Positions 1-29,762 of a stretch of DNA of 29,762 nucleotides are shown one piece after another. The notes beneath the pieces were generated by a model. It did no database searches. It saw only the letters and a program-made list of their open reading frames with translations, and was not told where the DNA came from. The stretch's first letter is position 1. Each line of letters opens with the position of its first letter. The position numbers and the translations under genes were made by a program. The DNA lies in the IMG/VR virus record IMGVR_UViG_3300027996_000122, positions 1 to 29,762 of that record. One strand, written 5' to 3'. Source of the DNA: a virus.

Positions 1-205
1 TTTCAACTGTATCGTCTGTCAATCCATCTCGTTCGGCATTGACAAACATCAAGATAGGGCCTTTCTGTTTCAACAAGAATTGCGCCATTTCCTGAAACAT
101 ATCAAGGTTTTCGTTTTTATTGCGACGGTCAGCGTAGACGGGCTGAACATCTACCACGATGCAGGAGCGGCTCTTGCCTTCATTTAGGAGTTCAGTAATC
201 TTCAT
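1..205 (-). CDS. Conserved phage protein with MKITELL N-terminus (partial, runs off left edge)
   Basis: The first 68 codons are visible and the gene continues beyond the left edge. It starts with MKITELLNEG and continues into a hydrophobic strand with a VVDVQP motif and a later LMFVNAERDGL segment, which suggests an alpha/beta fold, but I do not recognise the family. The start is supported by an AGGA ribosome site 8 nt upstream. The N-terminal peptide is almost the same as that of the next two genes to the right, and LNE followed by G fits the (L/I)xE cleavage rule of T4-type prohead proteases, so the product may be packaged in the capsid. The packaging idea is inference; the shared peptide is seen directly. 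Confidence 0.7.
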   Translation of the reverse strand, partial: MKITELLNEGKSRSCIVVDVQPVYADRRNKNENLDMFQEMAQFLLKQKGPILMFVNAERDGLTDDTVE

Positions 206-248
206 CGTCTTCGTCCTCGTCTCTTAATTGATCCATGATGTAATCATT

Positions 249-1196
249 TTACATCACAAAAATAGAACCGGTAGCTTGGCCGAAGATGGCATCGATTGCC
301 CAATATAATTCTTCTTTCATGCTATCTACTAGTTCATTGGCGTACTCTTCTTCTTCTTGACGACCACGCGCAGAACCATCCCAGCGATCATGACCCCATG
401 CTTTCTTTGTGACGATTTTGCTTGGCACTGGATTGAAGTGAATACCAGTCGATGTGATTAGCTGTTGTGCTATCAACTCATTTAGGAATTCGAAGGGTTC
501 TCGTAAATTATTCTTCCTAGCTGATCGAAAGGTTCCGATGGCTTCATAAAAACGACGCACCATGAGTTCTTTATTGCGATTCTCTGCGTAATCTGATTGG
601 TTCATACCATACGTGTCTTTTTTCCTAATATCCTTGCCGTAGTATTCTTTGAAGATATTATTTGTGTAACGTTCGATGATTTTTTCAGCCTCTGTGTAAT
701 TTGATATTTGTCGGCCATTATATCCGCCATATCTCGCAAGAACATGTGCGATACGATGGGCGATGATCCATGACGACATCGGAACACCCTCAGCGCCTTT
801 GTTGTTGGTAAAGATTACCGTTATGCCATCTTCGTGCTCTGGAATGTGTGGCGCGATTGACGGCATGTTTTTATCGAGCCAGTCTCTATCCACCATACCC
901 ACTTCGGTGTGTTGTCTGGCTTCTTTGGTGTTCGCAAAGTAGAAGTGAAAATCATGCTCTGTGTTGGCGAACATATTCTTGGTCTTTTGCACGGCCTTTG
1001 GGTGAGTGATCAGTGTCTTGTCAGTATCTCTGGTGAAACTGGATGAACGTTTTTCAAAGTCCGCTGGGTCTTTGCTTATCTTTGCGCCACCCACAGGTGG
1101 CGTATCCCAATTCCCGCCCGATGGCGCATTGGGTTTGTCACTCAATGTTTCATAGTCTTGAATAGGTGTTTCTTTTAGTAGTTCACTGATCTTCAT
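249..1196 (-). CDS. Putative packaged phage protein with HxxxH motif, MKISELL N-terminus
   Basis: A 315-aa protein starting MKISELLKET, followed by a low-complexity stretch rich in P, G and D. Around residues 141-155 it has SSWIIAHRIAHVL, which looks like the zinc-binding helix of a metallopeptidase, but the catalytic Glu of HExxH is Arg here (H-R-I-A-H). It may be a relic or a fold using metal differently. The start overlaps the stop of the upstream gene by 4 nt, and an AAGGA site lies just before it. The tag and the neighbouring structural gene suggest a virion or injected protein. No confident family assignment. Confidence 0.75.
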   Translation of the reverse strand: MKISELLKETPIQDYETLSDKPNAPSGGNWDTPPVGGAKISKDPADFEKRSSSFTRDTDKTLITHPKAVQKTKNMFANTEHDFHFYFANTKEARQHTEVGMVDRDWLDKNMPSIAPHIPEHEDGITVIFTNNKGAEGVPMSSWIIAHRIAHVLARYGGYNGRQISNYTEAEKIIERYTNNIFKEYYGKDIRKKDTYGMNQSDYAENRNKELMVRRFYEAIGTFRSARKNNLREPFEFLNELIAQQLITSTGIHFNPVPSKIVTKKAWGHDRWDGSARGRQEEEEYANELVDSMKEELYWAIDAIFGQATGSIFVM

Positions 1197-2500
1197 TTTG
1201 GATTCCTTATCATTCCTGCCGACACACTGAAATCCTTGTTGCGGCCTTTGTTCTCTTGAAAGCCAAATCTCTTATAAAATTTGACCAATCTTGATCTGCT
1301 CGTGGTGCCATGGTGATCGTCTTTTACGGCAGGGGATAGAATAACACGCTTCTTCAGTTTGTCGGCAAATGCGACAAGTTCATTCATCACGGCGGTGCCT
1401 GTACCCTGCTTCTTATCGCCTACAATTATAGTGTCCAGCTTAATGTCGTCATTGTATGCATACAAACTGAAGACCTCAACAGCATGTCTGTCCTTGATAT
1501 AGGTTTCGAATTTCTCGATTGGGTCGTTGCCACCATCTTCTTGAACTTCTTGAACTTTGAACTTTTTGATCAAATGATCCACCAACCCAGTCAGGGTATA
1601 AATCTTCAACTTCTTCATCTCTTCAATAAGTGCATCAAGTTTAGGTCGAGCATCTGATGTTCTAGCGTTGTGAACATCTGCGGCCAATGACCGAATGCTG
1701 TCATCTTTATACCAACCCTCCATGTTGTCCAATCTTTTTTTGGCTTCCGGTGATAGTTTGCTCTTATCCTGAATCTTCAACATTTCCATGTAATCAGCAA
1801 ACGGGTTTCTACGGCGTCCCGATCTTGGGGTAGGAGACCATGATTTAGGTGCTGGGGCTGATGGTCGTGCACTGCCCAATGAACTGGTTGCATTACGTTT
1901 ATCTAATAGGTTGAATGATTTCACATCTTTGTATATGTACACGGGAATGTCTAATTGCTTGGATGCACGGAATACATTCCTCATCAATCGAATGTAGATG
2001 TCATCTCTTTTTTGATCCCTTGGGTATTCGGACGGCTTGGCGTCTGGGTTCATCATCTTATCCATTGGACCCGGCTCTTTCATCTCTGGGGTACGGTCCA
2101 TTAACATATGGATTTCTTTGATGAATTTATTAGCATTTGGAATCACTGGTTTATCGGAATACACTCGATCTTCCATCTCATCTTTGTCACCCCATCCCCA
2201 ATAATCCACAGGCTTTCCGGAGAACCCTGCTGCCATGAGTTTCTGGCCATCTAATACAATTAACGTTTGGCCTTGTTGTGATTTCACGGCTGGGTAATGG
2301 TATTTGCCTAGCTTGGATCGTGCAAAACTCATGTAGTACACTTTCTTTTCGGACGGTCGATGCTGCTGTTCTGCGCCTGTGCCAATGTCTGGGGTTAGCC
2401 GTAAGGTATTACTCGACAAAATGTCTTTTACGTTATGTAGACCGGTTGAATGATATAGGACAGTCGATAGTCCTTCTTGTAGGAGTTCAGTGATCTTCAT
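1193..2500 (-). CDS. ADP-ribosyltransferase-like / GNAT acetyltransferase fusion, MKITELL N-terminus
   Basis: A 435-aa protein with three parts. Residues 1-10 are the MKITELLQEG tag. Residues 13-70 contain LYHSTGLHNVKDIL and later VYYMSFARSK, resembling the first strand-helix and second strand of small ADP-ribosyltransferase folds (the LYHGT...IL pattern). After a Pro/Ser/Arg-rich linker near residues 205-225 and a helical region, residues 330-435 resemble a GNAT N-acetyltransferase: KKQGTGT at 363-369 fits the acetyl-CoA loop and FYKRFGF at 408-414 fits motif B. The GNAT call is fairly safe and the ART call is tentative. T4 Alt is also a packaged ADP-ribosyltransferase with a short N-terminal propeptide, so an injected host-modifying enzyme is a plausible inference. 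The start overlaps the upstream gene by 14 nt. Confidence 0.72.
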   Translation of the reverse strand: MKITELLQEGLSTVLYHSTGLHNVKDILSSNTLRLTPDIGTGAEQQHRPSEKKVYYMSFARSKLGKYHYPAVKSQQGQTLIVLDGQKLMAAGFSGKPVDYWGWGDKDEMEDRVYSDKPVIPNANKFIKEIHMLMDRTPEMKEPGPMDKMMNPDAKPSEYPRDQKRDDIYIRLMRNVFRASKQLDIPVYIYKDVKSFNLLDKRNATSSLGSARPSAPAPKSWSPTPRSGRRRNPFADYMEMLKIQDKSKLSPEAKKRLDNMEGWYKDDSIRSLAADVHNARTSDARPKLDALIEEMKKLKIYTLTGLVDHLIKKFKVQEVQEDGGNDPIEKFETYIKDRHAVEVFSLYAYNDDIKLDTIIVGDKKQGTGTAVMNELVAFADKLKKRVILSPAVKDDHHGTTSRSRLVKFYKRFGFQENKGRNKDFSVSAGMIRNPK

Positions 2501-3002
2501 TTAGTGATCCTTCCGACTCGTAGTAGGGCACTTCTTCAAATGCTTTAGGAGAGTTCGGATTCCGTATGAATATCTCTGGATTGTGAATAACTCGACCATC
2601 TCTGTCACCATCACCATCACCTGTTCTAATATCAACGTATGCTTTTTTGTCCAATAACTCAGGTGTTTTCTTGGCCATCATCCGCAGTGTGGCTGCGGCT
2701 TCTTTCATGGACCCTGCCTCGATAGACGCTTTCTTATGGCTGCTGTAATCCACTCTTACCCATCCATACTGCATCATAACAAGGTTGACTGGGCCACTGT
2801 AAAAATCTTGATTGCTGGCCACCGCCAGTAGCTGGCTGCGAGTCTTGGGTGGAAAGTTTTTGCTTGGTTCATCAACTGCCTTGACATGATGTGGGTGGTC
2901 TTCTTTGTTCATATTGAACAGTTCGTTCGTGCCGGGGTTATACCAGAATTTCTCTGCTATGCCATCTTTCTTGCGATACTCTAGGAGTTCTTTAATCAGC
3001 AT
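2487..3002 (-). CDS. Conserved phage protein with MLIKELL N-terminus
   Basis: 171 aa from the ATG at 3002. An upstream extension of the open frame to 3188 lies inside the neighbouring structural gene and is not used. The product begins MLIKELLEYR, a divergent form of the tag on the next three genes, and LLE followed by Y could be a prohead-protease site. Short motifs such as FWYNPGTNELF and an Asp/Gly-rich segment (GDGDGDRDG near residue 135) are visible; the latter could bind calcium, but this is speculative. It starts 2 nt after the stop of the structural gene and overlaps the next gene by 14 nt, so it is translationally coupled to both. Function unknown. Confidence 0.72.
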   Translation of the reverse strand: MLIKELLEYRKKDGIAEKFWYNPGTNELFNMNKEDHPHHVKAVDEPSKNFPPKTRSQLLAVASNQDFYSGPVNLVMMQYGWVRVDYSSHKKASIEAGSMKEAAATLRMMAKKTPELLDKKAYVDIRTGDGDGDRDGRVIHNPEIFIRNPNSPKAFEEVPYYESEGSLNEDH

Positions 3003-3003
3003 G

Positions 3004-3762
3004 TTATGGCCGATACAACATACCGCTGAATGTTCCAGACGTGCGTGTGACCTTGAACCGAAGATTGGCAAACACTCCATTGAAATTAGTGTACTGATAT
3101 CCCGAATCCAATGTGTACGTGGATGTGTCAACCACAAACCATTCAGTCGCAGTCTGTTCAAGAGTTGCCTCAACCTCGACCGTGCCACTGAATGCTGCCA
3201 AATTGTATGCTGCAGTATGTAAAGCTTGGTTACTGTTCATGTTTGGATTAGCTGAAACAGTTGCACTATATGAAACTCCTACAGCTTCTGTGCCCATAAC
3301 AGGTGCTCTGGAAGGCACAAATACTGGATATACTTTGTCCTGTAAAGCGATTGTTCCGCCAGCATTCCATGAGTCGTCTGCATAGATCACATGTTCGGTC
3401 AGGTCAGCGTCGGTGACCTTGATACTGTATGTGTATTTCTTTGATGTCAGGTTACGGGTGTCGGATTCTGTCATACCGACAGTGGCCAAGCCACCGGTTG
3501 CGTTTGTAATCGTGCCGGGTTTAGTAACAAACGCGGATAGGTTGGCCGTGTCCATTAGGTTCATCTCGATTGTTCGTCCTGTAAGATCAATTGGCTTTTG
3601 CTCTTGGTTTTTGAACTGAAGTTGGATTATGTTGTCCACTCCTTTGAATAATTTCACTCCACGTGCATACACTACGTTATTCCTCGCTATTAAGGTGCCA
3701 GCGTCCTCATTCAATTGGACAACTACTAAATTATCGTATAGGTATCCTAAAATTGTTTGCAT
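3004..3762 (-). CDS. Virion structural protein (baseplate/neck or fibre-like)
   Basis: 252 aa, rich in beta-forming residues, Thr, Ser, Asn and Val, with no catalytic motif. Residues 30-75 (ARGVKLFKGVDN then FKNQEQKPIDLTGRTIEMNL) resemble the N-terminal beta-sandwich seen in phage baseplate upper proteins and in T4-like cyanophage structural proteins. The C-terminal half (TLDSGYQYTNFNGVFANLRFKV) looks like a small Ig-like or carbohydrate-binding domain. It lies next to tagged, probably packaged proteins, consistent with a late virion module. A GIY-YIG homing endonuclease gene sits immediately upstream and overlaps it by 16 nt. Exact particle location is not known. Confidence 0.72.
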   Translation of the reverse strand: MQTILGYLYDNLVVVQLNEDAGTLIARNNVVYARGVKLFKGVDNIIQLQFKNQEQKPIDLTGRTIEMNLMDTANLSAFVTKPGTITNATGGLATVGMTESDTRNLTSKKYTYSIKVTDADLTEHVIYADDSWNAGGTIALQDKVYPVFVPSRAPVMGTEAVGVSYSATVSANPNMNSNQALHTAAYNLAAFSGTVEVEATLEQTATEWFVVDTSTYTLDSGYQYTNFNGVFANLRFKVTRTSGTFSGMLYRP

Positions 3763-4436
3763 GACGCTTGCCCTTCATTTAAATGGCAATTATCAAAATG
3801 CCATCTTGTCATATTTCCCTTGTTTTTACTCGTTGTATTGCAATGAGGGCATATAACTTCTTCTCTATTTTTCCATGCATCAGACAAAGCTTGCTTGTGC
3901 TGATCATCGAATGACTTTCCGCGTTTTGCCACGGACATCTTGTGTTTGGTATCGGCAGAAAACTTCTTTCCAAAATGGTAAGATTTTTCACCTATCTGTG
4001 CTAATGATAGTTTTTGCTTAACATCCTCTGGCATTGTTCGACCTTTTAGTGCTTGGCGTATTTTTTCTTTAGTTTCGTCCGATCTGGGTCTTCCTTTTGT
4101 TTTAGCGGATAGTGCTGCCTTCATCGCATCGTCCCATATGACGCCGCCGCCAACGTTCCGATTTAGCCATACCTTGTTAGGCAGTCCTAACTCACTTAAA
4201 AATTGGTGCTCATATGACAATGCTTCTTCTTTTGTTTCAAATACCTTATCTATCTTTATATCGAATGCTCCCAATCCATGATCATCTATCAGGGACTTGA
4301 TAACCTTCGATGATGTGAAGTATTTTTTCCATAGATCATTGGACGCCTCTGTTTTATTAGCGAATCTGACCCCATAATATTTTTGGTTGGTGGGGAGGAA
4401 AGTAACTTCATATGTATATGGCTTCGGTTGTAACAT
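3747..4436 (-). CDS. GIY-YIG family homing endonuclease with NUMOD3 and C-terminal zinc finger
   Basis: 229 aa. The N-terminal domain has the GIY-YIG pattern in degenerate form (YTYEVTFLPTNQKYYGVRF), an EALSYEHQFL helix and a conserved NRNVGGG segment. Residues 130-190 carry NUMOD3-type DNA-binding repeats (KTKGRPRSDETKEKIRQ, LSLAQIGEKS, KMSVAKRGKS). The C-terminus has CPHCNTTSKNKGNMTRWHFDNC, a C2HC zinc finger. It is probably a free-standing, selfish endonuclease like the T4 Seg proteins. It overlaps the structural gene by 16 nt. Its start codon follows an RNA hairpin with an embedded late-promoter-like box (described separately). Confidence 0.88.
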   Translation of the reverse strand: MLQPKPYTYEVTFLPTNQKYYGVRFANKTEASNDLWKKYFTSSKVIKSLIDDHGLGAFDIKIDKVFETKEEALSYEHQFLSELGLPNKVWLNRNVGGGVIWDDAMKAALSAKTKGRPRSDETKEKIRQALKGRTMPEDVKQKLSLAQIGEKSYHFGKKFSADTKHKMSVAKRGKSFDDQHKQALSDAWKNREEVICPHCNTTSKNKGNMTRWHFDNCHLNEGQASCKQF

Positions 4437-4439
4437 TGT

Positions 4440-4465
4440 CTAAATACCCTTATGCAGTATTTAGC
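4440..4465 (-). promoter_or_regulatory. RBS-bracketing hairpin with embedded late-promoter-like box
   Basis: On the minus strand an 8-bp perfect inverted repeat, CTAAATAC (4464-4457) and GTATTTAG (4447-4440), encloses a 9-nt loop containing AAGG, with the ATG of the homing endonuclease 3 nt after the stem. The late-like box GCTAAATA (4465-4458) overlaps the 5' arm, so transcription from it would start near 4452 and lack that arm. Read-through transcripts would hold the ribosome site in the hairpin; late transcripts would expose it. This is how T4 I-TevI is known to be delayed. The box differs from TATAAATA at two positions. Confidence 0.55.
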
Positions 4466-4497
4466 TGAAACAATAAGACGAGCCTACCTAAAGGGAC

Positions 4498-4505
4498 CAT
4501 AAATA
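4498..4505 (+). promoter_or_regulatory. Late-promoter-like box CATAAATA
   Basis: CATAAATA matches the T4-type late consensus TATAAATA at 7 of 8 positions and lies 7 nt before the ATG of the plus-strand gene at 4513. The predicted transcript would start at or just before the ATG and have essentially no leader. The AAGGG upstream (4491-4495) would not be included in this transcript. Confidence 0.4.
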
Positions 4506-4512
4506 AAACAGC

Positions 4513-4887
4513 ATGAATGATTTATTTGACAAACTATTAGAGAAGTACCCATTCCTCAGTCACGTCACCTACGGTGGTGAGGATTACATCGGTATTATCC
4601 AGAACAAAGACGCGGTAATAACCAGTATATATGATTTTCATAGCATGCGCGATGATCAACACAAGAAAGACTATCTGGAACTAGCGGATCAATGGTGGTG
4701 GGAAAGCAATCGGATGCTTCCGATCAATATCTTCCTGAAACAGGATTGGGTACCTTTCAGAGCATGCTTGAAGAGCTTTAATTCAAAGGATGTGGAGATT
4801 CTCGCTGGACCGTACGTCAGTTTGAGTGAAATCAGCACCAAACGTGTGAAAAGACGGTCAATTACACTTATCAGAAAGATTAGCTGA
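4513..4887 (+). CDS. Conserved T4-superfamily phage protein of unknown function
   Basis: 124 aa and the only plus-strand gene in the left two thirds of the window. Notable features are YGGEDYIGIIQN (residues 20-31), a central ADQWWWESNRMLPINIFLK segment and a basic C-terminus (KRVKRRSITLIRK). This pattern resembles a small conserved protein I associate with T4-like cyanophages, but I know no function for it. It converges on, and overlaps by 8 nt, the minus-strand gene ending at 4880, with no terminator visible between them. The compact fold with a basic tail would fit a nucleic-acid or protein adaptor; this is only a guess. Confidence 0.75.
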   Translation: MNDLFDKLLEKYPFLSHVTYGGEDYIGIIQNKDAVITSIYDFHSMRDDQHKKDYLELADQWWWESNRMLPINIFLKQDWVPFRACLKSFNSKDVEILAGPYVSLSEISTKRVKRRSITLIRKIS

Positions 4888-5452
4888 AGTCGTCCACCGA
4901 TTCAACTATCATAATGTTCAATTCCGGCTTCTTTCGGGATTCTTGCATCAATTTATCGTCTGCAAGATCGCCTAATCGATAGCTATTACGAATAGGCAGA
5001 CCACTGACGATATCAAACTTCACATCATTGTATTTGCTACCTGCATAACCGCCCTGTTTGATCATATGGTTCGACCAATTGTACAAATTGTCCTTGATCT
5101 TGTCAGTCATCTTTTCGATGCTCACTGTCCAGAAGATATTGCGACCGGCGCGATTTAGTCGGGTACGAATCCAGCCACGTTTGAGAATCCCAGCCATAAT
5201 CTCTTCTCTGGCTTTGCCTTCTCGACCAATTTCTTCTTGGTGTTTTGCATACGTGTGGTAAATGGCTTCCAACGATGTGCCGAACTTCTCGGGATTTTTG
5301 ATCACGAACGAGATGTGAATATCATCGGATGTGTCTAGAATTTGACCGCGTGGATTGATCCACTGTGCGGAAGTTGATCCCACAGGACCACGTTCCGTTT
5401 TCAGGTCATCTAGTTTGGTCAGTAAGTCACTCATGTCAGTCGTGTCAGTCAT
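4880..5452 (-). CDS. Conserved phage hypothetical protein
   Basis: 190 aa. A second in-frame ATG at 5434 (MSDLLTKLDD) is equally plausible, since neither has a good ribosome site. The central part (HISFVIKNPEKFGTS, KRGWIRTRLNRAG, WTVSIEKM) has alternating hydrophobic and aromatic residues as in small alpha/beta phage proteins; no enzyme motif is visible. It follows an HNH homing endonuclease gene by 7 nt. A GATAAATA late-like box (5457-5464) overlaps the stop of that gene and sits 4 nt from the first ATG, favouring either a leaderless message or use of the second ATG. Confidence 0.7.
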   Translation of the reverse strand: MTDTTDMSDLLTKLDDLKTERGPVGSTSAQWINPRGQILDTSDDIHISFVIKNPEKFGTSLEAIYHTYAKHQEEIGREGKAREEIMAGILKRGWIRTRLNRAGRNIFWTVSIEKMTDKIKDNLYNWSNHMIKQGGYAGSKYNDVKFDIVSGLPIRNSYRLGDLADDKLMQESRKKPELNIMIVESVDDFS

Positions 5453-5456
5453 ACTG

Positions 5457-5464
5457 TATTTATC
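5457..5464 (-). promoter_or_regulatory. Late-promoter-like box GATAAATA
   Basis: On the minus strand GATAAATA is followed by CAGT and then ATG. It matches TATAAATA at 7 of 8 positions and overlaps the stop codon of the homing endonuclease gene. A transcript from it would begin at about the first ATG of the 5452 gene. Confidence 0.45.
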
Positions 5465-6128
5465 CTATTCCATATCGTGCTATCTCTTCAAGTAATTCAT
5501 CCAATGTGATTAAACTAGTGGAACCCTTTCGGACATTTTCGTTAGCCTCTATCACTCTAAGGTTAGCCGGATGATTGACTATACTAACGGGAACATCTGT
5601 GTAATAGGCTTCTAATAAACTCAGTTTATGATCCACATGATACGTCTGATTGCCTAATGTATGCCCATTATTCTTAGCCCATTTTTGTGCTTCTTTTCTA
5701 CATTTCCTAGCGTAGGCCCTATAATTTTTGGCATCTTCTGGTTTCAGAATCGCACGTTTATTGGCGGCGGCTGTTGATTTTTTTCTTGCTTCTGGATTAT
5801 GCGCCACATGCTCGATAAAGGTCTGCTTGGTCTGTTCTTTTCTAATAGCATCATTTTCCCAACTCAATTTAGTTCGTTGTGATAATTGCAACAAATAGGC
5901 TGGGCACTTAGAGTACATCACCACACATGTTAGTTTGTTATGAGTGTTTCTGTATCTTGCCGGAAGACCACACCCAAAATGACACATACCATCACTTGGT
6001 ATCGGCTCGTGCGTTTTTTTATGATATGAGTATGTGGCGGCACTTCCTAAAAAATCCCCACATTCATCGCATTCCCTTGGATATTTTATCGTTCCTTTCT
6101 TGTTAGGTACTCCTTTTCGCCTACCCAT
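5460..6128 (-). CDS. HNH homing endonuclease with N-terminal zinc finger
   Basis: 222 aa. Residues 1-12 (MGRRKGVPNKKG) are basic. CDECGDFL followed by YHKKTH (residues 19-40) is a C2H2-type finger, and CHFGCGLPARY and a downstream Cys form a second Cys-rich element. Residues 160-210 contain the HNH nuclease core: TYHVDHKLSLLEAY, NHPANLRVIEANENVRKGS, that is H-D-H, then N-P-x-N-L, then N-x-x-K-G. It is probably a free-standing homing endonuclease inserted between conserved phage genes. The start is supported by AAGGAG, which sits in a hairpin arm with a late-like box just upstream. Confidence 0.88.
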   Translation of the reverse strand: MGRRKGVPNKKGTIKYPRECDECGDFLGSAATYSYHKKTHEPIPSDGMCHFGCGLPARYRNTHNKLTCVVMYSKCPAYLLQLSQRTKLSWENDAIRKEQTKQTFIEHVAHNPEARKKSTAAANKRAILKPEDAKNYRAYARKCRKEAQKWAKNNGHTLGNQTYHVDHKLSLLEAYYTDVPVSIVNHPANLRVIEANENVRKGSTSLITLDELLEEIARYGIG

Positions 6129-6131
6129 ATT

Positions 6132-6155
6132 ATACTCCTTAAAGAAGTATTTATG
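6132..6155 (-). promoter_or_regulatory. RBS-sequestering hairpin with embedded late-promoter-like box
   Basis: On the minus strand ATACTTC (6150-6144) pairs with GGAGTAT (6138-6132) across a 5-nt loop, using one G-U pair, and buries the AAGGAG ribosome site of the HNH gene. CATAAATA (6155-6148), a 7/8 match to the T4 late consensus, overlaps the 5' arm, so late transcripts starting near 6142 would lack it and expose the site. The arrangement is the same as at 4440-4465 and 24550-24586. Confidence 0.6.
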
Positions 6156-6177
6156 ATAGATTATTAAAAAGGCACAC

Positions 6178-6774
6178 TTAGTCGGTCAATATATTTATGT
6201 GCACTGCTACCAATTGAGAATACGCGATTGCGTGAGATTTGCGAAATGTGTATCCTTTATCGGTTTTCTGCCAAACGGTTTCTCCGATTGTTTTCCACGA
6301 TTCACCGATCAAATGGCGCTTGCCCGGACGTATTACCGATAGGAACATAGCCATTCTCGGGATAGTATCAGGTTTCATCCGAGTTAGCAAGCCGAATTGC
6401 GAATTTATATGAACGACCTGTTTACAGAACTCTCGATCTTCCCAGCATCGTTCCCAATCTGGCTCTCGATCCATGAGTTCCTGCAAATGGTTCTGATCTT
6501 TGACCAATTCATACACCGACATGTTCAACAAGTCGATCTTCATGTATCCACGTTGTTCAGCTTCCTTGTAATCGATACTGGCAACACCGCGCAATGCATC
6601 TGATGGGATATCAGTAAAGAACACACCGGAATTATGGCGCTTCAATACTCCATCCTTGATCATACCAGCGGGGGTATGCTTGAACAGTTCCAGAACCTTT
6701 GTTCTGTCGGGGAGATCAATATCAATATCTCCAGTGAATATTATTTTTTCTTGTAAGTTTTTCCTTTGTTCCAC
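6178..6774 (-). CDS. Miniature DnaE-like (bacterial Pol III alpha-related) phage protein
   Basis: 198 aa, far shorter than DnaE (over 1000 aa), but it shows DnaE core signatures in the right order. GDIDIDLPDRTKVLEL (15-30) resembles the catalytic PDIDxDF...RxEV segment; RHNSGVFFTDIP then EAEQRGYMKIDLLNMSVYEL (46-90) resembles HAAGVVI...AGLxKxDFLGL; FRKSHAIAYSQL (177-188) resembles the FNKSHxAAYA motif. The link is my reading of motifs, not an alignment. The start appears to be GTG at 6774 with AAGGA upstream, and it lies inside the end of the homing endonuclease gene (34-nt overlap), so the original start may have been replaced when that gene inserted. Whether it is a polymerase-related enzyme or a binding module is unknown. 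Confidence 0.65.
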   Translation of the reverse strand: MEQRKNLQEKIIFTGDIDIDLPDRTKVLELFKHTPAGMIKDGVLKRHNSGVFFTDIPSDALRGVASIDYKEAEQRGYMKIDLLNMSVYELVKDQNHLQELMDREPDWERCWEDREFCKQVVHINSQFGLLTRMKPDTIPRMAMFLSVIRPGKRHLIGESWKTIGETVWQKTDKGYTFRKSHAIAYSQLVAVHINILTD

Positions 6775-7430
6775 GGTATTTGTCCTTTTTTGGATGCACT
6801 TAATGATTGTTTATGTTCCGTGGACAATGGTCCAGTTTTCAATCCTTTATTCCACGGTATTCTGCCATTGGGATTATGTTGTTTGATTCCATTAGAAATC
6901 CGTTGCTTGTCTTCCTTTGATCGTTCCTTACCTTCGTTCCATACCTTTCGTCCCGAAGGATTTGCGCGTTTGATACCATCTCGCATGGCTTGTTTTTCTT
7001 CTTCGGTGCGTTTCTTCCCTTTGTTCCAAGGAATTTTACCTTTGTTGGCTATTGAAACTGCTTGTTTTTCGCTGTCAGTTCTATGCCTACCGTACATTCC
7101 ATTATTTTTGCCAACATTCTTTGGCGGTTTATTACCCAAGCACACGTTAGTTAATACACCATCATGATCCAGTTGTGTTCTGCCATAATGTTGTATCAAT
7201 TCGTCTTCCAATAGATAAGCTTCGTTCTCGTCATGAATGTTTTCGTATGCGAATTCTACTATCGGTTCCATACCGGCGTTACGAATTGATTGTATCTTTT
7301 GATATTTGGCAATATTCTCGGTCGTTTTACTCGTTTCTCTGAGATGATCCCATGCCCTATTATTGGAACCCTTGCCAACATAAAACGGAACATGATCCCG
7401 TGGATCGATATACACATAAACATAATACAC
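6741..7430 (-). CDS. GIY-YIG homing endonuclease with tandem NUMOD3 repeats
   Basis: 229 aa. The N-terminus is a clear GIY-YIG domain: YYVYVYIDP then PFYVGKGSNNRAWDH (1-30), and a conserved acidic EAYLLEDELIQHYGR segment near residue 90. Residues 118-229 contain at least four NUMOD3-like repeats built on G(K/R)xPWNKGK followed by a basic helix (for example KGKIPWNKGKKRTEEEKQ and NGRIPWNKGLKTGPLS). The start has AAGGAG with good spacing. Its last 34 nt are shared with the GTG start region of the DnaE-like gene, which is unusual and suggests insertion at the 5' edge of that gene. Confidence 0.9.
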   Translation of the reverse strand: MYYVYVYIDPRDHVPFYVGKGSNNRAWDHLRETSKTTENIAKYQKIQSIRNAGMEPIVEFAYENIHDENEAYLLEDELIQHYGRTQLDHDGVLTNVCLGNKPPKNVGKNNGMYGRHRTDSEKQAVSIANKGKIPWNKGKKRTEEEKQAMRDGIKRANPSGRKVWNEGKERSKEDKQRISNGIKQHNPNGRIPWNKGLKTGPLSTEHKQSLSASKKGQIPWNKGKTYKKK

Positions 7431-7454
7431 ATTTACTCTCCTTGTCTTGTGTAT
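7425..7454 (-). promoter_or_regulatory. Hairpin enclosing the RBS of a GIY-YIG endonuclease gene
   Basis: On the minus strand ATACAC (7454-7449) and GTGTAT (7430-7425) form a 6-bp stem. The loop holds the AAGGAG ribosome site and the 3' arm includes the start codon. No clean late box lies in the stem (GATAAAAAATAC is nearby and degenerate), so this is a weaker case than the hairpins at 4440, 6132 and 24550. Confidence 0.35.
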
Positions 7455-7497
7455 TTTTTATCACGACTAGCCAAATCGAAGTTAATAATTATCAATA

Positions 7498-7695
7498 TCA
7501 GGCATCGGTTAAATCAATCGTATTCAGGTCGAAGATGGGTTCAATTTTAGCCCATTCCTCTTCGTTCAATTCAATGGGTTCATCAGTGCCCCTCATATAC
7601 AGATATGTGATGTCTGGATCGGGGGTATTGATGTGCGATACCTCTTCTGGTCGGAAACGCCAATACCCTATTTGTATAAAACCACCTTCTATCAT
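7498..7695 (-). CDS. Small hypothetical phage protein
   Basis: 65 aa: a beta-hairpin-like start (FIQIGYWRFRPEEV), a DITYLYMRG strand and an acidic C-terminus (ELNEEEWAKIEPIF). It has no recognised motif and may be a small single-domain adaptor. It overlaps the upstream zinc-finger gene by 4 nt (ATGA-type junction), which supports that it is translated. It precedes a 67-bp gap before the GIY-YIG gene, which begins with the hairpin at 7425-7454. Confidence 0.65.
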   Translation of the reverse strand: MIEGGFIQIGYWRFRPEEVSHINTPDPDITYLYMRGTDEPIELNEEEWAKIEPIFDLNTIDLTDA

Positions 7696-8414
7696 AATCC
7701 GTATTCCTTCAACAACTCTTTCACTCGAACAGTCTCAGGTTCACATAACTCGAAACGTCGTTGCCAATATTCCGGCGAAATGAAATCAATGACCATGTTC
7801 AACTGATCAGGGTTCATTGATCCTAGATATGCGAGACCAGACTCGCAATTATACAATACCCAAGGGGAAAGTTTGCCCACGGACACCCAATGTGCCAATA
7901 CATTACCATTGCCATTACGGAAACAGTTCTCGAATGAGTCCTTGTTTTGATTCGCCCATTCCATCATGGTTTCGATTGATCTGATCATTGCCGCCTCAGA
8001 TGATTCTCTATCATAGCGATCTTTGATATAATCTTGGTACACTGCGACATGGCACCATTCATCCAGTTTCAAACTGTTGACAATCACGTATGCCATAAAG
8101 GCAGATGGATTGAATGCGGAGATATCGATGATATGTCTACCGAATTTCACGAATGATTCATAGAATTGGAACTTACAGAAATCTTCGTAGGTCCACACTT
8201 TCTTGGAACCTTGTTTGATTTTCAGATACAACAACCATGTCTCAAATCCTTTTTGTACACCGGGTTCATGCTCTTGGGCGGAACGGCGGAATTGTGCACA
8301 TGAATGTTTGATCAGGGATTTCTCCCACGTGAATCCTCTATTGCAAAAGCCACACACATATTGTGGTGTGGCATCGGCACGGGCTTTTTTGGCTGCGTCA
8401 ATTACATCTTTCAT
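7692..8414 (-). CDS. Conserved phage zinc-finger protein
   Basis: 240 aa from the ATG at 8414; an extension to 8450 falls inside the upstream gene and is not used. Residues 20-40 are a C2HC finger (VCGFCNRGFTWEKSLIKHSC). The rest is helical with conserved-looking blocks: TYEDFCKFQFYESFVKFGRH, NSLKLDEWCHVAVYQDYIKD, SPWVLYNCESG and SPEYWQRRF. I associate this architecture with conserved proteins of T4-like marine phages that lack an assigned function. The finger suggests DNA or protein binding. It forms 4-nt overlaps on both sides, so it belongs to a co-translated run with its neighbours. Confidence 0.78.
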   Translation of the reverse strand: MKDVIDAAKKARADATPQYVCGFCNRGFTWEKSLIKHSCAQFRRSAQEHEPGVQKGFETWLLYLKIKQGSKKVWTYEDFCKFQFYESFVKFGRHIIDISAFNPSAFMAYVIVNSLKLDEWCHVAVYQDYIKDRYDRESSEAAMIRSIETMMEWANQNKDSFENCFRNGNGNVLAHWVSVGKLSPWVLYNCESGLAYLGSMNPDQLNMVIDFISPEYWQRRFELCEPETVRVKELLKEYGL

Positions 8415-8899
8415 AGCTGCTTCTTTATATCTGCAGGAGAGAGTCCACAATCGGTCGCATATGCTTTTATCGTCTTTGAATCATTCTTCATAATCATTGT
8501 TTCGATTTCTTCATCATTCAATTCAGGAAATCTTGATCGTAGGAACTTGGCGGTTTTATTGTGGTTACTGGAACCGGAGGTTATCTTCTTGGTAGTGAAC
8601 CATTCACGTTTTAATTCGATTGCGTCTGTCATTGCACACCCACACAGCAACCGCCATATCAAACGTGGATGATCTTTTTGGATATCAAAGAAATGTAGGT
8701 TCACGTTCTTGTTCACCATTTTCAGGTAATATTCTTGTATCTCAGAAATTTGGTCGTGTGGTTGATCCGCAACATTAGCCACCCATTGCAAAAGGACGAA
8801 CGGAACGATCTCTTTACGCTGTTCCGGTGTTATCCGGTCGTAAAAATCCTTGTCGCCGTTGTCGATGGCGCTCATGATGGTTCGAATAGGTATTGTCAT
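8411..8899 (-). CDS. Conserved phage protein, possibly a divergent clamp-loader small subunit
   Basis: 162 aa, mostly helical. Recognisable blocks are TPEQRKEIVPFVLLQWVANV (24-43), YYLKMVNKNVNLHFFDIQKDHPRLIW, REWFTTKKITSGSSNHN and a C-terminal repeat of short helices (ELNDEEIETMIMKN, SPADIKKQL). The layout of PFV...N, then a small-helix region, then W-x-K resembles what I recall of gp62-type clamp-loader subunits of T4-like phages, but the similarity is weak and the usual neighbours (45, 44, regA, 43) are absent. It overlaps the downstream zinc-finger gene by 4 nt and the upstream gene by 1 nt. Confidence 0.72.
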   Translation of the reverse strand: MTIPIRTIMSAIDNGDKDFYDRITPEQRKEIVPFVLLQWVANVADQPHDQISEIQEYYLKMVNKNVNLHFFDIQKDHPRLIWRLLCGCAMTDAIELKREWFTTKKITSGSSNHNKTAKFLRSRFPELNDEEIETMIMKNDSKTIKAYATDCGLSPADIKKQL

Positions 8900-9198
8900 T
8901 ATCCATAATTATACACTACTTTGATATATTTTGCAAATGCTAAATCAAACACCAATGCGTCGTCCAATGTGGCGAATTGCATGTGGTACCAATGTACCTT
9001 GGGATAGTTGTCACTTTCGATCTCATCATGGACGGTATCCGGTGGCAAGTTCTGTATGAATTTTTTAACACGGGCTGCAACCTCATTAATATTGAATTCA
9101 TTCTCGGTGCACCACGCTTGTGTGTTGAACTTGTATTCCCGTGGGCCATATTTCAGAATATGGCATTCTGTGGTCTGTCTGTTATCATTTGATGCCAT
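8899..9198 (-). CDS. Conserved small phage protein of unknown function
   Basis: 99 aa from the ATG at 9198. The open frame extends to 9318, but the longer form would overlap the upstream gene by 100 nt and MASNDNRQTTECHILKYGP looks like a natural start; the ribosome site is weak. Features: ECHILKYGPREYKFNTQAWC, a helix EVAARVKKFIQNLP and a C-terminal strand-helix (YHMQFATLDDALVFDLAF). No catalytic motif. The stop overlaps the next ATG (TAATG). Confidence 0.68.
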   Translation of the reverse strand: MASNDNRQTTECHILKYGPREYKFNTQAWCTENEFNINEVAARVKKFIQNLPPDTVHDEIESDNYPKVHWYHMQFATLDDALVFDLAFAKYIKVVYNYG

Positions 9199-9218
9199 AT
9201 GAATTTGCCAACCTGTTT

Positions 9219-9695
9219 TTACCAGACCTTCCCGATGTCCACCACTTCTGATTGTCTGCTGATATCCTTTACGAAGTATACGCACAAAGGCTTCGGTTGG
9301 CTCGTTAGCGGAACGCATAACATTTGTCCTGTCTTGAGTTTAGGAAAATACCACTTCACATCTTGATATGCATCGACAATTTCGATGGGTAGATATTTCG
9401 GTGAGAATCCTGATAATGGATTGAAAGCAAATGCTTTGAATCCACGATCATTCAAACTGGTCAATGAGATCACTTCAAGATCGCCAAAGTCCGGTTCACC
9501 TACGAGTATTCGCCAATCAACTTTCTCTTCAACTGGAAAGTTTATTCTGTATTCCCCGATCTTGAGCACCAGTGCTGGTGCGTTGAAGCTTTCCAAGTAA
9601 ATCAATGGTATGAAAAAATGATCAGGGTCTTGTGGGTTAGAGTTGTCCAAAACACCAAAACGAAGATCGTCTATTTCATCTGACAAATTGTTCAT
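9219..9695 (-). CDS. Conserved T4-superfamily phage protein
   Basis: 158 aa. It contains FFIPLIYLESF, an RILVGEPDFGDLEVISLTSLNDRGF stretch, GFKAFAFNPLSGF and a C-terminal KWYFPKLKTGQMLCVPL...CVYFVKDISRQSEVVD. The density of aromatic and glycine residues suggests an ordered beta protein that is well conserved in T4-like phages, but I cannot give it a function. The ATG at 9695 has no good ribosome site. The frame stays open upstream, with AAAGGA placed 6 nt before an ATT codon, so a non-standard start about 36 nt earlier is possible. Confidence 0.72.
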   Translation of the reverse strand: MNNLSDEIDDLRFGVLDNSNPQDPDHFFIPLIYLESFNAPALVLKIGEYRINFPVEEKVDWRILVGEPDFGDLEVISLTSLNDRGFKAFAFNPLSGFSPKYLPIEIVDAYQDVKWYFPKLKTGQMLCVPLTSQPKPLCVYFVKDISRQSEVVDIGKVW

Positions 9696-9741
9696 GTCGA
9701 ATGCGGTGTCATCTAGGGTTAAAATATGAATCGCGGTTCCT

Positions 9742-10065
9742 TTATGTTGGCGGGTGTTTGCCAGTAGCTATCATCACCAACAAATCGTACTGTTCTTTAG
9801 CAGGTAGTAATTCGGGGTGTTCTATGAGAAGTTGCTCTCGCGCTTCTTCTCTTGCTTGAAATGCTTCGATAAATGGTAGATACACTTCTTCTCTTTTTTC
9901 TAATTCTTCAATGCGATAAATCAAACAGTTCAACATCTGATCGACACTGACATTATTACCGGGCTGAAACTGCGATCCCCAACGGCTAACCATCCGATGC
10001 CACTCAGGGCTATCTGGACTGTAGTCAACATCAAGGGCATTTATTTCTACATTAAGCATTGTCAT
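9742..10065 (-). CDS. Small phage protein of a tandem family (member 3)
   Basis: 107 aa. A central helix (LNCLIYRIEELEKREEVY) is followed by a second helix and a C-terminal motif, EHPELLPAKEQYDLLVMIATGK. The same arrangement (coiled helix, then P-x-L-x-x-A-x-E-x-Y-D-L-L-x-x-h-x-x-G) is found in the next two genes upstream, so the three look like diverged tandem duplicates. It overlaps its upstream neighbour by exactly 14 nt. Function unknown; the paired helices suggest a small oligomeric or adaptor protein. Confidence 0.75.
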   Translation of the reverse strand: MTMLNVEINALDVDYSPDSPEWHRMVSRWGSQFQPGNNVSVDQMLNCLIYRIEELEKREEVYLPFIEAFQAREEAREQLLIEHPELLPAKEQYDLLVMIATGKHPPT

Positions 10066-10321
10066 TCTCGTTCGATCCTACCATCATTCTAAGCAAATCG
10101 TAATGCTCAAATGCGGTTCTAAGTGCTGGGAATTTTTGCATCAATCTGTTCTCTTCGGTATCTCTAGCATCAAGTCGTTTTTCCAACTCAACCATGCGCT
10201 GACCAATTTCGCGCAAGAGGTGGGCTAGCTCCCCGGCGGGAACCTTATCAAATGACTCTGGACTAAACATCCAATCATCTGGTCTATTTCCAAAATGTCT
10301 AATACTATCATACGATGCCAT
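10052..10321 (-). CDS. Small phage protein of a tandem family (member 2)
   Basis: 89 aa. LLREIGQRMVELEKRLDARD forms a coiled-coil-like helix and FPALRTAFEHYDLLRMMVGS forms the shared C-terminal motif. It matches the downstream paralog at P-x-L, the Y-D-L-L and the hydrophobic-plus-Gly ending. It is embedded between paralogs with 14-nt overlaps on both sides, which indicates translational coupling in one operon. No known function. Confidence 0.75.
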   Translation of the reverse strand: MASYDSIRHFGNRPDDWMFSPESFDKVPAGELAHLLREIGQRMVELEKRLDARDTEENRLMQKFPALRTAFEHYDLLRMMVGSNENDNA

Positions 10322-10799
10322 TGATGTTCTTCCCTGATACTAATCTTGCTAATGTAAGAAAGTGCTCGTACGCCTGTCTTACTCCGTCGTTCTTTTCCAT
10401 GGCTTTTGATAGATTACGTCTATTGCGATCCATTCGGTCAAGCGTGTCCCGATAATCATCGTTTTGCAGCGAAAGGATTTGGGCATTTTTATCAAATGCA
10501 GCTTGATCCGTCACAAGAGTTTGGTAATCTCGGCGGGTGATCTCCAACGATATAACAGGTTCAGTCCGAACTTCCATCGATGTCGTTGCGTTGACGCTAT
10601 CCCATTTAGATGGATCAACTAATGGGTAATCCATATGCGGCATATATCTACGTACACGGCCTTCATTGCGGACATTGATAGAATAACGCCTCAATAAATC
10701 CTTCTCCATCTCGGCTTCAGTTAGTCCACCATCACGCGGGTATTGGTGATGTAGTGAATCTCGGTAATGGTCTATGTCTGTGTACTTTATTGGTGCCAT
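10308..10799 (-). CDS. Phage protein of a tandem family (member 1)
   Basis: 163 aa, the longest of three related genes. The N-terminal half (TDIDHYRDSLHHQYPRD, YMPHMDYPLVDPSKWD) is unique and includes a region resembling a beta structure (VRTEPVISLEITRRDYQTLV). The C-terminal third (LDRMDRNRRNLSKAMEKN then GVRQAYEHFLTLARLVSGKN) matches the C-terminal motif of the two smaller genes downstream. The extra N-terminal part may be the functional domain, with the shared C-terminus a binding module. Unknown function. Confidence 0.75.
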   Translation of the reverse strand: MAPIKYTDIDHYRDSLHHQYPRDGGLTEAEMEKDLLRRYSINVRNEGRVRRYMPHMDYPLVDPSKWDSVNATTSMEVRTEPVISLEITRRDYQTLVTDQAAFDKNAQILSLQNDDYRDTLDRMDRNRRNLSKAMEKNDGVRQAYEHFLTLARLVSGKNINGIV

Positions 10800-10800
10800 A

Positions 10801-10968
10801 TCAAAGTTTTATCAGAATTCCTATCAGTAAAAAGATCACTATCATCTGTTGTGCTACCAGTATAGTGTGATACCAGACCCATCTTGCTTGATAGATTTCT
10901 TTGGTATGCTTGTTCTCGGCCAGTCGGCGTTGAGCTTCCTTAAAGTAATTTGTTAATGTGTTCTTCAT
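10801..10968 (-). CDS. Small single-pass membrane protein
   Basis: 55 aa: a charged N-terminal part (MKNTLTNYFKEAQRRLAENK) followed near residues 34-54 by a hydrophobic helix ending the protein (VAQQMIVIFLLIGILIKL). The predicted product is a tail-anchored inner-membrane peptide with its N-terminus in the cytoplasm. The start has TGGAG and a strong promoter upstream (TTGACA, 18-bp spacer, TATAAT). It ends 1 nt before the ATG of the 10308-10799 gene, so it is first in that operon. It resembles small early phage membrane proteins in layout only; its role is unknown. Confidence 0.7.
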   Translation of the reverse strand: MKNTLTNYFKEAQRRLAENKHTKEIYQARWVWYHTILVAQQMIVIFLLIGILIKL

Positions 10969-10981
10969 TGTATTCTCCACT

Positions 10982-11011
10982 ATTATATTATAGTAGTATT
11001 TAACTTGTCAA
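10982..11011 (-). promoter_or_regulatory. Sigma70-like promoter for the 10801-10968 operon
   Basis: TTGACA (11011-11006) and TATAAT (10987-10982) on the minus strand, separated by 18 bp, with the ATG at 10968 and TGGAG between. It stands just downstream of the stop of the 11025 gene and would drive the membrane-peptide and tandem-family genes. Confidence 0.7.
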
Positions 11012-11024
11012 GCATTATTTGTTG

Positions 11025-11369
11025 TCATAGTTCACCAATATACAACCGTTTCAGAAGGGTGTATGCTTCGAGGTCTTCTGGTGAGTCGAGTCTACGATCA
11101 AAGGTTTCTTTGAGGTTCGGATATTTGTCGAGAGCTAGCTCTTCTTTGGTCTGTTCTTCATAATAGACGGACATCCTGCATGGTGTTTTACCGCTGGTGG
11201 TGTCAACATTAATGACAGTGCTGAACGTACTTAGATCAAAAGCCACAGATGCATCGTCTAGTCGTTGTCCGTCCAGATATACAACAACCTTGCTGTTGTC
11301 ATAAGAGTCATTCATAACAAACGCAAATCGATTGATCCCGGAGTCAACTATGTATTCTGCGATCTTCAT
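11025..11369 (-). CDS. Small phage protein with MKIAEYI N-terminus
   Basis: 114 aa. It opens MKIAEYIVDSGINRF, then predicted beta strands (FAFVMNDSYDNSKVVVYLDG, VAFDLSTFSTVINV) and a C-terminal helical motif LDKYPNLKETFDR...EAYTLLKRLYIGEL. That last motif echoes the P-x-L...Y-x-L-L-x-x-h-x-x-G ending of the tandem family at 9742-10799. The N-terminus is only loosely like the MKI[T/S]ELL tag. It follows a homing endonuclease gene by 2 nt. Function unknown. Confidence 0.7.
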   Translation of the reverse strand: MKIAEYIVDSGINRFAFVMNDSYDNSKVVVYLDGQRLDDASVAFDLSTFSTVINVDTTSGKTPCRMSVYYEEQTKEELALDKYPNLKETFDRRLDSPEDLEAYTLLKRLYIGEL

Positions 11370-11371
11370 TT

Positions 11372-12052
11372 TTATCCATCTGCTTCATGCAAACGAATAT
11401 GGCGGGCGGTAACTTGGGTTTTGCTACAATGTGGGCAATTCGGTGTTCGGGCCTGTGGTCCTCGTTTCCCTTTCATGTTTTCGCTCATTTTATGTTTAGT
11501 ACTTTCGGAATGTTTTTTGCCTGTCATGCCATTGGTGTGTCCTATTTTACTATTGCTTATGTTGCTCTTATGCTCTTTCGATAATGTTTTACCCGTATGA
11601 AAGGCAGAGAGTGCTTGTTTATGTTCGCGTGATATGGGTTTCATTTTTTTACCCTTGTTCCACGGGGTTCTGCCTTTTGCCTTAATCGACATTTTGCGTT
11701 TAGTGTCATCAGTATGTTTTGATCCCATTCGAGCATCGCTCACGCATTGTCGCATAAATTCATATTGTCGGGCGGTGAATACACGCTGCTGGGAATCCGA
11801 ACATTGCATAAACATACTTACTGCATGTTTCATTTTGATGATATGATCGAGTTCATGTACCATTTTGATTAATAACCTATGACATATAAAGTGCTCTTTA
11901 GCAGTTAGTGATACAATATTGTTCGTGTCATTGTTCCCGCCCAATGCCTTTGGCACAATATGATGTCTTTCGATATATCCCGACAACATTCTGGTGGATG
12001 CTGTTTTGATAATGGAATGATACCATTTACTATATTTGTTAGATTTGAACAT
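11372..12052 (-). CDS. HNH homing endonuclease with NUMOD3 and C-terminal zinc finger
   Basis: 226 aa. The N-terminus carries an HNH core: YIERHHIVPKALGGNNDTNN then IVSLTAKEHFICHRLL (residues 26-62). Residues 108-200 have NUMOD3-type repeats (RKMSIKAKGRTPWNKGKK, NSKIGHTNGMTGKKHSE). The C-terminus is a zinc finger, CPHCSKTQVTARHIRLH. The same finger and NUMOD3 modules appear on the GIY-YIG nuclease at 3747-4436, which indicates exchange of DNA-binding modules between nuclease families. It lies 47 nt after uvsW, with a late-like box 4 nt before the ATG. Confidence 0.88.
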   Translation of the reverse strand: MFKSNKYSKWYHSIIKTASTRMLSGYIERHHIVPKALGGNNDTNNIVSLTAKEHFICHRLLIKMVHELDHIIKMKHAVSMFMQCSDSQQRVFTARQYEFMRQCVSDARMGSKHTDDTKRKMSIKAKGRTPWNKGKKMKPISREHKQALSAFHTGKTLSKEHKSNISNSKIGHTNGMTGKKHSESTKHKMSENMKGKRGPQARTPNCPHCSKTQVTARHIRLHEADG

Positions 12053-12056
12053 GCTG

Positions 12057-12064
12057 TATTTAGC
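12057..12064 (-). promoter_or_regulatory. Late-promoter-like box GCTAAATA
   Basis: On the minus strand GCTAAATA is followed by CAGC and then the ATG of the HNH gene. The same octamer with TGC after it stands before the GIY-YIG gene at 4436. It deviates from TATAAATA at two positions, so the call is moderate. A transcript from it would be leaderless. Confidence 0.35.
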
Positions 12065-12099
12065 GTCTTAGTAAAACTTTTAGGAATTTATACGCTATA

Positions 12100-13560
12100 T
12101 TATTTCCACCTGATTTTGTTAATGGTAAAAGGGAACGCTGATTCTCTATAGAACTTCTTGCGCTTGGTAAGATGCCGCTTCGCAAACTTGCAGTTCGATG
12201 TGATGTCCCAAATTTGCACGAAGTCCTTATCCTTCGCTTTACGAACACCACGCCCAATGCTCTGGATAACACGTACGAAACTTTTGCCGGGTTCAATAAG
12301 AACCAGATTAAATATACGAGGAACGTTGATCCCAACAGCAGCCACGCCATAGGTGGCAACAATAATCTTTCGATCTTCTTCGGCAATTTGATCATAGTAC
12401 TCCTTGCGTTTTTTGGTTTTCATTGATCCGGATATGAAAATCGCATCATCCAACAACGCAACCAATGCTTTACCACAGGCCACACGGTCAACCAATACCA
12501 ATACGTTGCCGCCTTCCCTGATACTATTTAACTGTTTAGCGATAGCGTCCAGCCGCTCGGGATTGGTGGTGATGTACGAAAGTTCCGACTGATAGTTGTC
12601 GTACTCTTTATCATCCATGAACTGTTGAATGTTTACGTGACATTTGGCCAAAATGCCGCGTTCCTGTAACTCTGCGGTCGATATCTGATTAACCACATGT
12701 CCGATTGATGTGAACAAGCTGTATCCCTCGAAATCATCTTTTGGAACAGTTCCAGTTAATCCCCATCGCAATGGGACATCGCCCAACGCATCGGACAGGA
12801 TAGATTTAAGCATATCGGCTTTCGCCATATGCGCTTCGTCCACAATTACACAACAAACGTTTTCGATGAATTCTTCCATCGTGAATTCTGCTGTTTTGTT
12901 CGCGGTATTTTTGAGAAGGATTCCCATACTCTGCCATGTACAGATAGTGTGGGTTTTTCCGAAATCTTTACGGTCGCCGAAATACACACCGACATCCAAT
13001 CCCATGTTCACATAATCTTCTTCGGTTTGGGTCACTAGGGACTTGTTAGGGACGATTACGATGGTTCTGCCGTACGGCTCACAGGATTTACTCAATGCTG
13101 CTGTAATGAGCGTCTTACCGGCTCCAGTGGCTACTTCTTGGATTGCGCGGTTGTTCGTCAGGAAATGATTGATGACTTCGACTTGATAATCCCGTAATTT
13201 GATAGGTTCGCCTTCTGCTATATGGTTTTTGGGCCATACAGTGGTGCTGAACGTATCCTCTAGGATTGGATCAAATGTGAATTTGGGTTGTCGTTTACGA
13301 TTATCTTCTAGTTCAAAATCGTACCCCATGTCGTCCAACATAGGAATGATTTTCTCCAGCAAAGATACAAAGGTTCTTCCGCCAAGTTGAAAGAACGAGG
13401 TTTTACCATTCCAGTGACCTAGCTGTCGGGCTGGGCTAAAGAATGAACCGGGTTCTTCGAACTCAAACTCTTTATACAGTTTTCTAGCTACTCGGATATC
13501 TAGATTATGTATCTTGGCGTTAACTTCGTCGTGTATTACAATTTTCGCAATTTTATCCAT
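12100..13560 (-). CDS. uvsW: UvsW-type DNA/RNA helicase
   Basis: 486 aa, superfamily 2 helicase. T4 UvsW unwinds branched recombination intermediates and R-loops and drives the switch from origin- to recombination-dependent replication. Seen here: an N-terminal UvsW-like domain (SFFSPARQLGHWNGKTSFF, 39-57), Walker A ATGAGKT at 144-150, DEAH at 241-244, motif III LTGT at 268-271 and motif VI QSIGRGVRK near 435. Length and N-terminus fit T4 UvsW (about 500 aa), supporting the ATG at 13560. It has its own strong promoter whose -10 ends 5 nt before the ATG, implying a leaderless message. It lies directly downstream of the left repeat cassette. Confidence 0.93.
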   Translation of the reverse strand: MDKIAKIVIHDEVNAKIHNLDIRVARKLYKEFEFEEPGSFFSPARQLGHWNGKTSFFQLGGRTFVSLLEKIIPMLDDMGYDFELEDNRKRQPKFTFDPILEDTFSTTVWPKNHIAEGEPIKLRDYQVEVINHFLTNNRAIQEVATGAGKTLITAALSKSCEPYGRTIVIVPNKSLVTQTEEDYVNMGLDVGVYFGDRKDFGKTHTICTWQSMGILLKNTANKTAEFTMEEFIENVCCVIVDEAHMAKADMLKSILSDALGDVPLRWGLTGTVPKDDFEGYSLFTSIGHVVNQISTAELQERGILAKCHVNIQQFMDDKEYDNYQSELSYITTNPERLDAIAKQLNSIREGGNVLVLVDRVACGKALVALLDDAIFISGSMKTKKRKEYYDQIAEEDRKIIVATYGVAAVGINVPRIFNLVLIEPGKSFVRVIQSIGRGVRKAKDKDFVQIWDITSNCKFAKRHLTKRKKFYRESAFPFTINKIRWK

Positions 13561-13565
13561 CCACC

Positions 13566-13595
13566 ATTATATCGAAAACAGGGGATGGATGTCAA
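13566..13595 (-). promoter_or_regulatory. Strong sigma70-like promoter of uvsW
   Basis: TTGACA (13595-13590) and TATAAT (13571-13566), both perfect consensus, with an 18-bp spacer. Only 5 nt (GGTGG) separate the -10 box from the ATG, so the transcript should start at or within the start codon. The -35 lies beside the truncated last repeat of the left array. Confidence 0.8.
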
Positions 13596-13600
13596 CTTTT

Positions 13601-13765
13601 TGATTTCACACTAACCGTAACTGGTCCTACGGTTACCTTATGATTTCATACTAACCGTAACCTACTACAGTTACCTTATGATTTCACACTAACTGTAACA
13701 TCACGCATGAAGAACTGGTTGATTTCCGTTCTACGGTTACCTTATGATTTCATACTAACGGTAAC
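13601..13765 (-). CRISPR. Left CRISPR-like repeat array (3 full repeats plus 1 truncated)
   Basis: Read on the minus strand, 36-bp repeats begin GTTACGGTTAGTATGAAATC and end ATAAGGTAACCGTAGG. Copies: 13765-13730, 13699-13664, 13661-13626 and a 21-bp truncated copy at 13621-13601. Spacers are 30 bp (13700-13729), 2 bp and 4 bp. Each full repeat can form an 8-bp stem (TACGGTTA with TAACCGTA) capped by ATGA/TCAT. The 13664 copy has TACAGTTA with TAACTGTA, a compensatory change. The single full-length spacer is next to the leader. The truncated last copy abuts the uvsW promoter. The array is short and partly eroded, so activity is uncertain. Confidence 0.65.
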
Positions 13766-13867
13766 ACATAAGAAATAACTCCATGAAACTACTAAGGTAA
13801 TTCTCGTTTCAATGAATAAAAACCGAAGTTTTCACTCTCCACGAAGGGGATGTATTCCCCTTTTCAT
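13766..13867 (-). ncRNA. Left tracr/omega-like structured RNA preceding the array
   Basis: Part of a 137-bp block (13766-13902) that recurs with four differences at 15725-15861. On the minus strand it follows a promoter and contains a 7-bp hairpin (AAGGGGA / UCCCCUU, 13844-13862), a 10-bp hairpin with a UUCG tetraloop (13814-13837), and an anti-repeat (13783-13800; minus strand UUACCUUAGUAGUUUCAU) able to pair with about 15 nt of the repeat. The difference from the right copy in the UUCG stem keeps pairing by a G-U pair. It runs directly into the first repeat, so one transcript could carry both tracr-like and guide parts. Confidence 0.6.
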
Positions 13868-13873
13868 TCATAC

Positions 13874-13902
13874 ATAATACTGTATTATGCATCAGATGTC
13901 AA
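13874..13902 (-). promoter_or_regulatory. Promoter of the left RNA/array cassette, with palindrome
   Basis: TTGACA (13902-13897), 17-bp spacer, TATTAT (13879-13874). A 17-bp palindrome (CATAATAC, one base, GTATTATG; 13873-13889) covers the -10 and half the spacer, suggesting a repressor site. The TGA stop of the nuclease gene (13901-13899) lies inside the -35 TTGACA. Confidence 0.72.
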
Positions 13903-15413
13903 CCTACTTTCAATATATTTTTTGCTGCATTCACGTCTCTGTCATCTTCGTGTCCACATGCGGCGCACTGGTAAGTACGAACACTCATGTCAATTTTGTC
14001 TGCTCCTGATTTACGATTACCACACTTAGAACAGGTTTGTGATGGTGCATGAAGAACCGTGTCAACCTTGACTAATTCGCCGCCGCGTTCGATCATCTTA
14101 TACGTTAGCATATCAAAGAACGTAGATGGGGATGTTTCTAATATAGCACGATTCAATCCCGACTTACTTCTTGAGCCAGCCGTTGGATTGTCCACTGTTC
14201 CGGATATGTTTTTCGTAAGATTACCGAAGGCGATATCCTCAGTTATGCATTTACTAAATGTTCTCGCCAATCGCGTGGTTTCTTCGTGGTTGAAGTTTGT
14301 TTTAATTTGTCTTAGTTTTAGGTGCAATACTTGCAATGCCTTTACTGTTTTAGCACGGCGAGATGACCCCTTTTGCTGTTTGGCCAACTTACGCTGTAGT
14401 TCTTTAATACGTTGGGTGTGTTTTTTCATATGACGCTGTGTTGTCACGTGATCCACCAACCCAATATTTCCTGAACTATCATATGTCGTGAGGAACTGCT
14501 TGACGCCCCAATCGATACCCACTTCGCCGGATGGAGTTGTATCCTCTTCCACCATCAATGATGTTTTGTATGCAATGGACAGATACCACTTACCTGCATC
14601 GTTGATAATTGTTGCATTAGTGATGACGCCGTTGCCGCTTTCAATTTCTTCCAGTACAGTGGTTTTTCGAGAGGGACGATTCAATGATGTAATTTTATTC
14701 AATCTTCCACGACATTTGATCCGTTGTTGTTGTTTACTGGTATGAACGCCTTGTATATACAGATACCATACATCACTAGAAACAGAGACACCATTCTTCA
14801 TTTTTGTCTCACCCTCTAGTGTTTGCTTATCCAATCCACTATGAGTTAGAGACCATCCTGATGCATTTCGGAAGGACAACGAGGTATATCGATGTTTTCC
14901 TTGAAATTTTGGATAGCCCACTACCCCCGGACGTTTGAAAAAATTCCGAAATGCACAGTCAAGTGTATTAAGGGTTCCATGATTCATGCTGGATGGATAT
15001 TTTAGATATACTGAGTTTGCATCAGCGTTGATGGCACTCACGCTATTTGTCTGTCCCATATATGATGCTGCGTTGGAATATTTCTTCTTCGTGGCCAGTA
15101 GTCCGTCAATAGAGAGATGACTGAATATTCCGACAGCAGTATTGGGAGTACGCGGTTCGCCCGAACGTAAGTATGATTGGTAAGATTTATTCTCCGAGGT
15201 CTTTTTCGATGCGCGGCGGGTTGCAATTTCAAGATTCAGTGGCTTGATATGTTTTTGATAAATGTCGTCGCGTTCTTGGAGGGCCGCATTATACAACATC
15301 CGTTGATGATACAAAGCATCATTCAATGCGATAACATCTGTCTTTGTCGGATACATTTGGAATTTAATTCGTCTGACCGCATGATCGCGGGTTTCTTGAT
15401 CTCTAAGTGACAT
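13899..15413 (-). CDS. TnpB/Cas12-like RNA-guided RuvC nuclease
   Basis: 504 aa. TnpB proteins are RNA-guided DNA nucleases of IS200/IS605-type elements and the ancestors of Cas12. Seen here: an N-terminal helical/OB region with KRPGVVGYPKFQGKHRYTSL (160-179), RuvC-I GIDWGVKQF (D301), a coiled bridge-like helix (MKKHTQRIKELQRKLAKQQK), RuvC-II TEDIAFGNL (E392), zinc ribbon CSKC (461-464) and CAAC (483-486), and RuvC-III DRDVNAAKNI (D493). All catalytic residues are present. It is longer than typical TnpB (about 400 aa) and in the range of small type V-U effectors. No tnpA is nearby. It is flanked by two promoter/anti-repeat/array cassettes in the same orientation and probably uses RNAs from them. 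No clear ribosome site; read-through from the right cassette may express it. Confidence 0.88.
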   Translation of the reverse strand: MSLRDQETRDHAVRRIKFQMYPTKTDVIALNDALYHQRMLYNAALQERDDIYQKHIKPLNLEIATRRASKKTSENKSYQSYLRSGEPRTPNTAVGIFSHLSIDGLLATKKKYSNAASYMGQTNSVSAINADANSVYLKYPSSMNHGTLNTLDCAFRNFFKRPGVVGYPKFQGKHRYTSLSFRNASGWSLTHSGLDKQTLEGETKMKNGVSVSSDVWYLYIQGVHTSKQQQRIKCRGRLNKITSLNRPSRKTTVLEEIESGNGVITNATIINDAGKWYLSIAYKTSLMVEEDTTPSGEVGIDWGVKQFLTTYDSSGNIGLVDHVTTQRHMKKHTQRIKELQRKLAKQQKGSSRRAKTVKALQVLHLKLRQIKTNFNHEETTRLARTFSKCITEDIAFGNLTKNISGTVDNPTAGSRSKSGLNRAILETSPSTFFDMLTYKMIERGGELVKVDTVLHAPSQTCSKCGNRKSGADKIDMSVRTYQCAACGHEDDRDVNAAKNILKVG

Positions 15414-15447
15414 TTCAATATTCTTTCATTGTGTTTTATTCCGGACA

Positions 15448-15724
15448 CCCACAGTTACCTTATGATTTCATACTAACCGTAACATGCGTGGTGTGCAGCA
15501 GTGCAATGAGCTTCCTACGGTCACCTTATAATTTCACACTAACCATAACTCAACATGCTTGTTCCTACGGTCACCTTATGATTTCATACTAACAGTAACA
15601 AGTACGCAACCGTGTACGGACACCTACGGTTACCTTATGATTTCACACTAATCGTAACACTGATGAACCAATCAACTTCTTCTTTGGACCTACGGTTACC
15701 TTATGATTTCACACTAATCGTAAC
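15448..15724 (-). CRISPR. Right CRISPR-like repeat array (5 repeats, 4 spacers)
   Basis: Five 36-bp repeats on the minus strand at 15724-15689, 15658-15623, 15599-15564, 15549-15514 and 15483-15448. Spacers, from the leader side, are 30, 23, 14 and 30 bp and differ from one another. The two leader-proximal repeats are identical to each other; the distal ones vary, as in ageing CRISPR arrays. All copies keep at least 7 of 8 stem pairs counting G-U; the 15514 copy pairs fully using two G-U pairs. The array ends 34 nt before the ATG of the TnpB/Cas12-like gene. No cas1 or cas2 is present in the window. Confidence 0.7.
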
Positions 15725-15826
15725 CCATAAGAAATAACTCCATGAAACTACTAAGGTAATTCTCGTTTCAACGAATAAAAACCGAAGTTTTCATTCTCCA
15801 CGAAGGGGATGTATTCCCCTTTTCAT
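15725..15826 (-). ncRNA. Right tracr/omega-like structured RNA preceding the array
   Basis: Near-identical copy of the left RNA block. It contains the 7-bp AAGGGGA/UCCCCUU hairpin (15803-15821), a UUCG-capped 10-bp hairpin (15773-15796) and the anti-repeat (15742-15759). The anti-repeat is 18 nt and, except for a 3-nt/2-nt internal loop, complementary to nucleotides 13-29 of the repeat. An alternative 6-bp stem (UGAAAC/GUUUCA) would occupy part of the anti-repeat when no repeat is bound. The anti-repeat ends 17 nt before the first repeat, so pairing in cis would give a natural single-guide RNA. Confidence 0.62.
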
Positions 15827-15832
15827 TCATAC

Positions 15833-15861
15833 ATAATACTGTATTATGCATCGGATGTCAA
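15833..15861 (-). promoter_or_regulatory. Promoter of the right RNA/array cassette, with palindrome
   Basis: TTGACA (15861-15856), 17-bp spacer, TATTAT (15838-15833), with the same 17-bp palindrome across the -10 (15832-15848) as in the left cassette. The -35 begins 4 nt after the RNA ligase stop codon. It should drive the structured RNA, the array and possibly the nuclease gene. Confidence 0.75.
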
Positions 15862-15864
15862 CTT

Positions 15865-16893
15865 TTATAGTTCTTTGGCTTTTTCCATATACCACAGCCG
15901 TGCTTGAGTGGTTGCGGCTTTGGCGACCAATTTCCATTCGACTCCTGCAGGAAGTTCAACTTCTCCAGAATCTACATCTTTTTTGATGTCTTTGGAAATC
16001 CATGCGATGAACGGGCCGATCTGACGGTTGTCGTATTCGCCATTTGCGCCTTCTGTGACTGCCTGATCAAGACGCCCTTCTGTGACCACCTGATCGACAA
16101 ATGCTTGCACACTGTTAGCGACTTCTGGATCAACTTCAACGGCTTTCTTGTTCTTAACGACTTTGTGTTTTTCGCCTTTGGCTTTGAACATGTATTTCGC
16201 AAGATCATTTCTAGAAATAGCCGTGCCACGATCATTACAAAGACTGATCGGGAAATATACCAATCCTTCCCCGATGCCCTCGACGCCGAACTCTTTCTTA
16301 ACCCAAGGATCACATTCCTCGACATCAGCAACTTGTGCATTGAACAGTTCTACTGGATGTTCGAGGTCACCCTTGAAATCAACGGCATAAGATGCCCAAC
16401 TGTACCATGGCAGAATATGCGTATGTTCTGGACGATGAAGAAGTGCGTGGGCGATTTCGATAGGATCAACTGCGACCATAGAATCATCGTCATCTGATGA
16501 TCCTGCCTGAATTGCAAAGATAGCGAAGATTTTGTGACCGATGCTGTTGAGCGCGGTGCCCTTCTGGATACCTTGCCCACACCATTCGCCATAGATCGTC
16601 TGTGTGGCCATTGGGTGGGCATTCTTGGCCCATGTATCGGCATTTTCCTCTACCCATCCGGCAAAGCCAGCGTTATCATTTCCAACACTGATCATTTGCG
16701 ATCTGGACTGTGCAGAAACTTCTCCATTAGGTCCAATTTGGATGGCGGCGTTTGTGCCATGCAATTTCACCTTCGGCTTGTACACAACACGATCTTTGCC
16801 GACAAGACCGAACTCGGTGTCGTCTAATGCGAATTGATTATCCTTCACTACTCGGTGAAAGGATTCAATTGAAGGCCATGCGTTGAATTTCAT
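15865..16893 (-). CDS. RNA ligase (nucleotidyltransferase superfamily, Rnl2-like)
   Basis: 342 aa. It belongs to the covalent nucleotidyltransferase ligases that seal RNA through a ligase-AMP intermediate. Motif I is KLHGTN with the likely adenylated Lys at 43; motif III-like IYGEWCGQGIQKG, motif IV EGLVYFPI and motif V FKAKGEKHKVVK follow in order. The C-terminal helical part is about 90 aa. In T4, RNA ligases repair host-cleaved tRNA; the role here is inferred from that. TGGAGAA supports the start. It overlaps the upstream membrane-protein gene by 4 nt. Its stop is almost touching the promoter of the right repeat cassette, so its RNA and the array RNA may be transcribed in series. Confidence 0.88.
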   Translation of the reverse strand: MKFNAWPSIESFHRVVKDNQFALDDTEFGLVGKDRVVYKPKVKLHGTNAAIQIGPNGEVSAQSRSQMISVGNDNAGFAGWVEENADTWAKNAHPMATQTIYGEWCGQGIQKGTALNSIGHKIFAIFAIQAGSSDDDDSMVAVDPIEIAHALLHRPEHTHILPWYSWASYAVDFKGDLEHPVELFNAQVADVEECDPWVKKEFGVEGIGEGLVYFPISLCNDRGTAISRNDLAKYMFKAKGEKHKVVKNKKAVEVDPEVANSVQAFVDQVVTEGRLDQAVTEGANGEYDNRQIGPFIAWISKDIKKDVDSGEVELPAGVEWKLVAKAATTQARLWYMEKAKEL

Positions 16894-17201
16894 TTTGGTT
16901 CTCCACAGTACGATACATATTTCTTGTGATCAATGACCAAGTGCGTGAATGCTGCCTTCATAATCATCGAGCGGCCTTGGATTAGATTCTTCGGTTCGAA
17001 GTCTGGTCGTTCTGCTAACCGAAGGGAACCGGCGGCTTCATCGTATTTCAGGCGTGATGCTTTTAGGTCATTGTACAGGTATTTACACAGGGTGGCCTGT
17101 GATGGTTTGTACTCTAAATACAATATGCCAGCGATTGCGGCCATGGAAATGATGATGATAATGAATACTACGTCTCTGGTTGTTAAATACAAATCACTCA
17201 T
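16890..17201 (-). CDS. Small single-pass membrane protein
   Basis: 103 aa from the ATG at 17201 (a TTG 21 nt upstream is possible but less likely). Residues 10-30 (DVVFIIIIISMAAIAGILYL) are one transmembrane helix near the N-terminus; the rest is a soluble helical domain with several Lys and Arg (LKASRLKYDEAAGSLRLAER) and two Cys (near residues 38 and 99). Likely anchored in the inner membrane. It starts 4 nt after the stop of a 43-aa ORF and overlaps the RNA ligase by 4 nt, so it is coupled to both. Function unknown. Confidence 0.68.
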   Translation of the reverse strand: MSDLYLTTRDVVFIIIIISMAAIAGILYLEYKPSQATLCKYLYNDLKASRLKYDEAAGSLRLAERPDFEPKNLIQGRSMIMKAAFTHLVIDHKKYVSYCGEPK

Positions 17202-17205
17202 GATG

Positions 17206-17337
17206 TTATTCTGCGTTAGCAAGCATCTTCAACCAACGACCGTACCGGCGATTAATCCGCTTGGCATTGAATTGAGATTTCGTTGCAGCAATTTTCGCAT
17301 CAAGTTTCTTGATCTGTGCTTCTGCGTAGGCTTTCAT
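17206..17337 (-). CDS. Small basic helical protein
   Basis: 43 aa: MKAYAEAQIKKLDAKIAA, then KSQFNAKRINRRYGRWLKML. It is strongly basic and amphipathic, with a coiled-coil-like first half. TGGAGAAG lies 5 nt before the ATG, a good ribosome site, and the gene fills the gap between the AAA ATPase and the membrane-protein gene. A stable hairpin precedes it. It could bind nucleic acid, but no function can be assigned. Confidence 0.65.
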   Translation of the reverse strand: MKAYAEAQIKKLDAKIAATKSQFNAKRINRRYGRWLKMLANAE

Positions 17338-17351
17338 AATCTTCTCCAGTT

Positions 17352-17373
17352 GTGCCCCTCTGTTGAGGGGCAC
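17352..17373 (-). other. Intercistronic hairpin (9-bp stem)
   Basis: On the minus strand GTGCCCCTC, loop AACA, GAGGGGCAC: a perfect GC-rich 9-bp stem between the AAA ATPase stop (17381) and the ribosome site of the 43-aa gene. No T-run follows on that strand, so it is more likely an mRNA-stabilising, processing or partial-attenuation element than an intrinsic terminator. Confidence 0.6.
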
Positions 17374-17380
17374 TTGGTTT

Positions 17381-18445
17381 CTAGGACAGTACCCGCTTCA
17401 TGCAAGTACCACGTGCTACCCGCTTCCAGTAATCAGTGTTCGGGTTGCGGCGATGAATTTTCTTCAAGTCAGCCATCTTCAAAGCCATCCGAAGGCTCAT
17501 TTCACGAAGGTTGTCTTTATTGTCCATCATGAAATTAAGGATTTCGGCTTCATCTTCGGCTTCCATTTTGTAGCCCTGAAACAGTTTGCCAGTTTTGGCG
17601 ATCTGCTTGATCCGCAGGATTTTGTCCCGCATGGTGTCCAAAGTCAGATCAATAAAGTGGCAACGTGACATCAAGGCGTCCAAGTGAGATTTCAAGTTTT
17701 TGCTAGTAGTGTTTGTGAAGTTCAAGTTCGTTACGAAGATCACAGAACCCTTGTACTCAAAGCTGTTCGGAATGCCTTCTTTTTTCAGCATGTTGCTATC
17801 GGCGTTCCAGTGAATTACCCGTTTCTTACCGGAGTCCAATGCAGCTTTCAGAATGTTCAGAGCCAGATCATCCTTGAAAACATCATCGCAATCATCGAAG
17901 ACCAGAACATCACGTGCATCGCTGTAAGCGAAGAGTTTTGCGTACAATCCCAATGGGCGCATGGCACCCTTGACAACTTCGTATCGTGCAGGACGAGTAC
18001 TGATCTGATCAAACAATGACCATTTCTCAAGTTCGGTTTCGATACCGTAAGACTTACCAACACCCGGTGGTCCGGTAACAATCATTGCACGAATGTCGCC
18101 GCCAATGGTGGCTTTGGTCATTTCATCCATGATTTCGAAACGCTCGGCAATTTCTTCGATACGCTTTTCATCATCGGCTTCGGTTGGCTCACCTTTTTTG
18201 GGAGCAGTTCCTTTACCCATCATGTTAAGCTGCTCGTTGTAATCATCGACGGTGACGGAGAAATCCATATCAGATGGCTCACATTTGATACGTGCTTTAT
18301 TTGATGTATTAAGCATTTCACGACCGTCCACCGTGATTGCTCCCCCGGATGAAAAGTTCACCCAATCCTTGATGACCGGAAAGATTGTTCCGTTCACTGG
18401 CTGGTTGCGCCATTTGCCGTAGTTGATTTTTACGTATGCAGTCAT
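17381..18445 (-). CDS. AAA-family ATPase
   Basis: 354 aa from the ATG at 18445; the longer open frame to 18493 would include promoter sequence. Walker A is GPPGVGKS (125-132) and Walker B-like VLVFDDCDDVF follows about 60 residues later; sensor-1-like IFVTNLNFTN comes next. The N-terminal 100 residues are non-conserved with a Ser/Thr-rich stretch. A probable oligomeric AAA+ chaperone or remodeler of unknown substrate, of a type seen in T4-like phages next to VWA-type partners. It has its own sigma70 promoter and a leader shared with the 25362 gene. Confidence 0.85.
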   Translation of the reverse strand: MTAYVKINYGKWRNQPVNGTIFPVIKDWVNFSSGGAITVDGREMLNTSNKARIKCEPSDMDFSVTVDDYNEQLNMMGKGTAPKKGEPTEADDEKRIEEIAERFEIMDEMTKATIGGDIRAMIVTGPPGVGKSYGIETELEKWSLFDQISTRPARYEVVKGAMRPLGLYAKLFAYSDARDVLVFDDCDDVFKDDLALNILKAALDSGKKRVIHWNADSNMLKKEGIPNSFEYKGSVIFVTNLNFTNTTSKNLKSHLDALMSRCHFIDLTLDTMRDKILRIKQIAKTGKLFQGYKMEAEDEAEILNFMMDNKDNLREMSLRMALKMADLKKIHRRNPNTDYWKRVARGTCMKRVLS

Positions 18446-18481
18446 AGATCGCTCCTGTTGTTTGTTTCTTTCTACAACTGG

Positions 18482-18509
18482 ATAGTACCACACCTACGTT
18501 CTGTGTCAA
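18482..18509 (-). promoter_or_regulatory. Sigma70-like extended -10 promoter of the AAA ATPase gene
   Basis: TTGACA (18509-18504), 16-bp spacer, extended -10 TGGTACTAT (core 18487-18482). The leader contains GTAGAAAGAAACAA and AGGAGCGA, nearly the same as the leader of the 25072-25362 gene, which points to recent duplication of the promoter/leader unit or selection on it. Confidence 0.78.
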
Positions 18510-18518
18510 GTCATTCAT

Positions 18519-19256
18519 TCATATAATTATTTCTGCATTCAAGTTAAACAGTGGGTTTTTGTCACCCGGATCATATCCACGAGGGTTGGTCAGAACCCGT
18601 GTACCCTCGATCATGTAGTCATTCGTGTGATGTACATGTCCGTGGAACCATAGCGCAGGGGCCATGTCGATTACCTCATAATCCATGTTACTGTAGTAAG
18701 CGACATTCAATCCATCAGTTTTGAATTGCTCAGAGATCGACTGAAAGCTTGGCGCATGATGAGTCACAACAACATCGCCGGGTTTCACTGTTTCGCGCAG
18801 AAATATACGGGATACCGAATGTTCGGTCGCAATAGTTTGTGCCTTCAATCGTTTCGTATAATTGTGAGATCGGATTCTGCGATAATCATTCAATTGATCT
18901 GGCACGTTCATCATTGCCAATGGATTGCCTTTGTCAAAATCAGTCCATAGGGTACATCCATGAAACATGGTGCCCTTTATGTCAACCGACTCATTCTGCA
19001 AGACATGAACATTGCGCTCGGCGTTGTTCTTCAATTTCTCCAACGTAGCCGTGAGATCACCGCCATAAAATTCGTGATTGCCGCAGACCATTACCACGTC
19101 ATCGAAATTATACGCAGCTTCATTCACCCAAGCCATTCGACCTTTGGTGTATATGTCGCCAGCCAATACGAGAACGTCAGCGGGTTCAGGCATAGCCATG
19201 GTACCGTCTGAGAATTCAAGATGGAGATCGCTTTGATATCTGATTGTTAAACTCAT
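18519..19256 (-). CDS. Calcineurin-like metallophosphoesterase
   Basis: 245 aa. Metal-binding motifs of the calcineurin-like fold are complete: SDLHLEF (D10, H12), LAGDIYTKG (G33-D34), CGNHEFYGGD (59-67), VVVTHHAPS and FHGHVHHTND. Likely a cytosolic di-metal phosphodiesterase or phosphatase acting on nucleotides or phosphoproteins; the substrate is not visible. It lies after spoVR in the transcription direction but has its own promoter, whose -10 ends 8 nt before the ATG, so its message should have little or no leader and it has no ribosome site. Confidence 0.87.
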   Translation of the reverse strand: MSLTIRYQSDLHLEFSDGTMAMPEPADVLVLAGDIYTKGRMAWVNEAAYNFDDVVMVCGNHEFYGGDLTATLEKLKNNAERNVHVLQNESVDIKGTMFHGCTLWTDFDKGNPLAMMNVPDQLNDYRRIRSHNYTKRLKAQTIATEHSVSRIFLRETVKPGDVVVTHHAPSFQSISEQFKTDGLNVAYYSNMDYEVIDMAPALWFHGHVHHTNDYMIEGTRVLTNPRGYDPGDKNPLFNLNAEIII

Positions 19257-19264
19257 AATAATCC

Positions 19265-19292
19265 ATTATACACGAATCGAAATGAATGTCAA
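19265..19292 (-). promoter_or_regulatory. Strong sigma70-like promoter of the metallophosphoesterase gene
   Basis: TTGACA (19292-19287), 16-bp spacer, TATAAT (19270-19265). 8 nt separate the -10 from the ATG at 19256, so the start point should fall within about two bases of the start codon. Confidence 0.78.
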
Positions 19293-19293
19293 C

Positions 19294-20817
19294 TTATTCT
19301 ATTTTGGTGGTTGCGACAGAACTTGATTTGGTGCGATCAAGCATGAACTCTTCGTCATCAAATACGGACCAGCTTTCCAACACCACCTGATATCCCCACA
19401 AAGTTTTAACATGTGCAAGAACTTTAGGAGATTGCTTGTCTAATGCTTTACTGTTGATGCTGGTGTGTCGTAGTGTCAATTTACGATCACCTTTCAAGTC
19501 AGCATCCCAAATCTGGATATCTGGCATCATGTTCCCTACTTCGTAGTTTGCCGCCAGTGTATTTCTGATGTCTTGGAATCCACGCTTATTATGAATGGCC
19601 GTAACTTCATATTCTTTGTCTTCTGCAGAAGTATGCAGTGCGAACATGTGAAACTTACGCATCAATGTAGGTGATAGGAACTGTTTGATGAATGACTCAT
19701 CGCGATAATTCTTTACCGCATCGAGACACACTTGTACCCAATCTTCTTGTCCTGCGTAGTCCGGAAACCACTCACGATCTTCATCTGTTGGGTGTTCGCA
19801 TATCCGGCGAATGTCAGTGAACATTTCAAATCCGAGTTTATATGGATTGAAGCCACTGTAGTTCTTATCGTTGTAGTCTGGCTGATATAATACGTTAGAA
19901 TGCATGTGTGCGAATTCCAACATGGAGCCTTCGGTAATTTGGCCCTTGTCGTACATTCTGCTCATGATGTAATGGTGACAGAACGATGCCCAGCCTTCAT
20001 TCATGACTTTTGTTTGATATTGTGGGTAGAAATATTGACTGATCTTTCTGGTGATGCGGACGATCTCGCGTTGCCAATCGGTAAGGATCGGTGAATTTTT
20101 CTCGATGAAATACAGCAGATTTTCTTCTGGTTCTTTAGGAAAACGGTCGTCTGCTGTATCTTTCACGTCCTCGGTTTTTGGGACGGTACGCCACAAATCA
20201 TTTACTTGTGACTGAAGATAATCCTGACGTTCTTTGCGCTTTTCGAGTTCTTTGACCATACTGAGTTTGCTTGGTCGTTTGTATTTGTTTATACCATGCT
20301 TGGTCAATGCGTGACAAGCGTCGAGCACTTTTTCGACTACCTCGACTCCATGTTTCTCTTCACATTCTTCAATGAAGCCTTTTGCATACACCAGATAGTC
20401 AACGATGTTTTCAGCATCAGTCCATTCTCTGAACAAGTAGTTATTCTTGAAGAAACTGTTGTGCCCAAATGCTGCATGAGCAATAACCAATGACTGTGTT
20501 GTCATGGTGTTCTCTTCCATCAGATAGTTGATACAAGGCGAACTGTTGATCACGATTTCATATGCGAGGCCACGTTGGCCACGTCTGTACTGATCTTCTT
20601 CGCGGGTGAACTGTTTACCGAAACTCCAGTGTTTGTAATACACGGGCAAGCCCACTGAACTATATGCGTCCAGCATTTGCTCTGAGGTGATTACCTCGAT
20701 TTGGTTCGGGTATGTATCTAGGCGTAGTTCTTCGGTAGCGATGACTTCACATGCGTCATATACTTTGTCTAACTTATCAAAGTCCCACTCTGCGTCTGTG
20801 AATAAGAAATCGCTCAT
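19294..20817 (-). CDS. SpoVR / YcgB family protein
   Basis: 507 aa, the same length as E. coli YcgB (510). Typical SpoVR blocks are visible: LPVYYKHWSFGKQF near residue 55, YEIVINSSPCINYLMEENT (90-108), AHAAFGHNSFFKNN, MNEGWASFCHHYIMSRMYD near 280 and a C-terminal TLRHTSINSKALD. SpoVR in Bacillus is needed for spore cortex formation; in enterobacteria YcgB is co-regulated with the YeaG kinase and YeaH, and its activity is not known. The start overlaps the HAD gene by 4 nt. With prkA and DUF444 upstream in the same direction, the trio is complete. Confidence 0.92.
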   Translation of the reverse strand: MSDFLFTDAEWDFDKLDKVYDACEVIATEELRLDTYPNQIEVITSEQMLDAYSSVGLPVYYKHWSFGKQFTREEDQYRRGQRGLAYEIVINSSPCINYLMEENTMTTQSLVIAHAAFGHNSFFKNNYLFREWTDAENIVDYLVYAKGFIEECEEKHGVEVVEKVLDACHALTKHGINKYKRPSKLSMVKELEKRKERQDYLQSQVNDLWRTVPKTEDVKDTADDRFPKEPEENLLYFIEKNSPILTDWQREIVRITRKISQYFYPQYQTKVMNEGWASFCHHYIMSRMYDKGQITEGSMLEFAHMHSNVLYQPDYNDKNYSGFNPYKLGFEMFTDIRRICEHPTDEDREWFPDYAGQEDWVQVCLDAVKNYRDESFIKQFLSPTLMRKFHMFALHTSAEDKEYEVTAIHNKRGFQDIRNTLAANYEVGNMMPDIQIWDADLKGDRKLTLRHTSINSKALDKQSPKVLAHVKTLWGYQVVLESWSVFDDEEFMLDRTKSSSVATTKIE

Positions 20818-21290
20818 AGTTTCAGCTTCTTAAGCTCTTTGATAGTCGATTGTAAAGATGTATGAAATATGCCAATACCACCTGCTGTTTCCCATTCTTT
20901 GATGTTTCTAGCGTTGTCGTCAATCAGTATATGATTGGGTGCCGCGAACGTATGCTTATCCCGTGCCCAGCCAGTGATGACCTTTACGTATTTGCCAAGA
21001 TGTCTGGCGCACCATTGGCGCTTCTGTGGCTCTGCCCAATTACCTTGAGGCAATCCTGTCAGAATGCTTGGCTTGTACTTCTTGATGTAATCCCACAGTT
21101 TCAAGTTATCCATCGTATCCAGATTTGCATAGAAGTCTTTGGTTCGGGCTATTTGCGGCCAGAACACTTTAGGTGGCTGCGCATTATAGTCCTTGCCAGT
21201 GATTTCCTTTGCTGCTTTTTCGAAGTCAGCAAGTACGCCATCTAGATCACAAAAGATAACGTAGTTTGTGTTGATTTCATTGATCTGCAT
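20814..21290 (-). CDS. HAD-like 5'-nucleotidase/phosphatase
   Basis: 158 aa from the ATG at 21290; the open frame to 21440 overlaps DUF444 and has no support. HAD motif I is CDLDGVLADF (D15, D17), motif II-like SILTGLPQG, a conserved Lys region RDKHTFA, and motif IV LIDDNARNIKEWE. The size and the C-terminal DD fit small pyrimidine-deoxynucleotidase (NT5C-like) enzymes and related phage HADs. It sits inside the DUF444-spoVR junction with overlaps of 14 nt and 4 nt, an arrangement I do not know in bacterial prkA operons, so it may be a phage addition for nucleotide turnover or for dephosphorylating a PrkA target. Confidence 0.83.
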   Translation of the reverse strand: MQINEINTNYVIFCDLDGVLADFEKAAKEITGKDYNAQPPKVFWPQIARTKDFYANLDTMDNLKLWDYIKKYKPSILTGLPQGNWAEPQKRQWCARHLGKYVKVITGWARDKHTFAAPNHILIDDNARNIKEWETAGGIGIFHTSLQSTIKELKKLKL

Positions 21291-22602
21291 TTTCTTCTTT
21301 CTTAAATATTTCCCTGAACACCGGCATGATATCGGATTTATCCTTGACCTTCTTCGATGACAAGTTGTCGTATTGATTTTCCAGAATGCTGTACAATGTC
21401 CACATTTCAGTGATACCACTGTCATATCCCCAAAGGGCATATCCGGCAGAATACTCTCTACTGTTATCTATCTCTACATAGAAGAAATAGTTCACTGTTG
21501 GGAGAAGTTTGTCTTCCATTACCCTTCGTGTTGCGCTCATGTCTTGGGTGAAGTTATCACCATCCGAACATTGTGCTACATAGGTATTCCATTCGCTCTG
21601 GTCGTATCGTTCCTCTATAATTTCGTTTGCTAGCTTCAGACCTGATGAAACAAGTGTTCCTCCAGATTCTTTGCCATTGAAAAACCCTTCTTCATCGACT
21701 TCTTTCGCATTCATGTGATGTCGAACAAAGGCAACATCTACATGTTCGTATTTGGTTTTCAAGAACAAGTATAACAACAAATAGAACCGTTTGGCAAGTT
21801 CTTTCTCTTTCTCGCCCATACTGGCACTGACATCCATCACGCAAACCATTGCTGCTTTAGTGATTGGTTTTGGTACCTTAACGTAATTGCGAAACCGCAA
21901 ATCAATCGGATCAATGAACGGTAATGCCTTCAGTTTGTTTTTCAGCATCAATAGTTCATCTTCTAACAATCGACACATCTCTAACTTATTGCCATCTCGA
22001 TAGCCGCAATCCATCTTTTCTAATGTTTCTTCGATCTCTTTAATTCGTCTCAGGTGTTTGTGTCTGCCCAATCCGATACGTCTGCCCAATGATGTTGTGA
22101 TAGATTTCACGATATCCAATTGACTTGGATTACCATCGGTCACGTATCCTGCTCGGGCATTGGTGAACGATTTCGTATCGGCGTTCTGTTTCTTTTCCAG
22201 TCTTGGGAGTTCTAAGTCTTCAAATACAATGTCCAGATATTCATCTCGGGAGATATGGAATTCGAAGTCATCTTCGCCTTCGCCATCGGGCGATCCTTTT
22301 GAACCACCACCTCCAGCACCGCCTTGAGGTTTCGGAATGGTATCACCTACTGTGTAATCGGTGTTGCCCGGTAGAACAAAATCCTGATCACCAGATTGTG
22401 AGTCATGCCCGAATGATGGTTCGTCAATATCTCCAACGGGAATACTTACGTCTTCGCCGCGCTCATCAGTAATCGATCTGTCTATAATGTTCTTTTTAAG
22501 ACGTTCTTGTATCTGTTTCTTTGCTCGTTTAAGAAATCGTTGACGATTACTTAGGGATTTCCCCTTCGGATTCAATCTACGATCAATTATATACTTGCCC
22601 AT
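21277..22602 (-). CDS. DUF444 (YeaH/YhbH family) protein
   Basis: 441 aa (E. coli YeaH is 427). The N-terminus shows the family start (IIDRRLNPKGKSLSNRQRFL), then a Gly-rich linker (PQGGAGGGGSKG near 95), then a VWA-like domain with MIDAS-type CVMDVSASMGEKEKE, and a late GGTLVSSGLKLANEII segment. The YeaH/YhbH proteins are encoded next to the PrkA/YeaG kinase in many bacteria; a direct role as its partner is inferred from that. It starts 3 nt after the prkA stop, so the two are coupled, and its end overlaps the HAD gene by 14 nt. Confidence 0.92.
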   Translation of the reverse strand: MGKYIIDRRLNPKGKSLSNRQRFLKRAKKQIQERLKKNIIDRSITDERGEDVSIPVGDIDEPSFGHDSQSGDQDFVLPGNTDYTVGDTIPKPQGGAGGGGSKGSPDGEGEDDFEFHISRDEYLDIVFEDLELPRLEKKQNADTKSFTNARAGYVTDGNPSQLDIVKSITTSLGRRIGLGRHKHLRRIKEIEETLEKMDCGYRDGNKLEMCRLLEDELLMLKNKLKALPFIDPIDLRFRNYVKVPKPITKAAMVCVMDVSASMGEKEKELAKRFYLLLYLFLKTKYEHVDVAFVRHHMNAKEVDEEGFFNGKESGGTLVSSGLKLANEIIEERYDQSEWNTYVAQCSDGDNFTQDMSATRRVMEDKLLPTVNYFFYVEIDNSREYSAGYALWGYDSGITEMWTLYSILENQYDNLSSKKVKDKSDIMPVFREIFKKEENADQ

Positions 22603-22605
22603 GAC

Positions 22606-24543
22606 TTAACTAGACTTCTGAACTCTTAGATACCACTCAACGAGACGCCTGACTTGACGCTCAGTATATCCTTTATCTTGCATACGCTTAACGAAGTCAT
22701 CGTGTTCAGCTTGTGCTTCGGAGGTGCCTTTTGCACCAAATGAGATGATTGGCAGCAAATCTTCGGTACTTGCGAACATTTTCTTTTCGATCACTTCACG
22801 GAGCTTTTCGTAACTTGTCCATCTTGGCCGTACGCCATCGTTGTTTGCGGCTGCACGGATCACAAAGTTCACTACTTCGTTACGGAAGTCTTTTGCGTTA
22901 CTGATACCGGCTGGTTTCTCGATCTTTTCCAACTCATGGTCAAGAATTTGGATATCGAACAAGTTACCCGTGTCGGGGTCTTTGAAATCGATGTCCTGAA
23001 TCCAGTGATCGGCATAATCGAGATAACGGTTGAACAAGTTCTGTCCATAATCGTCATATGATTCGAGGTACGCTTTCTGGATTTCGTTTCCGATAAATTC
23101 GGCATATCGAACCGATAGGCTCGTCTTGATGTGATTGAGGTATTCCTGCTCTTTGTCCTTGTGGAACTGTTCACGTTTGATGCTGTCTTCAAGAACATAC
23201 ATCAAGTGGACCGGATCAGCAGCAACTTCATCATTATCAAAGTTGAATGTTTTTGACAACACCTTGAAAGCGAAACGAGTACTGATGCCATTCATTCCTT
23301 CATCAACACCGCCGATGTCACGGTATTCCTGAACGGATTTCGCTTTTGGATCGGTGTCTTTGATGTTGTCGCCGTTATATACGCGCATTTTGGAATACGG
23401 AGAACTGTTCTCATGTTCTTTCAAACGTGTAAGAGTACTGAACTGTGCCAGCATACGTAAGGTCTCAGGTGCGCATTTTGCCTCACCTAAACCAGACGAT
23501 TCCAGCATCTTATCGTAAATGCTGATCTCTTCATCGAAGCGCAAGCAGTATGGAACCTTCACGACACAAATACGGTCGATAAATGCTTCATTGTTCTTGT
23601 TGTTCTTGAAGGATTGCCATTCAGCTTCGTTACTGTGGGCCAATACAACACCATTGAACGGAATGGCTGTGATGCCCTCGGTTCCGATGTAATTGCATTC
23701 CTGTGTGGCTGTAAGCAGAGGATGCAGTACTTTAATCGGTGCCTTGAACATTTCCACGAATTCCATGATGCCTTGGTTGGCACGACATAGTGCGCCACTG
23801 AATGCATAAGCATCCGGATCACTTTGTGAGAAGTGTTCGAGCATTCTGATATCGGTTTTTCCGACCAATGAACTGATGTCTTGGTTGTTATCGTCACCCG
23901 GCTCGGTTTTACATACACCAATTTGCTCTAGGCGGGATGGGTATATTTTAGCGATCTGGAACTTACTGATGTCACCATCGAATTCCTTCATGCGTTTCAC
24001 TGCCCATGGACTCATCAGGCCGGTAACGTAACGCTTGTCTATTTTGTAATCCTTTTGGATTTGCGTTGCGTACTTCTCTGGATCAAACACACCTAATGGG
24101 GATTCGAATACAGGGCTAATGTTGCCTTCGCCATCTGCTAAACAGTAAATTGGGTGATCTTCGATCAATGCCTTGATACGCTCGGCCAATGATGACTTAC
24201 CACCACCAACTGGACCCAAGAGGTACAAAATCTGTTTACGCTCTTCTAGGCCCTGTGCAGCATGCTTGAAGTATCCTACGATGCGTTCAATGGTGTCTTC
24301 CATACCATAGAAGTCTTTGAATGCTGGATATATTTTGAGGGTTCTGTTAAGGAATATACGGCTTAGTCGGGGGTCTTTGCTAGTGTCAACTAGTTCTGGT
24401 TCACCGATTGCTTTTACCATACGCTCTGCCGCACTGGCGTAGGTAAGTGGGTCTTTCTTGCATTGTTTTAGATAATCTTCGAAACTTAAATATTCAACCT
24501 GTGACTTTTTTTGATCTTCTTTGAACTTATCGAAAATGTTCAT
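22606..24543 (-). CDS. prkA: PrkA (YeaG family) AAA-type serine protein kinase
   Basis: 645 aa, matching E. coli YeaG (644). Residues 1-80 have the family N-terminus (FEDYLKQCKKDPLTYASAAERM), then Walker A GPVGGGKS (110-117), and the PrkA-typical blocks KRYVTGLMSPWAVKR, GALCRANQGIMEFVEMFKAP, ATQECNYIG and NGVVLAHSNEAEW. YeaG-type kinases act in stationary-phase and nitrogen-starvation responses and, in Bacillus, in sporulation. Phage carriage of the kinase with both of its bacterial neighbours suggests manipulation of the host stress state. A hairpin pairs with its GGGAG ribosome site, and a late-like box lies in the loop. Confidence 0.93.
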   Translation of the reverse strand: MNIFDKFKEDQKKSQVEYLSFEDYLKQCKKDPLTYASAAERMVKAIGEPELVDTSKDPRLSRIFLNRTLKIYPAFKDFYGMEDTIERIVGYFKHAAQGLEERKQILYLLGPVGGGKSSLAERIKALIEDHPIYCLADGEGNISPVFESPLGVFDPEKYATQIQKDYKIDKRYVTGLMSPWAVKRMKEFDGDISKFQIAKIYPSRLEQIGVCKTEPGDDNNQDISSLVGKTDIRMLEHFSQSDPDAYAFSGALCRANQGIMEFVEMFKAPIKVLHPLLTATQECNYIGTEGITAIPFNGVVLAHSNEAEWQSFKNNKNNEAFIDRICVVKVPYCLRFDEEISIYDKMLESSGLGEAKCAPETLRMLAQFSTLTRLKEHENSSPYSKMRVYNGDNIKDTDPKAKSVQEYRDIGGVDEGMNGISTRFAFKVLSKTFNFDNDEVAADPVHLMYVLEDSIKREQFHKDKEQEYLNHIKTSLSVRYAEFIGNEIQKAYLESYDDYGQNLFNRYLDYADHWIQDIDFKDPDTGNLFDIQILDHELEKIEKPAGISNAKDFRNEVVNFVIRAAANNDGVRPRWTSYEKLREVIEKKMFASTEDLLPIISFGAKGTSEAQAEHDDFVKRMQDKGYTERQVRRLVEWYLRVQKSS

Positions 24544-24549
24544 GTATTA

Positions 24550-24586
24550 CTCCCAATATTACTACTGGTATTTACCCTTTTGGGAG
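24550..24586 (-). promoter_or_regulatory. RBS-sequestering hairpin with late-promoter-like box before prkA
   Basis: On the minus strand CTCCCAA (24586-24580) can pair with TTGGGAG (24556-24550), which is the prkA ribosome site. Between the arms lies GGTAAATA (24576-24569), a two-mismatch form of TATAAATA. A transcript from it, starting near 24563, would lack the 5' arm and be free for translation; a read-through transcript would be blocked. The loop is long (23 nt), so stability is moderate. Confidence 0.5.
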
Positions 24587-24600
24587 CAACAATTTCCTTT

Positions 24601-24915
24601 TTATTTGTCCATGCCGTTTATATAATCATCGAACAGCATCCAGTTGTCTGGCATCGTCATCATGCTGGAGAACTTCAACATGAACACATTATCCAAGTTA
24701 TCAGGGATGTCGAAATGAACGACTGTATCTGTTGCAAGATTTGTCAGATTGCTGTCGATCAGAACGATTGGTTCATCAATTTTGATTGGATTACTTACAT
24801 CAACACCACACGCCATTAGATAATCAATGACTGGTCCACTTCCGTGGATCGCCATATTTTCGTCGGCGTTGTTAGCACCGTCGTGATCAATGAAATGTAG
24901 TTTGAATTTAGACAT
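24601..24915 (-). CDS. Small phage hypothetical protein
   Basis: 104 aa from the ATG at 24915 (MSKFKLHFIDHDG); the open frame to 24957 overlaps the upstream gene and is not used. Strand-like segments (KFKLHFIDHDG, PIKIDEPIVLIDS, DTVVHFDIPDN) and a helix (NVFMLKFSSMM) suggest a compact alpha/beta or beta-rich protein, acidic overall. No recognised motif. It overlaps the 55-aa gene by 8 nt, and the prkA hairpin lies 14 nt downstream, so transcripts from the 25428 promoter could continue into prkA. Confidence 0.7.
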   Translation of the reverse strand: MSKFKLHFIDHDGANNADENMAIHGSGPVIDYLMACGVDVSNPIKIDEPIVLIDSNLTNLATDTVVHFDIPDNLDNVFMLKFSSMMTMPDNWMLFDDYINGMDK

Positions 24916-25075
24916 CTTCGTCCATCTTTGTGAATGTGGCTGCGACCTTGTTTGCAACGTCTTCTCCGTACTCTGACGAAATCATTGGTACGATTTCATC
25001 ACGGGTTAGACCGTCGCGCATCATGTCGAATGCCGTTTCTTCGGCATCCAACACTATGTTTTTTACGTTGCTCAT
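24908..25075 (-). CDS. Small acidic helical phage protein
   Basis: 55 aa from the ATG at 25075 (MSNVKNIVLDAEETAFDMM). Two predicted helices with a GLTRDEIVPMISSEYGED link resemble a small UBA-like or helix-turn-helix-like scaffold, but this is not conclusive. It overlaps the upstream gene by 4 nt (ATGA) and the downstream gene by 8 nt, so it is tightly coupled in the operon driven by the 25428 promoter. Its function is unknown. Confidence 0.65.
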   Translation of the reverse strand: MSNVKNIVLDAEETAFDMMRDGLTRDEIVPMISSEYGEDVANKVAATFTKMDEDV

Positions 25076-25362
25076 ACCATGTTGCTTTCTTCGAGGACTG
25101 TGATCCGCTCGTCGTACTCCATGAAAGATGTTTCCATGGGTGCCCAAATCTCGGTACGGGCGTTCTTTTCGAAAACCGAGTCGTCGGTGACTGCGATCAA
25201 GTATGCAGCGTAACCGGGTCCACCGGCCAGTACATCACGGTGTACTTCGGTGATGAAACCATCTACAAAGCTGTCGGGACGATCTGACATCGGCTTGAAG
25301 TCAAATGCACGAACTTTGGTTCCAACTTCAAGACCTTCGAATTTCAATTTGCGGTTCAACAT
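25072..25362 (-). CDS. Small phage protein, first gene of an early operon
   Basis: 96 aa from the ATG at 25362 with AGGAGCG in front; the open frame to 25428 would run into the promoter. Segments: KLKFEGLEVGTKVRAFDFKP, SFVDGFITEVHRDV and GYAAYLIAVTDDSVFEKN, an arrangement of short beta strands that looks like an SH3- or Tudor-like barrel (alternating strands around Gly-Thr turns). That fold suggestion is from strand spacing only. Its leader is nearly the same as that of the AAA ATPase gene. Confidence 0.72.
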   Translation of the reverse strand: MLNRKLKFEGLEVGTKVRAFDFKPMSDRPDSFVDGFITEVHRDVLAGGPGYAAYLIAVTDDSVFEKNARTEIWAPMETSFMEYDERITVLEESNMV

Positions 25363-25400
25363 GTTTTCGCTCCTGTTTGGTTGTTTCTTTCTACTATTAA

Positions 25401-25428
25401 AGAATACCACGTATCCACAGGGCGTCAA
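25401..25428 (-). promoter_or_regulatory. Sigma70-like extended -10 promoter of the 25072-25362 operon
   Basis: TTGACG (25428-25423), 16-bp spacer, extended -10 TGGTATTCT (core 25406-25401). The leader has GTAGAAAGAAACAA and AGGAGCGA, as before the AAA ATPase gene. Confidence 0.75.
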
Positions 25429-25442
25429 GCTTTTTGGGAAGT

Positions 25443-25673
25443 TTATTCTTGAGTTTCTTCTTCCATATCATAGTTTGTTGAGTTTTCAATTTCTTTGAGT
25501 ATATTGGCCAGCGACTTGGCCGCACTGAGGCACGACCATCCCCACCCTGCTGTTAAGAGAGCACCTATAGCAAGGACGGTTGAGTCACCATTGATAATAG
25601 CCATCGAGAACACGCTGAATCCTAACATTAAGAACAATCCAGAAATTAGTACTTGTTTCAATAGTGCAGTCAT
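25443..25673 (-). CDS. Small two-helix membrane protein
   Basis: 76 aa. Two hydrophobic helices (VLISGLFLMLGFSVFSMAII and VLAIGALLTAGWGWSCL) are joined by a short NGDST turn, and the C-terminal tail is acidic (KEIENSTNYDMEEETQE), so both ends likely face the cytoplasm. AGGAG is well placed before the ATG. It follows the PPP phosphatase gene by 12 nt in the same direction. The layout fits a small inner-membrane phage protein, such as a lysis regulator or exclusion factor, but no family can be named. Confidence 0.75.
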   Translation of the reverse strand: MTALLKQVLISGLFLMLGFSVFSMAIINGDSTVLAIGALLTAGWGWSCLSAAKSLANILKEIENSTNYDMEEETQE

Positions 25674-25685
25674 TTTATTCTCCTG

Positions 25686-26414
25686 TTAAAAGTTGATATC
25701 TACCCAAGACAACTTGCCGCCTTTGCCAGCGCCGGTGTCTACCATTACTAAATTGCCGCCGCCAGCATATGATCGTGTTTCGATCTCTGGTCGAGCATCA
25801 TGCCCAATGTATACCGTGTGGCCGCGTGGGATTTGAGCAATCCACTCATATGAACGTACCGCATAGCCATCGGGGGTAACTTCTTTAGTGGTTTTACCAA
25901 ACAATGCCCTAGAAGCGAGGTTTTTGGATGTTTTTTTCTCTCTCCACGGAATTGACCGTGCATTCATGGTGGCAGCATATCCGCCATGTACAAAGGTGCG
26001 ATCCCCAAGAGTTATCCACATTGGCCAAGATGGCATTTCTTTATGCCATTCAGCACCAATATCATCACCACTTGGGTGATCAGCTAGATCACGAATAGTA
26101 GTTTCAATTCCATGAGTGATGTTGACATCGTTTCCGTTCAGGTAACGCCATGTTTTGTCATCGTGGTTTCCGACAATCGCGATCATTTTGTGATCGTCAA
26201 CCAAATCCAATACCAGTTCCATGACTTGTGCCGAATCTTCTCCACGATCAACATAATCACCAAGGCCGATGATTAACTTGTTGTCAATGAGTGCGCCATC
26301 CACCGCGTTCTCGAAAGCAGTGATTTCGCCGTGCACATCTCCGATTACGCGCATACCATTGAAGGTATCTTGCACGTACTCCCATGTGTCTTTAAGGTCA
26401 ATGTAATCTATCAT
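25686..26414 (-). CDS. PPP-type (ApaH/lambda-phosphatase-like) metallophosphatase
   Basis: 242 aa. The PPP signature is complete: GDVHGE (25-30), GDYVDRGED (52-60), GNHDDK (82-87), FVHGGY (141-146) and GHDARPE followed by VDTGAG. Enzymes of this group remove phosphate from proteins or from diadenosine polyphosphates. The substrate cannot be told from sequence; the co-occurrence of the PrkA kinase in this window makes protein dephosphorylation one option. The promoter's -10 ends 6 nt before the ATG and no ribosome site is seen, so the message is probably leaderless. Confidence 0.88.
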   Translation of the reverse strand: MIDYIDLKDTWEYVQDTFNGMRVIGDVHGEITAFENAVDGALIDNKLIIGLGDYVDRGEDSAQVMELVLDLVDDHKMIAIVGNHDDKTWRYLNGNDVNITHGIETTIRDLADHPSGDDIGAEWHKEMPSWPMWITLGDRTFVHGGYAATMNARSIPWREKKTSKNLASRALFGKTTKEVTPDGYAVRSYEWIAQIPRGHTVYIGHDARPEIETRSYAGGGNLVMVDTGAGKGGKLSWVDINF

Positions 26415-26420
26415 GCTGCT

Positions 26421-26448
26421 ACATTACCATGTTTATAGATATTGTCAA
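26421..26448 (-). promoter_or_regulatory. Sigma70-like extended -10 promoter of the PPP phosphatase gene
   Basis: TTGACA (26448-26443), 16-bp spacer, TGGTAATGT (core 26426-26421), then 6 nt to the ATG at 26414. The -10 core is weak but the TGG extension fits the promoters at 18509, 25428 and 29631. Predicted start point is at the ATG. Confidence 0.6.
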
Positions 26449-26449
26449 G

Positions 26450-27277
26450 CTATTTCCAGTTATCGAGAATTACCTTGTCAGTGAGATCGTGTGGATCGGG
26501 CTTGCCATGGAATACAATAACGCTACATTCCTTTGGCGGGTTCAGTCCTGTTCCGTATGTATGATACATGTCCGGAGTGAATGGCATTGGTCCCATGTGC
26601 TTCAATCCGCCGTGGTTTAATTCCCACTTGTAACTCAATGCCCATTCGCGTGGCCACCACACTCTGTCGTCACCAAGATGATCGGTGATCCAGTCTTGGT
26701 CGCCGTGGAGATGCATTACGTTTCTGTTGCATTCATCCGTCCATTTTGCATACATATCAAAATGATCTTGTACTTTCCAACGCATGATGCTTGAGTTGCA
26801 TTTATTATACGTAGGATTACCTTGGCGGTTGAAATCTTGCAGGATGCAAAAGTTGGATCGTTGATGCTCGATGAATGGTAACAGCTTGCTTATGATTACC
26901 ACATCGAGATCAAAATACAGAGTGGTATCATACTTCCATTCGTTTGACATACTGAACAGTTGCATCTTATGCCACCATAATCTCATATGTGGGCTTGGTA
27001 ACTTAGCCAACTTGTGTATTTTAATTGGACGCTTTGCCATAATTCCAGAATCGAATCCAGAGAAGTCTACCTCGTTGTCGGTAAAGATATTGAAGTTCCA
27101 CGCAAATGATCTCGAATTCCGATGAACCATATGGTACAGTTTATACACGTATTCTATCGGGTAGGCACCACCCGCCCACACACACGCGATGTTGATGCCC
27201 TTCTTTTGTCTGGCGGCTTCTTTATTCAATGCACGTTCTGTTTTGTGCAGCTTGGATTCGTCTTTATGTTTGGCCAC
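26450..27277 (-). CDS. Glycosyltransferase-like protein with DxD motif
   Basis: 275 aa starting with GTG (MAKHKDESKL), preceded by GAGGGA. After a basic helical start, NIACVWAGGAYPIEYVYKL begins a Rossmann-like GT-A fold; YFDLDVVI (D123-x-D125) is the metal/sugar-nucleotide DxD; NSSIMRWKV, HGDQDWITDHLG and VIVFHGKPDPHDL match later GT-A elements (acceptor Asp, and the metal-ligand His). Acceptor and sugar are unknown; it could modify phage DNA, a virion protein or host glycans. It overlaps the cupin gene by 14 nt, so the two form an operon. Confidence 0.8.
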   Translation of the reverse strand: MAKHKDESKLHKTERALNKEAARQKKGINIACVWAGGAYPIEYVYKLYHMVHRNSRSFAWNFNIFTDNEVDFSGFDSGIMAKRPIKIHKLAKLPSPHMRLWWHKMQLFSMSNEWKYDTTLYFDLDVVIISKLLPFIEHQRSNFCILQDFNRQGNPTYNKCNSSIMRWKVQDHFDMYAKWTDECNRNVMHLHGDQDWITDHLGDDRVWWPREWALSYKWELNHGGLKHMGPMPFTPDMYHTYGTGLNPPKECSVIVFHGKPDPHDLTDKVILDNWK

Positions 27278-27608
27278 CCACTGATTCCCTCACGATGTCT
27301 TCGGTTAATCCTTCGGGATAATAAATTTCAAACGCCACGACATCAGTATGGGCCACGAATCGATGATACTCACCCGGTGTTACCGTAGTGAAATCTCCAT
27401 CCATAAGTTTGGTGGTATCCGTGAGGTCGTAGTTGTTCTTTCGTACTTCAATGTCAAGTTCGCCCGATACCACGTAGAAGGCATTCCATTTGTGTTCATG
27501 CTTATGCATCGAACATTGTGTTCCTTGATTTATGTCAATTCTATGGAACTCAACGAACGAATTCTGTAATAAACATTCTGTTTTCCCCCAAATCTTGCCT
27601 TGTTTCAT
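27264..27608 (-). CDS. Cupin-domain protein
   Basis: 114 aa from the ATG at 27608 with AAGGAG; the open frame to 27677 lies within the divergent promoter region. Cupin motif 1: MHKHEHKWNAFYVVSGELDIEV (H35, H37, H39, then E50 region). Motif 2: VTPGEYHRFVAH. One-domain cupin of the sugar-phosphate isomerase-like or epimerase-like type that binds one metal ion; a sugar-related role is supported by the adjoining glycosyltransferase. It is divergently arranged with the plus-strand glycosyltransferase gene. Confidence 0.83.
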   Translation of the reverse strand: MKQGKIWGKTECLLQNSFVEFHRIDINQGTQCSMHKHEHKWNAFYVVSGELDIEVRKNNYDLTDTTKLMDGDFTTVTPGEYHRFVAHTDVVAFEIYYPEGLTEDIVRESVGGQT

Positions 27609-27623
27609 TTTGTTGATACTCCT

Positions 27624-27645
27624 TGTTGATAAATATTTATCAACA
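27624..27645. promoter_or_regulatory. 22-bp palindrome with back-to-back late-promoter-like boxes
   Basis: A perfect 22-bp palindrome with half-site TGTTGATAAAT sits between the divergent cupin and glycosyltransferase genes. It reads GATAAATA on both strands (plus 27628-27635, minus 27641-27634), a 7/8 match to the T4 late box. Each side has a ribosome site after it (AAGGAG for the cupin gene, AGGA for the plus gene). It may be a divergent late promoter, a repressor operator, or both. Confidence 0.55.
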
Positions 27646-27667
27646 CGTATATAACTAGGAAACAATA

Positions 27668-28426
27668 ATGCAGCCAATGGATTCAGTATTTTTTGATAGA
27701 TTAGAACACGCCAAAGACGCCGATAGAGTAGTGTTTATCGGATACGATCCACTTGAAGATGCTGCAGCAAAGATGCTTGCGAACAGTATTCGCCAAAACA
27801 CACGAGAAGACATTAAAATCATTCCAATCATTCGGGACGAGCTTTTAGCTTACAGCCGGTTCATGCGGCCAATTGATCCGAACGGGTCAACTCAATTCAG
27901 CATTACACGCTTCTTGGTACCGTTCCTGATGAACTACAGCGGAACTGGCATCTTCTTTGATTGCGATATGCTAATAACCCGTGATATCAAGGAAATGTTC
28001 GATTTAGCTGATCCGAGCTTTGCTGTGCAAGTTCCGAAACATGATTACGTGCCGAAGACACCCGACAAGATGGGCGGCTTGCCGCAAACCTCATACCCGA
28101 AGAAACAATGGTCCGCAGTTGTGATTTACAATTGCGCACACGAAAGCAACAAAGCATTGACACCAAAAGTGGTCACGAATGCTGAACCAAAATTCTTGCA
28201 TAGATTCGAATGGCTCAAAGAAGAAGAGATCGGTGGTATTCCACTGGAGTATAATTTCTTGGTGGGCGAAGAAGATATGCCAGATACCCTACCATTCAAT
28301 ATCCATCATACGCTTGGTGCTCCCATTTTCAGGGATTGCCAACAAGTAGATTACGCGGATCATTGGAAGGCAGAATTCAATAGCACCTTTGGACGTGCGT
28401 TCAAGGATACCGACATCATTAACTAG
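27668..28426 (+). CDS. Glycosyltransferase-like protein with DxD motif
   Basis: 252 aa. VVFIGYDPLED starts a GT-A fold; SITRFLVPFLMNYSGTGIFFDCDMLI carries the DxD (D98, D100); AVVIYNCAHESNK and GGIPLEYNFLVGEED are acceptor-site elements of GT8-like enzymes, and NIHHTLGAP resembles the C-terminal metal His. An inverting or retaining mechanism cannot be told. AGGA precedes the ATG by 8 nt. It is followed 8 nt later by the radical SAM gene on the same strand, so both are likely co-expressed. It resembles the minus-strand protein at 26450 in motif order but not closely in sequence. Confidence 0.78.
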   Translation: MQPMDSVFFDRLEHAKDADRVVFIGYDPLEDAAAKMLANSIRQNTREDIKIIPIIRDELLAYSRFMRPIDPNGSTQFSITRFLVPFLMNYSGTGIFFDCDMLITRDIKEMFDLADPSFAVQVPKHDYVPKTPDKMGGLPQTSYPKKQWSAVVIYNCAHESNKALTPKVVTNAEPKFLHRFEWLKEEEIGGIPLEYNFLVGEEDMPDTLPFNIHHTLGAPIFRDCQQVDYADHWKAEFNSTFGRAFKDTDIIN

Positions 28427-28434
28427 GAGTTACC

Positions 28435-29364
28435 ATGGGAATTACAGACAGAATTGACGCCATTACAGGATTAACAGAAGAATACGGAGTTCCTGCCCCG
28501 CCAGCACCGAAGAGTGTGAAGATTGAGATTACAGGACGCTGCAACTTCGCATGTTCGTTTTGTGCACACAACAATCGTCTACGTACAGTCAATGAAATGA
28601 AACAAGAGGATTTCAAGCGTATCGTTAAAGAGATGCGTGAAGCTGGAGTTGAAGAGCTTGGTGTATTTTATCTCGGTGAATCATTTTTATGCAAATGGCT
28701 ACCAGAAGCTATTCGATACGCAAAAGAAGATTGTGGATATCCTTATGTGTTCTTGACCACCAATGGATCATTGAGCACACCAGAGAAAGTGAAGGAATGC
28801 ATGGAAGCTGGATTGGACTCATTGAAGTTCAGCCTGAACTATGCGGACGAAGAACAGTTCAAAGAGATCGCACAAGTAAAGGGTTCATTGTTCAGTAAGA
28901 TTGCCGAGAACGTGAAAGCTGCCCATGCTGTCCGCGAAGAGGGCGGTTACGAATGTGGTTTATACGGATCATACATCGCATACGATGGTGAGCAGGGCGA
29001 ACGTATCAATGAATACATCGCTGATCTTGAGCCATACGTAGACGAACTGTACGCATTGCCGCTGTACAATCAAGCTGCTTTAATTGAAAACGATGAATGG
29101 GAATTCGTACAAGGTAATCGCGGACGCTTGGATGCGTTACGTGATCCTCTACCTTGTTGGAGTATTTTCACAGAAGGCCACATCAGCTTTGATGGTCGCC
29201 TGAGTGCTTGTTGTTTTGATCATGACAATCGTTTCAACATGGGCGACCTAAATGAGATTTCATTCATGGACGCTTGGCATTCAGAGAAGTTTCAAGAACT
29301 TCGTGCCGCACATCTGAAACTAGATGTAAGCGGCACTATCTGTGAGAAGTGTGTGATTTATTAG
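28435..29364 (+). CDS. Radical SAM protein with C-terminal SPASM-like cysteine region
   Basis: 309 aa. The radical SAM cluster is CNFACSFC (C36, C40, C43) after VKIEITGR. YLGESF, LTTNGS and SLKFSLNYAD are the conserved strands of the TIM barrel. The C-terminal part has several Cys (PCWSIF, SACCFDHDNR, GTICEKCVIY), consistent with a SPASM/twitch domain holding auxiliary FeS clusters, as in peptide-modifying enzymes. The substrate is unknown; a peptide or sugar-conjugate is plausible in this glyco-cluster. TAGGAGT precedes the ATG. The end overlaps the convergent 29361 gene by 4 nt. Confidence 0.87.
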   Translation: MGITDRIDAITGLTEEYGVPAPPAPKSVKIEITGRCNFACSFCAHNNRLRTVNEMKQEDFKRIVKEMREAGVEELGVFYLGESFLCKWLPEAIRYAKEDCGYPYVFLTTNGSLSTPEKVKECMEAGLDSLKFSLNYADEEQFKEIAQVKGSLFSKIAENVKAAHAVREEGGYECGLYGSYIAYDGEQGERINEYIADLEPYVDELYALPLYNQAALIENDEWEFVQGNRGRLDALRDPLPCWSIFTEGHISFDGRLSACCFDHDNRFNMGDLNEISFMDAWHSEKFQELRAAHLKLDVSGTICEKCVIY

Positions 29365-29573
29365 AGATTGTCCAACATAGATGCGACATATGCTGCCGTG
29401 TCGTCGTTCATGGCGTTGTCGCCATTTTCATCGACCAAACTAATGTCGGTGACGATGCTGGCATATTCGTCGGCTTCTTCGAGCATGCCTTCGATATTGC
29501 AATGAAGGTCATCAAGGTCGCTTGACATAATCGTCTGAGTATCGCCATCAATATTCGCTGAAAGTGTGTACAT
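29361..29573 (-). CDS. Small acidic phage protein
   Basis: 70 aa, strongly acidic (many Asp and Glu), with a strand-like start (MYTLSANIDGDTQTIM), a helix (DDLHCNIEGMLEEADEY) and a second strand and helix. The alternation could fit a small ubiquitin-like or DNA-mimic-like fold; this is only a suggestion from composition. It has GGGAG in front of the ATG and its own promoter. Convergent with the radical SAM gene; ends overlap by 4 nt. Confidence 0.7.
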   Translation of the reverse strand: MYTLSANIDGDTQTIMSSDLDDLHCNIEGMLEEADEYASIVTDISLVDENGDNAMNDDTAAYVASMLDNL

Positions 29574-29593
29574 TCTTGGTATCTCCCTTTTGG

Positions 29594-29762
29594 TTATGAT
29601 GGGAGAATACCATATTTTATTGACCTGTCAAGCGATTGTTGTAAAAATTCGTACGCCATTCCAGATTTTATTTCAGCGGGAGTGTATTGATAATGACATA
29701 ACGTGTTCAACCACGGCTGTCGATCAGGATATCGTGGTGCTTCAATGCCACTCAAATTAGTT
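29594..29762 (-). CDS. C-terminus of a phage protein (partial, runs off right edge)
   Basis: The last 55 codons of an open frame that enters from the right edge and stops at 29594-29596. The visible part (APRYPDRQPWLNTLCHYQY, GMAYEFLQQSLDRSIKYGI) has protein-like composition with predicted helices. It includes the -35/-10 of the next promoter, which fits closely packed phage genes. The family cannot be named from this end. Confidence 0.5.
   Translation of the reverse strand, partial: TNLSGIEAPRYPDRQPWLNTLCHYQYTPAEIKSGMAYEFLQQSLDRSIKYGILPS
29604..29631 (-). promoter_or_regulatory. Sigma70-like extended -10 promoter of the 29361-29573 gene
   Basis: TTGACA (29631-29626), 16-bp spacer, extended -10 TGGTATTCT (core 29609-29604), then a leader of about 25 nt with GGGAG. 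The -10 is identical to that of the 25428 promoter. The -35 lies in the coding sequence of the partial gene at the right edge. Confidence 0.75.

Follow-up and report, generated by a model that had tools for sequence, protein, structure and literature searches.

A PrkA-DUF444-SpoVR gene unit inherited in jumbo phages and its possible role as an ATP-driven protein-remodelling machine

Our results favour, with some reserve, a reading in which jumbo phages have long inherited PrkA, DUF444 and SpoVR as one unit, and in which the three proteins form an ATP-driven remodelling or proteolytic machine. Bacteria use this three-gene set to survive starvation. The stretch of DNA analyzed here in full (hereafter, the window) comes from IMG/VR as a linear record of 29.8 kb. 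Profile searches confirmed what the initial annotation had described, namely full-length PrkA, DUF444 and SpoVR genes in the usual bacterial order (19294-24543, minus strand); the HAD gene between DUF444 and SpoVR, the coding overlaps at both of its junctions and the metallophosphoesterase gene downstream were all found as well. The features of the region are the following:

22606..24543, minus strand: PrkA (YeaG-like), 645 aa, with an AAA+ ATPase domain and a PrkA C-terminal domain (Pfam AAA_PrkA 9.5e-173, PrkA 1.8e-70; Walker A GPVGGGKSS)
21277..22602, minus strand: DUF444 (YeaH/YhbH), 441 aa, with a C-terminal vWA domain (Pfam DUF444 2.3e-154)
20814..21290, minus strand: HAD gene, NT5C-type deoxyribonucleotidase-like (Pfam NT5C 2.3e-6; phrog_2643, 5'-3' deoxyribonucleotidase, 2.3e-31)
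19294..20817, minus strand: SpoVR (YcgB-like), 507 aa, with conserved HAxxGH and NEGWA motifs (Pfam SpoVR 9e-167, SpoVR_C 1e-20)
19265..19292, minus strand: promoter-like site, perfect TTGACA-16-TATAAT, 5' of the metallophosphoesterase gene (consensus scan)
18519..19256, minus strand: metallophosphoesterase, calcineurin-like (Pfam Metallophos 1.4e-9; phrog_1649)

The HAD ATG that gives a plausible N-terminus lies at 21290, with a 14-nt overlap with the DUF444 stop, while the HAD stop and the SpoVR start share 4 nt (ATGA). Contigs L002 and L082, both from other samples, are 100% identical to the cassette on its PrkA side and its SpoVR side, and a chimeric assembly is thereby made less likely for each of the two sides. 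Phage genes in the window code for a UvsW-like helicase, an RNA ligase and a T4-type phrog_1250 ATPase; there is also a fragment of a phage DNA polymerase, as well as a virion-structural match. No terminase or portal gene was detected in this fragment of approximately 30 kb; both a T4-type portal and a terminase are present in L071, a sister phage of the window.

The window is not unique in carrying the cassette, which was found in approximately 60 non-redundant phage loci, mostly of T4-type jumbo or huge phages, but also of Thermus phages. The order PrkA-DUF444-SpoVR is repeated in dozens of viral loci and in bacteria, and SpoVR was also present in all 27 of the 27 PrkA-bearing phage records. 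A T4-type portal was detected in 17 of 28 tested cassette records versus none of 14 control genomes, and the cassette records are therefore taken to be phages. Even in LR756502, where PrkA and SpoVR lie approximately 245 kb apart, both are retained. That exactly three genes are kept together, and that none is lost when they are scattered, indicates that the trio functions as a unit.

In each of the three separate gene trees, the window falls in one virus-only clade of 32-33 rows together with the same four phages (L003, L004, L005 and L071), and since the three trees return the same clade and companions, PrkA, DUF444 and SpoVR appear to have moved as one unit. A concatenated quick tree gave the window's virus-only clade a support of 98. 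Together, the gene trees and the concatenated tree rule out that PrkA, DUF444 and SpoVR each came from a different bacterial donor. The trees do not support one common origin for every phage copy, as they require several changes between virus and bacterium, and the cassette may therefore exist in two or more phage lineages. Between related phages, dN/dS ranged from 0.025 to 0.135 (only comparisons with unsaturated synonymous change were used), and, judged from these substitution patterns, the cassette is kept in the related phages by strong purifying selection. Moreover, when 53 phage sequences were compared with 34-36 bacterial ones, only one bacterial-invariant residue of PrkA was missing from most phage copies, and for DUF444 and SpoVR there was no such residue. 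The claim that the set is under selection is thus borne out by the low dN/dS and the kept invariant residues; the initial annotation had named a different donor for each gene, with relaxed selection, as what would speak against it, and a shared clade with low dN/dS was found instead. Long joint inheritance through dozens of giant phages suggests an important job during infection.

We then considered what each protein may contribute. PrkA is full-length on its profiles (PF08298 2-358/358; PF06798 1-255/255), matches 9xip in a sequence search of solved structures, and keeps Walker A and K427 in phages; on this conservation, a kinase or an ATP-dependent protease activity can be predicted. The biochemistry reported for PrkA is in conflict, with a weak kinase, a limited protease or neither being described (PMC13001217, PMC6299236). 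The DUF444 profile is also covered in full (PF04285 1-418/418). A sequence search of solved structures returned nothing meaningful for this protein; its structural model matches vWA domains with Z up to 18.8, and the MIDAS is intact, with D257, S259, S261, T316 and D347 invariant. On the basis of this model, DUF444 is predicted to fold as a vWA domain with a MIDAS.

SpoVR comprises PF04293 (1-406/407) and PF24755 (SpoVR_C). Neither a sequence search of solved structures nor Foldseek (at E up to 0.001) returned a match for it, and the best structural matches of its model are gluzincins, namely 3o0y (Z 12.8), M1 aminopeptidases (10-11) and ACE/ACE2 (approximately 8); the leading matches span Z 7-12.8, and a Z near 13 can reflect a common arrangement. 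In a profile comparison, the SpoVR segment KVMNEGWASF aligned with the M1 zinc-ligand motif LWLNEGF at E 0.0014, with a probability of only 17%; two control comparisons gave E 0.29 and 0.89. The NEG motif is present (E274), while the canonical HExxH zinc motif with its catalytic Glu is absent from SpoVR, the aligned helix reading HAxxGH (H114, H119). The model may point to a gluzincin-like fold, for which a peptidase activity is putative. In different phages, intein-like insertions break three conserved SpoVR motifs, although Pfam Intein_splicing scored them at 3e-4 to 4e-4 only, under its cut-off. Such insertions are typical of indispensable active sites. A literature search of limited range found no paper linking SpoVR to inteins and, among the papers it returned on metallopeptidases, no mention of SpoVR. 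The gluzincin-like model and the intein-like sites point to H114, H119, E274 and H281 as the residues to mutate first.

Based on these results, we infer a protein-remodelling or proteolytic machine of three proteins, whose mutual binding is predicted. PrkA would be its AAA+ motor, DUF444 would serve through its vWA domain as a MIDAS-dependent adaptor that docks a substrate or a partner, and SpoVR would be a metal-dependent, gluzincin-like effector. More speculatively, a copy of the phage's own could make the machine available from infection on, where bacteria would make theirs mainly under stress, and it might then remodel proteins of the infected cell. Only tentatively do we advance SpoVR as a gluzincin-related metalloenzyme not described before, and the trio as an unrecognised ATP-dependent protein-processing complex in the replication or assembly programme of giant phages. 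The phage copies represent many natural variants for testing PrkA/YeaH/SpoVR chemistry.

Comparison with known systems places the cassette close to the bacterial prkA-yhbH-spoVR operon, with which it shares the three families, their order and nearly all invariant residues, but from which it differs in being phage-resident, in forming virus-only clades and in having its junctions broken by varying cargo genes. Among bacteria, E. coli keeps yeaGH together with ycgB elsewhere, whereas Thermomicrobium roseum has the trio. RsoM2USA (MG752970), a published lytic jumbo myovirus of Ralstonia, encodes SpoVR (ORF28) and PrkA (ORF30) close together with a metallophosphoesterase nearby; the paper lists PrkA and SpoVR separately and describes no set, and our guess is that ORF29 is DUF444. 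The Thermus phages phiYS40, TMA, phiLo and Lalka8 have a PrkA approximately 27% identical to that of the window, and phiYS40 and Lalka8 have all three families by Pfam membership; unlike in the window, their order is vWA-SpoVR-PrkA, amid head and terminase genes. The huge phages LR745206, LR756502, LR756504 and LR756511 (595-642 kb) all carry the cassette families, with the genes partly separated.

By analogy with bacterial yeaGH, and in line with the host-state control suggested by the initial annotation, the phage cassette could alternatively act in stress signalling as a kinase unit of the YeaGH/YcgB kind, keeping its host in an energy-saving, stationary-like state that would suit the slow cycle of jumbo phages. 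We regard this as possible, though not probable. The bacterial-invariant residues kept in the phage proteins, including K427, are consistent with it, and in E. coli both the AAA+ and the kinase residues of yeaG are needed, with yeaG and yeaH acting together in nitrogen starvation (PMC4664914; PMC6299236). Moreover, in RsoM2USA, with its latent period of 270 min, PrkA and SpoVR have neighbours annotated as general stress protein 16U and DUF475, and in most jumbo phages terminase and portal are at least tens of kb away from the cassette, which is found amid nucleotide-metabolism and other genes. However, the kinase activity of B. anthracis PrkA was negligible (PMC13001217), and in two phage lineages the cassette sits within the virion-assembly region. 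In the window's sister phages L071 and L005, genes for a head-tail adaptor, head closure, a sheath stabilizer and the small terminase directly follow the cassette (in L071, large terminase, sheath, tube and portal as well); in Lalka8, portal/minor head genes flank it on one side and TerL on the other, and in phiYS40 TerL is close by.

These latter arrangements would rather fit a chaperone for virion assembly, remodelling or processing phage structural proteins as proposed for the MoxR-vWA-metallopeptidase set of group 2.2 jumbo phages (Iyer et al. 2021, PMC7824862), which likewise combines an AAA+ motor, a vWA partner and a metallopeptidase-type domain. There, however, the ATPase is MoxR and not PrkA, and the peptidase is fused to the vWA protein, so that the families differ from those of the window, whose ATPase, a PrkA, has no MoxR family match in Pfam. 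The distance from terminase and portal in most jumbo phages also counts against such a role, as does the absence of ORF28 and ORF30 from the ten main assigned virion bands of RsoM2USA, and we hold it to be unlikely. Since RsoM2USA, a lytic phage annotated with PrkA and SpoVR, is described as isolated, a knock-out in it could separate effects on host physiology from those on virion assembly. Highly improbable, finally, is a chance passenger, either captured recently from a host or stemming from bacterial DNA that was wrongly binned as viral. Some database entries are of this type, as Enterobacter phage LAU1 begins with host-like yeaGH and L083 clusters with beta/gammaproteobacteria in all three trees, but the window falls in a deep virus-only clade for all three genes, its relatives are under purifying selection, and structural genes of phages are present in sister loci.

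The remaining genes of the region fared differently from the trio, as their place in the unit, suggested by the initial annotation, was not supported. The HAD protein belongs to a deoxyribonucleotidase family (NT5C, 28 bits versus a cut-off of 24.8, with the DxDGV motif present as CDLDGVLADF) and its occurrence between DUF444 and SpoVR is limited to the window and an identical copy, L082, that is, to the window's lineage; at the junctions in other phages, there are HNH endonucleases, methyltransferase-like genes or small ORFs instead. An embedded HAD regulator was therefore rejected, and membership of the metallophosphoesterase in the operon is doubted because that gene has its own perfect sigma-70-type promoter. 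The T4 late promoter TATAAATA does not occur in the window, and there was thus no basis for arguing late expression; a promoter scan of the window taken as a whole gave no excess over shuffles; perfect TTGACA-16-TATAAT sites numbered 3, versus 0.03 expected. As the HAD gene is found at this place only here and the junction cargo of other phages differs, the unit probably includes neither the HAD nucleotidase nor the phosphoesterase, which would be neighbours or passenger cargo.

Judged by its gene content, the window record (linear, 29,762 bases, IMG/VR) is viral, as it carries a UvsW-like helicase, an RNA ligase, a phage DNA polymerase fragment, a phrog_1250 ATPase (T4-like phages) and one virion-structural match. 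PrkA, DUF444 and SpoVR lie on its minus strand in bacterial order, with a metallophosphoesterase downstream, in agreement with the initial annotation. That annotation had also placed a HAD gene between DUF444 and SpoVR with coding overlaps at both junctions, and these were confirmed: at its start the HAD gene shares 14 nt with the end of DUF444, and at its end 4 nt with the start of SpoVR.

Genes of the cassette region, in transcription order
22606-24543, minus strand, PrkA (first)
21277-22602, minus strand, DUF444 (second)
20814-21290, minus strand, NT5C-type HAD gene (third)
19294-20817, minus strand, SpoVR (fourth)
18519-19256, minus strand, metallophosphoesterase (fifth)

The PrkA side and the SpoVR side of the cassette are repeated at 100% identity by L002 and L082, contigs from other samples. 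PrkA is rare among annotated phage records (16 of 50,697). Its carriers are Thermus phages, four huge phages (595-642 kb) and Enterobacter phage LAU1; the LAU1 record opens with host-like yeaGH and is probably a prophage-boundary artefact. In IMG/VR it is common, with 132 stretches confirmed by a PrkA scan. Loci from the PrkA and SpoVR scans of IMG/VR, together with annotated phage loci, formed 66 non-redundant groups, among which (some contigs being cut off) PrkA was found in 64, DUF444 in 63 and SpoVR in 55. The order PrkA-DUF444-SpoVR is near-constant across viral loci and matches that of bacteria. Moreover, SpoVR was found in 27/27 tested PrkA-bearing records; one of these, LR756502, has PrkA and SpoVR approximately 245 kb apart. 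A T4-type portal was present in 17 of 28 records, versus none of the control genomes. Phage copies of these genes are already known, but in pieces, as ORF28 and ORF30 of the lytic Ralstonia jumbo phage RsoM2USA are annotated SpoVR and PrkA, respectively (PMC8504454), and a study of a marine oxygen-minimum zone found spoVR to be more abundant than any other sporulation-related viral gene (PMC8940887); our literature search found no paper treating the set as a phage cassette. In four non-redundant groups (L003, L004, L010 and L019), the phage encodes an EF-G-like elongation factor a short way downstream of SpoVR.

Separate PrkA, SpoVR and DUF444 trees, each with about 50 phage and 35 bacterial rows, placed the window inside one and the same virus-only clade, 32-33 rows in size (SH-aLRT 94, 95 and 90, respectively), and grouped it each time with the phages L003, L004, L005 and L071. 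In a concatenated quick tree, the clade had support of 98 and the latter group 99. In addition, dN/dS was 0.025-0.135 between related phages where measurable, the window's own synonymous sites being saturated, and bacterial-invariant residues are nearly all retained in the phage proteins. One clade in three trees and such ratios speak against separate bacterial donors and relaxed selection (high dN/dS), the history that the initial annotation had set against its own reading. Elsewhere in the trees, a second virus-only clade (14 rows) and some long branches point to possible repeated acquisition of the set by phages; the row of locus L083 falls among bacteria and probably represents host DNA.

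The HAD gene had been regarded as part of the unit, a view that we abandoned, since it matches NT5C and phrog_2643 (a phage deoxyribonucleotidase family), its relatives occur widely in phages that lack PrkA, and its placement between DUF444 and SpoVR was absent from every other phage locus examined. It is best seen as nucleotide-metabolism cargo. Across phage loci, cassette junctions serve as insertion spots, occupied by HNH endonuclease-like genes (L008, L014, L015 and L032), DNA-methyltransferase-like genes (L198) or, in further loci, various small ORFs; the L008 and L198 cases were read from sequence only. Perfect consensus sigma-70 sites number three in the window versus 0.03 expected, and are candidate early promoters; none of the three lies in front of prkA.

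Perfect sigma-70 sites in the window
10982-11011, minus strand
13566-13595, minus strand, just before the helicase gene
19265-19292, minus strand, TTGACA-16-TATAAT, just before the metallophosphoesterase

Regarding the proteins themselves, the MIDAS of DUF444 is intact, and the structural matches of the DUF444 model are to vWA domains (Z up to 18.8). For SpoVR, a sequence search of solved structures gave no relative, and Foldseek gave no significant match to its model (mean pLDDT 87). A second structural aligner ranked gluzincins first: 3o0y at Z 12.8 (listed as no more than a putative lipoprotein, and probably a gluzincin to judge by neighbouring rows of the match list), then M1 aminopeptidases and leukotriene A4 hydrolase at Z 10-11, and ACE/ACE2 at about 8. 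A profile comparison, independent of the structural alignment, paired NEGWASF of SpoVR with NEGF, the zinc-ligand motif of M1 enzymes (E 0.0014, probability 17%; controls, E 0.29 and 0.89). SpoVR has HAxxGH at the place of M1 HExxH, and is therefore not a canonical member. Furthermore, the SpoVR frame is broken in-frame by segments with intein-like ends in four loci (L069, L076, L100 and L198). The insertions fall at three different conserved motifs, within HAA/GH, behind EQMLDAY and within NEG/A. Pfam backing for inteins is weak, and in L100 and L076 only. Conserved active sites of indispensable proteins are favoured intein sites, so these positions fit the interrupted motifs being the SpoVR active site.

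We favour PrkA-DUF444-SpoVR as an ATP-driven remodelling machine, in which PrkA would be the motor, the vWA protein DUF444 the adaptor and SpoVR the metalloenzyme. The plan resembles one proposed elsewhere among jumbo phages, a MoxR-vWA-metallopeptidase set (PMC7824862), whose families differ. Bacterial work on PrkA/YeaG has not converged: during nitrogen starvation YeaG serves as a brake, with AAA+ and kinase residues both required (PMC4664914, PMC6299236), whereas B. anthracis PrkA showed negligible kinase or protease activity (PMC13001217).

Where such a machine would act is addressed by genomic contexts that disagree. Genes for head-tail adaptor, head closure, sheath stabilizer and small terminase come directly after the cassette in L071 and L005; in L071, those for large terminase, sheath, tube and portal come further on. 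In Thermus phages, the neighbours of the cassette are portal, minor head and TerL genes. Most jumbo phages have it at least tens of kilobases away from terminase and portal, and its surroundings there include thymidylate synthase, DHFR, PhoH, MazG, ClpP-like, peptide deformylase and similar genes. We thus retain both control of the host state, as initially proposed, which is possible though doubtful, and a role in virion assembly, which appears rather unlikely; the remaining probability goes to the handling of proteins in general within the infected cell. None of these purposes excludes the remodelling machine, as that model covers the working mode and the purposes cover the target.

Other features of the window were also observed. 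The phrog_1250 ATPase (17381-18493, downstream of the cassette) has its nearest relatives in PA5oct/Paride-group jumbo phages of Pseudomonas, for which a search of annotated phage records gave no PrkA match. The minus strand at 6178-7430 holds a GIY-YIG homing-endonuclease-like ORF next to a fragment resembling DNA polymerase III alpha, as if a mobile element had split the polymerase gene. A TnpB-type transposon protein (13899-15413, minus strand) has the RNA ligase and the UvsW-like helicase on either side, and adjacent ORFs at 249-2500 share the N-terminus MKIxELL.
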